DNA from: Kaistia dalseonensis
Lineage (GTDB): Bacteria > Pseudomonadota > Alphaproteobacteria > Rhizobiales > Kaistiaceae
Direction: 5' to 3'
Length of the DNA stretch: 64,000 nt
Assembly: GCF_030814715.1 (NCBI RefSeq)
Contig: NZ_JAUSVO010000001.1
Span: 124,001 to 188,000, forward strand
Shown: in pieces, positions 1 through 64,000 of the stretch
How positions within the stretch are numbered: the first letter of the stretch is position 1
How the letters are laid out: each line of letters starts with the position of its first letter
Notes under the pieces: model-generated
Told to the model about the DNA's origin: nothing
The model's input: only the letters and a program-made list of their open reading frames with translations
The model's database searches: none
Made by a program: the position numbers and the translations under genes

Positions 1-185
1 ACGGCGGTGATGCGGGACGGAACGATCTTGCCGCGCTCGGAGATGTAGCGCTGCAGGAGGCGAACGTCCTTGTAGTCGATCTTCGGCGCATTCGGGCCCG
101 AGAACGGGCAGGTCTTGCGGCGACGGAAGAACGGACGACGCTGGCCGCCCGACGAAGTGCTGGTGGTGCTACCGAACTCAGCCAT
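1..185 (-). CDS. rpsR: 30S ribosomal protein S18, 3' end outside window
   Basis: The first 61 codons of S18 run off the left edge. The reading frame begins MAEFGSTTS and continues through [15 protein letters not shown] and [19 protein letters not shown], which is the conserved S18 core that binds 16S rRNA in the 30S platform next to S6. The ATG overlaps the stop codon of rpsF by one base (TAATG), so translation is probably coupled and yields the S6:S18 heterodimer in equal amounts. Only the C-terminal part is missing, because of the window edge and not because of a mutation. Confidence 0.96.
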
Positions 186-658
186 TATTCAGCTCCTTCG
201 CTGTCTTCGCCACGCGGGCGACGCTCGCCACGGAAGCCGCCGCCACCGCCATCACGGTCGCCGCCGCGGAAGCCGCCGCTGCGCGGACGGTCGCCACGAT
301 CGCCGAAGCGGCCGCCACGATCGCCATCGTCGCGATCGCGCTTCTGGAGCATGGCCGACTGGCCTTCCTCGAGCTCTTCGACGCGGATGGTGAGAATGCG
401 AAGAACGTCTTCGTTGATGCGCTGCTGGCGCTCCAGCTCGGCCACGGCGGCTGCCGGGGCGTCGATGTTCATCAGCGTGTAGTGAGCCTTGCGGTTCTTG
501 CGGATGCGGAACGCAACCGACTTCAGGCCCCACTGCTCGACCTTGGCGACGGAGCCGCCATTGGCCTCGAGGATGCCCTTGAAGGTCTCGGTCAGCGCTT
601 CGACCTGCTGGGCCGAAACGTCCTGACGGGACAGGAACACGTGTTCATAAAGCGGCAT
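185..658 (-). CDS. rpsF: 30S ribosomal protein S6
   Basis: This 157-aa protein has the S6 ferredoxin-like fold from residue 1 ([13 protein letters not shown]) to about 100, including the conserved stretch [15 protein letters not shown]. After that comes a tail of about 50 residues rich in Arg, Gly and Asp (repeated GDRGDR and GGFRG blocks), which is longer than in enterobacterial S6 but usual for alphaproteobacteria. It partners with S18 in the 30S platform. It is the first gene of the rpsF-rpsR operon. An AAGGAAGGG-like ribosome-binding site sits just ahead of the ATG at 658. The long leader on the minus strand (659 to about 900) can form alternative hairpins, listed separately. Confidence 0.97.
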
Positions 659-686
659 ATTGCCCTTCCTTTTCGCTTCCCGGCGC

Positions 687-718
687 CAAGCCTCACCGAA
701 GCCTTCGAGAAAGGCTTG
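687..718 (-). promoter_or_regulatory. candidate rpsF leader hairpins with two exclusive pairings
   Basis: In the rpsF transcript, the segment complementary to 699-717 forms a perfect 7-bp stem (AAGCCTT, loop TCTCG, AAGGCTT). The same left arm, shifted by one base (CAAGCCT, 718-712), can instead pair with AGGCTTG at 693-687. The two structures exclude each other. Operons for S6/S18 in many bacteria carry an autoregulatory leader bound by the S6:S18 complex. I could not match the conserved bulge of that motif with certainty, so the assignment is only suggestive. No other feature was seen in the 257-bp gap 659-915. Confidence 0.35.
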
Positions 719-915
719 ATCGGTACGTACTTCGAGAGCGGAGACACGGGAAGACGGGATCCTGTGATCCCTGCGGTATGCACCGCCTTCCGTTCAACCC
801 CCGGCCGGGTGTCATGACGACGGGGGGTGCATATACGGGAAAGGACGGAATGGCAAGGGTTGCCGATAGACCGCCGCCAGATCGCATCCGGCGGCGGTCA
901 TATCGCAATGGAACC

Positions 916-2427
916 TCAGCCTGCCTTCGTGACCGGAGGGATGACCCAGGACCCGTCGATGATCGAGGGCTTGTTCTCGTCCGGCCAGTAGAGGCGCAGC
1001 ATCAGGTGGAACTTGCCCTTGGGCGCGGGGAGCCAATTGGCTTCCTTGTCTGGACCCGGGCTTTCATTCTGGATGTAGATGACCAGCGATCCATCGGCCT
1101 CGTATGTCGGATTGGTCCGCAGGCTCATCGAATAGCGGTTGATCGGGTTCGCGACGAAGAACATCTGTTCGTCATACATCGTCAGCGACCAGAAGCCCTT
1201 GACCGGCGGCAACTGCCCCTTGTCGAAGCGCAGCGTATATTTGTGCTTGCCCTCATAGTCCTCGAGCAGCGAAGGCTTCAGCGATGTCGGGTAGACGGCG
1301 TCCTCCGGCCGGTTGGCGCCCAGGCCGATGGCGGTAATAAGAGCACGCTGGATGTAATTGGTGCCGTAGAGGCCCGTCTTGGTGGTGTAGTTCCAGCCGT
1401 TCTGACGCGTCATGTCTCCGTCTTTGGACGCGAAATGCAGCATGACGCGATCATAGGAAAGTGCGGGCACGCGCTTGTCCCATCGCCGGTCGATGAACTT
1501 CGGATCGAAATCCTTGCCGGCCTCGAGGCCGATCAGCTTGAACTGCTCCAGTGCCGGTGCGTCTTCGGGCGCGGGGGGATTGCGCTTCAGCAGATCGGCG
1601 AGCAGCTTGAAATACTCCGCGGTGGGCATGTGGTTGACCTGATCACGCACGGCCGTCTTCATGTCGATCGACGGGTCCACCTTGCCGGCGGGCGGCGTAT
1701 AGTCCTTGCCCCAGGTGCTCAATGGCTGCAGCTTGAACTGGTCCTGCAACGCGTGGACCTCCGCATAGTCCTCAGGTGTACCGGTGCAGTAGATGCGTCC
1801 GAGCAGCCACACGATCGCGGTGGGGGACTTCAGCTCCGACATGCCGTCCGGAATCGTTCCCGTCCAGCCGGGTCCGGTGATCAGGAAGGTCTGGGCCTTC
1901 GTTCCGGTCGTGCGGCTGCCTGGCACGGCGAAGACGTCGGTCCAGCCGCTGAGGAATGGCAAAAGGAAATAGCGGTCCTTCATGTCGGGAACGCTCAGAA
2001 CCCACGGTTCATCGCCGACGTCGAAAAAGGCCGTCGTGTAAAGCGTGTCGGCATTCGGCGCCGTCACGTCGCGGAAGCTCGCATCGGGATACTGGCGCAG
2101 TTTGATGATCGTGCCCATCGGCCCGCGTGTGCCGACCGGCTCCGCCACGTTGGTGACCACGCGCCGGGTCATTTCCATTGTGACAAGCGGATAGCCATAG
2201 ATATAGGCGTCGGAGGCGATCGAGAAATCTTCGCTGTCCTCGGAGATGTCCATCAGCGGACCATCGAACGCGAAGCTGCGGCTCGGCATGGCGGCAGCCG
2301 TCATCAGGCCCAGACCGCCGAGCGCCAAGGCGCGCCGTGTAAGCCGAATTCTATCGAAGACGTTTCCTAAGTCTGACTCCGGACGAACTCGACTTTCGCT
2401 GAAGGGGGGCTTGATTGTGCGGGTCAT
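916..2427 (-). CDS. exported DUF1254/DUF1214 domain protein
   Basis: This 503-aa protein belongs to the COG5361-type family, with a DUF1254 domain (about residues 70-190, including SDAYIYGYPLVTMEMTRR and NADTLYTTAFFD) and a C-terminal DUF1214 domain (about 385-490, including KGFWSLTMYDEQ and a tail rich in Trp and Pro). The family's biochemical role is unknown. The N-terminus carries a twin-arginine signal (TRRALALGG, residues 30-38) followed by a hydrophobic run ending near SRSFA, so it is probably exported folded by Tat. I chose ATG at 2427 because GGAGA precedes it; upstream extension reads through the divergent promoter region. It faces the Crp/Fnr regulator gene across 96 bp. Confidence 0.85.
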   Translation of the reverse strand: MTRTIKPPFSESRVRPESDLGNVFDRIRLTRRALALGGLGLMTAAAMPSRSFAFDGPLMDISEDSEDFSIASDAYIYGYPLVTMEMTRRVVTNVAEPVGTRGPMGTIIKLRQYPDASFRDVTAPNADTLYTTAFFDVGDEPWVLSVPDMKDRYFLLPFLSGWTDVFAVPGSRTTGTKAQTFLITGPGWTGTIPDGMSELKSPTAIVWLLGRIYCTGTPEDYAEVHALQDQFKLQPLSTWGKDYTPPAGKVDPSIDMKTAVRDQVNHMPTAEYFKLLADLLKRNPPAPEDAPALEQFKLIGLEAGKDFDPKFIDRRWDKRVPALSYDRVMLHFASKDGDMTRQNGWNYTTKTGLYGTNYIQRALITAIGLGANRPEDAVYPTSLKPSLLEDYEGKHKYTLRFDKGQLPPVKGFWSLTMYDEQMFFVANPINRYSMSLRTNPTYEADGSLVIYIQNESPGPDKEANWLPAPKGKFHLMLRLYWPDENKPSIIDGSWVIPPVTKAG

Positions 2428-2501
2428 GGGCGAATCTCCATTGAGCTTGGTGGCGGTCTGCGTCGCCTCATTGGATTTTAGCCGAGTGCCCGTTAGTCTG
2501 A

Positions 2502-2517
2502 TGCCCAATTTTGGGCA
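2502..2517. promoter_or_regulatory. perfect 16-bp palindrome before Crp/Fnr gene
   Basis: Two 7-bp arms (TGCCCAA and TTGGGCA) flank a TT centre and end 6 bp before the ATG at 2524, so the site overlaps the ribosome-binding region of the regulator gene. Its symmetry and its place in a 96-bp divergent intergenic region fit an operator for autorepression or for joint control of both flanking genes. The sequence differs from the classical FNR or CRP boxes, so the binding protein is inferred, not recognised. Confidence 0.4.
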
Positions 2518-2523
2518 GGCAGA

Positions 2524-3249
2524 ATGATGAAAAACCGCATATCCGAACGCGCCGCTCCGTCGGTGGCCCGATGGGAGAACACGCTTCTCCAATATGGCTG
2601 GCTATCCCGCGTGGCGCCGGATTTCCGGAAGGAACTGCTGGCGGAGGCAAACTGGCGGCGGTTCGATGCCGGGCAGCACGTCACGCTCTCGGGCGAGGGA
2701 GGGGACGAACTGCTCTGTCTGTGCGAGGGCGCGCTTGCCATCACAAGCGGTCTCGGCACGTCCGACACGCCAACCATGCTGCATCTGGCGCGCCCTCCCT
2801 TCTGGCTCGGCTATGGACCGCTGATGACGGGCGAGCCGCGACGGGCCACGGCAACGGCGCGGACCAGTGGCTGGCTGGCACAGATTCTTGGTCGACGGCT
2901 CATGGCCATGCTGGCCGCGACGCCGGCCTGGTGGCCCAACATGTTCTTTCTGGCGGCAAGCTATGGCGACCTGGCGGCCCTGATTGCGGCCGACCTCGCG
3001 ATCCGCGGCAGCGAACGGCGGCTCATCGCGGTGATCCTGCGCATGAGCGGCCACCGGACGCCGGCGGCCGGCCCGCCGCTGACCTTGCTGCCGATCAGCC
3101 AGGGCGAACTGGCCGCAGCCGCGAACATGTCCCGCAACACCGCCGGCACGATTATCCAGCGCCTTGCGTCGCGCGGCTTGCTGGTCGTGACCCCTCAGGG
3201 CCTGGTGGTCGAGAACCCGGGCGGACTGGCGAGCCTGCTCCTGGCATAG
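2524..3249 (+). CDS. Crp/Fnr family transcriptional regulator
   Basis: This 241-aa protein has an N-terminal cyclic-nucleotide-type sensor barrel (roughly residues 20-115; FDAGQHVTLSGEGGDELLCL resembles the first strands of the barrel) and a C-terminal helix-turn-helix (about 170-220, ISQGELAAAANMSRNTAGTI). No Cys cluster typical of FNR is present, so an iron-sulfur oxygen sensor is unlikely; the ligand is unknown. ATG at 2524 and ATG at 2527 are adjacent and either could be used. It is transcribed divergently from the DUF1254/1214 gene, a common arrangement for a local regulator. Confidence 0.85.
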   Translation: MMKNRISERAAPSVARWENTLLQYGWLSRVAPDFRKELLAEANWRRFDAGQHVTLSGEGGDELLCLCEGALAITSGLGTSDTPTMLHLARPPFWLGYGPLMTGEPRRATATARTSGWLAQILGRRLMAMLAATPAWWPNMFFLAASYGDLAALIAADLAIRGSERRLIAVILRMSGHRTPAAGPPLTLLPISQGELAAAANMSRNTAGTIIQRLASRGLLVVTPQGLVVENPGGLASLLLA

Positions 3250-3311
3250 ACGTCCGCCGCAGACCTGCGGGCCGTCGAATGCCGAGCATTCGCGCCCAGA
3301 TTTCGTCGGCG

Positions 3312-3329
3312 CTTTCACATGCACGTCAT
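3312..3329 (+). promoter_or_regulatory. candidate PhoB (Pho) box
   Basis: Two direct half-sites, CTTTCAC (3312-3318) and ACGTCAT (3323-3329), are separated by 4 bp, giving the 11-bp periodicity of the PhoB consensus (CTGTCAT, 4 bp, CTGTCAT or CTGTCAC). The first half matches 5-6 of 7 positions and the second 5 of 7. The site lies 63 bp before the alkaline phosphatase start, which is where phosphate-starvation control would be expected. The match is imperfect. Confidence 0.35.
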
Positions 3330-3392
3330 GCGTACGTCCTAGTTCCGGTCTGTCGGCCGCGGACGCGGTCACCCCAATTGATGAGGTTTCCG

Positions 3393-5147
3393 ATGCGCAA
3401 GATGCTGCTCGCCCTTGCGGCGACGACCATGCTCACCGGCGCGGCCCAGGCTGCGACCGTTTATCCGCTCGATCGTGCCACGATCCTCGCCGGCTCGCCC
3501 TTCGACTTCAAGGTCGAGTTCAAGGAGAATGTGAAGCCCGAAGACGTCAAGATCACGGTGAACGGCCAGGACTACAAGGCAGTCTTCGGCTCTGACGTGA
3601 CCTTCACCGAAGCCGAAGTCGGCAAGGATGACAAGAAGCTCGGATCGGCCGTCACGCTGCGCAAGCTGATGATCGCAGCGCCCGGCGAATACACGGTCGA
3701 AGCCTCCGCTGGCGACGAGAAGAAGGCGGTCACCTGGACCGTCTACGCCACGCCGGCCGAGCCCAAGGTCAAGAACGTCATCTTCATGCTCGGCGACGGC
3801 CTTTCGGTCGCCCATCGCACGGCCGCCCGCATCATGTCGAAGCACATGACCGAAGGTAAGGCCGACGGTCGCCTGAACCTCGACGATGTCGACCTGCGTG
3901 CCTTCATCGGCACCTCGGCGACCGATTCGATCGCCACCGACAGCGCCAACACGATGTCGGCCTACATGACCGGCCACAAGACGGCTGTGAACGCGATTGG
4001 CGTCTATGCCGACCGCACGCCCGACAGCCTCGACGATCCGCGCGTCGAGAACATCGCCGAGGCGCTGCGCCGCACCACCAAGAAGTCGATCGGTATCGTC
4101 ACCGGCGCCGAAGTCGAGGACGCGACGCCGGCCGCCGTCGTCTCGCATACGCGCCGCCGCGCCGACAAGGCCGACATCGTCGGCATGCTCTATGACGTCA
4201 AGCCCGAAGTCCTGCTCGGCGGCGGCTCCGCCTATTTCCTGCCGAAGGAGACGCCCGGCTCCAAGCGCAAGGACGACAAGGACTTCGTCGCCATGTTCAA
4301 GGACGCCGGCTATGCGCTGGCGACCGACAAGAACGAACTGGAAGCCGCGTCCGGCACCAATACCGGCAAGATCCTCGGCCTGTTCCATACCGGCAACATG
4401 GACGTGACGCTCGATCGTGACTTCCTCAAGAAGGGCACCGTCGACAAGTTCCCGAACCAGCCCGGCCTCGTCGAGATGACCAAGGTCGCGCTCGGCGAAC
4501 TCTCGAAGAACCAGGACGGCTTCTTCCTGATGGTCGAGGGCGCATCGGTCGACAAGATGTCCCATCCGATGGATTGGGAGCGTGCGATCGTCGAGACCAT
4601 CGAGTTTGACAAGACGATTGGCCTCGTCCGCGAGTTCATCAAGACCCATCCCGATACGCTGCTTGTTGTGACCGGCGATCACACCCACGGTATCTCGCTC
4701 ATCGGCACGATCGACGACGAGAAGCCTGGCGACGACATGCGCGAGAAGGTCGGCGTCTACGAGAAGGCCGGCTTCCCGAATTACAAGGACGAGAATGGCG
4801 ACGGCTATCCCGATAGCGTCGACGTCTCGCGCCGCCTGGCGATCTTCGCGAACAACTTCCCGGACTATTACGAAACCTTCCGTCCCAAGCTCGATGGCCC
4901 GTTCCAGCCTTCCGTCCAGAACGAGAAGAAGGAATATGTCGCCAACGAAGCCTACAAGGACGTTCCCGGTGCTGTTCTGCGCATCGGCAACCTGCCGCGC
5001 TCGTCCGACACCGCGGTGCATGCGGTCGACGACGTCGTGCTGCAGGCCGTCGGCCCGGGCGCGGACGAGTTCAAGGGCTACATGGAACAGAGCGATGTCT
5101 ACCGCGTCCTCGTCGACGCCATGGCGCTCGCTCCGGCCAAGAACTGA
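3393..5147 (+). CDS. secreted alkaline phosphatase (PhoA superfamily)
   Basis: This 584-aa periplasmic phosphomonoesterase has a Sec signal peptide (MRKMLLALAATTML to AQA, residues 1-20), an N-terminal beta-rich domain (about 21-125) and the alkaline phosphatase core. Core motifs are MLGDG (metal-binding Asp 135), TDSANT (nucleophile Ser 184 after Asp 183), VEGASVDKMSH and TGDHTHG (Asp 429, His 430). The E. coli enzyme is about 110 residues shorter; the extra length is the N-terminal domain. ATG 3393 is preferred over ATG 3381 because GAGG lies 7 bp before it. A possible Pho box lies upstream. The next three genes on the same strand look like a metal-transport unit that could supply its zinc. 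Confidence 0.92.
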   Translation: MRKMLLALAATTMLTGAAQAATVYPLDRATILAGSPFDFKVEFKENVKPEDVKITVNGQDYKAVFGSDVTFTEAEVGKDDKKLGSAVTLRKLMIAAPGEYTVEASAGDEKKAVTWTVYATPAEPKVKNVIFMLGDGLSVAHRTAARIMSKHMTEGKADGRLNLDDVDLRAFIGTSATDSIATDSANTMSAYMTGHKTAVNAIGVYADRTPDSLDDPRVENIAEALRRTTKKSIGIVTGAEVEDATPAAVVSHTRRRADKADIVGMLYDVKPEVLLGGGSAYFLPKETPGSKRKDDKDFVAMFKDAGYALATDKNELEAASGTNTGKILGLFHTGNMDVTLDRDFLKKGTVDKFPNQPGLVEMTKVALGELSKNQDGFFLMVEGASVDKMSHPMDWERAIVETIEFDKTIGLVREFIKTHPDTLLVVTGDHTHGISLIGTIDDEKPGDDMREKVGVYEKAGFPNYKDENGDGYPDSVDVSRRLAIFANNFPDYYETFRPKLDGPFQPSVQNEKKEYVANEAYKDVPGAVLRIGNLPRSSDTAVHAVDDVVLQAVGPGADEFKGYMEQSDVYRVLVDAMALAPAKN

Positions 5148-5199
5148 TCGTCCGGTGCCGTCTGACGTCTCGTCGGCCGGCATGGTCTATCGAAGCAAG

Positions 5200-5223
5200 G
5201 CTCCGGGCATCTGTGCCCGGGGC
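5200..5223 (+). terminator. intercistronic GC-rich hairpin after phosphatase gene
   Basis: CCGGGCA (5203-5209) pairs perfectly with TGCCCGG (5214-5220) around a TCTG loop. The stem extends to 5200/5223 with one G-U pair. There is no T run, so it more likely blocks 3' exonucleases or attenuates read-through into 5245 than acts as a full terminator. Confidence 0.45.
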
Positions 5224-5244
5224 CGCCTCCATGAGTGGAAACCG

Positions 5245-5712
5245 ATGACGAAAACGGCTCCGATATCACGCCGCCTAGTTCTCGGCGGTGGCCTTGCTGT
5301 GCTGTCGGGACTGTCGATGACGTCGCGCCCGGCGCTTGCCGCTCCGCCGATGCTGACCTTCGATGAGCTCTACGGCTCGGTTGGCGTTCTCGGGCTGAAA
5401 TTCTCCGACAAGGTCAAGGCGCTCGCCGGACAGACCGTGGCGATGCGCGGCTTCATGGCGCCGCCGCTCAAGGCCGAGGCGTCCTTCTTTGTCCTCACCG
5501 AAATACCGATGTCGCTCTGCCCGTTCTGCTCGTCCGATGCCGATTGGCCCGACAACATCGTGGTCGTCTATCTCGACGCGAAGCAGACCTTCGTGCAGCC
5601 CAACACGACGATCGAGGTCGTCGGCACGCTCGAATATGGCTCCTGGACGGATCCGGAGACGGGCTTTGTCAGCCTGCTGCGCCTGCGCGGAGCCGACTTC
5701 GAGGCGGTCTAG
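5245..5712 (+). CDS. Tat-exported small protein, DUF3299-like
   Basis: This 155-aa protein has a twin-arginine signal (SRRLVLGGG, residues 8-16) and an Ala-rich cleavage region around residue 30. The mature part contains LCPFCSSDADWPDN with Cys 92 and Cys 95 and ends in a small beta-domain (VVGTLEYGSW). This resembles DUF3299 proteins, which I recall next to MacB/FtsX-type ABC transporters in zinc-regulated operons of gammaproteobacteria. The ABC ATPase gene starts directly after its stop codon (TAGATG). The role is unknown; the cysteine pair could bind metal or form a disulfide. Start ATG at 5245 gives the complete Tat motif. Confidence 0.7.
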   Translation: MTKTAPISRRLVLGGGLAVLSGLSMTSRPALAAPPMLTFDELYGSVGVLGLKFSDKVKALAGQTVAMRGFMAPPLKAEASFFVLTEIPMSLCPFCSSDADWPDNIVVVYLDAKQTFVQPNTTIEVVGTLEYGSWTDPETGFVSLLRLRGADFEAV

Positions 5713-6405
5713 ATGGCTTTGCTGGGCCTGCGCATCGCCAATGTGAGCGTGTCGTTTACCGGCCTGCCGGTGCCTGTGCTGTCACTGCCGGCGCTGGAGA
5801 TCGCGCCGGGCGAGCGCGTCGCCGTGACCGGCCCCTCCGGGTCTGGAAAGAGCACGCTGGTCAATGTGATCACCGGCCTGGAGCGGCCGTCGAGCGGGAT
5901 GGTTCTGTGGGGCGAGATCGATATTGCGCGACTGCCGGAAGGCAAGCGTGATCGCTGGCGGGCGGAGAATATCGGCCTCGTCATGCAGGATTTTCATCTC
6001 TTCGCCGGTCTCTCTGCCCTCGACAATGTGCTACTGCCGGTGCGCCTCCGGATGAAAGGCGCCGCGCGTTTCGCCGAGCGCGCCCATGCACTGATGAACC
6101 GCGTCGGGCTCTCCCGTCATGATCAGCCGGTCGCCACCATGTCTCGCGGCGAGATGCAGCGTGTCGCGGTCGCACGCGCCTTGCTGCGCCAGCCCGGCGT
6201 CGTGATCGCGGACGAGCCGACGGCAAGCCTCGATCCGGAGAGCGGGGCGGCCGTCGCCGAACTGCTGCTGGAGCTTGCGGTGGAGGAGGGCACGACGCTC
6301 CTGGTCGTCTCGCACGACGAGCGATTGGTCGCACGAATGGATAGGCGCATCAGGCTGTCCGCCGGTCGCGTCGCGGTCGATCCGAACGTAGAGGCTGCAC
6401 CATGA
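5713..6405 (+). CDS. ABC transporter ATP-binding protein (LolD/MacB type)
   Basis: This 230-aa nucleotide-binding subunit has Walker A GPSGSGKST (residues 40-48), a Q-loop at Gln 92 (VMQDFHLF), a signature of the form MSRGEMQR (143-150, a slightly divergent LSGGQ), Walker B VVIADEP (163-169) and an H-loop (VVSHDE). Its sequence places it with the LolD/MacB/FtsE group, which energises FtsX-like permeases that work mechanically on periplasmic partners. It is translationally coupled to both neighbours, so 5713-7652 encodes one transporter. Confidence 0.93.
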   Translation: MALLGLRIANVSVSFTGLPVPVLSLPALEIAPGERVAVTGPSGSGKSTLVNVITGLERPSSGMVLWGEIDIARLPEGKRDRWRAENIGLVMQDFHLFAGLSALDNVLLPVRLRMKGAARFAERAHALMNRVGLSRHDQPVATMSRGEMQRVAVARALLRQPGVVIADEPTASLDPESGAAVAELLLELAVEEGTTLLVVSHDERLVARMDRRIRLSAGRVAVDPNVEAAP

Positions 6406-7652
6406 TCCGCTTCGTGCTGGCGGATCTCCGCCGCCTCTGGGCAGGCTCGCTCGTCGTCATCCTGCTCGTCGCGCTCGCGACGGCGCTCGGCATAGCGGTG
6501 ACGCTGCAGGAGCGCGCGCTGCGCCTCGGCAGCGCCCGGGCCGCCGACAAGTTCGATCTCGTCGTCGGAGCAGCCGGCAGCGAGACCCAGCTCGTGCTTT
6601 CCGCCGTCTTTCTGCAGGCCGCGCCGCTGCCGCTCGTTCCCGGCAAGGTGCTGCACGATCTCTCGGCCGATCCGCGCGTGACTTGGGCGGCGCCCGTCGG
6701 CTTCGGCGATTCGTTCCGGGGCTTTCCGATTATCGGCACGACCGTGACGTTGATCGCGGGCGCCGGTGGGGGCATCGCGGAGGGAAAGGCCTTCGACGCG
6801 CTCGATCAGGCGGTCGTCGGCTCCGCCGTGCCGCTCGCGATCGGCCAGCAGGCCAAGCCCATGCACGGCATGCCGGGCGAGGGCGGGCACGTCCATGAGG
6901 GGCTCACCTATCACGTCGTCGGCCGCATGGCCCCGACGGGCACGCCCTGGGACCGGGCGATCCTGGTCCCGATCGAGGCAGTCTGGAAACTGCACGGCAT
7001 GGAAGAGGCGGAAGACCACGACCATCACGATGCGGATCATGACGAGGCTGATCGCGCGGATCATCACGATGACGAAGCGGCGCCCGTAGCATTGGGCGGC
7101 CCATGGAGTGATACGACGCCGGGCGTGCCGGCCATTCTCGTCAAGCCGAAGACGATCGCCGATGCCTACAAGCTTCGCGGCGACTATCGCTCCGGCTCGA
7201 CGCTCGCCGTCTTTCCCGGCGAAGTCCTGACCCGGCTCTATGCGACGCTGGGCGACGCGAAGGCGGTGCTGAACTGGGTTGCGATCGGGGCGCAGCTTCT
7301 GGTCGCCGCCGCGATCGCCCTGGTTACCATCGTCCATGTCAGCCAGCGGCGGCGCCAGATCGGTGCCCTGCGTGCCTTCGGCGCGCCCCGACTTGCCGTG
7401 TTCGGGATCGTCTGGATCGAACTGTTTCTGCTGGTCGGTATTGGCATTCTGGCCGGCTTCGGTCTTGGCTATGGCGCTGCGCGCATCATGTCGGCGCTGT
7501 TCACCCGGGAAAACGGCGTCGTTCTTCCGGTGGAGTTCACACTGGGCGACGTCCGGCTCGGCCTCGTGCTGATGGCGGTTTCGGCGCTGCTGGCGGCCTT
7601 GCCGGCATGGCTCGCCTATCGCGAGCCGCCGGCCGCCGCACTGCGATCCTGA
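6402..7652 (+). CDS. FtsX-like ABC permease with His/Asp-rich periplasmic stretch
   Basis: This 416-aa membrane subunit has the MacB/FtsX topology: one helix near residues 15-35, a large periplasmic domain (about 40-285), then three helices (about 285-310, 330-360, 385-408). The periplasmic domain contains an acidic, histidine-rich stretch at residues 205-225 (His 206, 208, 209, 213, 221 and 222 among many Asp) and a smaller HGMPGEGGHVH segment, both typical of zinc-binding loops. The start overlaps the ATPase stop codon (ATGA). With the ATPase and the DUF3299-like protein it forms a probable metal-handling complex; zinc as substrate is inferred. Confidence 0.88.
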   Translation: MIRFVLADLRRLWAGSLVVILLVALATALGIAVTLQERALRLGSARAADKFDLVVGAAGSETQLVLSAVFLQAAPLPLVPGKVLHDLSADPRVTWAAPVGFGDSFRGFPIIGTTVTLIAGAGGGIAEGKAFDALDQAVVGSAVPLAIGQQAKPMHGMPGEGGHVHEGLTYHVVGRMAPTGTPWDRAILVPIEAVWKLHGMEEAEDHDHHDADHDEADRADHHDDEAAPVALGGPWSDTTPGVPAILVKPKTIADAYKLRGDYRSGSTLAVFPGEVLTRLYATLGDAKAVLNWVAIGAQLLVAAAIALVTIVHVSQRRRQIGALRAFGAPRLAVFGIVWIELFLLVGIGILAGFGLGYGAARIMSALFTRENGVVLPVEFTLGDVRLGLVLMAVSALLAALPAWLAYREPPAAALRS

Positions 7653-7664
7653 GGCCAGGCATCG

Positions 7665-8021
7665 CTAGAACCACTGGATTCCGTGTCCGAGCGCGTTCCT
7701 GATGACCGTCACGACGATGCCGCTGGAGGTGACGAGAAGGCCGAGCAGGAAGCGGTTCTTGGCCCGGCGATAGACGGGCACCTCGAGCGCGTCGATTTCG
7801 AGCAGTTCGGCAAGGCTCTTGATCTGCAGGACCAGGCCGGCGAGGAGCGGAGCGGCGGCGACGAGATCCAGTTTCTGCCAAGGCGTTGGGTCGTCCGCCC
7901 ACTGCACGGTGAAACCGAGCGAAAAGCCGAGGACGATACCGACGGCGGTGATGGAGCCGTTGCGGAACGCCGCATCGAGCTTCTGGACGGGCGCGGCGGG
8001 GGCCTGCGGGTCATCATTCAT
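7665..8021 (-). CDS. small predicted membrane protein
   Basis: This 118-aa protein of unknown family has hydrophobic segments near residues 24-42, 52-70 and 90-110, separated by a charged stretch (VPVYRRAKNRF). The N-terminus is polar and proline-rich (MNDDPQAPAAPVQ). It is convergent with the ABC permease gene, 12 bp away, and has its own promoter region upstream toward 8022-8150. I recognise no domain. The consistent hydrophobic pattern and the absence of a better frame support a real gene. Confidence 0.6.
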   Translation of the reverse strand: MNDDPQAPAAPVQKLDAAFRNGSITAVGIVLGFSLGFTVQWADDPTPWQKLDLVAAAPLLAGLVLQIKSLAELLEIDALEVPVYRRAKNRFLLGLLVTSSGIVVTVIRNALGHGIQWF

Positions 8022-8143
8022 GTTGAGCCTGCCACGGAGAGCGCTTGACCTCGGATGTCCTCTGTCTCCGAAGGCGGACGCGTGGTCAAGTCACCATCTT
8101 GGCGGCGCCCCGTCGCCGCCTTGCAAACCCGCCCGGTGTCCTG

Positions 8144-8198
8144 GCAACGGCATTGCGAAACCGTTGCGAAAACCAGCGGAACCATCAACTTCCGTTGG
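8144..8198. promoter_or_regulatory. inverted and direct repeats upstream of MFS gene
   Basis: Within the 308-bp gap 8022-8329, an inverted repeat GCAACGG (8144-8150) and CCGTTGC (8161-8167) flanks 10 bp. TTGCGAAA occurs twice (8153-8160 and 8164-8171), spaced 11 bp apart, one helical turn. A hairpin follows (CCAGCGGAA 8173-8181 with TTCCGTTGG 8190-8198, one G-U pair). This looks like a regulator-binding region for one or both divergent genes. No regulator gene is adjacent. Nothing else was seen in the gap. Confidence 0.3.
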
Positions 8199-8329
8199 CT
8201 TCGCATCAATTTTTCGCAGCTTTTATTTCCCATTCGGTCAAGGCATAGTGCGGGTCCTTCGCAAGACCCTCGGAATCGTGAGCCTGCGCGGCAACCCCTT
8301 CCTCGGTCGTCATCATTGGGACATTGGAC

Positions 8330-9574
8330 GTGAGTGAGAGCGCGCAAGCCTTCACCGAGAGCGAGCAGGCCCTGCGCCCCGCTCCGACGAACAGCATCGC
8401 CGAGCGGACTGCCTTTGGCATCCTGATCGCCATCAGCATGTCGCATCTGCTGAACGATCTGATGCAGTCGGTGATTTCGGCGATCTATCCGATCCTGAAG
8501 ATCGAGTTCAGTCTCGATTTCAGCCAGATCGGCATCATCCAGCTGGTGTTCCAGCTGACCGCATCGATCCTGCAGCCCATTGTCGGTCTCTATACCGACA
8601 AGCGGCCCTTGCCCTTTTCGCTGCCGATCGGGATGGGGTTCACGCTGGTCGGCCTGCTCCTGATGGCGTCGGCGTCGAGCTACGCGGTCCTGTTGGTCTC
8701 TGTCGCGTTGATTGGCATGGGCTCGTCGATCTTCCATCCCGAATCCTCGCGCGTCGCCCGCATGGCCTCGGGTGGTCGCCATGGCCTCGCGCAATCGTTG
8801 TTCCAGGTCGGCGGGAATTTCGGCTCGGCCATCGGACCGCTGCTCGCCGCCTTCATCGTGCTGCCGCGTGGGCAGGGGGCCGTTGCCTGGTTTGCGCTGG
8901 TGGCGCTCGCCGGCATGATCCTCCTGAGCCGCGTCGGCTTCTGGTACCGCGATCATCACCGGACCCATGGCGCGCGCAAGAAGGTCGTCAGCAACGTCAA
9001 GTCGCTACCACGCTCCGTCGTCACGCGGTCGATCCTGATCCTCGCCGCATTGATCTTCTCGAAGTTCTTCTACATGGCGGCGCTGACGAGCTACTACACC
9101 TTCTACCTGATCGATACATTTGGCGTTTCGGTCCAGAGCTCGCAAATCTACCTGTTCGTGTTCCTCGGGGCGGTCGCCGTCGGAACGATCGCGGGCGGGC
9201 CGATCGGCGATCGATTCGGGCGGAAGTTCGTGATCTGGTTCTCGATCCTCGGCGTGCTGCCGTTCACGCTGCTGTTGCCGCATGCGAACCTGTTCTGGAC
9301 GGTCGCGCTGTCGATCATCATCGGCCTGGTGCTGTCCTCGGCCTTCTCCGCCATCATCGTCTATGCGCAGGAATTGATCCCCGGCAAGGTCGGGCTGGTC
9401 TCCGGCCTGTTCTTCGGCTTCGCCTTCGGCATGGGCGGCATCGGCGCCGCCGCGCTCGGCGAACTGGCGGACCGGACCTCGATCACCTTCGTGTTCCAGC
9501 TCTGTGCCTTCCTGCCGCTGATCGGCCTCCTGACCGCCTTCCTGCCCAATGTCGGAGAACCGCACCGTCGCTGA
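8330..9574 (+). CDS. MFS transporter, fosmidomycin-resistance (Fsr) type
   Basis: This protein of about 414 aa has twelve predicted helices. The N-terminal signature HLLNDLMQSVISAIYPILK matches the Fsr family of proton-driven exporters, and an MFS motif-A-like loop GDRFGRKF lies between the central helices. Fsr proteins can confer fosmidomycin resistance when overexpressed, but the natural substrate is usually unknown. The start is uncertain: GTG at 8330 has a GGGA element 10 bp upstream, while TTG at 8324 adds two residues; no in-frame ATG lies near. It stands alone as a transcription unit, with the deacetylase gene following after 89 bp. Confidence 0.85.
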   Translation: MSESAQAFTESEQALRPAPTNSIAERTAFGILIAISMSHLLNDLMQSVISAIYPILKIEFSLDFSQIGIIQLVFQLTASILQPIVGLYTDKRPLPFSLPIGMGFTLVGLLLMASASSYAVLLVSVALIGMGSSIFHPESSRVARMASGGRHGLAQSLFQVGGNFGSAIGPLLAAFIVLPRGQGAVAWFALVALAGMILLSRVGFWYRDHHRTHGARKKVVSNVKSLPRSVVTRSILILAALIFSKFFYMAALTSYYTFYLIDTFGVSVQSSQIYLFVFLGAVAVGTIAGGPIGDRFGRKFVIWFSILGVLPFTLLLPHANLFWTVALSIIIGLVLSSAFSAIIVYAQELIPGKVGLVSGLFFGFAFGMGGIGAAALGELADRTSITFVFQLCAFLPLIGLLTAFLPNVGEPHRR

Positions 9575-9663
9575 GCGGCTGTCTGGCTCTCTGCGACAAG
9601 GAGGCACGCCGATCGCGGGCGTTTGCCTTGTTCTTGCCGCGTTCGGGTCGTCGAGCATGGTGC

Positions 9664-10653
9664 ATGAAACGCTCCCTGCTCGCCCTTTTCGCCCTTCTTC
9701 TCGTCCCGGCTTCCGCCTATGCCGATCCGCCGGCAGCATGCTGGCCGGCGGCGAGCCTTGCCGGCTCGGCTGCGGAGAAGGCGTCGCGCCGCGCGGGCCC
9801 AGCCGACGCCGTCGCCATGCCGGTTCCGCTCGCTCTGCCCGTCGCGGCGGCCGGAGCCGGCCCTGCCGGCGTCGTTCGCCGGGTGAACCTGCCCAAGGGC
9901 GAGAAACTGGTCGCCCTGACATTCGATCTCTGCGAGGCCGGGCGCGAAGTCGCCGGCTATGATGGCGGCGTCGTCGATACGCTTCGCGCGCAGCAGACAC
10001 CGGCCACCTTCTTCATGGGCGGGCGCTGGGCCCAGAGCCATGCCGATCGCGCCATGCAGCTTCTTGTCGATCCGCTCTTCGAGGTCGGCGACCACACCTA
10101 TGACCACGCCAATCTCGACCACGCCGATGCGGCGAAGGTCGCTGATGAAATCGGCAAGACCGAAGCGGTCCTGAATGCGATGCGCGAGCGGGCGACGCAG
10201 ATGTGCCCTGCGGCCACGGCTCCGGCCCCGTCCAGGCTGTTCCGCTTTCCCTATGGCTCATGCTCGCCGGAAAGCCTCGCGGCCGTCTCCGCCCTCGGCC
10301 AGACCCCGATCCAGTGGGATGTCGTATCGGGCGACCCGTCGGGCATCGCAGCCGCGCCGATGGCCAAGGCCGTCCTCGCCGAGGTCAAGCCGGGCTCGAT
10401 CATCGTCATGCACGCCAATGGCCGCGGCAAGCACACGGCCGAGGCACTTCAAACCATCATTCCGAAGCTGAAGGCTGCCGGCTACCGATTCGTCACCGTC
10501 AGCGATCTGATCGCGGCCGGAAAACCCCAGACCGCGGCGGCCTGCTACATCGAGCATCCCGGCGATACGGCGCGCTATGATGCCGCCGCGAAGAAGGCGA
10601 AGACAAAGGGGGCCGACATTGTGCCGGCTCCCGTTTCGCAGGGTGTCTACTAG
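9664..10653 (+). CDS. secreted polysaccharide deacetylase (NodB fold, CE4)
   Basis: This 329-aa protein has a signal peptide (MKRSLLALFALLL to YA, residues 1-20), a low-complexity Ala/Pro linker (about 30-70) and a NodB homology domain. Motif 1 reads TFDLC (86-90), with the catalytic Asp 88 but Leu where most CE4 enzymes have a metal-binding Asp. Motif 2, HTYDH (144-148), keeps both metal-ligand histidines. Motif 3 is RFPYG (194-198). A distinct Rhizobiales subfamily carries this TFDLCE variant, so it may be active. The likely substrate is peptidoglycan or an N-acetylated exopolysaccharide. Upstream in-frame codons before 9664 do not encode a plausible signal peptide. Confidence 0.87.
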   Translation: MKRSLLALFALLLVPASAYADPPAACWPAASLAGSAAEKASRRAGPADAVAMPVPLALPVAAAGAGPAGVVRRVNLPKGEKLVALTFDLCEAGREVAGYDGGVVDTLRAQQTPATFFMGGRWAQSHADRAMQLLVDPLFEVGDHTYDHANLDHADAAKVADEIGKTEAVLNAMRERATQMCPAATAPAPSRLFRFPYGSCSPESLAAVSALGQTPIQWDVVSGDPSGIAAAPMAKAVLAEVKPGSIIVMHANGRGKHTAEALQTIIPKLKAAGYRFVTVSDLIAAGKPQTAAACYIEHPGDTARYDAAAKKAKTKGADIVPAPVSQGVY

Positions 10654-10656
10654 AAG

Positions 10657-10938
10657 TCAGTCCTGCTGGCCGCTGCCGTCGAACTGGCCGGTGTCCTCCT
10701 GGAAGCCGACAGTGTGGCTCGGGCTCACGGTCACGATGACATGCTCGCCGGGATTGACGCCGTTCAGCAGCACCGGATTGGAGATCGTGTAGCTGTGTCC
10801 GTCATCCAACTGGATGGCGCCCGTCTGCGCGTTCATGCCCATGATGCGGCCCGCGTCGGTCTGGTATTCGTCCGCGAAAGCGGCGGCTCCGCTCAGCAGG
10901 AATGCGGCAGCGGGAACGAGAATCGCAATCGTCTTCAT
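10657..10938 (-). CDS. DUF1344 family small exported protein
   Basis: This 93-aa protein has a Sec signal peptide (MKTIAILVPAAAF to AFA, about residues 1-22) and a DUF1344 domain (DAGRIMGMNAQTGAIQLDDG followed by SYTISNPVLL), a short beta-barrel-like fold common in Rhizobiales with no known function. The last residues are polar (DGSGQQD). It is convergent with the deacetylase gene, leaving only 3 bp between the stop codons. A GGAGAGAA sequence precedes the ATG at 10938. It is probably an independent gene whose promoter lies in 10939-11216, which it shares with the fabD side. Confidence 0.8.
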   Translation of the reverse strand: MKTIAILVPAAAFLLSGAAAFADEYQTDAGRIMGMNAQTGAIQLDDGHSYTISNPVLLNGVNPGEHVIVTVSPSHTVGFQEDTGQFDGSGQQD

Positions 10939-11216
10939 CTGTTCTCTCCTTCAAAGTGCCCCTCAATGCCCATTGGGTGAGGACACATCTTGGACATGGA
11001 GCGGTCGCGATTGCTGGCAATGGCGGTCAGGATTGATGAACGGAATTTAATAAGGCGGCCATGTTTTATTCATGCTTTGAGCGAGGGTGGATCGTGTGAA
11101 GGCCAAGGGGCATCGGCACGAAATCCAGCCTGAGGCTTGACTTCGAGACGCCGAGAGGCGATTAGCCGCCGCCGAACAGCCGGCATTTTTTCGCGCGGGA
11201 GCAAAGGCGTACCGAG

Positions 11217-12158
11217 ATGACAATCGCTCTCACTTTCCCTGGACAGGGCAGCCAGGCCGTCGGCATGGGCAAGGCTCTGGCGGATGCCTATCCGGAAGCG
11301 CGCGCGGTGTTCGCCGAAGTCGACGACGCGCTCGGAGAGAGCCTTTCCGCGATCATCTGGGATGGTCCGATCGAAACGCTGACGCTGACCCGCAATGCGC
11401 AGCCGGCCCTGATGGCGGTGAGCCTCGCCGTCATTCGCGTGCTTGAGTCGCAGGGTGTCTCCGTCGGTAAGACCGCATCCTTCGTCGCCGGGCATTCGCT
11501 CGGCGAATATTCCGCGCTGGCGGCGGCGGGCAGTCTTTCCCTTTCCGATACAGCGCGCCTGCTGCGCATTCGCGGCGAGGCGATGCAGGCGGCCGTTCCG
11601 GTCGGCGAGGGCGCCATGGCGGCATTGCTCGGCCTTGATTTCGACGCCGCCCGCTCGGTCGCCGAGCAGGCGGCCGAGGGCGATGTCTGCGAAGCGGCCA
11701 ATGATAATGGCCCCGGCCAGGTCGTCATTTCCGGTTCGAAGGCGGCGGTCGAGCGTGCGCTGGAGATCGCCAAGGCGGCCGGCGCCAAGCGCGCCCTGCT
11801 GCTGCCGGTCAGTGCTCCGTTCCATTGCCGGCTCATGCAGCCGGCCGCCGACGTGATGGCCGAGGCGCTCGCCAGTGTTTCGATCGCGGCGCCCGTCGTG
11901 CCGCTCGTCGCCAATGTCCTGGCCGCGCCGATATCCGATCCGGCCGAAATTCGCAGCCGCCTCGTCGAGCAGGTGACCGGAATGGTGCGCTGGCGCGAAT
12001 CGGTGGGCTGGCTCGCCGCTAATGGCGTTGATCTCCTGGTCGAGGTCGGCGCCGGCAAGGTTCTGTCGGGCCTTGCCAAGCGTATTGCACCCGAGGCGCA
12101 GACGCTCTCCGTGGGAACGCCGGATGATCTGGCGGCCGCGGTCGAGCGGCTCCCCTGA
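11217..12158 (+). CDS. fabD: malonyl-CoA:ACP transacylase
   Basis: This 313-aa enzyme transfers malonyl from CoA to acyl carrier protein to start each round of type II fatty acid elongation. The N-terminus has FPGQGSQAVGMG, the catalytic nucleophile is Ser 94 in GHSLGEYS, and the active-site His lies in VSAPFHCRLM; an Arg in RIRGEAMQ binds malonate. Length and order are normal for FabD. It heads the run fabD-fabG-acpP-fabF, with 24 bp to fabG. In several rhizobial genomes fabD lies directly beside rpsF; here more than 10 kb separates them. The 278-bp upstream gap (10939-11216) should hold the promoter, but I could not fix it. Confidence 0.97.
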   Translation: MTIALTFPGQGSQAVGMGKALADAYPEARAVFAEVDDALGESLSAIIWDGPIETLTLTRNAQPALMAVSLAVIRVLESQGVSVGKTASFVAGHSLGEYSALAAAGSLSLSDTARLLRIRGEAMQAAVPVGEGAMAALLGLDFDAARSVAEQAAEGDVCEAANDNGPGQVVISGSKAAVERALEIAKAAGAKRALLLPVSAPFHCRLMQPAADVMAEALASVSIAAPVVPLVANVLAAPISDPAEIRSRLVEQVTGMVRWRESVGWLAANGVDLLVEVGAGKVLSGLAKRIAPEAQTLSVGTPDDLAAAVERLP

Positions 12159-12182
12159 TTGAAGGTAGCGGAAGGAAGCGAC

Positions 12183-12920
12183 ATGTTCGATCTGACCGGC
12201 AAGCGCGCGCTTGTCACAGGCGCCAGCGGCGGCATCGGCCGGGCGATCGCCCAGGCCTTTCACGCGCAGGGCGCGACGGTTGCGCTGAGCGGCACGCGTC
12301 GCGAAGCGCTCGAGGCACTGGCGACGGAACTGGGCACGCGGGCCTATGTCCTGCCGTGCAATCTCTCTGTCGCGGAAGAGGTCGAGAAGCTCGTCCCCCG
12401 CGCCGAGGAAGATCTCGGCGGTCTCGATATTCTGGTCAACAATGCCGGCATCACGCGCGACATGCTCTTTGCCCGTCTCTCCGACGAGGCGTGGCAGGAA
12501 GTGCTCGACGTCAACCTGACCGCTGCCTTCCGCCTGACGCGGGCCGCGCTGCGCGGCATGATGCGCCAGCGTTCGGGCCGCATCATCTCGATCACCTCGA
12601 TCGTGGCCGTCACGGGCAATGCCGGCCAGGGCAACTACACAGCGTCCAAGGCGGCGCTGATCGCGATGTCGAAGTCGTTGGCCCAAGAGGTCGCGAGCCG
12701 CAACATCACGGTCAACTGCGTCGCCCCCGGTTTCATCGAAACCGCGATGACGGATGCGTTGAACGAGAAGATTCGCGCTTCCCTGCTCGAACGGGTCCCC
12801 GCGAAGCGGCTCGGCACGGGCGAGGACATCGCCGCCGCCGCGGTCTATCTCGCCTCGAACGAGGCGGGATATGTCACGGGCCAGACGCTTCACGTCAATG
12901 GCGGTATGGCCATGATCTAA
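12183..12920 (+). CDS. fabG: 3-oxoacyl-ACP reductase
   Basis: This 245-aa NADPH-dependent short-chain dehydrogenase carries out the first reduction in fatty acid elongation. It has the cofactor motif TGASGGIG (residues 12-19), the structural NNAG motif, Ser in the ISITSIV strand, and the catalytic Tyr 152 and Lys 156 in NYTASK. The C-terminus GQTLHVNGGMAMI is typical of FabG. The start at 12183 follows a strong GGAAGGA ribosome-binding site; an upstream TTG at 12159 is unlikely. The family also contains acetoacetyl-CoA reductases, but the neighbours fix the role. Confidence 0.97.
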   Translation: MFDLTGKRALVTGASGGIGRAIAQAFHAQGATVALSGTRREALEALATELGTRAYVLPCNLSVAEEVEKLVPRAEEDLGGLDILVNNAGITRDMLFARLSDEAWQEVLDVNLTAAFRLTRAALRGMMRQRSGRIISITSIVAVTGNAGQGNYTASKAALIAMSKSLAQEVASRNITVNCVAPGFIETAMTDALNEKIRASLLERVPAKRLGTGEDIAAAAVYLASNEAGYVTGQTLHVNGGMAMI

Positions 12921-13187
12921 AAGGAGAATTCCACGGCCGATCCGGCAGCGCATCGCGCCTCCGGAGCCGGTCGTGGCCGCTGGTCAAGGTCCATAAACTA
13001 TGTTAGGACCGCGCCACATCGACGCCTTGCCTCGCTGTTTTCAGATGTCGAGGACGAGGTGGATTGACGATCGTGGAAGACTAGTGACGATATCGCGGTC
13101 CGCGTTTGGAGATATCCGATGCGACCGGGTTCCGGCGTGCGAAAACTTCGCCGCAGCAAGTGACACAAAACAGTCGAGGTTTGAGAA

Positions 13188-13424
13188 ATGAGCGATATCG
13201 CTGACCGGGTTAAGAAGATCGTGATCGAGCACCTGGGCGTTGACGCCGACAAGGTGACCGAAGGCGCGAGCTTCATCGACGATCTTGGCGCGGACAGCCT
13301 CGACACGGTCGAGCTGGTCATGGCCTTCGAGGAAGAATTTGGCGTCGAGATTCCCGATGACGCCGCCGAGACCATCCTGACCGTCGGCGACGCCGTCAGC
13401 TTCCTGGAAAAGAACGCCGGCTGA
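13188..13424 (+). CDS. acpP: acyl carrier protein
   Basis: This 78-aa acidic helical protein carries growing acyl chains on a phosphopantetheine attached to Ser 37 in GADSLDTVE. All four helices are present, and length and sequence are near-identical to the alphaproteobacterial consensus. A 267-bp gap separates it from fabG, so it probably has its own strong promoter; a TTGACG box is present at 13064-13069 but no convincing -10 element was found. A hairpin follows the gene before fabF. Confidence 0.98.
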
Positions 13425-13464
13425 TCTGGCTGACGATTTCTGATCCAGCTTAATGAAAAAATGA

Positions 13465-13484
13465 CCGGACCCGTTCGGGTCCGG
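13465..13484 (+). terminator. intercistronic hairpin between acpP and fabF
   Basis: CCGGACCC (13465-13472) and GGGTCCGG (13477-13484) form a perfect 8-bp stem with a GTTC loop. No T run follows, so it probably attenuates transcription or protects the abundant acpP transcript from 3' decay while allowing some read-through into fabF 15 bp downstream. Confidence 0.55.
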
Positions 13485-13498
13485 ATCTGGGGAAGCGC

Positions 13499-14761
13499 AT
13501 GAGACGTGTCGTCGTCACCGGGATGGGTATGGTCTCGCCGCTGGGATGCGGTGTGGAGCCCAGCTGGGCCAATCTGATCGCTGGCAAGAGCGGCGCGTCG
13601 CGGGTCTCGAATTTCGAGGTCGACGACCTGCCGTGCCAGATCGCCTGCCAGATCCCGCGTGGCGAAAAGGCGGACGGGAAGTACAATCCCGACGACTGGA
13701 TGGAGCCGAAGGAACAGCGCAAGGTCGATGATTTCATCGTCTACGCGATGGCCGCGGCTGATCAGGCTGTCCATGATTCCGGCTGGCTGCCCACCGAGTA
13801 CGAAGACCAGATCAGGACCGGTGTCCTGATCGGCTCCGGTATCGGTGGTCTGCAGGGCATCGTCGAAGCCGGCTACATGCTGCGCGACAAGGGCCCGCGC
13901 CGGATAAGCCCCTTCTTCATCACGGGCCGTCTCATCAACCTCGCTTCCGGCCAGGTTTCGATTCGCTTCGGCTTCAAGGGGCCGAATCACTCCGTCGTCA
14001 CCGCCTGCTCGACCGGCGCGCACGCCATCGGCGATGCGGCGCGCCTGATTGCGCTCGACGATGCCGATGTGATGGTGGCCGGCGGCACGGAGAGCCCCGT
14101 TTCGCGGATTTCGCTCGCGGGCTTCGCCGCCTGCAAGGCGCTGTCCACGAGCTATAATGACACGCCCGAAAAGGCGTCGCGGCCCTATGACCGGGATCGC
14201 GACGGCTTCGTGATGGGCGAGGGCGCTGGCATCGTCGTGCTCGAGGAGCGCGAGCATGCGCTGGCTCGTGGCGCGAAGATCTATGGTGAAGTGATCGGCT
14301 ATGGCCTCTCGGGCGACGCCTATCACATCACCGCCCCGTCGCCCGAGGGCGATGGCGCCTATCGCGCGGTCCAGGCCGCCCTGAAGCGCGCCGGCATCGC
14401 CGCCGCCGACATCGACTATGTCAACGCGCATGGCACGTCGACCATGGCCGACACGATCGAACTCGCGGCGGTCGAGCGCGTGCTCGGCAATGCGGCGGGC
14501 GCGGTCTCCATGTCCTCGACCAAATCGGCCACCGGGCATTTGCTGGGTGCTGCCGGTGCCGTCGAGGCGATCTTCTCGCTGCTGGCGATTCGCGACAACA
14601 TCGTTCCGCCGACCATCAATCTCGACAATCCCTCCGTCGAGACCGCGATCGACCTGGTCCCCCATGTCGCGCGGCAGCGGAAAGTCGACGTTGCGCTGTC
14701 CAATTCCTTCGGTTTTGGCGGCACCAACGCGTCTCTCGTCTTCCGGCGGCATGTGGTTTGA
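13499..14761 (+). CDS. fabF: 3-oxoacyl-ACP synthase II
   Basis: This 420-aa condensing enzyme elongates acyl-ACP with malonyl-ACP. The Cys-His-His triad is complete: Cys 170 in TACSTGAH, His 311 in NAHGTSTMAD and His 347 in KSATGHLLGAAG. The C-terminal glycine-rich NSFGFGGTNAS is also conserved. The length is normal for FabF. It follows acpP as in most alphaproteobacteria and precedes mltG by about 100 bp. Confidence 0.97.
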   Translation: MRRVVVTGMGMVSPLGCGVEPSWANLIAGKSGASRVSNFEVDDLPCQIACQIPRGEKADGKYNPDDWMEPKEQRKVDDFIVYAMAAADQAVHDSGWLPTEYEDQIRTGVLIGSGIGGLQGIVEAGYMLRDKGPRRISPFFITGRLINLASGQVSIRFGFKGPNHSVVTACSTGAHAIGDAARLIALDDADVMVAGGTESPVSRISLAGFAACKALSTSYNDTPEKASRPYDRDRDGFVMGEGAGIVVLEEREHALARGAKIYGEVIGYGLSGDAYHITAPSPEGDGAYRAVQAALKRAGIAAADIDYVNAHGTSTMADTIELAAVERVLGNAAGAVSMSSTKSATGHLLGAAGAVEAIFSLLAIRDNIVPPTINLDNPSVETAIDLVPHVARQRKVDVALSNSFGFGGTNASLVFRRHVV

Positions 14762-14867
14762 GCCGCTACTGCCGGTCGCCTTCCCGCTTTCGCCATAATC
14801 CTCCATACAGTCGCCATGCCCCCTCGGGTTCTGAGCCGCGGGATGCTGGGTCCAGAAGTGGGATGTG

Positions 14868-16202
14868 ATGAACGAAACGAACCTCACGGGAGGCGAGGAC
14901 CAATCGGCCGGTGACGCGACCGAAAGTCGGCTGCCCGAGTTCAACAATCGCATCAATCCGCGCAGTCCCGGCGAGGCCCTGCGGCCCGAGCGCGTGCCGC
15001 CGCCACCGGCCCGGTCGAATCAGGCCCGCCATCCGATCGTCATCATCATGAATTTCGCGATGACGATCTTGGTCGTCAGCGTCCTGGGTTCGGCTGGCGT
15101 CTTCTTCTTCGGCAAGATGCGCTTCGAGGAGCGGAGCCATTTCGACCAGCCGCGCACGATCGTCGTCGATCGTGGCAGCGGGCTCGCCGACATCGCCGAG
15201 CAATTGCATGATCGCGGCCTGATCTCGTCCAAATGGATTTTCGTCGGTGGCGTGCGCGTATCGCGCCTGCAGAACGAATTGAAAGCCGGCGAATATCTGG
15301 TGCCCGCCCATGCCAGCATGCGCGACATCATGAACATGCTCGTGAGCGGCAAGGCGATCGTCTATTCGGTCACCATTCCGGAAGGGCTGACCAGCCAGCA
15401 GATCGTCGACCGCCTCAACGCCGATCCGATCCTGCTCGGCGAGATCACGGCCATACCCGAAGAAGGCAGCCTGCTGCCCGACACCTATCGCTATTCCCGC
15501 GGCGACACCCGGCAGAACATCATCGACCGCATGCTGCGCGAGCATGACCGCGTCATGACGTCAGTCTGGAACAGCCGCGACAAGGACCTGCCGATCCAGA
15601 CGCAGGAACAACTCGTGACGCTCGCCTCGATCGTCGAGAAGGAAACGGGCATTGCCGATGAGCGCAGCCGCGTCGCGGCCGTCTTCATCAACCGGCTCAA
15701 GCACAATATGCGCCTGCAATCCGATCCGACGGTGATCTATGGCGTCTATGGCGGCGCCGGCCTGCCGTCCGGCACGCCGATCACGCGCTCCGATCTCGAT
15801 GCCGAGAACGACTACAACACCTACAAGATCGCCGGTTTGCCCAAGGGGCCGATCGCCAATCCGGGCAAAGCCTCGCTCGCCGCCGCGGCCAATCCGTCAC
15901 GGACCAAGGATCTTTATTTCGTCGCCGACGGAACGGGTGGCCACGCCTTCTCGGAAAACTATGACGACCACCGCAAGAACGTCGCGCGCTATCGCGACGC
16001 GCTCGCCAAGCAGAAAGCGGCGGACGGCGCTGCGGCCGCTGCAGAGGCGGCCACGGACGCGCCGGGCGCCGGCCCTGGAGACGCCGCCAACGACGCCACC
16101 GACCCGCCTGCGGCCAATGCGACGTCGGCTGCCGACGGCACCGGCCCGCCGATCGAAGGCGAGCCGGCACCGGGCATGCCGACCCCCATTCCCAAGCCCT
16201 GA
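14868..16202 (+). CDS. mltG: endolytic murein transglycosylase
   Basis: This 444-aa inner-membrane protein cleaves nascent glycan strands to terminate peptidoglycan chains. It has a Pro/Arg-rich cytoplasmic N-terminus (1-58), one membrane helix (about 60-82), a LysM-like region, the YceG catalytic domain with catalytic Glu 257 in ASIVEKETG, and the NPGKASLAAAANPS signature. The C-terminal 60 residues are low-complexity Ala/Pro/Asp (an extension seen in rhizobial homologues). GTG at 14865 immediately precedes the chosen ATG. Between fabF and yicC is its usual place in Rhizobiales. Confidence 0.94.
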   Translation: MNETNLTGGEDQSAGDATESRLPEFNNRINPRSPGEALRPERVPPPPARSNQARHPIVIIMNFAMTILVVSVLGSAGVFFFGKMRFEERSHFDQPRTIVVDRGSGLADIAEQLHDRGLISSKWIFVGGVRVSRLQNELKAGEYLVPAHASMRDIMNMLVSGKAIVYSVTIPEGLTSQQIVDRLNADPILLGEITAIPEEGSLLPDTYRYSRGDTRQNIIDRMLREHDRVMTSVWNSRDKDLPIQTQEQLVTLASIVEKETGIADERSRVAAVFINRLKHNMRLQSDPTVIYGVYGGAGLPSGTPITRSDLDAENDYNTYKIAGLPKGPIANPGKASLAAAANPSRTKDLYFVADGTGGHAFSENYDDHRKNVARYRDALAKQKAADGAAAAAEAATDAPGAGPGDAANDATDPPAANATSAADGTGPPIEGEPAPGMPTPIPKP

Positions 16203-16285
16203 GCGGGGCGTCCTGTCCCTTGAGCGCGCCCGGCGGGCGGACTACTGTCGCCGCTCGATCACGAATGCTGGAGAGCGGTGCATCC

Positions 16286-17173
16286 ATGGCGCTGATGAGC
16301 ATGACCGGCTTCGCCCGGATCGCAGGCGCGGGTTTCGGCTATCGCTGGACCTGGGAGCTGCGCAGCGTCAACGGCAAGGGCCTCGACATCCGCCTGCGCC
16401 TGCCCGCAGGCTTCGACCAGCTCGACCAGGCGGTGCGTGAGCGCGCCGGCGCCATGCTGAGCCGGGGCAGCGTGCAGATCGGCCTCAGCCTGCAGCGCGA
16501 GGCGAGCGCGACGGCCCTGAGGGTCAATGAGGATCTGCTCGCCTCCATCCTCGATCTCGTTCGCCGCATCGAGGGCACCGTTCCGGCCGCGCCGCCGACG
16601 CTGGACGGCATTCTCGCGATCCGCGGTGTGCTGGAGACCGTCGAGGTCGAAGACGATCCGCAGACGGCCGCAGCGCTCGGCGAGCGGCTCATGGCCGATC
16701 TTGAAATCGCGCTCGGCGAGATGGTGGCGGCCCGCGCCCGCGAAGGCGCGGCGATCGGCGCGGTGCTGATGGCGCGCATGGACGAGATCGACCGTCTGCG
16801 TTCCGAGGCCGAGGCGGCGCCGGCGCGCAAGCCGGAGGCGATCCGCAGGCGCCTGGCCGAGCAGGTGGCGACGCTTCTCGACGCCTCCTCCAGCTTCGAT
16901 CCCGACCGGCTGCACCAGGAGGCGATCCTGCTCGCCACCAAGGCCGATATTCGCGAGGAACTGGACCGGCTGCAGACCCATGTCGCCGCCGCGCGCGTCC
17001 TGCTCTCCGAGGGCGGTGCAGTGGGGCGCAAGCTCGACTTCCTGGCCCAGGAATTCAACCGCGAAACCAATACGCTCTGCTCCAAGGCGAATGACCGCTC
17101 GCTGACGGCGATCGGCCTCGATATGAAGGCCGCAGTCGACCAGTTGCGCGAACAAGTCCAGAATCTCGAATAG
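16286..17173 (+). CDS. yicC: YicC/YloC-family endoribonuclease
   Basis: This 295-aa protein begins [12 protein letters not shown], the invariant YicC N-terminus, and ends with the conserved DUF1732 domain ([20 protein letters not shown] and [18 protein letters not shown] helix). YicC-family proteins are reported to be single-strand endoribonucleases acting in small RNA turnover. A GGAG element precedes the chosen start at 16286; ATG at 16295 is a second possibility. It lies 8 bp before gmk, a conserved pair in proteobacteria. Confidence 0.92.
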
Positions 17174-17181
17174 GAAAGCCG

Positions 17182-17823
17182 ATGTCCGTTTCCGGAAAGC
17201 CGCCGCGCCGCGGTCTGATGCTCGTCTTGTCCTCGCCCTCGGGCGCGGGCAAGTCGACCATAGCGCGCCACCTGATGGAACAGGACAAGGACATTGTGCT
17301 GTCCGTCTCGGTCACCACGCGCAGCCGCCGGCCGAGCGAGATCGACGGCGTGCATTATCACTTCATCGACCTGCCGACCTTCAACCGCCTGCGCGACCAG
17401 GGCGACCTGCTCGAATGGGCCGAGGTGCACGGCAATTGCTACGGCACGCCGAAGGCGCCGGTCGAGCGCGCGCTCTCCTCGGGGCTGGATGTGCTGTTCG
17501 ACATTGACTGGCAGGGCGCCGATCAGGTCGCGCATGCCATGCCGGAAGATCTGGTGCGCATCTTCGTGTTGCCGCCCACCATGAAGGAACTCGCAGCCCG
17601 CCTCGAGCGCCGCGCCGAGGACACGCCGGACGTGATCGCCAAGCGCCTCGCCAATGCCCGCGCCGAAATCCGGCATTGGCGCGATTATGACTATGTGCTG
17701 ATCAACAAGGACCTGCAGACCTCACTCGAAAAAGCCCAGGCCATCCTCTACGCCGAACGCATGCGCCGCGCCCGCACGACCTGGCTCGAAGGCTTCGTGG
17801 AGAGCCTGCTAGAAGAGGCGTAG
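17182..17823 (+). CDS. gmk: guanylate kinase
   Basis: This 213-aa enzyme phosphorylates GMP to GDP. The P-loop SPSGAGKS lies at residues 18-25, followed by the GMP-binding [18 protein letters not shown] segment, the [12 protein letters not shown] motif and the [10 protein letters not shown] strand. Length and motifs are normal. It is the last plus-strand gene of the fab-mltG-yicC-gmk run. In relatives rsmA follows convergently; here an extra membrane protein gene intervenes. Confidence 0.97.
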
Positions 17824-17871
17824 CTGCCGTGCCGCAATCTTCGGAAGCGGGAAACTGCTCCTCGGTGCCGA

Positions 17872-19602
17872 CTATACTGTCTTGCCGAGTTCGCATGAAT
17901 TTCTCGACCAGAGTTTGACCGTCCTGCCATTCGGCGTGCGTACGGACTCGATCACCGAGAAACCCAGGTTCTTCGCCGCTGTTTCGAGAGCTTCGAAATC
18001 AACGGCTGGGCGGATATCACCGATAGTTCCGTCTGCCGACAACAGCAGGCAACTCGGCGAAGATTGAAGCCAAGCTTCATAGTCCGAAATGGTGCCTGGA
18101 AACGGTGGTGATCCATCGACAGGGAGACGTACCGGCGACGACATGGCGTTCGCCAGTGAGATCGTATTGCCGTTCAGCAGGTAGGTCCGAAATCCCATCT
18201 TGACGACAGAGTCGGGAGGGTTCCTGTCGTGAGCTAAGGCGTACAATTCGGTGCTGAGCTGAAACCATTGATGAGAATCGTCCGTCGATATGGCCGTCGG
18301 AATATCCGGGTTCCCGAGTTCGCTCTCCAGGCTGTACCAATGAATCGGTGCTCTCGAGGAGAAGGCGGGTATTGTTCCTATTAGGGGTAATGTCGTGCGG
18401 GAGTTCTCGTAATAGGGAGGCTCCATGCTGAACAAAGGATGCACGCTAACCAGGCAAGCAACCGCAATGGCCGCAGCTCCGATAAATCTCAATGGTTCAG
18501 TGCTCAGCAAAAGCCGAAATCCATACAGTGCGATGATAGCAAGAGCGGGAAACAAGGGGGCTGAGAAACCCGTGCCTTTGTTGGACGAGCTCATCAAGGC
18601 AAATATTGAGAAGGTCGAAAATATCAAAACAGGCGATACTAGCGAAGCCGTTACCCTATTCAACGTTAATATTATACCATTTTTTAGACTGAATATAAGT
18701 ACATAGATCAGCAGGGAGGCGATGCCGAATATGATCAATAATGTATCTGTTAATTGGGTGTAATATATAAAGAGTTGTATCGTTGCATAAGCGCTTTGCC
18801 AGAGCCCCGCAGGACCATAGCTGGTAGCTTTATCGCCATAGCCATATTGGAGCAGATAGTCGAGCACCGGTCTCCAGCTGAAGAATAGCCAGCTTGCGGC
18901 GGTGATGAGCGCGACGACGCCGGCCAGCAGTGTGTTGGCAAGGGCCTTGGCGATAGCGTCGCGACGCGTGAACACGCACCAGAGCACCGCCAGGGCGATC
19001 GCCGGATAGAAGGAGATCGTGACTGTTCGCGACAGCGCCATCATGCCGACGCACAAACCCAGCAGGATGGCCCAAGGCGTTGAGCGCAACCTGTCCGAAT
19101 AGAGCAGACACATCAGCGCGGCCGTTGTGAAGAAGGTGGCGGCCATCGCAAAATTGAATGTGCGACTATAGTCGACGATGATCGGCGACGCGGCGACGAT
19201 GAGCGAGGCCAGCAGGGCGAACCAGTCGCCGGCTATTCGTCGGGCGAGGAAGTAGGTCACGATCACAGATGCCCCGCCGAACAATACGGGCACAAGAAAG
19301 CCGACCGAGAGTTGTGGCCCAAAGATAATGAAGAGAATCGACGCGGTCGCAGTGGTTACGGGCGCCTGGATTGTCGGTAGCAGGACTTCGTTGAGCCAGC
19401 CGCGCAGACCACCGCTCATCCAGGCATGATAATCATACAAGGCAATCGAGAAGTATCCAGCTTCATCGATGTCGACCGCCTGATTCAGCCGGTAGCGGGC
19501 TATCCACGATGCATTCACGAGGACAAAGGAGACAGCAATGATCGCCATGCCCACCATGGGAGCCAGGCGAGTTATTTTGTTCGTGTTCGCTGTTCCGCTC
19601 AT
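17872..19602 (-). CDS. GT39-like multi-pass membrane protein
   Basis: This 576-aa protein resembles dolichyl/undecaprenyl-phosphate-mannose-type glycosyltransferases (PMT/ArnT, GT-C fold). The first helix is followed by the acidic pair in VDIDEAGYFS (about residues 43-52), where GT-C enzymes keep a catalytic Asp. About ten to twelve hydrophobic helices follow to residue 385, then a soluble C-terminal domain of about 190 residues. The donor and acceptor are unknown. Composition is mosaic: the half encoding the N-terminus (18850-19600) looks like the host, while 18420-18800 is clearly AT-rich. It sits between gmk and rsmA, which are normally neighbours, so it is probably acquired. Confidence 0.72.
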   Translation of the reverse strand: MSGTANTNKITRLAPMVGMAIIAVSFVLVNASWIARYRLNQAVDIDEAGYFSIALYDYHAWMSGGLRGWLNEVLLPTIQAPVTTATASILFIIFGPQLSVGFLVPVLFGGASVIVTYFLARRIAGDWFALLASLIVAASPIIVDYSRTFNFAMAATFFTTAALMCLLYSDRLRSTPWAILLGLCVGMMALSRTVTISFYPAIALAVLWCVFTRRDAIAKALANTLLAGVVALITAASWLFFSWRPVLDYLLQYGYGDKATSYGPAGLWQSAYATIQLFIYYTQLTDTLLIIFGIASLLIYVLIFSLKNGIILTLNRVTASLVSPVLIFSTFSIFALMSSSNKGTGFSAPLFPALAIIALYGFRLLLSTEPLRFIGAAAIAVACLVSVHPLFSMEPPYYENSRTTLPLIGTIPAFSSRAPIHWYSLESELGNPDIPTAISTDDSHQWFQLSTELYALAHDRNPPDSVVKMGFRTYLLNGNTISLANAMSSPVRLPVDGSPPFPGTISDYEAWLQSSPSCLLLSADGTIGDIRPAVDFEALETAAKNLGFSVIESVRTPNGRTVKLWSRNSCELGKTV

Positions 19603-19965
19603 TGTCCAATATCTATCTGAAGCTGAAGGTTCCGGATGAACGTCTGGATCGGTTGTAACGCTTATAGATATCCAGCCTCGCTACGTATAGTTCCCAGTCG
19701 TGCGTGTCACCAATCCCAGCGACGTGCGAGAATTGTGAGGATTGAGAAGGGCATGCGGCCGTCGGTTCCGGCAATCGGCGTCAAAGTGGTTGACTCGAAT
19801 GCCGGGCCGGTTTGCTGACACCGTGGCCACGGGGGCGCAAAGGATGTCGAGGGCGGATGCGGACTCGCTCCCCGAGCGCCGACGACGCAGAGCGGATGGT
19901 CGGCGGGGCCGCCGCCCCGCAATTCGAGCCGTTGGGACCGTGATCTGGGTGACCCACCCGCCCTT
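19603..19965. other. 363-bp intergenic region, no gene recognised
   Basis: The left part should contain the promoter of the minus-strand membrane protein gene at 19602; no clear -35/-10 pair was found. The right part is GC-rich. A hairpin (GCCCT, loop TTC, AGGGC, near 19961-19973) overlaps the rsmA stop and could end the minus-strand lpt operon. Short frames here have no recognisable protein content. Confidence 0.4.
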
Positions 19966-20799
19966 TCAGGGCAGGGCGTTGGCGAGGCGGACGAAGCCGG
20001 GGACGTCGATTTCTTCGGCGCGGGCGGTTTCATTGATGCCGGCTGTCGCGAGGAGCGGCAGGGGATCGACGCCGAGCGTCTTCAGGCTCTGGCGCAGCAT
20101 CTTGCGGCGCTGGCCGAAGGCCGCCGCCGTGACGCGTTCGAGCTTCGCCCTGTCGCAGGGGAGGGGTGTGGGGCGCGGGCGGAAGTGGACGACGGACGAT
20201 GTGACTTTCGGCGGCGGCGTGAACGCTTTCGGCGAGATGTCGAACAGGATCTGCGCCTCTGTCCGCCAACCCGCCATGACGCCGAGCCGGCCATAGGCGT
20301 CATCGTCCGGCGTCGCCACGATGCGCTCGGCCACCTCGCGCTGGAACATCAGCGTCATGCTCTCATAGAAGGGCGGCCACGGCTCGGCCTGCAGCCAGCC
20401 GATCAGTAGCGGCGTGGCGATATTATAGGGCAGGTTCGCGACGATGCGGACGGGGCCCGGCGCGAGTGCAGCCATGTCGACCGCCAGCGCGTCACCCTCG
20501 ATCACGTCGAGACGGCCGGGATAGTGAGCGGCGATCTCGGCCAGAGCATCGAGGCAGCGGCGATCACGTTCGATCGCGATCACCTTCGAGGCGCCCTCGG
20601 CAAGCAAGGCGCGGGTCAGGCCACCGGGGCCGGGACCGACCTCGATCACAGTGGCGCCGGAGAGCGGCCCGGCGGCGCGGGCGATCCGGCCGGTGAGGTT
20701 GAGATCGAGCAGAAAATTCTGGCCGAGCGCCTTCACGGGCTGCAGGCCGTAGCGGGTGATCACATCCCGCAGCGGGGGAAGGCCGTCCTGTGCGATCAC
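19966..20799 (-). CDS. rsmA: 16S rRNA dimethyladenosine transferase
   Basis: This 277-aa methyltransferase (KsgA) dimethylates A1518 and A1519 of 16S rRNA late in 30S assembly. It has LGQNFLLD (25-32), the SAM-binding motif [11 protein letters not shown] (52-62) and the catalytic NLPYN (122-126). The start is GTG at 20799, overlapping the pdxA stop (GTGA), which fixes both the start and coupled translation. It is the last gene of the lptF-lptG-lptD-surA-pdxA-rsmA operon. Confidence 0.95.
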
Positions 20800-21860
20800 G
20801 CGATCCGCCGGTCAGCTTCGGCTGCGTGTTCCGCAATATAGTCGGCCTCGTGGCGGGCGAGTTCGTCGGCGAGCCGCAGGGCGGCCGCAAGGCTCGAAAA
20901 ATCCGCCGCGCCCGTTCCTGCTATGTCGAAGGCCGTGCCATGATCGGGCGATGTCCTGATGAACGGCAGGCCCAGCGTGACATTGACGGTTTCAGCGAAG
21001 GCGATCGTCTTGGTCGGAATGAGGGCTTGGTCGTGATACATGCAGAGCGCAACGTCGTAGCGCGCGCGAGCAGCGGCATGAAACATCGTGTCGGGCGCGA
21101 GCGGGCCGACGGCGTCGATCCCTTCGGCCCTCAGCCGTGCGACGGCCGGTCGGATCACGGCGTCGTCTTCCGTGCCCATCACCCCGCCTTCGCCGGCATG
21201 CGGATTGAGCCCGGCGACTGCGATCCGCGGCGTTGCAATGCCGAAGCGGCGGCGCATGTCGTGGTCGATCGTGCGCGCCGTGGCGACGATGGCTTCTTCG
21301 GTCAGGAGCTTCGGCACGGCCGAAATCGGCACATGGATGGTGGCGGGGACAGCGCGGAGGCCGGGACCGGCCAGCATCATCACCGGCCGCGCCGGCATAC
21401 CGCTCCAGGCGGCCGAGAGCATGCCCAGAAACTCGGTATGGCCAGGATGCTGGAAGCCGGCGTCATAGAGCGCCTTCTTGTTGATCGGATTGGTCACGAT
21501 CGCTGAAGCGAGGCCGGCACGCACGTCACCCACGGCGCGGGCGATCGCCTCGATGACGCCATGCGCGGCGAGACGCTCGGGCTGGCCGGGCGCCGCATCG
21601 GCCTTTCCTTCCAGCCGCACCACCGGCAGCACGCGATCAAACGCTTCAACGGCCTCGTCCTGCGCCACGGTCTCGATCGGAACGTCGAGGCCCAGCAAGG
21701 CCGCGCGGTGGCGCAGCGCATCGGGATCGGTCAGGCAGTAGAACGCCGGGAGATCGCGCTCACGACGCGCGAACCAGGCGGCCAGCGTTACATCGGGCCC
21801 GATCCCCGCTGGCTCTCCCATGGTGAGCGCGAGCGGACGGAGAGGTGCGGAGATAGCCAT
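20796..21860 (-). CDS. pdxA: 4-hydroxythreonine-4-phosphate dehydrogenase
   Basis: This 354-aa NAD-dependent enzyme of DXP-dependent pyridoxal 5'-phosphate synthesis has [12 protein letters not shown] near the N-terminus, TNPINKKAL, the metal-binding His residues in GHTEFL and LNPHAGEGG, and [12 protein letters not shown]. Length is normal. It starts 4 bp after the surA stop and overlaps rsmA by 4 bp. The clustering of surA, pdxA and rsmA is conserved across proteobacteria. Confidence 0.96.
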
Positions 21861-21864
21861 AATT

Positions 21865-22794
21865 TCAATTGTAGACGATCTTGGCGTTCTTGCGAAGTTC
21901 GGCCTTAAAGTCCTTCTCGATGTCCTGGTTCTGAGCGGCGCTTAGCTTCTTCTCGACCTGGGCGCGCACGCCGGCCGTGCTCTGGATTTCCTTGACCGAG
22001 CAGATTGCGATCACCTCGACGCCGCGATCGGTAATCTCCGGCTTTAGGGTGCCGCCGGCGGGGGTGCTGCTGAGTGCGTCGGCCATGTCGGTATCCATCT
22101 GCGAGGTATCGCGGCGGCCTGCATTGATTACGACGACGCCCTTGAGCGATTTGGCGAGATCGAGGCTGCCGTCACAGCCGGGAAAGCGCTTGCGGAATGC
22201 CTCGGCTTCGCCCAAGCGGCGCTGCGCCGAGCCGGGGGGAGATGTCTTGGGAACAACGAAGACGATCTGCTGGAGCTTGAATTCCTTCATCGTCGCCTGC
22301 TCCATATTGACGCCTTCCTTGGCCAGTTCGGCCTGAATGTCAGCCTCACTCACATTGGATTGCTGGCTGCGAATCTTGGCGCGCATGAGGGTTGCCCAGG
22401 TCATCTGGGCACGGAAGAGCTTCTTGAGTGTCTCGGGTTCGACACCGGCCTGTTGCAGCGCCTTGCCGAACTGCGGCAGCGGCAGCTTGACCTGCTTGGC
22501 GATGGCCGCATAGCGCTCGTTCACGCCCGCCTCGTCCGGCAACATTTTGCGCGGGGTCGCGAATTGCTGCACGATCGCCTCGTCGATCAGATCATCGAGC
22601 GCGCTCTTCGGGGTCGCCTTCTGATGAAACAACGCCATCAGCTTGACGCGTTGATTGACGTCGTAGCTCGTGATCGCCTGATCGTTGACGGTGGCCTTGA
22701 TCGTCGACTGCGCGCTGGCAACCGACGGCAGGAGCGCGAGGCCGAGTCCGATGCTGAACAGGGAGAAGACGAGTGTTCTGAGCATGGTGCGCAT
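21865..22794 (-). CDS. surA: SurA-type periplasmic chaperone
   Basis: This 309-aa protein has a signal peptide ([16 protein letters not shown] to ASA, residues 1-28) and a SurA N-terminal chaperone domain ([20 protein letters not shown], then [10 protein letters not shown]). It has one parvulin-like region (about 155-260) that lacks a well-preserved PPIase active site. E. coli SurA is about 430 aa with two parvulin domains; rhizobial versions are shorter like this one. It escorts outer-membrane proteins such as LptD, whose gene lies 141 bp upstream in the same direction. Confidence 0.85.
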
Positions 22795-22935
22795 GATGGA
22801 GTTCCGAGCCCGGTTGTCGTCGATGGCCGATGGCGGCCTTCGACGATCAAAAGTTGCTTCGCTTCAAGCTCTCTAAATCCGGTAAATCCGGCGAAAGCAT
22901 GAATCGCAGGCGAAGTATGAGCCGCTCGGCGCAGA

Positions 22936-25335
22936 TCAGTTCAAATTGCCGATATTGCTGCTGAGCGAGGTCCCGCCGAGCGTGCGCAGTTGCAGGCTGA
23001 CGAGAAGGGTCTTGGAGGTATTGAGGTCGGTATAGGCCTCGCGGATCTCGGTATAGGCGATCGAGAAGGTCGTGCACTCGTCGTCATAGGCGATGCCCAC
23101 GCCATTGCCGGCCATCTGGTCCTGCTCGATGTCCCACGCGATCGATCCAAACACGCGCCAGCTCTCCGTGAACTGCCATGACGCGCGGCCGCTGACCGTG
23201 TTGGTCGTTTCAGTCTGGTCGCTGCTGCCGATCGCGGGAACGTCGCGCATGTAAAGATAGGAGGCCGATGCCGTCACGTCGCCGAGCTTGCCGGTTGCGA
23301 CCAGCTGCGCCTGGTTGACGTCGAAGGTCTCGGCATCGACGCGGCCGCGTGCGGTCAGGAAGTAGCCCATGCCGCCATCAAACGTCATGCTGCCCACATA
23401 GTCGGACACATTGTCCTGCAGGCCTGACACGGTGCCGGTCTGGGTCAGGTCCTCGACCGCGAAGGAGTTGAGACCGGCCACCTGATAGGACTGACCGACG
23501 ACGCCCTGCACGGTTGCGACCGAGCCTATATTCGCGAGATAGCGGAAGCCGGCATTGATACGGGTGCCACCTTCGACACGGTCATAGCCGGAGAATTTGT
23601 CCCAGGCGAACAGCGTCGAATCGTCGAAGACAAGGCTCTGCGCGTCTTCGTTCGGCAGCTGTCCTGCCATGCCTTCGTTCGGGCGCACAATCATCTGCGC
23701 GATCGGCTCGAAGACGAAGGAGGAGGACATGGCCGAGGCCATGATCGGCCAGCGCCACTCCATGCCCACCGCCGGCATGGCGCGGGAATAGGAGCCCTGG
23801 TCGCTGATTCCCGGGATGATCTGGTCTTCGTCGAGATAGAAGGCGTCCGCCTGCAGATAGGCAAAGGGCTTCAGCACCATGCCGACAGGACCCATGACCG
23901 TGCTCTGCCACGTCCAGTTCGTGCTGGCACGGTTGAAATTGCCGGAAAGGCCGAGCACCGGGTCGCCATATTGATAGACGCCGGTATTGGCCTGGTCGAT
24001 ATAGTCGAGCTCCGAGCGCTGCAGGCTGGTGACGTTGTTCGTCATGGTCAGCTGGCCGCCGAGGATCGTCTTGTCGAAGATGTAGTTCTGATCCATCACC
24101 GGGCGCACGATCGCCTGGCGGCCCTGGTCATAGCTCGGGTCGGTGCTGTTGGTCAGGACCTCGAAATAGTAGCCGCGCAGGTCGAGATAGTTGCGCTCCG
24201 ACATGCCGGTGAGGTGAACCGTCGAAATCGCGACGTCCGACGCGCTGTTGAGCACCTTGTAGTCGCGGCTGAACGTGCGGTCGCTCAGGAGCGTAGCATC
24301 CCAGCCGAAGGCCCACTGACGGTTCAGGTAGAATTCGCCAGTCGTCCGCGCGCCGCCACGCCATTCCACGTCGCCCGAATTGCGGGTGCCGCTGGCGATG
24401 AAGGCTTCGGGATTGCGCTGATGAATCCCGGCCATTTCGAGGGTGTACTGTCCGTAATCGAGGCGATGACGCCACTCGGCATCGAGCAGGAAGCCCTGGT
24501 TCGTATAATAGGCCGGCGAGAAGGTGATGTCGTAATTGGGGGCCAGCGCCCAGAAATAGGGCGTCTTGGCGAAGGCGCCGAGGGCCGAGGTGTAGCCGGC
24601 CGACGGGAACAGGAAGCCGCTCTTGCGCTTGACGGTCGGATCGGGCGCCGAGAAAGCGGGGAAATAGGCGACCGGCAGGCCGAAGAACTCCAGCCGGGCA
24701 CTCTTGAAATAGATCATGTGCTCGTTGTGATCGGCAATGATGCGCGCGGCCTTCACCTGCCAGATCGGAGCTTTCTTCGGGTTCTCGCGGCAGGGTTCGC
24801 AAGCCGTGTAGACGCCGCGATAGAATGTCGTCGTCTTGCCCTGGTCGCGATAGGCCTTCTCGGCCGCAAAATGGGTCTGCGTCGGCGTATCGAGGCGGAG
24901 CGCCGTGACGAAACCGGTCGCAAAATCCTCCGTGATGTCGATCGTGTCGGCCGTCACGATCGCGCCCGTACGGTCGACAATCTTGACGCGGCCGTCGGCC
25001 GTCATCTTGCGGTTCTTCTGGTCGTATGTGACCCGGTCGGCCTCAAGGGTATAGCCGTCATAATACATCTTGACCCCGCCGACCGCGGCGACGGTCGACT
25101 TGTCATAGTCGTAGACGAGCTGGTCCGATTCGAGCAGCATCTGCGCGCCCTTGGTGGGCGTGGGCATGCTGTCAACGGCGAAGCCGAGCGTGCCGGGATT
25201 GGCCTGCGCGAGCGCCTCGCCCGAAAGCGGGCCCAGGACTGCCAGCGCGGCCAGCGCCACGAGCGCGAACGACTTATTCCTCAGGCGGGAGAAGGTACGC
25301 ATCACAGGCCCGAGAGGTGCGGAAATACGACTCAT
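22936..25335 (-). CDS. lptD: LPS assembly outer-membrane protein LptD
   Basis: This 799-aa beta-barrel inserts lipopolysaccharide into the outer leaflet. It has a hydrophobic signal segment (about residues 20-45), an OstA/LptA-like N-domain (about 60-170), a Cys pair C-x2-C at residues 179 and 182, and a barrel rich in alternating aromatic residues to the end. Another Cys (about 754) lies near the C-terminus and could form a disulfide with the N-domain, as required in E. coli LptD. ATG 25335 overlaps the lptG stop (ATGA) and follows GGGAGGA; the in-frame ATG 33 bases further in would also keep the signal peptide. Confidence 0.94.
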   Translation of the reverse strand: MSRISAPLGPVMRTFSRLRNKSFALVALAALAVLGPLSGEALAQANPGTLGFAVDSMPTPTKGAQMLLESDQLVYDYDKSTVAAVGGVKMYYDGYTLEADRVTYDQKNRKMTADGRVKIVDRTGAIVTADTIDITEDFATGFVTALRLDTPTQTHFAAEKAYRDQGKTTTFYRGVYTACEPCRENPKKAPIWQVKAARIIADHNEHMIYFKSARLEFFGLPVAYFPAFSAPDPTVKRKSGFLFPSAGYTSALGAFAKTPYFWALAPNYDITFSPAYYTNQGFLLDAEWRHRLDYGQYTLEMAGIHQRNPEAFIASGTRNSGDVEWRGGARTTGEFYLNRQWAFGWDATLLSDRTFSRDYKVLNSASDVAISTVHLTGMSERNYLDLRGYYFEVLTNSTDPSYDQGRQAIVRPVMDQNYIFDKTILGGQLTMTNNVTSLQRSELDYIDQANTGVYQYGDPVLGLSGNFNRASTNWTWQSTVMGPVGMVLKPFAYLQADAFYLDEDQIIPGISDQGSYSRAMPAVGMEWRWPIMASAMSSSFVFEPIAQMIVRPNEGMAGQLPNEDAQSLVFDDSTLFAWDKFSGYDRVEGGTRINAGFRYLANIGSVATVQGVVGQSYQVAGLNSFAVEDLTQTGTVSGLQDNVSDYVGSMTFDGGMGYFLTARGRVDAETFDVNQAQLVATGKLGDVTASASYLYMRDVPAIGSSDQTETTNTVSGRASWQFTESWRVFGSIAWDIEQDQMAGNGVGIAYDDECTTFSIAYTEIREAYTDLNTSKTLLVSLQLRTLGGTSLSSNIGNLN

Positions 25336-26435
25336 CCGTCCTCCCGATAGAGCAGCACGGTGACGCTCGCGAGCGTTGCGACAAGCGAAGGGGTCCAAGC
25401 AGCAACGGCAGGCAACACAGTGCCGCTCCTCCCTAAACCATTGGCCAATTCGGTCACAACATAAAGCACGAAGCCCACGATCACGCCAGTCAGAATCACC
25501 TGCCCGAGATCACGCGAACGGGAGAAGCGGAGCGACACGGTTGCCGCCACCAGCACCATGGCGAGGAAGAGCAGCGGCTGTGCCAGCAGGGACTGGTAAC
25601 GCATCTCGTAGCCGTCGCTCGGAACGCCCGATTTGTTTGATATTTCAATGAATTGCGGCAGGGACCAGAACGAGATCGTATCGGGATCCGCGAGCTGCTG
25701 GCTGACCTGATCGGGCGCCAGATCCGTCGGCAGATCGAAGGTCGCGACCGGTTGTGGCAGGATCCCGGTCTGCGTCACGGTTGCGTCGTGAAGGACCCAC
25801 TTATTCCCAGAAAGTTCAGCCGAGCGCGCGTCCACGCGCTTGTCCAACCGCCCGCCCGGATCGAAGACAAAGGCGGTGACTTCGACAAGCGACAGGCCGC
25901 GATTGAAACTGTTCTTGGCGCCGAGAATCGAGCTGCCTTCGAGCCCCGATTGTCGGAGCCAGATCGGCTTCTGCTGAGTCGCCCCGCCAATGTCCTGAAC
26001 TCCGACGCCCGCCGTCAGCTGATTGAAGATCGCGACCGACTCTTCCTTCAGCATCGTCGCGAACGGGTTGAACAGCGTCGTCGCCATGATCCCGAAAATG
26101 ACGGCGACGCCGCCGGCCGGCAACACAAACTGCCAGGCCGAGAGGCCCGAGGCGCGGGCGACGACCAGTTCGAGCTGCCTGTTGGCCATGACGAAACTCG
26201 CCATCGCCGCAAAGAGGATCGTGAAGGGCAGGGCGCGTTCGATCACGGTCGGGACGCGTGAGAGCGAGACGAGCAGATAGATGAGGGGATCGAAATTGTC
26301 GCGCTTGGCCGCGCGACGCGCGAGTTCGAGATAGTCGATGAAGGCGATCAGCACGAAGACGACGATGAAGATGATGATCGCCGTCTTCGCGAAGCGGCGG
26401 GCGAAATAGAGGGTGAGGGTCGGGTTGCGCATCAT
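25332..26435 (-). CDS. lptG: LPS export ABC transporter permease LptG
   Basis: This 367-aa YjgP/YjgQ-family subunit has the 3+3 helix topology with a central periplasmic beta-jellyroll domain (about residues 120-270). The N-terminus NPTLTLYFARRFAKTAIIIF and the coupling region LELARRAAKR fit LptG. It forms LptB2FG with LptF and extracts LPS from the inner membrane. Two adjacent ATG codons (26435, 26432) are possible starts. It lies 6 bp after lptF and overlaps lptD by 4 bp. Confidence 0.94.
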   Translation of the reverse strand: MMRNPTLTLYFARRFAKTAIIIFIVVFVLIAFIDYLELARRAAKRDNFDPLIYLLVSLSRVPTVIERALPFTILFAAMASFVMANRQLELVVARASGLSAWQFVLPAGGVAVIFGIMATTLFNPFATMLKEESVAIFNQLTAGVGVQDIGGATQQKPIWLRQSGLEGSSILGAKNSFNRGLSLVEVTAFVFDPGGRLDKRVDARSAELSGNKWVLHDATVTQTGILPQPVATFDLPTDLAPDQVSQQLADPDTISFWSLPQFIEISNKSGVPSDGYEMRYQSLLAQPLLFLAMVLVAATVSLRFSRSRDLGQVILTGVIVGFVLYVVTELANGLGRSGTVLPAVAAWTPSLVATLASVTVLLYREDG

Positions 26436-26441
26436 TCGCGA

Positions 26442-27611
26442 TCAGGCCTGGCCACGAGCCTGGCGCCGCTGCGCCCGCCGCTCGAAGAGATCGCCGATGA
26501 GGGCCGAGATGCCGTCGAGGGCCGAGAAGCGCAGTCCGCCGAGAATGGCGCCGAGGACGAGCACGATGGAAATGATGGGTAAGGCATAGAGCACCGGAAA
26601 GAGCCAAGGCTCGGTGGCCGAAAGACCGGCGAGGACGAGCCCGCCGATTCGCAGAAGTGTAGCGACGACCACGGTCACGAGCATGACGACGCCGCGGCCC
26701 TGGCGCGTCGTCTGCGCCTGTCCCATCGTGGCGACCGGCAGCAAGGCGAAGAGCAGGGCATAGAGCGGGCTCGACAGGCGATCATGGAACTCGGCCGCAA
26801 AGGAATCCGGCCGCTTCTGGTACTCGGGATCGTTCGGCTCCGGTGAGAGCAGATAGGCCGTGTCGCGCTCGCCGGGCTTGAACGCCGGCTGCTGGCTCGC
26901 CGCGCCGAAGGTCGACATGTCGAAGGCGTAGGATTCGAACTCGATGATCGACATCGAACCCTTGCTGACCGAGCGCTGCTGGATCGTTCCGCTCTGCATG
27001 ACCAGGAAGGTGCCGAGCGGGTTCTTCAGGATCGTGCCGCGATTGGCGATGTAGACGGAGCTCTGGTCGGGGTCGCGCTCGTCCTGGATGAAGATGCCTT
27101 CGAGCGTGCCATCGGGCCGGCGGTCGCGAATATGGAACACCAGGCTGTCGCCGATCGGCATGAACGCACCTTCCTGGATGAAGGACGAGATCAGGTCGGT
27201 ATTGATGCCCGCGAGCATGGTCCGGAACGACTGCATCGACCGGGGAACCAGATAGATCGACATGATGGCGACGACGACCATCGCCAGGAGCCCGAGCGTC
27301 GCCGCCGGCTTCAGCAGCGTCGCTTGCGAAGCGCCGCTCGCATTGATGATCACCAGTTCGGAATCGGCGTTGAGCTGATTGAACGTGTAGATGACGCCGA
27401 TCAGCACCGCGACGGGGCAGACGATCAGAAGCAGCCCGGGAAAAATGAGGCTCGAGACCTGAAAGAAGGTCACGAAACTCTGGCCCTTGGCCGTCACCAG
27501 GTCGAGTTCGCGCAAAGCCTGGCTCAGCCAGACGGTTCCGCCGAGGCCGCCCAGGCTCAGCAGGAAGGCGCCGAGCATGCGCTTGAATATGTAACGGCCG
27601 ATCAGCTTCAT
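26442..27611 (-). CDS. lptF: LPS export ABC transporter permease LptF
   Basis: This 389-aa YjgP/YjgQ-family protein begins MKLIGRYIFKRMLGAF. It has three N-terminal helices, a jellyroll domain (about residues 125-270) and three C-terminal helices with a basic tail (RRAQRRQARGQA). It is the first gene of the six-gene minus-strand operon. I use ATG 27611 because the upstream extension (to 27668) is proline-rich and lacks family similarity. The divergent pepA gene starts 321 bp away. Confidence 0.93.
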   Translation of the reverse strand: MKLIGRYIFKRMLGAFLLSLGGLGGTVWLSQALRELDLVTAKGQSFVTFFQVSSLIFPGLLLIVCPVAVLIGVIYTFNQLNADSELVIINASGASQATLLKPAATLGLLAMVVVAIMSIYLVPRSMQSFRTMLAGINTDLISSFIQEGAFMPIGDSLVFHIRDRRPDGTLEGIFIQDERDPDQSSVYIANRGTILKNPLGTFLVMQSGTIQQRSVSKGSMSIIEFESYAFDMSTFGAASQQPAFKPGERDTAYLLSPEPNDPEYQKRPDSFAAEFHDRLSSPLYALLFALLPVATMGQAQTTRQGRGVVMLVTVVVATLLRIGGLVLAGLSATEPWLFPVLYALPIISIVLVLGAILGGLRFSALDGISALIGDLFERRAQRRQARGQA

Positions 27612-27932
27612 CTCAGCTTCGAACGCCTCGTGATCCGGAGCCCCGCACGGAATTATCGGAGGAAGCACGGCAGAAAAAAGTCGACGCCGATTCGTGGCGC
27701 TCGGATGCGGTCTTGTGCACGCTCATGGGTGAAGCATTTTGGTGAATGAACCCCCAATGAAGAGCGTTAACGGTTCGTGAACATCTACCGCGAACGCTCC
27801 GGACTTGCCAGACCCGCCGATCGAGGCACATTGTCGTTTCCCGAAGCCTGTTGCCGGCAAAGTTCGCACCGAACTTTTCGTGATTGCCGCCCCCGATATC
27901 TAATGACCCCCCAGTTCCAAGAGAGTCCCTGA
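27612..27932. other. divergent promoter region lptF/pepA
   Basis: This 321-bp gap lies between divergently transcribed lptF and pepA and must carry both promoters. The stretch 27720-27790 is less GC-rich than its surroundings and is the likeliest promoter core. I could not identify a convincing -35/-10 pair or operator, and no coding frame looks real. Confidence 0.5.
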
Positions 27933-29441
27933 ATGACCGAGCGTCCCTCCATTTCATTCCACAAATCCGCCACGCCGGAGGCCGGCACTGTGGTGCTGTT
28001 CACGGACGAGACGCTGGCGCTCGGGCCGTCGGCTGCGACGCTCGGCATTGCGGAGCTTTTCGCCAAGGCGGCTGCGACGGCGGAGTTCAAGGGCAAGAGC
28101 CTCTCCGTGCTCGACCTGCTGGCGCCGGCCAATGCAGCCTTCGATCGTCTGGTGGTGGTCGGTCTCGGCAAGGCCGCCACACTGGCTGAGCTCGATTGGG
28201 CGCGCCTCGGCGGCGTGATCATCGCCGCCCTGCGCAAGGGTGAATCGGCGCTGCTTTTCGCCGAAAGGCCTGACGGGACAGCGATTTCGCCGGACCAGCT
28301 GGCCGATATCGGCCTCGGCGCCGTGCTGCGCGCCTATACGTTCGATCGCTACAAGAGCAAGAAGAACGGCGAGGCCAATGGCAATGGCGCGGCCACCAAG
28401 CCGCCGGCCTCCCTCGGCATCATCACGCCGGATGCGTCGAAGGCCAAGAAGGTCTGGGCGAGCCGCTCCGCCGTTGCAGATGGTGCGATCCTTGCTCGCG
28501 ATCTGGTCAATGAGCCGGCCAACGTGCTTGGCCCAGTCGAGTTTGCCGAAAAGGCCGCGGCGCTCGAGGCGCTCGGCGTCACGATCGAGACACTGACCGA
28601 AAAGCAGATGAAGAAGCTCGGCATGCGCGCCCTGCTCGGCGTCGCGCAGGGGTCCGTCCGTCCGCCGCGCCTGGTCGCCATGCGCTGGAACGGGTCGAAA
28701 TCGAAGGACAAGCCGATCGCTTTTGTGGGCAAAGGTGTCGTATTCGACACAGGCGGCATTTCAATCAAGCCGGCCGGCGGCATGGAAGACATGAAGGGCG
28801 ACATGGGCGGTGCCGCCGCGGTGGTCGGGCTGATGCATGCGCTTGCCGCGCGTGACGCCAAGGTCAACGCGATCGGCATTATCGGCATCGTCGAAAACAT
28901 GCCCGACGGCAATGCGCAGCGCCCCGGCGATATTGTCGAGGCCGCGTCCGGCGTTACCATCGAGGTGATCAACACCGATGCGGAAGGCCGCCTCGTGCTC
29001 GCCGACGCGCTCTGGTACGTCCAGAAGGAATATGAGCCGCGGGTCATCATCGACCTCGCCACCCTGACCGGAGCGATCATTGTCGCACTCGGCCATGACC
29101 ATGCCGGCATGTTCGCCACTGACGATGCGCTCGCGGCCGCTCTCTCCAAGGCTGGCGAGGCGACGGGCGAGAAGGTGTGGCGCATGCCGCTCGGCGCCGC
29201 CTATGACAAGCAGATCGAGTCGAAATTTGCCGACATCAAGAATACGGGCGGCCGCGACGCCGGTTCGATCACGGCGGCGCAGTTCCTGAAGCGGTTCGTC
29301 ACCGATGGGACGGCCTGGGCGCATCTCGACATTGCCGGCACTGCGATGGGCTCGCCGCAGAGCGAGATCAACCGCTCCTGGGCCTCGGGCTGGGGTGTGC
29401 GACTGCTCGATCGGCTCGTCGCCGATAATTACGAGGGCTGA
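27933..29441 (+). CDS. pepA: leucyl aminopeptidase (M17)
   Basis: This 502-aa cytosolic metallopeptidase removes N-terminal residues from peptides. It has the catalytic-domain motifs [20 protein letters not shown] (Lys and Asp ligands), the signature [12 protein letters not shown], and [10 protein letters not shown]. The N-terminal domain (about 1-170) has a Gly/Ala/Lys-rich insertion around residue 150, which is a common variation. Its last 13 bp overlap convergently with the next gene on the minus strand. Confidence 0.96.
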
Positions 29442-30979
29442 GGCGGCCGAATCGCCCAGCGGAAATGTACGGCCGGCACCTTGGATGCCGGCCCGAAGGG
29501 CGCCGTGACTTCGCCGGTTGCGGTGAAGGGGCCGAGCGACTCATAAGGCATGAATGGATAGGGCAGCGCGGCGTTCCAGACGACCAGGACGCCGTCCCTG
29601 GCGATGCGCTCGGCATCGACCCAGGGGTTGATCCGCGGAATGGCCTGAACGAAGACCGAAGGCGCGTCGGGCGAATAGGTCGAGACCAGACCGCTCTCCC
29701 AGGTATCGCCGGCGACGAGCTTGAGCGGCTTGCCGGTCTCCTCGCGCCAGATGGCGGTGAGCTGTTGCGCCAGTTCGGGTGACGGCCAGGCGGTGCGGAG
29801 TGGCGCTGCGCCGATTGCCGGCCCCAATAGGCTTGCGAAGCCCAGCGCCAGCGGCGTCGCCACGAACAGCGCGAGCCATGCGCCGAGCATGGCGGGCAGG
29901 CGGCGCTGGACATAGACTGGTCTGATCCAGAGCAGCAGCGCCAGGCTGAGCCAGACGATCATGGGCGCCCCCCACATATCGCGGAGGCCTTCGCCCGTGA
30001 CCGTCGAGATCAGCGCCGATATGCCGATTGGCGCGACGGCCAGTACGGTGACGTAGCGTCGGATCGAGGGCTCGGCGGTGAAGCTGACCGCACCGACGGT
30101 CGATCGGCCGGCCCATGCGCCGCCGCCGATCGCGAGAACCGCGAGCGCCGCAATGTGATCCAGGATTTGCACCGCCGTGAAGCCGATCGGCCGCATGAAT
30201 CGGCCAAGCGCGCTCAGTTCGTCCGCCCGCTCGACCGCATAGGTCACCGGCAGCCAGCCCGACTGCCAGAGCCAGTAGAAGTGTGGTGCGCTGAGGAGCA
30301 GCGAGATGGCGGTCGCCAGATAGGGTCCGGCGCTGCGCAGTCGCGCGCGCCCCAATGGCTGCGTCAGACCCGCCACGATCAGCGTCAGGACCAGGATGGC
30401 GGCGGAATATTTGGCATAGACGGCAAGGCTCAGCAGCAGGCCGAGCAGCACCCACCAGCCCATCCTGTTGCGCTCGATCGCGCGCCAGAAGACGAACGCG
30501 GCCCAGGCCCAGATCGGCAGCTGGACGATATTCGCGTTGAATTCCGGCGCGGCGATGTTGGCGTAGAAGACCAGGCTGAACAGCAGGACGGCGAGCAGGC
30601 CCGCGCGCTCGTCTCCGATCTGTCGGCCCATCAGAAAGATGGGAATGAAGGTCGCGGCGATGGCGGCGGGACCCAGAAGGAAGAGCGGCCAAACGGCGCC
30701 GCCGAAGACACGAAGCCCCAGCTCGACGGTCCAGACCTGAAGCGGCGGATGCTTGTAATAGCCGAGCTGCAGGTCGCGGCTCCACGCGATGTTCTCGATC
30801 ATGTCGAGCGACTGCGACCGGAACAGCAGGACAGGGATCAGCGTCCACAGCAGGACCTGGCCAAGCAGGACCCAATAGAAGAACTGCAGCGGGCGATGCT
30901 CGAAATACCAGGCGAGCCGACCGCCGAGGCCGGTCGGCATCAGATCAGCGCGAGGCGCATGGTCGAGCTGAACAGTCAA
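29429..30979 (-). CDS. GT39/ArnT-type glycosyltransferase
   Basis: This multi-pass membrane protein of about 516 aa has the ArnT/PMT_2 pattern. After the first helix comes a loop with an acidic residue and the conserved [11 protein letters not shown] motif (lipid-linked sugar transferases of rhizobia keep this YxxHPP). Ten or more hydrophobic helices follow, then a C-terminal soluble part of about 130 residues. It probably transfers a sugar from a polyprenyl phosphate to an envelope acceptor such as lipid A. The start is uncertain: TTG 30979 has GAGG 6 bp upstream, ATG 30940 has no clear ribosome-binding site, and TTG 31015 gives the longest form. It lies between pepA and holC. Confidence 0.82.
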
Positions 30980-31159
30980 TTGAGGCCTCGACACATCAAA
31001 CACGATACCCGGCAAACCGATGCTGTGCCCGGCAATCCAGCGCTACGCAGTCGGAGAGATACCCCACGCGTGACCCATACAACGCTTTCCGGCTGGAGGG
31101 CAGGGGGCAGGTGCAGGAGCCGAGTGTTCGCTCCCGCGTCGCGGTGCTAGGGTCCCGAC

Positions 31160-31609
31160 ATGACCGACGTGCTGTTCTACCATCTGCAGCGACAACCGCT
31201 CGAAGCCGTGCTGCCGCCGCTCCTCGAAAAATGCTTGGAGCGGCGCTGGCGCGTGGTTGTCGCGACGGGTTCCGTCGAACGCTGCGACGCGCTCGACGCG
31301 CTGCTTTGGACCTATCGCAGCGAATCATTCCTGCCGCACGGAACCTGGCGGGATGCGGCTGCTGCGCTCCATCCGGTTGTGCTCGCGGCACAGACCGTCA
31401 ATCCCAACCGGGCGAATGTGCGATTCGCCGTTGATGGCGCCCCCCTGGGACCGGTCGGCGATTTCGAGCGCGTGGTCGTCCTCTTCGACGGCAACGATCC
31501 GGACGCGCTGGACCAGGCGCGCTCCGCCTGGCGCGAAGTGAAGACGGCCGGCCATGCGGCGACCTATTGGCAGCAATCCGAGCACGGCCGCTGGGAGAAG
31601 AAGGCCTAG
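31160..31609 (+). CDS. holC: DNA polymerase III chi subunit
   Basis: This 149-aa protein links the clamp loader to SSB during replication. It begins TDVLFYHLQRQPLEAVLPPL and contains LWTYRSESFLPHG, both diagnostic of HolC, and ends in the usual W-x-x-K-like basic tail. In Rhizobiales it follows pepA; here the GT39-type gene intervenes on the other strand. Confidence 0.94.
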   Translation: MTDVLFYHLQRQPLEAVLPPLLEKCLERRWRVVVATGSVERCDALDALLWTYRSESFLPHGTWRDAAAALHPVVLAAQTVNPNRANVRFAVDGAPLGPVGDFERVVVLFDGNDPDALDQARSAWREVKTAGHAATYWQQSEHGRWEKKA

Positions 31610-31652
31610 GCTGGAACGCCCCAGCCTCGACCCCATTCGCGAGCGAACCGGC

Positions 31653-33551
31653 TCAGTCGGCTTCGACCGCAGCGGCTTCCTCTTCGTAGCGCGTCGAGAG
31701 CTCGAGCCAGGTCTCTTCCTGCTCGCCGAGCTTTCGCACCGCATCCGCCCTGTCCTTGGAGAGGAAGGCGGCCTTGGTCGGTGCGCCGCTATAGAGGGAT
31801 GGATCAGCCAGCGCCGCGTCGAGACGCTGAATCTCTTTCTTCAGCTTCTCCATCAAGGTCTCGATATCCTTGATCCTTTTGCGCAAGGGGGCGAGCCCCG
31901 CACGGCGCTGCGCCGATTCGCGGCGCCGCTCCTGCGCCGAGGGGCCCTTGGCGCTTTCGCCGCCGCCACTCCTGGACCGCGAATCCGATCCCTGGACGAT
32001 CAGGCTGCGATAATCATCCATATCGCCTTCGAAATTCTCGACGCCGCCATTGGCGACCAGCAGGAGCCGGTCGACGGAGGCCTCGATCAGGTGGCGATCA
32101 TGGCTGATCAGGATGACGGCGCCCGGATATTCGTTGAGCGCCTGCGTCAGCGCCTCGCGGCTGTCGATGTCGAGATGGTTGGTCGGCTCGTCGAGGATCA
32201 GGAGATTGGCGCCGCGGAACGTGGCGATGCCGAGCAGCAGGCGCGCGCGCTCGCCGCCGGAAAGGTCGCGCGCCGGCGTATCCATCTTGGCGGTGGGAAA
32301 GCCCATCGCGCCGACGCGCGAGCGCACCTGGGCCTCGCTCGCGTCGCGCATCAGCATCCGCACATGCTGCACGGCCGATTCGGCCGGCTGCAGATCGTCG
32401 AGCTGGTGTTGGGCGAAGAAGGCGATCTCGAGCTTGTCGGCGCGGCGCATGGTGCCCGAGAAGGGCGCGAGGCGGCCGGAGAGGAGCTTGGCGAAGGTCG
32501 ACTTGCCATTGCCGTTGGCCCCGAGCAGGCCGATGCGATCCTCGGTATCGATCCGCAGGTCGAGCCGCTTCAGGATCGGCTTGTCGGTCTCATAGCCGAC
32601 CGAGACGTTGTCGAGCGCGATGATCGGCGGCGCGAGGATCCTGGCGGGCGGCGGGAACGAGAAGGGCGTGACGTCCGAATCGACGATGCCGGCGATCGGC
32701 TGCATCTTTTCCAGTGCCTTCATGCGCGATTGCGCCTGCCGTGCCTTGGAAGCCTTGGCCTTGAAGCGGTCGACGAAGGCCTGAAGATGCTTGCGCTGGT
32801 CGTCCTGCTTCTTCTTCAGCTTCGATTGCAGCGCCTGCTTCTCGCGGCGCTGGCGATCGAAGCTGTCATAGCCACCGCGATAGGCGACGAGCTTGCCCTG
32901 GTCGAGATGGACGATCATGTCGACGGCGCGGTTCAGCAGGTCGCGATCATGGCTGATCAGGAAGACCGTGTGCGGATAACGCGCCACGTAGTTTTCCAGC
33001 CACATCGTGCCTTCGAGATCGAGATAGTTGGTCGGCTCGTCGAGAAGCAGCAGGTCCGGCTCCGAGAACAGGACGGCGGCGAGTGCCACGCGCATGCGCC
33101 AGCCACCCGAAAAGGCGGAGCACGGGCGCAACTGCGCCTCGGCGTCGAAGCCGAGGCCCGAGAGGATGGTTCCGGCCCGCGCCTCTGCGGCATGGGCGCC
33201 TATATCGGCGAGGCGGATCTGGATCTCGGCGATGCGATGCGGGTCCGACGCTGTCTCGGCCTCCGCCATCAGCGCGGCGCGCTCCGTATCGGCCTGCAGC
33301 ACGAACTCGATCAGCGATTGCTCGGTGCCCGGCGCTTCCTGGGCGACCTGGCCGATCTTCACGCCGCGTGGAAGGCCGATAGTGCCGCTCTCCGGCGCGA
33401 TATCGCCGGTGACGAGCTTGAACAGCGTCGTCTTGCCGGTGCCATTGCGCCCGACAAAGCCCGCCTTGACGCCATCCGGCAACGCGATACTCGCGCCGTC
33501 CAGAAGGGTGCGGCCGGCTATTCGATAGGTGACTTCATTGACGTGCAACAT
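31653..33551 (-). CDS. ABC-F family ATPase (YheS-like)
   Basis: This 632-aa soluble protein has two ABC domains and no membrane helices. The first Walker A is GRNGTGKT (about 34-41) with signature FSGGW; a linker rich in Lys, Arg and Gln (about 240-290) resembles the P-site tRNA interaction motif of ABC-F factors. The second Walker A is GANGNGKS (about 335-342) with signature LSGGERAR, followed by a charged coiled-coil C-terminal region (about 520-632). Such factors act on ribosomes, either relieving stalls or protecting from antibiotics. Nothing here indicates an antibiotic-resistance specialisation. Confidence 0.92.
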   Translation of the reverse strand: MLHVNEVTYRIAGRTLLDGASIALPDGVKAGFVGRNGTGKTTLFKLVTGDIAPESGTIGLPRGVKIGQVAQEAPGTEQSLIEFVLQADTERAALMAEAETASDPHRIAEIQIRLADIGAHAAEARAGTILSGLGFDAEAQLRPCSAFSGGWRMRVALAAVLFSEPDLLLLDEPTNYLDLEGTMWLENYVARYPHTVFLISHDRDLLNRAVDMIVHLDQGKLVAYRGGYDSFDRQRREKQALQSKLKKKQDDQRKHLQAFVDRFKAKASKARQAQSRMKALEKMQPIAGIVDSDVTPFSFPPPARILAPPIIALDNVSVGYETDKPILKRLDLRIDTEDRIGLLGANGNGKSTFAKLLSGRLAPFSGTMRRADKLEIAFFAQHQLDDLQPAESAVQHVRMLMRDASEAQVRSRVGAMGFPTAKMDTPARDLSGGERARLLLGIATFRGANLLILDEPTNHLDIDSREALTQALNEYPGAVILISHDRHLIEASVDRLLLVANGGVENFEGDMDDYRSLIVQGSDSRSRSGGGESAKGPSAQERRRESAQRRAGLAPLRKRIKDIETLMEKLKKEIQRLDAALADPSLYSGAPTKAAFLSKDRADAVRKLGEQEETWLELSTRYEEEAAAVEAD

Positions 33552-33613
33552 GGCCGGCTATGTGCCGTGCCACGGCGATGAGCGCAAGGCCGGATGCCGA
33601 TGAATCCGACCGG

Positions 33614-34465
33614 CTAGTTGCGGTTCTCGATATCGCGGATGATGAGATCGCTGTGATAGGCGGAGAGCTCGTAGCAGAGCACCAGCTCGTTATGGGCCGC
33701 ATCATAGAGCGACGTCACTGCGCCGCAGCTCTTGGCCCGCACGGTTGGCGGCGAGGGCAGGGCGAAGTCACGGGCGAGGCGGTCGGCCACTTCTTCCAAA
33801 ACGCGGTTGTCCTGCAGGATGGTCGCCTCGACGCTCTCGCCATCCGTCGGCTCGTCATAAGTGACTGCAATGGTGGTTGCAGCCTGGCCATCGACATGGC
33901 GGAGCGGCTTCAGCATGTCGGTCCAGCGTGACCGGACAGTCTGGTACGACGTCGCGCAGCGCGCACGCGCCGCGCTGTCGAGCCCGGAGGCATCGGCGAC
34001 ATCGGAAAAGCCCTGCGGGTCCGCGCCGACCATGTCGCAGATGATCGCGTCGGTCCGCTCGCCATCGAGCGCGTGCCGGTCGGGCAGCGCGACGTCGATC
34101 CCGTTGGCCGACGCCGTCTGGTGACTGGAAAGATGCCAGCTGTCGATGGCGTCGACCAGGGTCTGGTCGCCCGCTCCCGATCGCGGTTCCAGCAGCGTCA
34201 CGGTCGCGAACTGATCGGCGCCGCTCTCGCCATTACCGGCTGCAATGCCATAGCGTTCCATCATCATGTGGCCCGCCTGATGGTAGAGCGCGAAGACCGC
34301 ATTTCCGACGACGAAATCGACGATCTCGGCCTTGTCGCTATCGCTCAGCTCGCGCGGCGAGGCGATATCGACAATGGGGGCAGCGGCCTGCGCAGCCGTG
34401 GCGACGAGGCCGACGGCCAGGACGGCGGAGAGGCGGAGCCATGAGATTCGCGATCGCGTGAACAT
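33614..34465 (-). CDS. DUF4344 metallopeptidase-like exported protein, Glu lost from HExxH
   Basis: This 283-aa protein has a signal peptide (RLSAVLAVGLVATAAQA, to residue 27) and matches DUF4344: a motif where the family has HExxH, LPDRHALDGERTDAIICDMVG and a C-terminal Cys-containing helix (RCATSYQTVRSRW). In this copy the zinc motif reads HQAGH (residues 62-66), so the catalytic Glu is Gln, and the downstream EDAAD-like element is ESGAD (80-84). Metal may still bind, but peptidase activity is doubtful. It lies between the ABC-F and DinB genes. Confidence 0.75.
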   Translation of the reverse strand: MFTRSRISWLRLSAVLAVGLVATAAQAAAPIVDIASPRELSDSDKAEIVDFVVGNAVFALYHQAGHMMMERYGIAAGNGESGADQFATVTLLEPRSGAGDQTLVDAIDSWHLSSHQTASANGIDVALPDRHALDGERTDAIICDMVGADPQGFSDVADASGLDSAARARCATSYQTVRSRWTDMLKPLRHVDGQAATTIAVTYDEPTDGESVEATILQDNRVLEEVADRLARDFALPSPPTVRAKSCGAVTSLYDAAHNELVLCYELSAYHSDLIIRDIENRN

Positions 34466-34566
34466 CCCTCATAGCTGCTCCGGCGGTCGGCCTGAATCAA
34501 GCGATGAAGGTCACATCCCCCGATAAAATTCGGGCGCCAAATGCAACGGCCCGGCGTGACGCTTCG

Positions 34567-35082
34567 TCAGCCGAGCCCCATTCTCGTCGCGCGCTGGAAC
34601 ACGATCAGGTCCAGGCTCTCGCACGCATCCCGTCCACCGACCCGCGTCAGAATGGCCGTCGCCTGCCCGCGGTGGTGGGTCTGGTGATTGAAGACATGGA
34701 GGAGCGCCGAGCCGAGTGGCTGGGTGACGTCGACCGGGTTGCTGATGGGCTGGTAGGTGAAGTTCCCCGCGAGTTCGGCTTCGCCCAGCCGATCGATGAA
34801 CGCGATCATGCGGTCGTCCTCCGCCTGCCGCAACTCTGTCAGCGTGGCGATGTCGTCCGTCAGGATTTCGTCCAGCCGGGTCTGCACCGGACCGTCGCCG
34901 GTCATCCGGCGAAGCCAGATCCGATCGGTAACGACGAGATGGTTGAGCGTGCCGTTCAGCGAATGGAAGAACGCTCCGTGATCGGCGAGATAATCGTCGC
35001 GCGAGACCGCCGCAGCCGCCGCATAGAGCCGAGCATTGGCCCATTTGTTATAGGCGGCGAACATCGCGAAATGGGCCTTCAT
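34567..35082 (-). CDS. DinB/YfiT-family protein
   Basis: This 171-aa four-helix-bundle protein has the three-histidine metal site of the family: one His in NGTLNHLVVTD and two in VFNHQTHHRGQA. DinB-family members include thiol transferases (for example bacillithiol and mycothiol transferases) and damage-inducible proteins; alphaproteobacterial members are mostly uncharacterised. It is transcribed divergently from ndk, 158 bp away. Confidence 0.87.
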   Translation of the reverse strand: MKAHFAMFAAYNKWANARLYAAAAAVSRDDYLADHGAFFHSLNGTLNHLVVTDRIWLRRMTGDGPVQTRLDEILTDDIATLTELRQAEDDRMIAFIDRLGEAELAGNFTYQPISNPVDVTQPLGSALLHVFNHQTHHRGQATAILTRVGGRDACESLDLIVFQRATRMGLG

Positions 35083-35240
35083 GGCGCTCCTCCCCCAGCA
35101 GTGTCGTCGGCAAACTCACGTTTGCGGTGCTTTGCGTTCTACGAATGCGGATCATCTCCCGCAAGCGGCACTCTTGCCGGATTCCGGCCGCGCAGCTATA
35201 CACGCCGCGACTTCACCCACCCCAATAGATAGGACGGACT

Positions 35241-35663
35241 ATGGCGATCGAACGCACCTTTTCGATGATCAAGCCCGATGCGACCAAGCGTAACCTGACC
35301 GGCAAGATCACCGCGAAGCTCGAAGAGGCGGGACTGCGCGTCATCGCTTCGAAGCGCGTATGGATGTCGCGTGCTCAGGCCGAGGGCTTCTACGCCGTCC
35401 ACAAGGACCGTCCGTTCTTCGGCGAACTGGTCGAGACGATGACAGCCGGCCCGACGGTCGTGCAGGTTCTGGAAGGCGAGAACGCCATCCTGAAGAACCG
35501 CGAAGTCATGGGCGCGACCAATCCCGCCAACGCTGCCGAAGGCACGATCCGCAAGGAATTCGCCCTTTCGATCGGCGAGAACTCGGCTCACGGCTCGGAT
35601 GCTCCCGAGACCGCCGCTCAGGAAATCGCCTACTGGTTCTCCGGCGTCGAACTCGTCGGCTGA
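35241..35663 (+). CDS. ndk: nucleoside diphosphate kinase
   Basis: This 140-aa enzyme exchanges gamma-phosphates among NTPs and dNTPs. It has [10 protein letters not shown], the [14 protein letters not shown] segment and the phosphohistidine His 117 in ENSAHGSD. The length is standard. The gene is followed by a two-part palindromic repeat and a strong terminator. Confidence 0.98.
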
Positions 35664-35674
35664 TCAAGTCGCTC

Positions 35675-35715
35675 TAGAGCTATTCATCGTTTCTTTGAAT
35701 CGATGGATAGCTCTA
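35675..35715. repeat. REP-like palindrome, part 1
   Basis: TAGAGCTAT (35675-35683) pairs with ATAGCTCTA (35707-35715), and inside it CATCG pairs with CGATG across one mismatch. The centre TTTCTTTGAAT is the core I recall from repeated intergenic elements in Rhizobiales genomes. It lies 11 bp after the ndk stop and may also stabilise that mRNA. Confidence 0.65.
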
Positions 35716-35730
35716 ACTCTTTGGTTGATC

Positions 35731-35774
35731 GCGTTTCCTTCACGCGAACCGCATTCCACTTCGCTCGGAAACGC
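35731..35774. repeat. REP-like palindrome, part 2
   Basis: GCGTTTCC (35731-35738) pairs with GGAAACGC (35767-35774), and the inner arms GCGAA (35744-35748) and TTCGC (35760-35764) also pair. The top contains CCGCATTCCAC, another signature of the same Rhizobiales repeat family. Parts 1 and 2 together make an element of about 100 bp. Confidence 0.65.
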
Positions 35775-35785
35775 TCTAGAAGATG

Positions 35786-35815
35786 AAACGGCCGGGCATT
35801 GCCCGGCCGTTTTTG
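35786..35815. terminator. bidirectional Rho-independent terminator
   Basis: ACGGCCGGGC (35788-35797) and GCCCGGCCGT (35801-35810) form a perfect 10-bp stem with an ATT loop. A T run follows on the plus strand and AAA precedes it, so the minus strand also gains T residues. It lies between convergent ndk and the gene ending at 35816 and can end both transcripts. Confidence 0.9.
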
Positions 35816-36268
35816 TCAGTTCTGCCTGTCGTCGCGCACCGTGCGACGGTGGACCCAGCGGTCGATGATGTTGAACGTCAGGTCGTTCACGTCCTTGTTG
35901 AACGTCTCGACGCGGCTTCCTAGCAGCAGGAAGCGTCCGCGCAGTGCAGCCTTGATGACCGGAACGCGATCGACCTTCGGGCTCTCCTGAATGCGCATTC
36001 CGTCATTGAGCCCGCGGCGCTCGTTCATTTCCAGTCGATAGTCGTCATAGGCCGATCGCAGAAATGCGATCACCATGCCCAGTGCGCCGCTCAGGAATCC
36101 GGCCAGGATCGTGCGAAACTGGTAGTCGTTGAATCCCTCGACGTCGGAATAGAGCGCCCAGGTCGTCAGGGCTGCCACGAAGCTGGCTGCGAGGCCGGAC
36201 ACGAAGGCAAGCCAGAAGCTTCTCGTGAACAGCCCGACGACGACCGCAATCACGGCCGATACGATCAT
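35816..36268 (-). CDS. small membrane protein of unknown function
   Basis: This 150-aa protein has three hydrophobic segments (about residues 2-20, 22-40 and 55-72), then a charged cytoplasmic C-terminal half (RSAYDDYRLEMNERRG, RWVHRRTVRDDRQN). No known domain was recognised. ATG 36268 follows a GGAGAGGA ribosome-binding site; the longer frame to 36307 has no such signal. It stops directly beside the shared terminator with ndk. Confidence 0.7.
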   Translation of the reverse strand: MIVSAVIAVVVGLFTRSFWLAFVSGLAASFVAALTTWALYSDVEGFNDYQFRTILAGFLSGALGMVIAFLRSAYDDYRLEMNERRGLNDGMRIQESPKVDRVPVIKAALRGRFLLLGSRVETFNKDVNDLTFNIIDRWVHRRTVRDDRQN

Positions 36269-36368
36269 CTCGTCCTCTCCTTGCCCCCGGCCAAAAGAAT
36301 GCCGCATTCAATGTGAGGCGCCAAGATGGGAGCAAGAAATTGAATAAAGGTTACCAACAACTTAGGAT

Positions 36369-36989
36369 CTAGGTTAGAGCTGTCATGACCGCCTTTTGGT
36401 AGGCTGGGCGTGTCGCCAGCGCCTGATACCAGGCGGAGAGATGAGGCAGGTCCGGGCGCTCGATCGGCATGGCGAACCAGCCATAGATGAAGCAGCCAAG
36501 CGGAATGTCGCCGATGCCAAATGCGGCGCCGGAGAGGAAGGGCTGCCGCGAAAGCGCTTCATCCACGATCGCGAGCAACTTGCCGCAACGCTCAAGTCCC
36601 TGTGCCACGGCCGCCATGTCCCGCTTTTCTGGCTCGGTCCTGACCATGTTCCAGAAGACATCGCGGAACGAGGCGGCAAACGAGCTGGTCGTCCAGTCCA
36701 TCCAGCGATCGCCCTCGGCGCGTTCGGCCGGATCGTCGAGCCAGAGCGTCCCGGCGCCATATTTCGCGGCCAGGTATCGGACGATCGCATTCGATTCCCA
36801 GAGGATGAGATCGCCGTCGCGAATGGTCGGCACGAGGCCGTTCGGGTTCATGGCGCGATAGGCGGCGTCATCGACGATGCCGAAGGCGCCACCGGCCGGG
36901 ATATGCTCATAGGCAAGGCCAAGTTCCTCCAGGCACCAGAGCGCCTTCTTGACGTTGTTGGAATTGCCGCGGCCCCAGATGGTCAGCAT
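36369..36989 (-). CDS. glutathione S-transferase
   Basis: This 206-aa protein has a thioredoxin-like N-domain (MLTIWGRGNSNNVKKALWCL, with Ser/Asn near the glutathione thiol, PNGLVPTIRDGDLILWESNAI binding the gamma-glutamyl part) and an all-helical C-domain (about 88-206). It resembles the rhizobial GST group that starts with IWGR. The substrate is unknown. It follows the HD-domain gene by 29 bp and may be the last gene of the pgsA-moaD-moaE operon. Confidence 0.88.
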   Translation of the reverse strand: MLTIWGRGNSNNVKKALWCLEELGLAYEHIPAGGAFGIVDDAAYRAMNPNGLVPTIRDGDLILWESNAIVRYLAAKYGAGTLWLDDPAERAEGDRWMDWTTSSFAASFRDVFWNMVRTEPEKRDMAAVAQGLERCGKLLAIVDEALSRQPFLSGAAFGIGDIPLGCFIYGWFAMPIERPDLPHLSAWYQALATRPAYQKAVMTALT

Positions 36990-37018
36990 GGTCGGTCTTT
37001 CATTGTTGCGTTGTCGGC

Positions 37019-37684
37019 CTAGGTGACCGCGATCTCGTCGAGGAACTCATCAAGAAAGCGGCGGAGACGATCCTGCCGGGTCGCGGCCAATCGGGCGCCG
37101 GCCATGGTCTGGAACCCGCTTGCGAGCTTCAGCAGCTTGGTCTCGAAATGATCGATGGCAAAGCGTTTATCGTCGAGCGGGCGGTGCTCCGCCCTCGGGT
37201 CTGCCGGATCATAAAGGCCGCTGCCGAGCCGCCCGGCAATATAGAAGCACCGTGCGACGCCGACCATTCCGATGGCGTCGAGCCGGTCGGCATCCTGCAG
37301 GATCTTCGCCTCTATCGTCTCCGGCGGGATACCGGCTGAGAAACTGTGGGCGGTGATGGCGTGCGCGACGGCATCGATCACTGTCGGTTTCCATTCGAGC
37401 GCGGTCAGGATTTGCGTCGCCTTCTCCGCCGCAAGCCGGGACGCCTGCGATCGCGATGGCGCATTCTTTTCGACCATGACGCAATCGTGCAGGAGCACGG
37501 CGGCGGCGAGTATAGTGCGGTCGCCCCCTTCCTCGGCCTGGATCGCCGCGGCGCTCTTCCAGACCCGTGCGAGATGGGCGACGTCATGCGAGCCGTCATT
37601 GCCCGCGACGGCATGGGGCAGGAGTTCCGCGGCCAGTGCCGCGTACGGGTTGAAGAGCGCGGCCGATTGCTCAAGCGAAAACAT
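37019..37684 (-). CDS. HD-domain phosphohydrolase (YedJ-like)
   Basis: This 221-aa protein has the HD metal motif: His in GSHDVAHLARV, His-Asp in VLLHDCVMVEKNAPSR and a later Asp in LQDADRLDAIGMVG. The pattern SHD..H..R..LLHD places it with YedJ/YpgQ-type hydrolases, reported to act on nucleotides or phosphate esters. It starts 2 bp after moaE ends, so it is probably co-translated with molybdopterin synthase; no known role of an HD protein in that pathway explains this. Confidence 0.87.
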   Translation of the reverse strand: MFSLEQSAALFNPYAALAAELLPHAVAGNDGSHDVAHLARVWKSAAAIQAEEGGDRTILAAAVLLHDCVMVEKNAPSRSQASRLAAEKATQILTALEWKPTVIDAVAHAITAHSFSAGIPPETIEAKILQDADRLDAIGMVGVARCFYIAGRLGSGLYDPADPRAEHRPLDDKRFAIDHFETKLLKLASGFQTMAGARLAATRQDRLRRFLDEFLDEIAVT

Positions 37685-37686
37685 GG

Positions 37687-38151
37687 TCAGATGGGGTTCT
37701 TCCAGCGCGCTTCGGCGTCGTCGTCGCTCGATTTTGCCGCAACCCAGCCTGATGGACCGGTCGCCTTATGCTCCTTCTTCCAGAAGGGCGCGTGGGTTTT
37801 CAGGAAGTCCATGATGAACGAAGCGGCCTCGAATGCAGCCTGCCGGTGCTTCGACGCGGTTGCGACGAGAACGATGACCTCTCCGGGCCTCACTTTGCCG
37901 TAGCGATGCCGTACGGCGATGGTATCGACGTCAAAGCGCGCCGCCGCACTTTCGGCGATCCGCGTGATCTCGGCCTCGGCCATGCCAGGATAATGCTCGA
38001 GCTCGAGCGCCTCAAGCGTGCCGCCTTCGTCGCGGCAAAGGCCCGTGAAGGTCACGACCGCGCCGATATCGGTGCGGCCTGCGGCAAGCTCAGCGGTTGC
38101 GGCAGCCAGATCGATCGGTTCGGCCACGACCGCAATGCTCAGATGGGCCAC
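37687..38151 (-). CDS. moaE: molybdopterin synthase catalytic subunit
   Basis: This 154-aa large subunit transfers sulfur from MoaD thiocarboxylate to precursor Z. It has VVTFTGLCRDE, the ELEHYPGMAE motif, VRHRYGKVRPGE and the Lys-rich active site ASKHRQAAFEA followed by FWKKE. The start is GTG at 38151, 4 bp after the moaD stop; no suitable ATG lies near. With moaD it would serve molybdoenzymes such as the one at 61052. Confidence 0.95.
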   Translation of the reverse strand: MAHLSIAVVAEPIDLAAATAELAAGRTDIGAVVTFTGLCRDEGGTLEALELEHYPGMAEAEITRIAESAAARFDVDTIAVRHRYGKVRPGEVIVLVATASKHRQAAFEAASFIMDFLKTHAPFWKKEHKATGPSGWVAAKSSDDDAEARWKNPI

Positions 38152-38155
38152 GATC

Positions 38156-38407
38156 TCAGCCCCCGGTCATCGGGGGGAACAGGGCGACCTCGCGCACGCC
38201 TGCGATGGAAGCATCGTGCTCGGCGTGAAACTGGTCGAGCGCCACGCGCACCGCCGTGGGATCGGTCAAAGCCTGTTCATAGGCATCGCCGCGCGTGCGG
38301 AGCCAGCGCAGCAGATCGCCGACTGTCTCGACGGTCGCTGGCGGCTCGATCGTCTCCTCGGCGGCGCCGATGCGCTCGCGGACCCAGGCGAAGTAGAGGA
38401 GCCTCAT
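38156..38407 (-). CDS. moaD: molybdopterin synthase sulfur-carrier subunit
   Basis: This 83-aa ubiquitin-fold protein begins MRLLYFAWVRERIG and ends in the essential double glycine (FPPMTGG), where the thiocarboxylate forms. Its ATG overlaps the pgsA stop (ATGA), and moaE follows after 4 bp. Confidence 0.95.
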   Translation of the reverse strand: MRLLYFAWVRERIGAAEETIEPPATVETVGDLLRWLRTRGDAYEQALTDPTAVRVALDQFHAEHDASIAGVREVALFPPMTGG

Positions 38408-39015
38408 GGCTCCTCCTCCAATATGTGGCCGAGCCCGGCGCGGAAATAGTCATAGCCGGTATAGAGGGTGAGGAGCGCCGACAGCCAGAGCAGGACGAGA
38501 CCGATCGTGCTCGTATAGGGGAAATAGACGTCTCCGGCGGGACCGGCGAGCAGGAAGCCGATCGCAACCATCTGCGTCGCGGTCTTCCACTTGGCGAGCC
38601 GCGTCACAGGCACGCTGACGCGGAGCTCGGCCAGATATTCCCGCAGGCCCGATACCAGGATCTCGCGCGAAAGGATGATGACGGCAGCCCAGATCGCGAC
38701 GCCGCCGATCGTGCGCTCGAAGACGAGAGCCAGCAGGCAGGCCGCGACCAGAAGCTTGTCGGCGATCGGATCGAGCATGCGGCCAAGCGAGGATTGCTGG
38801 TGCCAGATGCGCGCGAGATAGCCGTCAAGATAGTCGGTGATGCTCGCGATCGTGAACAGCGCCAGTGCAATCCAGCGCCAATTGTCCTGGCCGCCGACGA
38901 CACAGAACACGACGAGCGGCACGGCGACGATGCGGCCGTAGGTCAGAATATTGGGGAGCGACAGCAGCAAGGCCCGCTGCGGCCGTTTCGCCTCGAAGGT
39001 GCGAATTTCGCTCAT
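38404..39015 (-). CDS. pgsA: CDP-diacylglycerol-glycerol-3-phosphate phosphatidyltransferase
   Basis: This 203-aa integral membrane enzyme makes phosphatidylglycerophosphate. It carries the complete CDP-alcohol phosphotransferase motif, DG-x2-AR-x8-G-x3-D-x3-D, in the segment starting DYLDGYLARIW. ATG 39015 has GGAG 6 bp before it. In related genomes uvrC precedes pgsA directly; here uvrC is about 9 kb away. Confidence 0.95.
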   Translation of the reverse strand: MSEIRTFEAKRPQRALLLSLPNILTYGRIVAVPLVVFCVVGGQDNWRWIALALFTIASITDYLDGYLARIWHQQSSLGRMLDPIADKLLVAACLLALVFERTIGGVAIWAAVIILSREILVSGLREYLAELRVSVPVTRLAKWKTATQMVAIGFLLAGPAGDVYFPYTSTIGLVLLWLSALLTLYTGYDYFRAGLGHILEEEP

Positions 39016-39213
39016 GGATGCTCCGGCGTTCGAACCCTCATATCGCATCCGGGCCGGCACCTGCCAAGCGGGTGCGACGCGATAGGGCACGATCGGCTCG
39101 TTTCAGCGTGGAGTGTAGACTCGCAGCCACCGAATAAGCCATCAAGAACGTTCCAAGTCGGCCGGTTCGGCCCGGGGGTCAGCGATTAAGGGGTTCGAGG
39201 AGATAATTCCGCC

Positions 39214-39582
39214 ATGCGCCATTGGATCGAGCATCTGAGAGCGTCCTTGGGATGGTCGATATCAGGCGTCATCATTCTGTTCCGGGGCGAGGTGTCGGCG
39301 CGGATGGAATTCGCCGCTGCGATTGTCTGCCTGCTCTGGCTGACTGCCATCGGACGATCGCTGGCGGAAATCGCTGTCTTCGTAATCTGCGCCGGCGCCG
39401 TGCTCGCGCTTGAATCGCTGAACAGCGCCATCGAACTCATCGTGGATGACGTCTCGCCCCAGCGCTCGGAATTTGCACGCCGCACCAAAGATCTAGGCTC
39501 GGCTGCCGTCTTCTTCATGCTGACGGCAACCGGTCTTTACGTATTGGCGCTCTCGATCGGAGCGTTCGTCGCCGGAGTCTGA
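39214..39582 (+). CDS. dgkA: diacylglycerol kinase
   Basis: This 122-aa protein with three membrane helices contains the DgkA signature LALESLNSAIELIVDDVSPQ followed by RRTKDLGSAAVF, which forms the active site. It recycles diacylglycerol to phosphatidate in the inner membrane. A GAGGAGA ribosome-binding site precedes the start. It is divergent from pgsA, so two phospholipid genes share the 198-bp region 39016-39213. Confidence 0.94.
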   Translation: MRHWIEHLRASLGWSISGVIILFRGEVSARMEFAAAIVCLLWLTAIGRSLAEIAVFVICAGAVLALESLNSAIELIVDDVSPQRSEFARRTKDLGSAAVFFMLTATGLYVLALSIGAFVAGV

Positions 39583-39588
39583 TCGGGC

Positions 39589-40158
39589 TCAGGCGCTGCG
39601 GAGCGGCTTCAGCGCTTCGCTCCACTTGATCAGTTCGTCGAGCATTCCCTTGGCGCTCGCGATGATCAGATCGTTCGGGACCAGTTGGCCCTCTGCATTG
39701 ATGAGCTGCCCGACCATCGGGATCGCGACGCCTTCGGCGAGCGGCACCACGCCGAGCGTGGTCATGAGCAGCTTTTCCGACTGGGCTGCGCGCAGGCCGC
39801 CCGAAACGCCGCCATAGCTGACGAGCCCGGCCGGCTTGTATTTCCATTCCTTGAACACGTAGCTGAATGCATTCACCAGCGCCGGCGGGGCGAAGTAATT
39901 GTATTCCGGCGTCACGAAGAGGAAGGCGTCGGCGGCATTGACGGATGCGCTCCAGGCCTTGGTGTGCTCGTGCTGATATTGCTGCAGCCGCGGGTGATGC
40001 GGCTCGTCATAGACCGGCAGGTTGAAATCGGCGAGGTCGACGAGGACCGGCTCGAACTTGCCGTGCTCCTTCGCATACTCGAAGATCCAGTTCGCGACCT
40101 TGGGGCCGACGCGGCCCGGACGCGTACTGGCGATGATGATGTGGAGCTTATGCGCCAT
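39589..40158 (-). CDS. NADPH-dependent FMN reductase
   Basis: This 189-aa flavodoxin-like protein has the FMN phosphate-binding loop STRPGRVGPKVANW (residues 11-24) and the TPEYNYFAPPALVNA segment that holds the isoalloxazine ring, followed by SYGGVSGGLRA. It fits the chromate-reductase/azoreductase-like group; the physiological substrate cannot be read from sequence. It is convergent with dgkA, 6 bp apart. Confidence 0.9.
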   Translation of the reverse strand: MAHKLHIIIASTRPGRVGPKVANWIFEYAKEHGKFEPVLVDLADFNLPVYDEPHHPRLQQYQHEHTKAWSASVNAADAFLFVTPEYNYFAPPALVNAFSYVFKEWKYKPAGLVSYGGVSGGLRAAQSEKLLMTTLGVVPLAEGVAIPMVGQLINAEGQLVPNDLIIASAKGMLDELIKWSEALKPLRSA

Positions 40159-40403
40159 GGCGGAGCATCCCTGGAAATGACGAGTGAAACGAAGGGTAGG
40201 TGACTGTCAGCGCTGCAATGCAACACGACTAACTAGACTGTGCCTATCGCTTCGGACAAGGCCCCGCGACGGAGCTGGTAGCACCGATGCGCCGCTCTCC
40301 TTCCCCGGCCGATCCGATGCGATGATCACGACAGCCGGTTGGCATGTGAGCGCCGTCTGGCTATGTCTGCCGGTCTGAACACGCATTTCACCGTGAGGAC
40401 ATC

Positions 40404-40664
40404 ATGACCGATACGCTTCCCGACCGTCTTTCGAGCGATCCCCGAAGCCCGTTCTACAATGCCGAACTGCTCGAGCGCGGCGTTGGAATCCGCTTCAAGG
40501 GCGTCGAGAAGACCAATGTCGAGGAATATTGCATCAGTGAAGGCTGGGTGCGCGTTGCGGCCGGCAAGGCGCGCGATCGGTTCGGCAACCCGCTCACGAT
40601 CAAGCTGACGGGAACGGTCGAGGCCTATCTCCGCGAGGAAGATGCGCCGGCACAGGAGACCTAG
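40404..40664 (+). CDS. DUF3297 family protein
   Basis: This 86-aa soluble protein matches DUF3297 across its whole length ([39 protein letters not shown]). The family is widespread in proteobacteria with unknown function. Its last four bases overlap convergently with the stop of trhO. The 245-bp gap upstream (40159-40403) contains no recognised element beyond the promoters needed by the two divergent genes. Confidence 0.85.
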
Positions 40665-41455
40665 GCGCCGGCGTCGCCTGGATCCAGATCGCTGCTCGGC
40701 CGCTGAACAAGACCGTGGCCGAGCGCGATGCGTTCGTCGAACACGAAGCACTCGCCGCGCCAGAGGCTCTCCTCCTCCGGCACGGTCTCGAGATATTTGA
40801 GTATGCCGCCCTTCAGGTGGAAGACTTCCTCGAAGCCCTCGGCGAGCAGGTAGGAGCTCGCCTTCTCGCACCGGATTCCGCCCGTGCAGAACATGGCGAC
40901 GCGTTTGTGCTTCCCGGGGTCGAGGGTGCGGCTGACGAATTCGGGAAACTGCGAGAACTTACGTGTCTCCGGGTCGACGGCCCCGGCAAAGCTGCCCATC
41001 TCGACTTCGAAGCGATTGCGCGTATCGATGAGAAGGACGTCCGGGTCGCTGATCAATGCGTTCCAGTCCTCCGGCTCGACATAGGTGCCGACCCGGCGCG
41101 TCGGATCGACCTGCGGCTTGCCCAGGGTAACGATCTCGTCGCGCAGCTTCACCTTGAGCCGCTTGAACGGCATGGTCACGGCGCCGGAGAACTTGATCTC
41201 CATGGCGCCGAAGCGCCCGCCATAGATCGGATCGCTGCCGAGGGCGGCCAGAAAGCCGTCGATCGCCTCGGCCGTCCCCGCGATGGTGCCGTTGATGCCT
41301 TCTTCCGCAATTAGGAGTGTGCCCTTGATGCCAAGGCCACTGCATAGCTCGAGCAGGGGTGCCTGCAGAGCCTGATGGTCGGGGAGGGAAACAAACTGGT
41401 AGAGGGCGGCGACCCGAAAGGTCGTGGTGGCATCGGTCACGGTAGGGATTTTCAC
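40661..41455 (-). CDS. trhO: tRNA uridine-34 hydroxylase (rhodanese family)
   Basis: This 264-aa protein hydroxylates U34 in tRNA anticodons (TrhO, formerly YceA). It has an N-terminal acylphosphatase-like domain ([14 protein letters not shown]) and a rhodanese domain with [15 protein letters not shown] and the active loop [14 protein letters not shown], including both cysteines. Members with extended C-termini have additional Cys pairs; this one ends soon after the [14 protein letters not shown] element. The start codon is GTG at 41455. Confidence 0.93.
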
Positions 41456-41593
41456 TTCGATATTGGCTTCAGCGTCTCCATAACACGGGTCCTTTTGGCA
41501 CGAAATCGGCGCTACCCCTCAAAATCCGATCCTGCGCTTCCTATATCGCGATCACGTTGCCCTTCGATGGGCCTATGAGATTGGGGAAGAGTG

Positions 41594-42559
41594 ATGGGTT
41601 TTCTGAAGCGTTCCACCATGGTTGTCGCTGCACTCGCGCTCGTCATGAGCATGGCAGCCGTGGGTGACGCAGAGGCGAGACGCGGCGGCAGCTTCGGCAG
41701 TCGTGGCGTTCGCACCTATCAGGCGCCTCCTGTGACAGCGACTGCGCCCAAGGCTGCGGCGCCGGTCCAGCGCTCCGTGACGCCGCAGAGCCAACAGACC
41801 AATGCGGCTGCGGCTGGTGCGGCGCAGGCGGCACGCCCCGGCTTCTTCGGAGGCTTTGGCGGCTCGATGTTGCGCGGCCTGATGATTGGCGGCCTGATCG
41901 GCATGCTGCTCGGCCACGGGTTCGGCGGTTTTGCTGGCGCGCTTGGCATGATCGTGCAGATCGCGCTGCTCGCGCTCGGTGCCATGCTGCTGATGCGGTT
42001 TCTGGCCAATCGCCGCCAGCCGTCTCCCGCTGGCGGGCCCTCCTTTCTCGATTCGTTCGCGGGTGCAGGCCTCGGCGCCAATCCGCTCGGCGTTGGGGCG
42101 GGAGTCGGAGCTGCTGCACCGCGCGCCGCTCCGGCGCCGTCCAAGGGCGGTGACGAGATCGGCCTGAATCCGGCCGACTTCGATCGGTTCGAACAGTTGC
42201 TGGCCGAAATCCAGGGCGCGTTCGGCCGCGAGGATTATGCGGCGCTGCGCGAGCGCACCACGCCGGAGATCATGTCGTTCCTGGCCGAGGAATTGAGCCA
42301 GAACGCGACCAATGGGCTGCGCAACGAGGTCTCCGACGTCAAGCTGTTGCAGGGGGATCTTGCCGAGGCCTGGCGCGAGGGCGACGCTGATTACGCGACG
42401 GTCGCAATGCGTTATGAGAGCCGCGATCTGATGCGCGAACGCGAGGGCGGGCGAGTCGTTGCCGGCAACGCTGATGCCGTCACCGAGACGACCGAAATCT
42501 GGACCTTTGTCCGTCGAAGCGGCGGCGATTGGAAGCTGTCGGCGATCCAGGAGACCTGA
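41594..42559 (+). CDS. Tim44-like domain protein
   Basis: This 321-aa protein has a signal-like N-terminus (about 1-28, ending GDAEA), a Ser/Gly/Arg-rich stretch (RRGGSFGSRGVRTY), a Gly-rich membrane segment (LRGLMIGGLIGMLLG), a second helix (about 120-138), a flexible linker (about 140-185) and a Tim44-like domain (about 190-321, TTEIWTFVRR near the end). This architecture is common in bacterial Tim44-like exported proteins, whose role is not settled. ATG 41594 follows GGGGAAGAG. Confidence 0.85.
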   Translation: MGFLKRSTMVVAALALVMSMAAVGDAEARRGGSFGSRGVRTYQAPPVTATAPKAAAPVQRSVTPQSQQTNAAAAGAAQAARPGFFGGFGGSMLRGLMIGGLIGMLLGHGFGGFAGALGMIVQIALLALGAMLLMRFLANRRQPSPAGGPSFLDSFAGAGLGANPLGVGAGVGAAAPRAAPAPSKGGDEIGLNPADFDRFEQLLAEIQGAFGREDYAALRERTTPEIMSFLAEELSQNATNGLRNEVSDVKLLQGDLAEAWREGDADYATVAMRYESRDLMREREGGRVVAGNADAVTETTEIWTFVRRSGGDWKLSAIQET

Positions 42560-42580
42560 TCGTTCGATCTCGAAAGGGCA

Positions 42581-42601
42581 GGCCCGACGCAGTGTCGGGC
42601 C
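42581..42601 (+). terminator. hairpin after Tim44-like gene
   Basis: GGCCCGAC (42581-42588) and GTCGGGCC (42594-42601) form a perfect 8-bp stem with a 5-base loop, 21 bp after the stop codon. No T run follows, so termination may need Rho. A second inverted repeat (GGTTGGC 42619-42625, GCCAACC 42647-42653) lies in the rpsU promoter region. Confidence 0.5.
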
Positions 42602-42742
42602 GGTCGCAGTAAATTGATGGTTGGCGTGTGTTTTTCTGCGCCATTTGCCAACCGATGTGCTAACAGAGCGCCCTTGGAGCGCTGAATCGGGCGCAACACG
42701 CGCGGGTCTATGCGATCCGCTTCAAACAGGATTGGATACGAC

Positions 42743-43003
42743 TTGCAGGTTTTGGTTCGTGACAACAATGTCGATCAGGCGCTCAAGGTCCTGAAGAAGA
42801 AGATGCAGCGCGAAGGCATCTTCCGCGAGATGAAGGCGCGCAGCGCCTACGAGAAGCCGTCCGAGAAGCGCGTTCGCGAGAAGGCCGAGGCTATCCGCCG
42901 CGCCCGCAAGCTCGCTCGCAAGCAGGCGATTCGTGAAGGCCTGATCGCTGGTCCGAAGCCGAAGCCGCGTACGGCTGCCGGCGCTGGTGCGCCGCGTCGC
43001 TAA
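42743..43003 (+). CDS. rpsU: 30S ribosomal protein S21, TTG start
   Basis: This 86-aa basic protein matches S21 from its first residues ([20 protein letters not shown]), then [20 protein letters not shown], with an Ala/Pro/Arg tail. The family normally begins MQVLVRDNN, which places the initiator exactly at the TTG of 42743, with GGA 5 bp upstream. An in-frame ATG at 42710 would add 11 residues not found in relatives. S21 helps initiation complexes form at the 30S subunit. Confidence 0.9.
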
Positions 43004-43099
43004 GATTGTCGCCGTGCCCTGACGGCGACGTTCATTCTCGTCGCCGCAGGTCGAAACGAGCGAATGCAAGCAGTTCGACCGGGGCTTGAAAGGTACGAT

Positions 43100-43339
43100 A
43101 TGGCCGAAGCAGAAGGTGCGCGCGAACGGGCGGAAGCCAGGTTCGAGAAGACGCAGCAGAATGCACGCGAAGCTGCCAAGGCGTCGGCTGAGTATGAGGC
43201 CGAGGGTCGTGCTCTTCGTAACCGCACCGCCGCTCTGCGCGAATTGCGGATGGCCAAGGAGGCGGCCGATCAATTGGTCGCCGACGAAAAGAAGGCGGCC
43301 AAGGCGCCCGTGAAGAAGCGGGCTCCGAAGAAGGTCTGA
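43100..43339 (+). CDS. small charged coiled-coil protein
   Basis: This 79-aa protein is rich in Ala, Glu, Lys and Arg with heptad-like spacing (ERAEARFEKTQQNAREAAKA) and a basic tail (KKAAKAPVKKRAPKKV). It has no recognised domain. ATG 43100 follows AAAGGT at suitable spacing. It lies 96 bp after rpsU on the same strand and ends at a strong terminator, so it is probably expressed with rpsU. The basic tail might bind nucleic acid. Confidence 0.65.
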   Translation: MAEAEGARERAEARFEKTQQNAREAAKASAEYEAEGRALRNRTAALRELRMAKEAADQLVADEKKAAKAPVKKRAPKKV

Positions 43340-43364
43340 TTGGCCGAACTGACTGAAATGAAAC

Positions 43365-43391
43365 AAGGGCGCTTCTGGCGCCCTTTTTCTT
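43365..43391 (+). terminator. Rho-independent terminator of rpsU unit
   Basis: AAGGGCGC (43365-43372), loop TTCTG, GCGCCCTT (43378-43385), then a T-rich tract. A typical intrinsic terminator 25 bp after the stop codon. Confidence 0.9.
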
Positions 43392-43398
43392 TGCCCGT

Positions 43399-43446
43399 TT
43401 GGTCCGGGTTGCTCGTGTCGAATTGGTCCGGGTTGCTCGTGTCGAA
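43399..43446. repeat. 24-bp perfect tandem duplication
   Basis: The unit TTGGTCCGGGTTGCTC plus GTGTCGAA occurs twice without a gap (43399-43422, 43423-43446). It lies between two convergent terminators, where a duplication would be tolerated. Likely a slippage product; other genomes may vary in copy number here. Confidence 0.85.
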
Positions 43447-43530
43447 TGAGTCTCGGGCCGGTCTGTCGCCCGAGCCTCATCGAACGGGCCAATCAACCGT
43501 CGTGATTCGTCGGCACCGTCCGGACACAAA

Positions 43531-43556
43531 AAAGGGGCGCTCGAAGCGCCCCTTTT
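43531..43556 (-). terminator. Rho-independent terminator of cold-shock gene
   Basis: On the minus strand, GGGGCGC and GCGCCCC (43534-43540 with 43546-43552) form a stem with a five-base loop, followed by a T run opposite 43528-43533. A smaller hairpin (CGTGCC 43566-43571, GGCACG 43576-43581) lies just before it, directly after the stop codon. Confidence 0.88.
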
Positions 43557-43587
43557 CCAACCTGCCGTGCCTTACGGCACGAAAGAC

Positions 43588-43797
43588 TTACGCCGCGCGG
43601 ATGTTGACCGCGTTGGGCTTGCCCTTCTTGGGGTCCATCTTGGACTCGAAGGAGACCTTCTGGCCTTCGCGCAGCGAGCTCATGCCCGAACGCTCGACTT
43701 CCGAGATGTGAACGAAGACGTCGGCGCCGCCGCCCTCGACCTCGATGAAGCCAAAGCCCTTGTCATTGTTGAAGAATTTCACGGTACCATTTGCCAT
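43588..43797 (-). CDS. cold-shock domain protein (CspA family)
   Basis: This 69-aa single-stranded nucleic-acid-binding protein has RNP1 KGFGFI and RNP2 [10 protein letters not shown] in an OB-fold, beginning [14 protein letters not shown]. It melts RNA secondary structure. ATG 43797 follows AGGAG with 7-bp spacing. The 183 bp upstream (43798-43980) may hold a long cold-responsive leader, but I could not identify a specific structure. Confidence 0.95.
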
Positions 43798-43980
43798 TTG
43801 TAAGCTCCTGTCACGCCAAAGCGTTCTTTGTCGACGCCCGATGCGCCAACTCCAATCCGAATTCAGCGATGTCCTGCGAAGCTGCCGCAAACGGCAGAAA
43901 TGAAGGCAATGCCTGTCGAACGTTCGTCACCATACGCGCAAACGATCCCAGGAGCAAACTATCCTTGGTCGAAAGGCATT

Positions 43981-44934
43981 TTAACCCCGGGATCCGTCGA
44001 TCGTGTATTTCGGCAGCATGACGTGGATCCCCTTGTTGACGTCGACGGTCTGCGTGACCGCGAGATCGGCGGCGATGCTGCACAGGCTGTAGGCGTCCTC
44101 GCGCGACAAGGTCGTGCGCGAGACGATGAAGGCGATCATGGCACGCAACGCCTGCTTGGCGGCATCGTCCAGATCCTCATCAAAGCCCATCGTCATATAA
44201 TGCGTCGGGGTCTCGGCCCACGGGAGCTGCAGACCGGTGCCCTTCTCGACGGTCAGCCGCATGGTCCCTGATAGCGCTGTCTCGATTGCCGTGACGCAGA
44301 CCTCGCCATTGCCCTGCATGGCATGGCCGTCGCCAACGGAGAACAGGGCACCGTCGTTGAAGACAGGAAGATAGAGCGTCGTCCCGGAGACGAGTTCCTT
44401 ATTGTCGATATTGCCGCCGAAGGAGCGGGGAACAACGGAACTGACGCTGCCCCAGGCAGGAGGGGGCGCCGTTCCCATGACGCCGAAGAAGGGGGCCGCG
44501 GGCAGCTCGAGACCCCAGGGCATGCTGACCACGCCGCGCTCGCGGTCGATGCCGGCATGGAGCAGGCGATAGGTGTCGAAATCCTCCTGCAGCGTGCCGA
44601 AGAGCGGCGCGATGACGTTCCAGCCCCAGTTCTGGCGCAGCTTGATGTCGAGGATTTCGACCTTCAGCGTATCGCCCGGCTCTGCACCCTCGACGAAGAA
44701 CGGACCCGTCATGAAGTGCGGGCCGGGGCCCTCCGGCATGTTGTCCAGCACGGCGCGGTGATCGGCGAGGACTTCCATGGCGGGATCGGTCGGCAGATAG
44801 GCCGCGTCACCGGAGAGCGTATCGACGGTGATCGTGTCGCCGGACCGGATGCGCTCGATCGCGGGAATCTTGGCGTCGAAATAGCCCCAGTGAACGGTTT
44901 CGCGTGTGGCCGCGATCGAATGGTTCCGAGACAT
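43981..44934 (-). CDS. acetamidase/formamidase family protein
   Basis: This 317-aa protein matches the FmdA/AmdA family (HWGYFDAKIPAIERIRSGDT at the start, GPFFVEGAEPGDTLKVEI, and VGDGHAMQGNGEVCVTAIE with the conserved GDGH metal site). These enzymes release ammonia from formamide or short-chain amides; substrate cannot be chosen from sequence. I use ATG 44934 because the longer frame to 45027 has no family similarity. It is divergent from the HAD gene. Confidence 0.9.
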   Translation of the reverse strand: MSRNHSIAATRETVHWGYFDAKIPAIERIRSGDTITVDTLSGDAAYLPTDPAMEVLADHRAVLDNMPEGPGPHFMTGPFFVEGAEPGDTLKVEILDIKLRQNWGWNVIAPLFGTLQEDFDTYRLLHAGIDRERGVVSMPWGLELPAAPFFGVMGTAPPPAWGSVSSVVPRSFGGNIDNKELVSGTTLYLPVFNDGALFSVGDGHAMQGNGEVCVTAIETALSGTMRLTVEKGTGLQLPWAETPTHYMTMGFDEDLDDAAKQALRAMIAFIVSRTTLSREDAYSLCSIAADLAVTQTVDVNKGIHVMLPKYTIDGSRG

Positions 44935-45101
44935 GGGCACCTGGCTGGATGGACGGGAGAGGGAGAGCGGAGCCCATCCTGCGTGATCCTTCGCATTGCA
45001 GCAAGACCGCCACCGCCACGGCGACACGCGCCCGGCTGGCGCGCGCGACTGTCGCGCACTAACTTCAGATCATTCCAAATTGACGTTCAGACGAGTCTGC
45101 C

Positions 45102-45821
45102 ATGTCCGCCAATCCCGTCGCATTGTCCGCCATCGGCTTCGATGCCGACGACACGCTCTGGCAGAATGAGCACTTCTACAGATTGACCGAGGGCCGGTTC
45201 ACCGAATTGCTGGCCGATCACGGCGAGGCGGCGGATATTTCAAGCCGATTGCTCGAGGCCGAGAAGCGCAATCTCAAGATCTATGGTTTTGGCATCAAGG
45301 GCTTCACGCTCTCGATGATCGAGACGGCGATCGAGCTGACGGATGGGCGGGTTTCGGCGTCGGTGATCCAGAAGATTCTCGATGCCGGGCGCGACATGCT
45401 GGGCCATCCGGTAGAGACGCTGCCCCACGCGCGCGAAGCTCTGGAGCGCCTTTCCGGCAGCTATCGTATCATCCTGATCACCAAGGGTGATCTGTTCGAT
45501 CAGGAGCGAAAGCTGGCGCAATCCGGTCTCGGCGATCTGTTTGATGCGGTCGAGATCGTCAGCGACAAGACGGCTGCAACCTATGAACGGATCTTCAGCC
45601 GTCACGCCAACGGTCCGGCCTCGAGCATGATGGTCGGCAATTCACTGAAATCCGACGTGGTGCCGGCCATCGAGGCCGGGGGATGGGGCGTCTATGTCCC
45701 GCATGCTCTGACCTGGTCGTTCGAGCATGTCGAGCCGCCGGCCACCGAACCGAGATTTCGCGAGATTGCCGATTTGGGCGAACTGGCCGCGCTCGTCGGC
45801 CGGATCGCCCATCCGGACTGA
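45102..45821 (+). CDS. HAD-family hydrolase
   Basis: This 239-aa phosphatase-like protein has the nucleophile motif FDADDTLW (both Asp present), the second motif with Thr in IILITKGD, a Lys in SDKTAATYE and the terminal acidic motif MVGNSLKSDV. A helical cap lies between motifs I and II (about residues 25-95). It resembles YjjG-like nucleotidases; the substrate is not known. Only 2 bp separate its stop from the convergent ATPase gene. Confidence 0.9.
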   Translation: MSANPVALSAIGFDADDTLWQNEHFYRLTEGRFTELLADHGEAADISSRLLEAEKRNLKIYGFGIKGFTLSMIETAIELTDGRVSASVIQKILDAGRDMLGHPVETLPHAREALERLSGSYRIILITKGDLFDQERKLAQSGLGDLFDAVEIVSDKTAATYERIFSRHANGPASSMMVGNSLKSDVVPAIEAGGWGVYVPHALTWSFEHVEPPATEPRFREIADLGELAALVGRIAHPD

Positions 45822-45823
45822 GA

Positions 45824-47353
45824 TCACTCCGCGGCGACGAAATCGGCGCCCGGCATGAAACCGCCGGTAGCTGGTGCCTTCGGGTCACCCGGAGCGGTTT
45901 CCCACCCGAGATCCGGCAAAACCGCCGCGCGATTGCCCCGGATATCGACGCGCAGGACGATGTGATCGGTCTTCTCGAGATGCTTCAGCCGGCTGCGTGC
46001 GCGCCCGGCTGAATGCGTGCCGCAGCGATGGGCGAGTTCCAGGTCGGACGGGCAGGGGGCATGCGTCAGGGCGGCGCCGGCCATGATCATGTAGATCATC
46101 TGCGTCTCCTCGGGCAGTTGCCGTGCGATCTCGATCGCACGCTCCCAATCCGACGGGTCGACCGAATCATCGTCTATCCCCGCCCGCGCGACGTTCAGCA
46201 GGAATTTGAACTCGGCCAGGGGCAACGGAGCCCCGCCAATGCGCTCGATTCGGCCCCGGACCAGGAAGTCCTGATAGAGCGCAGCCTCGGTCCGGAACGT
46301 CGCCTCCGGTTCGGCGATGATCGCGCGGATGATCGAACGGAACGCCGCCGCACGTTCCTCCGGTGGCAGGCCGGGCGCAATCTCCTCGGCGGCGGCCGCC
46401 GGGCGCTCGCGCACCAGCTGCTCCAGGATCTCGTTCGTCGTCGGCGCCGGAGGCGAGGGAGGCCGGCGTTCGATCTGCGGCCGCGCCGCCTCGACGGGAA
46501 CCGGCGCGAGAATGAGTTCGCGCGTCTCTTCGGTCGACTGGCCTGGCAGCGGCGTCAGCTTTGGCGTGCCGGCGCGCGGCTGCGTCTCAACCGTGCCAAC
46601 CGAGATCGGCAGCGGCCGGCGGGAGAGGGCTGGACCGAGCGCGACAAAATGGCCGCGCTCCAACTCGCGGAATGTCTCCGCCTGCCGCCGCTCGAGTCCG
46701 AGCAGATCGGCGGCGCGCAGCATGTCGATATCGAGGAAGGTGCGCCCCATGAGGAAGTTCGATGCCTCGGCGGCGACGTTCTTGGCGAGCTTGGCAAGGC
46801 GTTGCGTCGCGATGATGCCGGCCAGACCACGCTTGCGTCCGCGGCACATCAGATTGGTCATCGCGCCGAGCGAGAGCTTGCGCGCTTCCTCCGACACCTC
46901 GCCCGCGACAGCCGGCGCGAAGAGTTGCGCCTCGTCGACGACGACCAGCATCGGATACCAATAGTCGCGCTCGATATCGAAGAGCGCGTTCAGGAAGGTT
47001 CCTGCGGCGCGCATCTGCATATCGACGTCGAGGCTCTCCAGATTGAGCACGGCAGAGACGCGATGTTGCCGCACGCGACGCGCGATCGTGTCGAGTTCGG
47101 CCAGACCGCGTTCAGCGTCGAGGACGACATGGTTGAACTTGTCGGCGAGGCTGACGAAATCCCCCTCGGGATCAATGATGACCTGCTGGACGTAAGGGGC
47201 GCTCTGCTCGATCATGCGCCGAAGCAGATGCGACTTGCCCGAGCCGGAATTGCCCTGGACGAGCAGGCGCGTCGCCAGCAATTCCTCGACATCGAGCAGT
47301 GCCGGAGCACCGGCGCCCGGCGACGCGGAAGTCCTGCCCAGCTCGATCTTCAT
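45824..47353 (-). CDS. HerA-like P-loop ATPase
   Basis: This 509-aa protein belongs to the HerA/FtsK-type DUF87 group. Walker A is GNSGSGKS (about 36-43), Walker B MLVVVDEAQLF with conserved Gln, then the sensor-like TQRLAKLAKNVAAEASNFLMG. The C-terminal half is a Pro/Glu-rich linker (about 280-330) and helical domain ending in a winged-helix-like segment (CGTHSAGRARSRLKHLEKT). HerA proteins pump DNA with the nuclease NurA or a Sir2 protein in defence. No NurA or Sir2 gene is adjacent, so a housekeeping or unknown role is more likely. Start ATG 47353. Confidence 0.85.
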   Translation of the reverse strand: MKIELGRTSASPGAGAPALLDVEELLATRLLVQGNSGSGKSHLLRRMIEQSAPYVQQVIIDPEGDFVSLADKFNHVVLDAERGLAELDTIARRVRQHRVSAVLNLESLDVDMQMRAAGTFLNALFDIERDYWYPMLVVVDEAQLFAPAVAGEVSEEARKLSLGAMTNLMCRGRKRGLAGIIATQRLAKLAKNVAAEASNFLMGRTFLDIDMLRAADLLGLERRQAETFRELERGHFVALGPALSRRPLPISVGTVETQPRAGTPKLTPLPGQSTEETRELILAPVPVEAARPQIERRPPSPPAPTTNEILEQLVRERPAAAAEEIAPGLPPEERAAAFRSIIRAIIAEPEATFRTEAALYQDFLVRGRIERIGGAPLPLAEFKFLLNVARAGIDDDSVDPSDWERAIEIARQLPEETQMIYMIMAGAALTHAPCPSDLELAHRCGTHSAGRARSRLKHLEKTDHIVLRVDIRGNRAAVLPDLGWETAPGDPKAPATGGFMPGADFVAAE

Positions 47354-47630
47354 GCCCGTCCTTCTTCGTTGGTATCCAACCGAAAACACCTATCACGCCG
47401 GCGGCCCCGATCCCCAGAAGGTTGGGCACTGAGTCCACAGGATCGGTCAACCTTCTTGGTGATTCTCGTGCCGCGTCACCTTGGTCACTCAGGATGAGCC
47501 CCGGCGAAGGGGAGGCATCGCGCTCCGTCTCATGCGGGCGCATAGTCGGAGACGATGGCCCGGCTCCGATGGATCGAAGGCTCAGGCGTGAATTGATCCG
47601 TGCGGGCAGTGATGGAGAGGGAGACTCAGC

Positions 47631-48059
47631 ATGGTGCAAGTCGTCGGTATCGACCACCTCGTGATCCGCGTCGGTGATTACGAAAAATCGAAGGCCTTCT
47701 ATGGCCGCCTCTTCGCCTTCCTCGGTTTCGAGGTTTTGGGCGACTATGGCGACATGATCGGCTGGACCAATGGCAAGACCCGCTACTGGATCGGCGAGGC
47801 CGATGAGGAGGGGAAGAAACACAAGCATCGCATCGGTAATATCGGCTTCCACCATTATGCGTTCGAGTTGCGCAGCCGCCAGGATGTCGACGATCTGGAG
47901 GCTTTCCTCAAGCAGGAGGGCACGACGATCGTCGATCCGGCTGCGGAATATTACGAAGACTATTACGCTGTCTTCTTCCTTGATCCCGACGGGCTGAAGC
48001 TCGAGGGGATGAAATATGGCGAGCTGACCGCCAAGGCGGCAAAGACGGTGGGCGATTAG
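47631..48059 (+). CDS. VOC-family (glyoxalase-like) protein
   Basis: This 142-aa protein has two beta-alpha-beta-beta-beta units of the vicinal oxygen chelate fold: metal His in GIDHLVIRV, a second His in IGFHHYAFEL and a C-terminal Glu in LDPDGLKLEGM. The family includes glyoxalase I, dioxygenases and antibiotic-binding proteins; the function here is not assignable. A GGAGAGGGAG sequence precedes the start. The 277-bp gap upstream holds nothing recognised. Confidence 0.88.
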   Translation: MVQVVGIDHLVIRVGDYEKSKAFYGRLFAFLGFEVLGDYGDMIGWTNGKTRYWIGEADEEGKKHKHRIGNIGFHHYAFELRSRQDVDDLEAFLKQEGTTIVDPAAEYYEDYYAVFFLDPDGLKLEGMKYGELTAKAAKTVGD

Positions 48060-48115
48060 CCGCTATTCCGGGCCCTGGATCGATTGCGAGGGCTCCCAGC
48101 GAGGGCGCCACGCGG

Positions 48116-50092
48116 CTAGTCCTTGGTCTCGTGGAAGAAATCATAGATCACCTGCGCCATCTGCTCGGATATGCCGGGCACGCCGAGCAGGTCGGGAATG
48201 CTGGCGCGTCCGACGGCCTTTGCCGTGCCGAAATGTGCCAGCAGGGCGCGCTTGCGGGTCGGACCGATGCCATCGATCTCGTCGAGCGGATTCTTGCCGA
48301 GGGCCGCCTTGCGTTTCGCCCGATGCGAGCCGATCGCGAAGCGGTGAGCCTCGTCGCGCAGGCGCTGCACAAAATAGAGCACGGGGTCGCGCGGCTGCAG
48401 CATGAAGGCCTCGCGACCGGGGATGAAGAACTTCTCGCGGCCCGCATCGCGGTCCGGCCCCTTGGCGATGCCGACCAACGGCACCTCTTCGGTCAAGCCC
48501 AGTTCGTCCAATATGCCACGTGCCGCCGAAAGCTGGCCCTGGCCACCATCGATGAAGACCAGATCCGGCCATGGCCCGAAGCCATCCTCGTCGCGTGGCG
48601 CGGCCTCCTTGCTGCCGACCTCCTTGACGAGGCGGGAGAAGCGGCGCGTCAGCACCTCGCGCATCATGCCGAAATCGTCGCCCGGCGTGATCTCCTCAGA
48701 GCGGATGTTGAACTTCCGGTACTGGTTCTTCACGAAGCCGTTCGGGCCGGCGACGATCATGCCGCCGACGGCATTCGTGCCCATGATGTGGCTGTTGTCG
48801 TAGACTTCGATCCGGCGCGGCGTCGCGTCGAGGCCAAAGGCCTGAGCGACCCCCTCAAGCAGACGCGCCTGGCTGGATGTCTCGGCGAGATTGCGGCCGA
48901 GCGCCTCGCGCGCGTTCAGCAGCGCATGGTCGACGAGATCCTTCTTCTCGCCGCGCTTCGGGACGGAGATCTCGACCTTGTGCCCGGCATGCTCTGAGAG
49001 CGCTTCCGCGATCAGCTCGACTTCGTCGACCTCGTGGCTGAGCAGGATCAGGCGCGGGACGGGCTTGTCCTCGTAGAACTGGGCCAGAAAGGCGCCAAGG
49101 ATCTCGGCCGCGCCCAGACTCTTGTCCGCGCGCGGATAGAAGGCGTGGTTGCCCCAGTTCTGGCCGGTCCGGAAGAAGAAGACCTGGACGCAGTTCTGGC
49201 CGCCCTCCTGATGGACGGCGAGCACATCGGCCTCGTCGACATTCTGCGGGTTGATGCCTTGATGCGCCTGCACATGGCTGAGCGCGGAGATACGGTCACG
49301 ATAGATCGCGGCCCGCTCGAAATCGAGTTCGGCGCTCGCTTCCTCCATGGCACGGGCAAGCTCAGCCTTGATCGCCGACGACTTGCCGGAGAGGAAGCCC
49401 TCTGCCTCCTTGACCAGCTTCGCATAGTCGTCGAGCGCGATCTCGCCGGTGCAGGGCGCCGAGCAGCGCTTGATCTGGAACAGAAGGCACGGCCGCGTGC
49501 GGCTCTCATAGACCGAATCGGTGCAGGTCCGGATCAGGAAGGCACGCTGCATGGCGTTGACCGTGCGCCCGACGGCGCCGGCGGAGGCGAACGGCCCAAA
49601 ATAATCGCCCTTGCGCGCCCTCGCGCCGCGATGCTTGACGAGTTGCGGGGCCTCATGGTCCCCGGTGATCAGGATGTAGGGAAACGACTTGTCGTCGCGC
49701 AGCAGCACGTTGAAGCGGGGCCGCAGGCGCTTGATTAGATTGGCTTCCAGCAGCAGCGCCTCGGTCTCGGTGCGCGTGGTGACGAATTCCATCGTCGCCG
49801 TCTGCTGGATCATGCGGATGATCCGGTTCGACTGCATGCCGATCCGGGTATAGCTCGTCACGCGCTTCTTGAGATTTCGCGCCTTGCCGACATAGAGGAC
49901 GGTGCCATTGCGGTCGAACATCCGATAGACGCCGGGCGCATTCGGCAGGCGCGTGACGAAATCGGCAATGACCGCCGCGCCCTGGCCGCGCGGTGTCAGT
50001 TCTCCGCCGGGCTCGAACGGCGTATCGATCTCGTCGGGAACCTCGGAGGTGGCGGTTTCCGGCGTATCGGTGATGGTCGGTGTCGTGTTCAC
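48116..50092 (-). CDS. uvrC: excinuclease ABC subunit C
   Basis: This 658-aa nucleotide-excision-repair nuclease has a GIY-YIG N-domain ([24 protein letters not shown], after an unusual acidic N-terminal extension of about 40 residues), a UVR motif (about 225-260), the RNase H-like C-terminal nuclease domain ([28 protein letters not shown]) and a helix-hairpin-helix end ([13 protein letters not shown]). The start is GTG at 50092, overlapping the SDR stop by GTGA. In relatives pgsA follows; here the downstream neighbour is the VOC gene. Confidence 0.96.
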
Positions 50093-50853
50093 TCTTTGAT
50101 CCCTACGACATCAGGCGTTTCCCAGGCAAGGTGCTGGCCACCGTCGAGCGCGATCATCTGGCCGGTGATCGAGCGCGTCTCATAGAGGTAGCGGATCGTC
50201 CGGCCAAATTCCGCGAGATCGGGTCCTCTACGGAGCGGCACCGCCTCGGCCTGTTTGCGGAATTCAGCCACGTCCTGGCGCGGCGAGGGAAGCGTCGGAC
50301 CGGGGCCGATAGCATTCACGCGAATGCGCGGTGCCAACGCCTGCGCGAGGGTCCGTGTGGCGACCAGAAGCCCGGACTTTGCAAGCTGATAAGATAGGAA
50401 ATGCGGCGTGGTTTTCCAGGCGCGCTGATCGACCATGTTGACGATCAGGCCTTCCCGGTCCGGTGGAAGCCCCGCTGCAAAGGCATCAGCGAGGAAGACG
50501 GGCGCAGCGAGATTGATGTTCGATTGGCGCTGGAAGCGCTCGGCGTCCAGCGCGCCGATGCCGTCCGCCTCGAAGATCGATGCGTTGTTGACCAGAAGCG
50601 CTACAGGCCCGAGCGCCTCGGCCGCGAGACGCGGCAAAGCACGCGCGGCTTCAAGGTCGGCGAGATCGGCCATGACGACGGTTGCGCGGCCACCTTCGGC
50701 ACGCAAGGCCGCGGCGAGGTCTTCGGCGTCGGCCTTCGACTGGTTGCAATGGATCGCCACGGCGAAACCGTTCCGCGCGAGATCCTCCACAATGGCGCGA
50801 CCGATCCGCTTGGCACCGCCGGTGACGAGCGCCACGCCTTTTTCATCTGCCAT
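50089..50853 (-). CDS. short-chain dehydrogenase, pteridine-reductase-like
   Basis: This 254-aa SDR has cofactor motif [11 protein letters not shown] (residues 11-21), NNAS, and catalytic Tyr-x3-Lys in SYQLAKSG; the preceding [13 protein letters not shown] and the C-terminal DGGQHLAW resemble FolM/pteridine reductase-type enzymes that reduce pterins. It is translationally coupled to uvrC, the same pairing I recall from other Rhizobiales. Substrate assignment is by similarity only. Confidence 0.87.
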
Positions 50854-51191
50854 GGTCGCTCCGTCCGCGCTGGCCGTTGGGAGAGGGAAGATAGGGTGTC
50901 GGGACCAATTCGGTAAGCCTTCATTAGGCTTCGTTAAGTTCGATCAACACCTGCGTCGGCTTTGTGTCGAGCCTTCGAGGCCTCAAGCCGCGGCGAGATC
51001 GATTCCGATAGATGATTCAGGGTCGTAGCGGCAGTGTGCGACTTCTGCGCCACAGGACGGCCGTGCCACGTGAACGCCCTAATTCCCGTCTTTTTCCGCC
51101 GCATTCCGGCGCTTTATTGGAACCATCGGATCGGGCGAAAGAACAGCTTCTCGATCCCCTGCTTTGTAGCGTTTGTACACTGGAGACTAAG
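50854..51191. other. 338-bp divergent region with a small hairpin
   Basis: This gap lies between the SDR (minus) and the outer-membrane protein (plus) and must hold both promoters. AAGCCT (50915-50920) and AGGCTT (50926-50931) form a hairpin with a TCATT loop close to an AT-richer part that could be a promoter. The last 150 bp is probably the leader of the abundant outer-membrane protein. No coding frame is convincing. Confidence 0.45.
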
Positions 51192-51839
51192 ATGCTGCGT
51201 ATCCGCACCCTCTCCCTGAGCGCCGCCGCGCTCGCCCTCAGCACCGCATCGGTCCTCGCCGCCGACCTGACCTATGAGCCCGCACCGGCTGCGATGGCCG
51301 CTCCGGTCGGCTTCTCCTGGACCGGTCCCTATGTCGGCGCCATCGTCGGCTATGGCTGGGGCGATGCCACGGCTCATCACACCTTCTACAATAACTCGGT
51401 CAACACCGACGGCGCCCAGATCGGCGTCTATGGCGGCTACAATTTCGACCTCGGCAATCAGATCGTGGTCGGCGCCGAAGCCGATGTGAACTGGGCCGAC
51501 ACCACCGGCTACAACGCACCCGACCGCTTCAAGGAAAACTGGGATTCGACCGTGCGCGCCCGCGCCGGCTACTCCTTCGGCCGTGTGATGGCTTACGGCA
51601 CGGGCGGTATCGCCTTCGCCGGCGGCAAGGTCGAGACGGCGGCTGGCGACGACAGCAACGCCCATGTCGGCTGGACCGTCGGCGCCGGTGTTGAAGCGGC
51701 CGTGACCAACAACATCACCGCCCGCCTCGAATACCAGTACGCCGATTACGGCAAGGAAACCTACAACATCGGCGCCACCAGCACGCCGGTCGACTTCAAC
51801 ACCAACGTGATCCGCGCTGGCGTCGGCTACAAGTTCTGA
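51192..51839 (+). CDS. small outer-membrane beta-barrel protein (Omp25/RopB type)
   Basis: This 215-aa protein has a signal peptide (MLRIRTLSLSAAAL to LAA, residues 1-22), the FSWTGPYVGAIVGYGWG first strand and about eight amphipathic strands ending RAGVGYKF with C-terminal Phe, the signal for outer-membrane insertion. It matches the Omp25/Omp31/RopB family, major surface proteins of Rhizobiales. ATG 51192 follows GGAG at good spacing. A strong terminator follows. Confidence 0.93.
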   Translation: MLRIRTLSLSAAALALSTASVLAADLTYEPAPAAMAAPVGFSWTGPYVGAIVGYGWGDATAHHTFYNNSVNTDGAQIGVYGGYNFDLGNQIVVGAEADVNWADTTGYNAPDRFKENWDSTVRARAGYSFGRVMAYGTGGIAFAGGKVETAAGDDSNAHVGWTVGAGVEAAVTNNITARLEYQYADYGKETYNIGATSTPVDFNTNVIRAGVGYKF

Positions 51840-51869
51840 TCCATCCGATCGTATCGATCTGGATCGCAG

Positions 51870-51899
51870 CGCCGGTGGGGAAACCTACCGGCGTTTTTT
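51870..51899 (+). terminator. Rho-independent terminator of outer-membrane protein gene
   Basis: CGCCGGT (51870-51876) and ACCGGCG (51887-51893) form a stem that continues inward through GGG/CC pairing, followed by six T residues (51894-51899). Confidence 0.92.
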
Positions 51900-51962
51900 G
51901 TTGTTGGCAGCGAGGAAACGTCACGCCACCTCCGCGAGGCGACGTGACCGCTATCCCCGGCT

Positions 51963-52805
51963 TCAGGCGCCGTATTCGGTGCCCTTGAAGAACGCCGCCT
52001 GAAGAGCTTCCCAGCTTGCCTTGTCGGGCGCGTAGAGAAGGCCACCATCGCGGTGCCCCGGCAGATAGGGGCTGCCATCGAAGCGGGCCGAATAGCCGCC
52101 GGCCTCCTTGTGGATGATCCAGCCGGCCGCGTGATCCCAGAGATTGATCTTCGAGAACAGCGCGAAATGGCTGAAACCGCCGGAGATGAGCCGGTATTCA
52201 TGCGCAGCGCAGCGATAATTGGCGGCCGAGCGTGAGCGGGCGAGATTGGCGCAGAGCGTCGAGCGGAGCGGCTCCGGCAGCGTCGACCACGAGGCCGTGC
52301 CCGACATCTTGTTGACGGCGAGCGGCTCCTCGACCTTCAGGTCGATGCGCACGCCCTCGGGATTTTCCGTCCAGCTGCCTTCCCCGCGCACGCCGATCGT
52401 CCAATCGCCGCCGACCGGGTCGAGGATGATGCCGGCGACGATCTCGCCGCGCACGATGACGCCGGCCATGGTACCGAACAGCGGCAGGCCGGAGGCGAAG
52501 TTCTTGGTGCCGTCGACCGGGTCGACGGAGAAGGCGAGTTCGGCCCCATCCAGTTCGTCGAGCAGGGCAGGGCGCGCGGCAACGCCTTCTTCGCCAATGA
52601 TGATCGCGCCCGGAAATGCCGTCCTGAGCGCCGCAGCGATGACCTTCTCCGCGGCCTCGTCGGCATCCGTGACCAGGTCCTCCGCCGAGGACTTCTGCCG
52701 GATCGCGCCGGCGCTGAGATGACGGAAGCGGGGCATGATTTCCGTCCTGGCCGCTTCGCGCAGGATTTCAGCGACTGTTTGCGCGTCGCGCACGGTAAAG
52801 CTCAT
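51963..52805 (-). CDS. inositol monophosphatase family protein
   Basis: This 280-aa Mg-dependent phosphatase has the motifs GEEG, DPVDGTKNF (metal ligands) and LWDHAAGWII. Alphaproteobacterial relatives include CysQ-, HisN- and SuhB-like enzymes; this one has FASGLPLFGTMAGVI and CAAHEYRLI, which point to the broader IMPase group without a specific substrate. It is followed by the GST gene 24 bp upstream on the same strand, so the two may be co-transcribed. Confidence 0.9.
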   Translation of the reverse strand: MSFTVRDAQTVAEILREAARTEIMPRFRHLSAGAIRQKSSAEDLVTDADEAAEKVIAAALRTAFPGAIIIGEEGVAARPALLDELDGAELAFSVDPVDGTKNFASGLPLFGTMAGVIVRGEIVAGIILDPVGGDWTIGVRGEGSWTENPEGVRIDLKVEEPLAVNKMSGTASWSTLPEPLRSTLCANLARSRSAANYRCAAHEYRLISGGFSHFALFSKINLWDHAAGWIIHKEAGGYSARFDGSPYLPGHRDGGLLYAPDKASWEALQAAFFKGTEYGA

Positions 52806-52829
52806 CGAGCGTCTCCTTCTGGGGCGAAT

Positions 52830-53432
52830 TCAGGCGGCCGGGCGCGTGGCGTCAAAGGCGGGAACCCGGGCGGCGAAATCGTCGAGAAAAGCGACGAGCC
52901 CCGGATAGTCACCGCGCCACGAGCCGGCGAAACGGAGGTCGAGATAGCCGAGCGCGCAGGCCACCGCGATGGTGCCGACATGGATCGGCGCGCCGGGCCC
53001 GAGTTCGCCGAGTGCGTCGAGCCCGCGGCCGACCTTGCCGGCATGATGATCGAGCCAGGCGGCGCTGCGCAGCGGTTCTTCTCGCCAGCGCTTCTCATAG
53101 ACCTGCAGCAGGCTCGCATCCATGATGCCGTCGGCAAGCGCCTGCATCACGAGGGCCGGATAGCGCTCTTCCGGGGCGGCCGGGATGACGATGCCGCCGC
53201 CCGCAAGATGATCGAGATAGTCCGCGATTACGCGGGAATCGTAGATCACCATGCCGTCTTCGAGGATGAGCGCCGGGATCTTGCCGAGCGGGTTCTGACT
53301 GCGCAGCGTGTCGCCGGGATCGGCCGTATCGGCGGCGACGATCTCGATCCCGTCGATCAGGCCCAATATGCGCGCGACGATCTTGACCTTCCGGCCAAAG
53401 GGCGAGGCGGGAGAGCTGCGCAGAATGAGCAT
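52830..53432 (-). CDS. glutathione S-transferase family protein
   Basis: This 200-aa protein has a thioredoxin-like N-domain (MLILRSSPASPFGRKVKI with the active Ser, PLGKIPALI cis-Pro, VIYDSRVIADYL) and a helical C-domain. It resembles the rhizobial YibF-like GST group that starts with ILRSSxxSPFxRKV. The substrate is unknown. Start ATG 53432; it lies between the inositol-phosphatase and RNase T2 genes, all on the minus strand. Confidence 0.9.
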   Translation of the reverse strand: MLILRSSPASPFGRKVKIVARILGLIDGIEIVAADTADPGDTLRSQNPLGKIPALILEDGMVIYDSRVIADYLDHLAGGGIVIPAAPEERYPALVMQALADGIMDASLLQVYEKRWREEPLRSAAWLDHHAGKVGRGLDALGELGPGAPIHVGTIAVACALGYLDLRFAGSWRGDYPGLVAFLDDFAARVPAFDATRPAA

Positions 53433-53451
53433 GGATGGCCCTTGATGTTGT

Positions 53452-54117
53452 TCAGCGAACAGGTGGCATGACAAGGCGATCGCGGCGACAGGCGCCCCGG
53501 TCGACCTCAGGACAGGAACGGAAGCGCAGGTCGCGCGTGAGGCAGATCCGCACTTCCTTCAGCCGGCGCGAATCGCAGGCGACTGCGATGCCGTCCTTGC
53601 GCAGCCCCGGATTGGCAGCGATGAACGCGCCTTCGACCGAGGCCGGCGAGACGTCGAGATAATCCGTGGGATCGACGAAGGTCTCAGGAATCGTGATCGC
53701 CGCCTTGGCGCGGCGAACGAGTTCGAAATAAGCGGGCTGCGACAGTCCCGTGCAGGTACCGTGCTGCTGCCATTCATGGCGGATGAGCGACGGGCTCGGC
53801 ATGATGTCGAGCATCCTGGCGACCGTATCGCGCGGCACGAAATTCTGCAGGTTGCTCGGGCAGTCACGCGGATAGCCGCGCTCATATTGCGGCCAGAGAC
53901 CATGCACGACGAATGCGAACGGCCGGCCACCGCACTGGACGCGGTCCATCCGGCCCTGATCTTGGCAATAGGTCGGCGACCAGGACAGCGACAGCACGTA
54001 GAAATCGAAATCGCCCGGCGTATCGGCCCGTGCCGCGACTGCAGAAAACGAAACCAGCAACGCGCAAAACAATGCGCGCCAGCCGGTTTCAATCCAGCAG
54101 CGCCAGCGAGGACTCAT
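53452..54117 (-). CDS. secreted ribonuclease T2
   Basis: This 221-aa extracytoplasmic RNase has a signal-type hydrophobic segment (about residues 14-31), active site CAS I FVVHGLWPQ and CAS II HEWQQHGTC, both with the catalytic His, and six or more cysteines for disulfides. T2 enzymes degrade RNA non-specifically via 2',3'-cyclic phosphates in the periplasm or outside the cell. It lies 8 bp after the 135-aa exported protein gene, so the two are probably an operon. Confidence 0.93.
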   Translation of the reverse strand: MSPRWRCWIETGWRALFCALLVSFSAVAARADTPGDFDFYVLSLSWSPTYCQDQGRMDRVQCGGRPFAFVVHGLWPQYERGYPRDCPSNLQNFVPRDTVARMLDIMPSPSLIRHEWQQHGTCTGLSQPAYFELVRRAKAAITIPETFVDPTDYLDVSPASVEGAFIAANPGLRKDGIAVACDSRRLKEVRICLTRDLRFRSCPEVDRGACRRDRLVMPPVR

Positions 54118-54125
54118 CGCTGCAA

Positions 54126-54533
54126 TCAGTTGCGCAGCGTGCGGCAGTTGCCGTCATAGACGCGCCAGGGATCCTGGCCGGGAATGCAGAACTCGACGCC
54201 CCAGCCGATCGACGCGAAACCCTGCCGCTCTTCGATCAGATAGTAGACATTCGCCTCGCGACCGTCCGAGACCGCGACGCGGGCATGGCAGAAGCGGCGG
54301 TCGATCAGGCCGGGATAGCCCGGCTTGAAGCTGGTCTGGTCGATGCGCTGAAAATCGCCGATCGAGAGGCCGGTCTTCCAGGTCACGTCATTGGCCCAGT
54401 TGACGCGCTTGGTGATGTCGTTGGTGACCGAGGGGTCATCGCAGAGCGGGACGCGGCCCCGGTCGAGGCTGCCCGCCTGGGCGGCGCCGGCGGCAAGTAT
54501 CAGCAGTGCAGACGCGAACAGAGCGCGGATCAT
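54126..54533 (-). CDS. small exported Cys-containing protein, RNase T2 partner
   Basis: This 135-aa protein has a signal peptide (MIRALFASALLILAAG to AQA, 1-20) and four cysteines in the mature chain (near CDDPSVT, RRFCHARV, VEFCIPGQDP and GNCRTLRN), likely two disulfides. No domain is recognised. I recall similar small proteins next to RNase T2 in Rhizobiales. It could modulate or protect from the RNase, but there is no direct evidence. It is the first gene of the two-gene unit. Confidence 0.75.
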   Translation of the reverse strand: MIRALFASALLILAAGAAQAGSLDRGRVPLCDDPSVTNDITKRVNWANDVTWKTGLSIGDFQRIDQTSFKPGYPGLIDRRFCHARVAVSDGREANVYYLIEERQGFASIGWGVEFCIPGQDPWRVYDGNCRTLRN

Positions 54534-54699
54534 GGCATCGATTCCCCAAGGAGCCCATATTGGAACGATGCGCCAGCGGCGCCTTCACGGTCAAGCGCCA
54601 CCGTCGGCAACGGTGAACAGTTTGTCGCCCTGTGTCAGTCTGGCATCGGCGGCCACGCGGCGTCACATGAGGGCCAACAGATTTTTTCGGAGCAGTGAC

Positions 54700-55674
54700 A
54701 TGGGACTTCTGGTCGACGGCGTCTGGCATGACGAATGGTATGACACGAAAAAGACGGGCGGCCGCTTCCAGCGCAGCGTCGCCGGCTTCCGCAACTGGGT
54801 GACCGCCGATGGCAGCCCCGGGCCGACCGGCGTTGGTGGCTTCAAGGCCGAGGCGGGGCGCTATCACCTCTATATTGCGCGCGCCTGCCCCTGGGCGCAT
54901 CGCACCATGATCTTCCGCGCGCTCAAGGGCCTCGAGGACGTCATCGACTATTCGGTCGTCAACTGGCTCATGCTCGAAAACGGCTGGACCTTCGATCCCG
55001 GCCCCGGCGTGACACCCGACGTGCTGAACGGCGCGCATTACCTCTATGAGATTTACCGGAAGGCCGATCCCGACTATACCGGCCGCGTCACCGTGCCCGT
55101 CCTCTGGGACAAGCAGACGCAGACGATCGTCTCGAACGAATCCTCCGAGATCATCCGCATGCTCAACACCGCCTTCGACGGCATTGGTGCGAAGGCAGGC
55201 GACTATTACCCCGAGGCGCTGCGCCCCGAAATCGATGCGCTCAATACCCGCATCTACGACACGGTCAATAACGGTGTCTACAAGGCCGGCTTCGCGACGA
55301 CGCAGGCCGCCTATGAGGAGGCCGTGAAGCCGCTCTTCGAAAGCCTCGACTGGCTCGAAGCGATCCTGTCGAAGCAGCGTTACCTGACCGGCAACCAGCT
55401 GACCGAGGCCGACTGGCGGCTCTGGACCACGCTGCTGCGCTTCGATCCGGTCTATGTCGGCCACTTCAAGACCAATCTGAAGCGGCTCGTCGACTACCCC
55501 GCGCTCTGGTCCTATACGCGCGAGCTCTACCAGATGCCGGGCATTCGCGAGACGGTCGATTTCGACCATATCAAGAAGCACTATTACCAGAGCCACAAGA
55601 CGATCAACCCGACCGGCGTCGTGCCGATGGGGCCGATCCTCGATTTCGACGCGCCCGGCACGCGCGGCTACTGA
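54700..55674 (+). CDS. glutathionyl-hydroquinone reductase (xi-class GST)
   Basis: This 324-aa protein matches YqjG/PcpF-type enzymes: the catalytic Cys in RACPWAHR, an adjacent GRYHLYIA strand, VPVLWDKQTQTIVSNESSEII (glutathione site) and the long C-terminal helical domain with TEADWRLWTTLLRFD and VYVGHFKTN. These reduce glutathionyl-hydroquinones. ATG 54700 follows GGAG with 7-bp spacing. It is divergent from the 135-aa exported protein gene. Confidence 0.94.
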   Translation: MGLLVDGVWHDEWYDTKKTGGRFQRSVAGFRNWVTADGSPGPTGVGGFKAEAGRYHLYIARACPWAHRTMIFRALKGLEDVIDYSVVNWLMLENGWTFDPGPGVTPDVLNGAHYLYEIYRKADPDYTGRVTVPVLWDKQTQTIVSNESSEIIRMLNTAFDGIGAKAGDYYPEALRPEIDALNTRIYDTVNNGVYKAGFATTQAAYEEAVKPLFESLDWLEAILSKQRYLTGNQLTEADWRLWTTLLRFDPVYVGHFKTNLKRLVDYPALWSYTRELYQMPGIRETVDFDHIKKHYYQSHKTINPTGVVPMGPILDFDAPGTRGY

Positions 55675-55686
55675 GATCCCGCCGGT

Positions 55687-55710
55687 CGCGCTCTCTCGAG
55701 CGAGAGCGCG
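55687..55710. terminator. hairpin between convergent genes
   Basis: CGCGCTCTC (55687-55695) and GAGAGCGCG (55702-55710) form a perfect 9-bp stem with a 6-base loop, centred in the 47-bp gap between the xi-GST and rlmJ stops. No T run on either side, so termination strength is unclear. Confidence 0.55.
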
Positions 55711-55721
55711 ATTCGGCCGGA

Positions 55722-56591
55722 CTATTCCTCGCCGCGAATCCACCAGACGCGGCGGCCGGCCTTGTCGGTCTCGCCCAGGATCGGGGCGAGGCCGGTCAGA
55801 AGGTCGTCGATCGTCACGTCGAGCTGCCAGGGCGGATTGACCAGGATCAGCCCCGTGCCGTTGAAGCGATCCGGCGTGGCGCGCTCGCGGATCCAGAGCT
55901 CGGCCGCCAGGATCTTGGCGATCCCGGTATCGAACAGCCGCTTGTGGAAATTCTTCACCGCGCCGATATCCTTGATCGGATACCAGAGCGCGTAGGTGCC
56001 GGTCGGCCAGCGGCGATAGGCCTTCTCCAGTCCCTCGACCATCGTCTTGAATTCGTCCGGCTGCTCGAAGGGCGGATCGATCAGCACGAGGCCGCGCCGC
56101 TCCTTGGGCGGCACGAAGGAACCGAGCGCCAGCCAGCCGTCGAGCTCGATCGCCTTGACCTGGATGTCGCCGGCGAAGGCTTCCGCCAGCGTCTTGTAAT
56201 CCTCCGGATGCAGTTCCACCGCCGTCATGCGGTCGATGCCGCGCAGCGAATGGCGGATGATCCAGGGCGAGCCCGGATAGGTCTCGAACGTGCCCGGGCG
56301 GTTGGCCGCCGCGATCGCCGCGAAATAGGGCGCCAGCGCCTCGGCGAGCTTGCGCGTCAGCGGCGTCGCCGGCTTGCCTTCGCTGTTCATCAGCCGGCCG
56401 ATGCCGTTCTTCCATTCGCCGGTCTTCGCCGCGAGCGGGCCGTTCAGGTCGTATGACCCGACCCCCGCATGCGTGTCGATGACACGGAAGGCCTTGTCCT
56501 TGGCCTTCATGTGCTGGATCAGCAGCGCGAGGATGGCGTGCTTGACGACATCCGCGTAATTGCCGGCGTGGTAGGCGTGACGGTAATTCAT
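55722..56591 (-). CDS. rlmJ: 23S rRNA (adenine-2030-N6)-methyltransferase
   Basis: This 289-aa methyltransferase begins MNYRHAYHAGNYADVVKH, the diagnostic RlmJ N-terminus, with a SAM-binding segment VIDTHAGVGSYDL and the catalytic DPPFE in VLIDPPFEQPDEF. It modifies 23S rRNA before large-subunit assembly. ATG 56591 is the conserved start; the longer frame upstream reads into a repeat-rich region without similarity. Confidence 0.95.
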   Translation of the reverse strand: MNYRHAYHAGNYADVVKHAILALLIQHMKAKDKAFRVIDTHAGVGSYDLNGPLAAKTGEWKNGIGRLMNSEGKPATPLTRKLAEALAPYFAAIAAANRPGTFETYPGSPWIIRHSLRGIDRMTAVELHPEDYKTLAEAFAGDIQVKAIELDGWLALGSFVPPKERRGLVLIDPPFEQPDEFKTMVEGLEKAYRRWPTGTYALWYPIKDIGAVKNFHKRLFDTGIAKILAAELWIRERATPDRFNGTGLILVNPPWQLDVTIDDLLTGLAPILGETDKAGRRVWWIRGEE

Positions 56592-57359
56592 GCCTGCTCT
56601 TACCAGAGGACACCCCCGGGAGAAAGCCACGGGATCGCGGCGATCCGCACGGCCGCCGCATCCACGCGTCGCGCCCGCATCAGCCGCCACTCCGCCGCGA
56701 GCGCCGCGGCCATGGCGGCGAATATCACGACCGCTGGGCGACCGGCAGCCGCGCCATGCGGGCGACATTGACAGGCCTCGTCATACGGGCGCGCCCGCGC
56801 GGGCCTTGCGGCCGGCGGCGCGGGTTGTCCCGGCGCGGGCCGGGATGGCCCGGCGATGGCCCGGGGGAGGCGGATGCGCGAGAAGCACCGCTTGGGGGTA
56901 TTTCCGTATATGGCGCTTATCGCGCATCCGCCGCGGCGGTTTCTGTCCTGCGATCGGCCCTGGCGGGGGGGAGACGGCTCGACGCGCGCAGCGCGAAGGC
57001 ACTCGGACGTCCGTGCTCCTGGCCGGGGTTGATCGCGGCGGAGGAACGGACCGATCTCCAACCCTGGTGCGCGGCACGATGGATGCCGCTCACGACGGAT
57101 CATAGTGTCCGCTGGCATGATCGCAGGCCTCGCGGAGACGAAGGACCGGTTTCCCCCGCCTGCACGCGCCGCTCCCTTCGGACGCATCAGGCAAGGACCG
57201 GATCCAGGCCCGCCCCCGGCGCGTCACGGGATGAAGGGAGCATGCCGGAAAGGGGAGGGATATGTCAAGGAAATTATTCCTATGTCGAGGCCCATGCACT
57301 GGTGGACGCCAATCGAAGGACGGCGCGGCCCGCTCCCCGCACCAGTATCCCTCTCCAGT
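56592..57359. other. gene-free GC-rich stretch before repeat cluster
   Basis: This 768-bp stretch contains long open frames on both strands, but they have Arg/Pro/Ala-biased translations without domains, start signals or similarity that I recognise, as expected in very GC-rich noncoding DNA. Besides an inverted repeat at 56869-56932, nothing was identified. A decayed gene cannot be excluded around 57240-57330, where composition is locally more balanced. Confidence 0.5.
56869..56932. repeat. 64-bp inverted-repeat element
   Basis: GGCGGATGCGCGA (56869-56881) pairs perfectly with TCGCGCATCCGCC (56920-56932); after one mismatch AAGC/GCTT extends the stem. The centre contains GGGGGTATTTCCGTATATGG, far less GC-biased than its surroundings. 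It looks like a member of a repeated family, but only one copy is visible here. Confidence 0.6.
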
Positions 57360-57476
57360 GCCGTCATCCCCGCGCAAGCGGGGACCCATTCAGCCGGAGC
57401 ATTGGGAAGGACAGCGGCCCGGCATCACGGCTGGATGGATCCCGGGTCTCCGCTACGCTCCGCCCGGGATGACGGC
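57360..57476. repeat. 117-bp palindromic repeat A, copy 1
   Basis: Ends GCCGTCATCCC and GGGATGACGGC are perfectly inverted; inside, CCCCGC and GCGGGG make a second hairpin near the left end. Copy 2 at 57913-58029 has the same length with about ten differences. Its minus-strand translation MGPRLRGDDG is a well-known false protein from this repeat type. Confidence 0.85.
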
Positions 57477-57505
57477 CTGTGGCCGGGTTTGGCGGTTCAT
57501 CCGAA

Positions 57506-57614
57506 CCGTCATGGCCGGGCCTGTCCCGGCCATCCACGCCTTGCTGTTACCTGCTCAGGCGCATCACGGTCGCAAGCAAGACGTGGATGCCCGCAATGAA
57601 TGCGGGCATGACGG
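57506..57614. repeat. palindromic repeat C
   Basis: Ends CCGTCATG (57506 on) and CATGACGG (to 57614) are inverted. Subterminal hairpins GGCCGGG/CCCGGCC and GCCCGCA/TGCGGGC lie inside each end. Same general design as repeat A but a different core. Confidence 0.65.
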
Positions 57615-57654
57615 CTTTGATGTTGGACTGCCCATGACGCCCCACACTCCGCTG

Positions 57655-57831
57655 AACCCGCCCCTTGCGGGCGGGTCAAAACCGCGAGGCGGTTTTGGGG
57701 CGGGGGCGGGTTGCAGGGGCCGGATACCGGCTCTTCAGAACGCACCGAAAGCAAGAACGCCTCGGCTTCGCCAAGGCTAACCCCGCCCCGAAAACGCGGG
57801 GCGCTTTCGACCCGCCCGCAAGGGGCGGGTT
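57655..57831. repeat. repeat B, two copies in opposite orientation
   Basis: A 23-bp sequence at 57655-57677 is exactly repeated in inverted orientation at 57809-57831. Each copy adjoins a run of the type TCAAAACCGC-(G/A)AGGCGGTTTT-GGGGCGGGG (57677-57706) or its degenerate complement (57781-57808). Together they could form a large hairpin of 177 bp. Confidence 0.75.
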
Positions 57832-57912
57832 AAGGGGAGCTACGCCCTGCCGCTTCTGCCATCCTCTCGACCTGGCGCGGCCCCTTTCCAGCGCCGTCGT
57901 TGGCCCTCCAGC

Positions 57913-58029
57913 GCCGTCATCCCCGCGAAAGCGGGGACCCATTCAGCCGGAGCATTGGGAAGAGCAGGCGTCCGGCATCACGGCTGCATGGGTCCCGGGT
58001 CTCGGCTGCGCTCCGCCCGGGATGACGGC
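57913..58029. repeat. 117-bp palindromic repeat A, copy 2
   Basis: Same ends, length and orientation as copy 1 at 57360; differences are concentrated in the middle (about 57963-57972), which suggests independent mutation or a conversion tract between copies. Confidence 0.85.
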
Positions 58030-58116
58030 GTTCGGGGAGGGCGCTCTCCGTCCCCGAGGCCGAGCCCACGGCACGCGCCCGACAAGCCGCACCGTCAACG
58101 CCCCAAGCTCGGCCCA

Positions 58117-58168
58117 AACCCTCCCCCCGAGGGAGGGTCAAAACCGCAAGGCGGTTTTGGGGAGGGGG
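58117..58168. repeat. repeat B, third copy
   Basis: AACCCTCCCCCCGAGGGAGGGTC followed by AAAACCGCAAGGCGGTTTT and GGGGAGGGGG: the same plan as 57655-57712 with CTC/GAG in place of the CG-rich arm bases. Confidence 0.7.
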
Positions 58169-58227
58169 CACGTTGTCGAGGCCCGGCCTCCGCCGTCTCC
58201 CCGTCCCGCCGACGCCCATACCAAACT

Positions 58228-58260
58228 CTGGCATTGCCGGGCTCGACCCGGCAATGCCAG
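58228..58260. repeat. 33-bp near-perfect palindrome D
   Basis: CTGGCATTGCCGGG (58228-58241) and CCCGGCAATGCCAG (58247-58260) form a 14-bp stem with a 5-base loop CTCGA. It is the last repeat before the AIPR gene, about 100 bp upstream of its start, and might limit transcription entering from the repeat cluster. Confidence 0.7.
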
Positions 58261-58361
58261 TGCTGAGCGTCGAGTCGGCGGCCATTTGGTCGATCTAGCG
58301 AACCGGGCGACCTGCGGCTATGGTCATGCCAACGCGTCTTCATCAAATAAAGAGCCCCTAG

Positions 58362-60140
58362 ATGAACCCTGTTATTCGTGCTCAGTTACGTGACTTCGCT
58401 AAGGCAAATTCCATTACAGCTTACTCACCCGAAAAACAGTTCGAGATTTACAGCATATTTTCAATAATGAGTGGCTTGCTCGGGGAAAACATCGACGCGT
58501 ACGATGTTCATCTAGAAGGTGATGAATTTGGTGTTGATGGTATTACTGTAGTAATACAGGGTGAGGCCGTTCAGACGCGCGCGGAAGCGGAGGAAAAGCT
58601 TGGTGCAATTCAGAACGCATCTGTCGAATTCATTTTCTTTCAATCAAAGACGAGTACAAGTTTTGACTATGGTGAAATTTCGAAGTTTTTCGATGCGATA
58701 CTTGGATTCTTTAAAGGGGATCTTGGAGGTGAGAGTGATCAAGTTGATGATCTAATTGGTGCGATGGATGCTGTATATGAAAATGGCGTGGGGAAACGCA
58801 ATCCGAAGCTGAGTTGCTACTATGTGGCGACTGGAAACTATGAGGAGCCCGTTAGGATTGAAAAACTGCGCGCGAATTTCCGGGGGCAACTTGAGGAGTT
58901 GAACATCTTCGATGCGAAGACGATCACTATCGAGATGGTTGGGGCGCGTAATCTGCAACAGTGGTACCGAGCGGCAACTTCCGCCGTGGAGGTCGAAATC
59001 GACTTTCCGCGGAATGTAGTCATGCCCAGTAACGGGCATGTCGAGGAAGCTTATATCGGCTACATTGATGCCGCAAATTTGCTAAAACTTTATATATCGA
59101 AAGATGCTGACAACAAGGTTGTTGGCATAAATCGGGCCGTATTTTTTGATAACATTCGTGATTATGACGCTAAATCGAAGATAAATCGGGCAATAAAAGA
59201 CAGTGTTCGTGTGGGTGGCGGCGCGGAGTTCGTCTTTAGAAATAACGGAATTACGGTGGTTTCGAAGAATATCGATCGAACCGGCGATAGATTTCGTCTT
59301 GAGGACTTTCAGATTGTAAATGGATGCCAAACGAGCAATGTCATTTTCGATCTCGTCTATGGCGATCAAGGAGCGGAGGGATCTGGTGATCAGAGTTTAG
59401 TTGCTTCGATCCAGGTTCCATTTCGACTTATTGGATCAAGGGACGATGAATTCGTGTCGTCAATTATCGTCGGTACCAATAGACAAAACCCAGTACGGGA
59501 TGAGCAGTTTTGGGCGTTGCGTCCATTCATGAAGAGTTTTGAGGAGTATTGCAGGAGCCTAGATTCAGAGGAGATTATATATTTCGAGAGGCGAGACAAC
59601 CAGTATCGTAATCAGGCAATAGAGCGAACCCGTGTAATGCAACCGTCAGTATTGATGAAAGCGGTTGCGGCTTGTTTGCTGTTTCAGCCACAAAGGGCCG
59701 CGCGAGATTATAGGGGTATACTATCTGAATATGAAAATATTATATTTCTTGATGATCAAGATGTTAGAATATATCATGCCGTGGCATATTTATACTATCG
59801 TCTTGAGTTTTTGTGGCGGAACCAGCGCATCGAGAGTAGTTACAAGACATTTAGGTACTATATATTGGCGGGTATTGGCCTCAAATTGACTAATTCGACC
59901 AATGTGTTTTCCATGAAGAAAGGAAAACTAACGGCTGTGGCTGAGTCGCTAATTGAGACTTGCAAGGATGAAGAAGTTCTGAAGAAGGCTGTTGAGGAAG
60001 TCGTTGGTATTGTGCATGAGCGATTGAAGGCGACAGGAGTCACAGGGCAAGAGAGAATTCGTGATGCGATTAGGTCTGAAGGGTTTGCGTCTGCATTTCG
60101 TGAGAAATATGCGCATCCAGGTGCGTCGGTAAAGAAATAG
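58362..60140 (+). CDS. AIPR-family phage abortive-infection protein
   Basis: This 592-aa protein matches the AIPR (abortive infection phage resistance) family through FRNNGITVVS (292-301), IVNGCQTSNVIF (318-329), TNRQNPV (372-378) and YFERRDNQY (407-415). The N-terminal third has GVDGI (Asp 59) and FFQSK (Gln 94, Lys 96), compatible with the D...(E/Q)xK core of a PD-(D/E)XK nuclease. The gene is far more AT-rich than all neighbours, with host-unlike codons (many AAT, ATA, TTA), so it was acquired by transfer. No partner gene, methyltransferase or antitoxin is adjacent; it may act alone. ATG 58362 follows AAAGAGCC. It lies directly downstream of a 1-kb repeat cluster. Confidence 0.85.
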   Translation: MNPVIRAQLRDFAKANSITAYSPEKQFEIYSIFSIMSGLLGENIDAYDVHLEGDEFGVDGITVVIQGEAVQTRAEAEEKLGAIQNASVEFIFFQSKTSTSFDYGEISKFFDAILGFFKGDLGGESDQVDDLIGAMDAVYENGVGKRNPKLSCYYVATGNYEEPVRIEKLRANFRGQLEELNIFDAKTITIEMVGARNLQQWYRAATSAVEVEIDFPRNVVMPSNGHVEEAYIGYIDAANLLKLYISKDADNKVVGINRAVFFDNIRDYDAKSKINRAIKDSVRVGGGAEFVFRNNGITVVSKNIDRTGDRFRLEDFQIVNGCQTSNVIFDLVYGDQGAEGSGDQSLVASIQVPFRLIGSRDDEFVSSIIVGTNRQNPVRDEQFWALRPFMKSFEEYCRSLDSEEIIYFERRDNQYRNQAIERTRVMQPSVLMKAVAACLLFQPQRAARDYRGILSEYENIIFLDDQDVRIYHAVAYLYYRLEFLWRNQRIESSYKTFRYYILAGIGLKLTNSTNVFSMKKGKLTAVAESLIETCKDEEVLKKAVEEVVGIVHERLKATGVTGQERIRDAIRSEGFASAFREKYAHPGASVKK

Positions 60141-60342
60141 ACCCGTCATTTGCTGTACGGATGTGCGTGGACGCGCGTTCTATTCGATAGAATAGTGAAC
60201 GAGGTCCAGCTGGCGGCTTGTATCCTCTCCAGTGAAGGATCGAGGCTGTACGAATCGACGGTGATCGGTCGACGTGTCCCTGGCTCCTCCATCTCTTGGC
60301 CAACTCATGCTATCCTCCACCCATCATCCGGAGGCCGCCGCC

Positions 60343-60828
60343 ATGCCCCCAGACCCGTCACCCCCACACATCCCCGGCCCGGTTCGGGCTGATCAGGATC
60401 GGTTTGGCGCGTCGTTTCCCTTTCTGAACGGCCGGTTTGATTGCAAGATTTCGGCGCTGGATACGGCAGGCGGGATGTGTGCCTTCGATACGCTGCGCTT
60501 TGAGCGTGGCGGGCCGCCGCTGCATATCCATCATGATCAGGACGAGTGGTTCTTCGTGCGCGAGGGCGAGTTCCTGTTCCAGGTCGGGACGGAGCGGTTT
60601 CGGCTCGGGCCGGGCGACAGCATTCTGGGGCCGCGCGGCGTGCCGCACGCCTTCGCCAATTGGAGCCCGACGGGGCGGCTCATGGTGCTGTTCCAGCCCG
60701 CAGGCCTGATGGAGGCGTTCTTCCGGGCCGGCAGCGCGATCGGCAAGGCGATGACGCCGGAGCGCTTCGCGACGCTCTCGCGCGAGCACGGCATGGAGGT
60801 CGTCGGCCCGCCGCTCGTGATCGGCTGA
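60343..60828 (+). CDS. cupin-domain protein
   Basis: This 161-aa protein has both cupin motifs: GPPLHIHHDQDEWFFVREG (His, His, Glu ligands) and GPGDSILGPRGVPHAF (third His). The single barrel covers about residues 30-130. Functions range from dioxygenase to isomerase and cannot be assigned. ATG 60343 follows GGAGG. Composition returns to that of the host here. Just upstream (60180-60195) a small hairpin CTATTC/GAATAG may mark the end of the AIPR transcript. Confidence 0.88.
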   Translation: MPPDPSPPHIPGPVRADQDRFGASFPFLNGRFDCKISALDTAGGMCAFDTLRFERGGPPLHIHHDQDEWFFVREGEFLFQVGTERFRLGPGDSILGPRGVPHAFANWSPTGRLMVLFQPAGLMEAFFRAGSAIGKAMTPERFATLSREHGMEVVGPPLVIG

Positions 60829-60903
60829 GGCGAGCGGGCGTCCACCCGCTGGCGCCGGGCGCCGGGGAGGGCGCTGGCGGAGGCGGCGGGAATGGTGCGG
60901 CTG

Positions 60904-60927
60904 GGCGGCGTGGCGCCGCCGGTTTTT
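60904..60927 (+). terminator. Rho-independent terminator after cupin gene
   Basis: GGCGGCG (60904-60910) and CGCCGCC (60914-60920) form a perfect 7-bp stem with a TGG loop; GG and then five T residues follow (60923-60927). It lies 75 bp after the cupin stop. Confidence 0.7.
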
Positions 60928-61051
60928 CCGCCCGCGCCGGGCGCTCGCGGCGCGCCTGTCGGGCCGGGTCGTCGCGCCGGCGCGCTTGCCCCCTCGACCG
61001 CGTCGCTGCATCGCGTCATAAACGGGCGATCAGCACGGAACCCCACGCCCC

Positions 61052-63142
61052 ATGAACGCTCCCGTCTATCCCCGCACCGGCTTTTCCGCCTGCCCGCATG
61101 ATTGCCCCTCCACCTGCGCGCTCGATGTCGAGCTCTTGGCGGAAAATCGGATCGGGCGCATTCGCGGGGCCAAGGACAATGATTACACCAAGGGCGTCAT
61201 CTGCGCGAAGGTCGCGCGCTATGCCGAGCGGATTCATAATCCGAACCGCCTGACGCAATCCCTTCGCCGCAAAGGCGAAAAGGGCTCCGGCGAATGGCAG
61301 GTGATCGATTTCGAGGATGCGCTGGACGAGATCGCGGAGGCCTTCCTGAAGGCCGAGGCGCGGCTCGGCGCCGAGACGGTCTGGCCCTATTATTACGCCG
61401 GCACGATGGGCCTCGTGCAGCGCGACGGCATCAACCGGCTGCGCCACGCGAAGAAATATTCCGGCTTTTACGGCACGATCTGCACCAATATGGCCTGGAC
61501 GGGCTATATCGCCGGAGCGGGCGCGATCGCCGGCTCCGATCCGCGCGAAATGGCGAAAGCGGACTGCGTCGTGATCTGGGGCACCAATGCGGTCGCGACC
61601 CAGGTCAACGTCATGACCCATGCGATCCAGGCGCGGAAGGATCGCGGCGCCAAGATCGTGGCGATCGACATCTACCAGAACGAGACGATGAAGCAGGCCG
61701 ATCTCGCGCTCTGTCTGAAGCCGGGCACCGACGGGGCGCTCGCCTGCGCCGTCATGCATGTGCTCTTCCGCGACGGGCTGGCGGACCGCGCCTATCTCGC
61801 CGCCTATACCGACGCGCCGGAAGCGCTCGAGGCGCATCTGGCGGAGAAGACGCCGGCATGGGCTGCGGCGATCACCGGGCTTTCGGTCGCGGAGATCGAG
61901 ACCTTTGCGCGGCTGGTCGGCACGACCAGGCGCACCTTCTTCCGGTTGGGCTACGGCTTTTCGCGGCAGCGGAACGGCGCGGTCGCGATGCACGCCGCGC
62001 TCTCCATTCCCGCCGTTTCGGGCGCCTGGCAATATGAGGGCGGTGGCGCGTTTCATTCCAATAGCGGCATCTTCCATCTCGACAAGACCGCGATCGAGGG
62101 GCTGGACCTGCTCGATCCCACCGTGCGCCAGCTCGACCAGTCGCGCACCGGGCCGGTGCTGACGGGCGATGCCGACGCGCTGAAGGGCGGGCCGCCGGTG
62201 ACGGCGATGATCGTGCAGAACACCAATCCGGTGACGGTCTGCCCCGACCAGACGCTGGTGAAGCGCGGCTTCGCGCGCGACGATCTCTTCGTCGCCGTGC
62301 ACGAGCAGATCATGACCGATACGGCGAAGATGGCCGATATCGTGCTGCCGGCGACGATGTTCCTGGAGCATGACGACATCTACAAGGGCGGCGGCCACCA
62401 ATATCTGATCCTGGGGCCGAAGCTGGTCGAGCCGCCCGAGGGCTGCCGCACCAATCATCAGGTGATCGCGGGCCTGGCGCGCCGGCTCGGCCTCGATCAT
62501 CCGGGCTTCGCCATGAACGAGCGCGAGCATATCGACGCCATGCTGCAGCGCTCCGGCTGGGGCACGCTGGCGGATCTCGAAGAAAAGCGCTGGATCGATT
62601 GCCAGAGCGATTTCGAGACCGCGCATTTCCTGAACGGTTTTGGCCATCCGGACCGGAAATTCCATTTCCGCGTCGACTGGGCCTCGGTCAATAACGAGAA
62701 TTACGGCCCGGTCGGCCCCGTCGCCGACATGCCGACGCTGCCGGATCACTGGGCGGCGGCGATCGAAGCGGCCGATGACGCGCACCCCTTCCGCCTCGCG
62801 ACCTCGCCGGCGCGGCAGTTCCTCAATTCCTCCTTCAACGAGACGCCGAGCTCGATCGGCCGCGAGGGACGGCCGGAATTGATGATCCATCCCGAGGACG
62901 CCGCTTCGCTCGGCATCGCGGCCGGCGATCTGGTGGTGATCGGCAATGCGCGCGGCGAGGTCCGCGTGCATGCGCGGCTCTTCGAAGGGCTGAAGCGCGG
63001 CGTGGTGATCTCCGAAGGGCTCTGGCCGAACAGCGCCTTCGTCGGCGGCAACGGCATCAACACGCTGACCGGCGCCGACCCCGTCGCCCCCTTCGGCGGC
63101 GCGGCGGTGCATGACAGCAAGGTCTGGGTCAAGGCGGTTTAG
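61052..63142 (+). CDS. molybdopterin oxidoreductase (DMSO reductase family)
   Basis: This 696-aa enzyme has an N-terminal 4Fe-4S site C-x3-C-x3-C (Cys 14, 18, 22) with the fourth Cys at 51, followed by the Mo-bis-MGD domains. TICTNMAW places Cys 144 where family members have the Mo ligand. Later motifs include VIWGTNAVATQVN, KMADIVLPATMFLEHDD and the C-terminal dinucleotide-binding barrel (LRLATSPARQFLNSSF-like, ending HDSKVWV). There is no Tat signal, so it is cytoplasmic. No electron-transfer subunit gene is next to it. The substrate is unknown. It depends on molybdopterin made with moaD and moaE of this window. Confidence 0.92.
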   Translation: MNAPVYPRTGFSACPHDCPSTCALDVELLAENRIGRIRGAKDNDYTKGVICAKVARYAERIHNPNRLTQSLRRKGEKGSGEWQVIDFEDALDEIAEAFLKAEARLGAETVWPYYYAGTMGLVQRDGINRLRHAKKYSGFYGTICTNMAWTGYIAGAGAIAGSDPREMAKADCVVIWGTNAVATQVNVMTHAIQARKDRGAKIVAIDIYQNETMKQADLALCLKPGTDGALACAVMHVLFRDGLADRAYLAAYTDAPEALEAHLAEKTPAWAAAITGLSVAEIETFARLVGTTRRTFFRLGYGFSRQRNGAVAMHAALSIPAVSGAWQYEGGGAFHSNSGIFHLDKTAIEGLDLLDPTVRQLDQSRTGPVLTGDADALKGGPPVTAMIVQNTNPVTVCPDQTLVKRGFARDDLFVAVHEQIMTDTAKMADIVLPATMFLEHDDIYKGGGHQYLILGPKLVEPPEGCRTNHQVIAGLARRLGLDHPGFAMNEREHIDAMLQRSGWGTLADLEEKRWIDCQSDFETAHFLNGFGHPDRKFHFRVDWASVNNENYGPVGPVADMPTLPDHWAAAIEAADDAHPFRLATSPARQFLNSSFNETPSSIGREGRPELMIHPEDAASLGIAAGDLVVIGNARGEVRVHARLFEGLKRGVVISEGLWPNSAFVGGNGINTLTGADPVAPFGGAAVHDSKVWVKAV

Positions 63143-63164
63143 ACCGGGACAGGCTCAGCGTCCG

Positions 63165-63201
63165 CTCCCGCAGGCGGGAGAGGGGCGGCCGTTGCGGCCG
63201 C
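63165..63201. terminator. two hairpins between convergent genes
   Basis: CTCCCG (63165-63170) with CGGGAG (63175-63180), and GCGGCCG (63185-63191) with CGGCCGC (63195-63201), lie in the 79-bp gap between the oxidoreductase and the substrate-binding protein stops. A T-containing stretch follows only weakly. Confidence 0.5.
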
Positions 63202-63221
63202 TCCTCCTTGCCCTGTGCCGG

Positions 63222-64000
63222 TTATTCCGGGGTCTTGATCGGACGGGTGGAGGCGAGGTTGATGCCGGGCTCGGCGAGCTTCAGCAGGTGCAGGTTCCAC
63301 TTGTCGACGATCTTGTCATAGACGCCTTCGGCATAGACCGCCTTCAGGGCCGCGAGCATCGCCTCGGCGAGCTTGGTGTTCGACTTGTCGACGATGGCAC
63401 CCAGATAGATCTTCGGCAAGAGCGGGCTCTCGATCACCTTGATGGGTTGCGTGGCCTGCTTCTGGATGTCGTCCACCGCCGCCGCGTCGCTCAAGGCGAA
63501 GTCGATGCGATTGGAGTAGAGCGCGAGCAGAACCTGCGAGGCGGCCGGGAACTCGGAGACCTCGATCGGTGGCTTGCCATTAGCGACGCAGTGCTTCGAG
63601 AAAATGTTGCGCACCATGTCGCCGAAATCAATGCCGGTCTGGACGGCGGTCTTGAGACCGCAGAGCGAGAGCGGATCTTCGGTGATCTTGGAATTGGCCT
63701 CGACCGCGTAGATCGCCGCGGCGCCATACCAGAAATTGATGAAGGTCACGACCTCTTCGCGCTCGGGCCGATCCGAAAGGCAGGCGAAGGCGGCGTCGGT
63801 ACGCTTGCTCTGCACGCCGGGAATGATGCCGCCGAAATCGATCGAGCTGGCCTCGACCTTGAGGCCGAGTTTCTGCGCGATCGCAGTCCAGACATCAGGC
63901 TCGAAGCCTATGATCGTCTTTCCGTCTTCGGCAAAGAACTCGCAAGGCGGATAATGCGCGTCGGTCGCGACCGTCAGCACGCCGCTCGCGCGGATGTCAT
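63222..64000 (-). CDS. ABC transporter substrate-binding protein (family 3), 5' end outside window
   Basis: About 259 codons of an amino-acid-type periplasmic binding protein. The frame is open to the right edge and reads DIRASGVLTVATDAHYPPCEF, the usual beginning of the mature domain 1, so the signal peptide and true start lie beyond 64000. GFEPDVWTAIAQKLG, FACLSDRPEREEVVTFINFWYGAAA and a C-terminal helix (YDKIVDKWNLH) complete the fold. A GTG at 63980 is inside the domain and is not the start. The ligand is probably a polar amino acid or similar compound. Confidence 0.9.
   Translation of the reverse strand, partial: DIRASGVLTVATDAHYPPCEFFAEDGKTIIGFEPDVWTAIAQKLGLKVEASSIDFGGIIPGVQSKRTDAAFACLSDRPEREEVVTFINFWYGAAAIYAVEANSKITEDPLSLCGLKTAVQTGIDFGDMVRNIFSKHCVANGKPPIEVSEFPAASQVLLALYSNRIDFALSDAAAVDDIQKQATQPIKVIESPLLPKIYLGAIVDKSNTKLAEAMLAALKAVYAEGVYDKIVDKWNLHLLKLAEPGINLASTRPIKTPE

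Follow-up and report, generated by a model that had tools for sequence, protein, structure and literature searches.

The gene at positions 58362–60140, on the forward strand of the window (the whole stretch of 64,000 nucleotides of Kaistia dalseonensis DNA that was analysed), is probably an AbiU/AIPR-family factor against phages that consists of a single gene, moves horizontally and would act as a one-protein switchable nuclease; we put the probability of this overall reading at roughly two in three. It is an intact open reading frame encoding 592 residues, with an ATG start and no internal stops. Its assignment as a solitary AIPR/AbiU-family gene draws on the reading frame, on Pfam and PADLOC searches, and on DNA comparisons that mark out the gene as the whole conserved unit.

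Analysis of the protein with the PADLOC profile AbiU (PDLC02357) gave a match spanning residues 4–583, nearly the full length (1.4e-99; 332.7 bits), and all 36 rows of the family alignment, the window protein among them, match this profile. The original prediction had proposed AIPR membership from the motifs FRNNGIT, IVNGCQTSN and TNRQNPV; these are present at residues 292–298, 318–326 and 372–378, respectively, and a Pfam search finds AIPR (PF10592) around them, at residues 261–520 (59142–59921, forward strand, as are all features of the gene given below; 2e-36; 126.6 bits against a cut-off of 25). Within this core, NNGIT (294–298; 59241–59255) has N294, N295, G296 and T298 in 36/36 rows, NGCQT (320–324; 59319–59333) is found in 36/36 rows, and N373 and Q375 of TNRQN (372–376; 59475–59489) are likewise invariant. 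The AlphaFold2 model of the whole protein, built from the 36 aligned rows, has a pLDDT of 87.0. The protein scores 20 bits against the NCBIfam MzaE equivalog model and so misses its cut-off of 1050. On these profile matches, we conclude that the gene belongs to the AbiU/AIPR family. Its own genome has no other AIPR match, and AIPR/AbiU matches were found in 51 of 398 genomes of the phylum with the 36-row family model, which takes solitary and long types together.

The first 225 residues (58362–59036) are predicted, from the structural model, the invariant residues and hhalign profile comparisons, to form an Mrr-like PD-(D/E)XK nuclease domain. The AlphaFold2 model of this region (pLDDT 86.6, pTM 0.82) comprises helix 23–39, strands 60–65 and 68–70, helix 73–82, strand 88–95 and helix 103–118, followed by more helices and strands; the modelled domain is mixed α/β and follows the order of the PD-(D/E)XK core, into which one helix is inserted. 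The candidate motifs fall onto these elements in sequence. E28 (motif I; 58443–58445) lies in helix 23–39, aligns with the Mrr glutamate and is glutamate in 35/35 readable rows, and D59 (motif II; 58536–58538), just before strand 60–65, is present in 36/36. Q94-S95-K96 (motif III; 58641–58649) occupies the end of strand 88–95 and the next residue, with glutamine in 36/36 rows and lysine in 29/36. E105 (58674–58676), at the motif IV position at the start of helix 103–118, is a lysine in relatives without K96, and T157-G158 (58830–58835), aligned with the TT motif of Mrr, has threonine in 34/36 rows and glycine in 36/36. The invariant N-terminal residues of the family alignment are D59, Q94, P148 and G158. 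All of 22 newly fetched rows from more distant relatives have D59; Q94 is present in 20 of them (serine in L267 and L268) and E28 in 17, the other five having glutamine, alanine or leucine. Three loci (L212, L215 and L249) have Q-x-H or Q-x-Y, with a lysine placed by eye at the next helix. As an aside, motif III has glutamine here in place of aspartate or glutamate, and the same is true of Mrr.

GVDGI (with D59) and FFQSK (with Q94 and K96) are thus where the original prediction had noticed them, and the PD-(D/E)XK reading that it placed on them gains support from the order E28, D59, Q94-x-K96 and from the invariance of D59 and Q94. Of the conservation that it expected, D59 and Q94 hold throughout the 36 rows, whereas K96 is found in 29, though it is kept in close homologues; of the structural likeness, the core order appears in the model, but Foldseek returned no match at E ≤ 0.001 with either the full or the N-terminal model. 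The Pfam scan, the Mrr model (PF04471) included, assigns the N-terminus to no family. The comparisons establish a predicted α/β domain of about 225 residues with ordered, strongly conserved PD-(D/E)XK-type active-site motifs, and we consider it highly probable that this is a nuclease fold with an intact active site.

The best 50 of 501 Foldseek matches to the N-terminal model (E ≤ 10) include eight chains, ranks 1 and 2 among them, that we take to be PD-(D/E)XK proteins: HamA (2), FokI (2), EcoO109I, Cap4 (2) and XPF. FokI has the highest probability among these 50, 0.54. Comparison by hhalign of the window's N-terminal family with Mrr_cat directly gives 20.5–20.6% (E 0.0011), with E28, D59, Q94-x-K96 and T157 in motif register. 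A stronger connection runs through an intermediate set of 32 solitary AIPR N-termini of short D-QxK spacing, drawn from the 43 genome-contig loci and a phylum-wide sample (see below) and chosen for carrying the motif; this set matches Mrr_cat at 74.2% (E 2.8e-5) and is matched by the window's 36-row family at 97.8% (E 9e-13). Three controls gave 0.1–0.2%, and the N-terminal family against DndB and the AIPR core against Mrr gave 0.3% and 0.5%. All ten loci with a VNGAQT core among the 43 genome-contig loci have D62, Q79 and K81; against the window family, their N-termini score 85.5% (E 5.6e-6), and against Mrr directly 18.1%. A transitive profile link between the window domain and Mrr, by way of other solitary AIPRs, is therefore supported.

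The extent of the conserved unit was defined by DNA comparison with five relatives of 73–78% protein identity (L001, L002, L003, L045 and L046). Each of these is similar to the window from the start codon (position 58362 or 58363) to a point still within the gene, from which we conclude that the cassette is the gene itself. The only other matches to the window are short pieces of an upstream repeat in L003, at a distance from the gene. When the five relatives are compared with one another, only L045 and L046 are similar past the gene, for less than 100 bases; beyond this, some pairs share 3–5 bases ahead of the start, and there are two short matches at other places. Comparison of the six members by DNA similarity showed no conserved sequence outside the gene in which a companion of the abiU2 type might lie.

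The neighbours of the window gene are a cupin gene and two genes that resemble rlmJ and an oxidoreductase gene. Relatives were sampled as 43 loci from genome contigs and 22 from viral contigs. All-against-all BLAST of 190 neighbouring ORFs from 41 loci placed at most 3 loci in any one family, and Pfam scans of 122 of the 131 nearer neighbours (66 + 56; one neighbour of L020 and the near-copies L064 and L066 were left out) gave no family more than three times among the matches listed. PADLOC, applied to the 66 neighbours of solitary relatives, identified PbeA (3), mREase_IV (2), MzaA (1) and others, with a maximum of three per family, so that a partner is possible in single cases. The cupin gene downstream was considered as a partner and rejected, as it has no match in the 65 AIPR loci. 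Taken with the DNA comparison, the survey agrees with the proposal that the gene stands alone.

We propose that the N-terminal Mrr-like domain would cut nucleic acid, most likely DNA because its nearest profile is Mrr; the choice of DNA as substrate is a probable one. The AIPR core (residues 226–592, with NNGIT, NGCQT and TNxQN) may act as sensor and switch, restraining the nuclease until a phage-specific signal is received, and activation would destroy phage DNA, and perhaps host DNA, so stopping the infection. Since no methylase or antitoxin gene travels with the gene, self-protection would be achieved by autoinhibition or by recognition of modified or phage-specific DNA. A role in phage defence is very likely; that the outcome is abortive rather than simply restrictive is the alternative towards which we lean slightly. 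What the AIPR core does is the least secure element of this mechanism.

The most serious competitor is a type IV, Mrr-like modification-dependent restriction enzyme, which would cut foreign or modified DNA and leave the host alive, with no abortive infection. It would share the nearest profile, Mrr, and the conserved unit would be as expected of such enzymes, a gene alone with no methylase or antitoxin gene. The family is named for abortive infection (AbiU, AIPR), however, the AIPR core is not a known reader of DNA modification, and no target is known; we regard this explanation as unlikely, though by no means negligible. A second possibility is that the target after activation is RNA, or host tRNA, instead of DNA. 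Nothing in the sequence fixes the substrate, and RNA-acting PD-(D/E)XK proteins exist; against this, the nearest profile is that of Mrr, and HamA, FokI and EcoO109I, which are among the weak structural matches, are DNA enzymes. Cleavage of RNA is in our view improbable, and we retain DNA as the likely target of the switchable nuclease.

The distribution of the motif III lysine bears on whether the predicted active site is functional. The seven rows of the 36-row alignment that lack K96 have aspartate or glutamate there, and all seven carry K105, which is found in none of the 29 rows having K96; this coupling strengthens the nuclease reading. As test rows, 24 loci were fetched in two draws, the first centred on the family of G608, in which the exchange occurs. 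The 22 fetched rows with a readable N-terminus (those of L269 and L281 are missing; in the core, L258 and L018 are identical) divide into 13 with K96 only and 9 with K105 only, the latter having D, E or T at position 96. In the combined 57 rows, from which L057 (N-terminus cut; D96, K105) was left out, there are 42 with K96 only, 15 with K105 only, none with both and none with neither. On a tree of these 57 rows calculated from the AIPR core alone, with the N-terminal columns excluded, at least four changes are forced by supported branches and six occur on the best tree. Four independent pairs can be formed on supported branches, and in all of them the exchanges are opposite in direction (sign test, p 0.125, with significance out of reach at n = 4).

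Lysine movements of this kind have precedent. PMC1913061 describes several PD-(D/E)XK families in which the motif III lysine has migrated to the motif IV helix, one of which leaves a threonine at the vacated site, and takes correlated lysine replacement to support such a PD-(D/E)XK prediction. The exchange between positions 96 and 105 is, as far as the alignments go, the same motif III-to-IV migration.

A further perspective on the domain is provided by relatives in which it lacks the motif. In 13 of the 43 genome-contig loci, the AIPR protein is 508–870 residues long and has no D...Q-x-K pair at the aligned place (L025 is cut by its contig, its length being given as read, and L040 has a stray LQFK before the position of the aspartate). 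In each of the 13, Z1 and DUF4420 genes lie immediately upstream, and 12 also have a GHKL ATPase gene; none of the three occurs in the remaining 52 loci of the genome-contig and viral-contig sets. The three search models for these partners were built from the same 13 loci (DUF4420 from 8 of them), which therefore match by construction. DUF4420 is a putative PD-(D/E)XK family in Pfam; the three adjacent genes that were scanned all match it, and D179, E188 and K190 are invariant in the eight aligned sequences.

The association was examined in a phylum-wide draw of 55 loci, many with short flanks, which were classed by pattern, with inspection by eye where a row was doubtful. The N-terminal D and Q-x-K are present in 30, with DUF4420 or Z1 in none of these within up to about 5 kb on each side and a GHKL match near one (L221). 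L202 has Q-x-D with lysine at the 105 place, three loci have the Q-x-H or Q-x-Y described above, and five N-termini are unreadable (L208, L229, L236, L237 and L251; L236 adjoins DUF4420). The remaining 16 are long AIPRs without the pair, 14 of them beside DUF4420: 13 have Z1, DUF4420 and GHKL, and L252, at a contig end, has DUF4420 only. At L247, which the contig truncates upstream, GHKL alone was found; at L238 no partner was detected. In a tree of 105 rows (L030, L221, L223, L224 and the five unreadable rows left out), the long type forms one clade of 28 rows with a support of 100, and the split between fused and neighbouring nuclease thus counts as a single event. A system type in which an AIPR gene stands beside a PD-(D/E)XK gene and a methylase is described in PMC9523054. 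It may be, at about even odds, that the AIPR core is a general sensing and switching module acting always on a PD-(D/E)XK nuclease, either fused to it or supplied by DUF4420 next door, that the fused domain lost its motif in MZA-like operons, and that AbiU is a one-protein activated nuclease.

These long relatives lend some plausibility to a third alternative, in which the N-terminal domain of the window protein is a dead nuclease fold that binds DNA and the effector is encoded elsewhere: the clade lacks its own D...Q-x-K pair and has a separate PD-(D/E)XK gene (DUF4420) adjacent. In solitary members, however, D59 and a lysine are kept across phyla, and the loss of K96 is matched by K105, whereas a dead domain would need no such lysine. 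Nor does any partner family exceed 3 of 41 loci, and none of the partners of the long clade is found in the other 52 loci of the genome-contig and viral-contig sets. A dead domain is accordingly quite unlikely, and an active nuclease remains the preferred reading.

The gene lies within a variable chromosomal segment (56605–60990) defined by similarity break points in seven sister genomes and bounded by the rlmJ-like gene and a molybdopterin-oxidoreductase-like gene (both named from ORF reading). In all seven genomes compared, similarity to the window ends at 56592–56604 and restarts at 60991–61072. The two flanking genes are separated by 0.1–6.4 kb in 7 of 13 sister genomes; in the other six, the second flank gene has no close match or, in G007, both genes are on short contigs. 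The spot is nearly empty in G006 and G013, with 58 and 60 bases between the flanking matches. In G004 it holds a Methyltransf_35 protein, a GHKL ATPase, a C5 DNA methylase and a Vsr endonuclease, and in G005 an HTH protein, a weakly Gp49-like protein (below the cut-off) and one unknown. Diguanylate-cyclase-like and DsbA-like ORFs, again named by ORF reading, are also present in these two spots and fill those of G001 and G008, and the G012 spot has only ORFs of up to 188 residues. In some sister species, then, the spot is empty or carries restriction or toxin-antitoxin-like genes. No known RNA was detected in 56500–61100 by Rfam.

The base composition of the gene sets it apart from its surroundings, as the original prediction had pointed out in describing an AT-rich gene within a GC-rich chromosome. 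The G+C fraction of positions 59001–60000, 0.433, is the lowest among the 64 one-kilobase bins of the window, followed by 0.521 (18001–19000) and 0.542 (58001–59000), with the remaining 61 bins at 0.590–0.724. This property is not peculiar to the window's genome, since the ORFs of L001, L002, L003, L006 and L008 have values of 0.410–0.500 in loci of 0.605–0.660.

Relatives occur on mobile elements. Matches were found in 56 of 72,556 plasmid records and 9 of 50,697 phage records, and the Pfam families beside copies on viral contigs include terminase, portal, tail and CI-repressor. The copy in Fels-2 is situated in the interval between a gpA-like gene and Q, adjoining Q, together with three other small genes; according to PMC9122126, the gpA–Q interval of P2 phages is a hotspot of anti-phage systems. 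Of 5426 E. coli genomes, 7 contain the DNA of the Fels-2 copy; two of these copies were inspected, and both occupy the same phage interval, one being annotated as frameshifted. In mycobacteriophage Thyatira, one gene separates the copy from the integrase, and repressor genes lie beyond. The original prediction would have been weakened by homologues lying consistently outside defence or mobile contexts; the settings found are prophages and a defence hotspot. The gene itself is read as one that moves horizontally; its relatives are carried by prophages and plasmids and occur in a hotspot of phage defence.

Among 61 genomes drawn from the same genus, family and order, seven, the window's own counted, have a match to the gene at E ≤ 0.001. 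The patchiness of this distribution among sister species, 11 of 13 of which have no match at this threshold and two of which (G010 and G012) have weak, partial ones covering about 130–140 residues of the core, together with the broken state of some relatives (L005, L017, L055, L208, L261 and one E. coli copy), might suggest a relic without function, or a gene employed outside defence, for example in regulation. The broken copies indicate that loss is frequent. The reading frame of the window gene is open, however, and dN against the five relatives used for the DNA comparison is 0.17–0.21 for the whole gene and 0.17–0.23 for residues 1–225. The corresponding dS is beyond the method's estimation, which we read as saturation and for which reason no dN/dS ratio is given; low dN under these circumstances points to purifying selection. 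With the prophage and hotspot settings of the relatives, this makes a relic or a regulatory role very improbable. The least probable explanation of all is that the N-terminal domain is a HEPN ribonuclease and the protein an RNA-cutting HEPN-type toxin, since, although PMC3506569 says of AIPR proteins in general that they carry a HEPN domain, no arginine or histidine column of this domain reaches 20 of 36 rows, R-x4-6-H is found in only 8 of 36, the modelled fold is mixed α/β instead of all-α, and no HEPN title appears among the best 50 of 501 Foldseek matches.

AIPR/AbiU genes are widespread and are counted as phage defence, while their mode of action is poorly described. In print, AIPR has been called an abortive infection protein, with no mechanism given, and has also been associated with restriction–modification, counted among the components of an MZA-like system or credited with a HEPN domain (for the last, PMC3506569). 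In the literature searched, to which most subscription papers and all preprints were external, neither a PD-(D/E)XK domain in AIPR/AbiU nor a relation to DUF4420 was named. The present analysis names a candidate active site, residue by residue, in a domain without a Pfam family, and its evidence argues against the HEPN assignment for this branch. The named residues open the question of how the AbiU/AIPR family stops phages to direct laboratory test.

Comparison with known systems places the window gene as follows. AbiU1 has been equated with AIPR (PMC3506569), and the match of the window protein to the PADLOC AbiU profile over its full length makes it similar to AbiU1 of Lactococcus lactis. 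Lactococcal AbiU, as described in PMC3985639, consists of two genes, abiU1 and abiU2; here, by contrast, only the gene itself is conserved, the comparison being one of profile and description. A relation between AIPR and DndB has been stated (PMC3506569), and the motifs of the window protein are collinear with those of DndB/DGQHR proteins (PF14072), NGCQT standing opposite DGQHR, though the DGQHR motif itself is not present. A shared DndB/ParB-like core was tried with two profile sets and gave hhalign values of 5.2% (collinear) and 4.8% (in another register), neither significant; as the collinear match falls short of significance, the relation is not claimed. With Mrr-type nucleases (PF04471), the window domain shares a helix glutamate, D, Q-x-K and then the TT motif, in the same order and register; it differs in being fused to an AIPR core and in the longer spacing between D59 and Q94. 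The MZA-type operons (GHKL ATPase, Z1, DUF4420 and AIPR, here MzaE) have a homologous AIPR core (hhalign 99.9%), but their AIPRs are mostly longer, lack the N-terminal D...Q-x-K and lie beside DUF4420, whereas the window gene is solitary, with no Z1/DUF4420 operon. A rule of "nuclease fused, or nuclease next door" would tie the solitary AbiU proteins to these operons.

The intergenic spacer upstream of the AIPR gene contains a 124-nt repeat in two copies, at 57353-57476 and 57906-58029, which are 91% alike. No third copy occurs elsewhere within the window, and short pieces of the repeat are present in L003, one of the solitary-AIPR loci. Downstream of the AIPR gene, and on the same (+) strand, lies a cupin gene (60274-60828). 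Its top match in the sister genomes is at most 40% identical and is located elsewhere in the genome, and no match to it was found in 65 other AIPR loci.

The chromosomal spot held by the AIPR gene has other occupants in two of the sister species. In one of these (L128, G004:C1:29800-36500), genes for a C5 methylase, a Vsr-type endonuclease, a GHKL ATPase and a Methyltransf_35 protein are found there, forming an apparent restriction-type island. In the second (L129, G005:C2:1002000-1006700), the spot contains a gene for an HTH_3 protein overlapping that for a weakly Gp49-like protein, possibly a toxin-antitoxin pair, as well as a gene for an uncharacterized 227-aa protein.

Some solitary AIPRs differ in the form or the position of the D...Q-x-K motif. 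In L212, L215 and L249, Q-x-K is replaced by Q-x-H or Q-x-Y, and each has a lysine further along, near the next helix; perhaps the catalytic lysine has been displaced once more. In the solitary AIPR of L241 (G088:C1:845017-855829), the D...Q-x-K motif begins near residue 344 of 829, a length that refers to the open frame and is not counted from an assigned start codon; an extra N-terminal region may therefore be fused to this protein.

Among the long-type AIPRs, L238 (G650:C2:11059-21763; a 693-aa frame) is the exception to the partner rule: Z1, DUF4420 and GHKL genes were not detected nearby. A 566-aa open frame on another contig of the window's own genome (L164, G000:C6:304830-308156) matches Mrr_cat (1.8e-10). 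Of the 66 neighbour ORFs of solitary AIPRs drawn from L001-L019 (set A3), one matches MzaA of PADLOC (4e-75).
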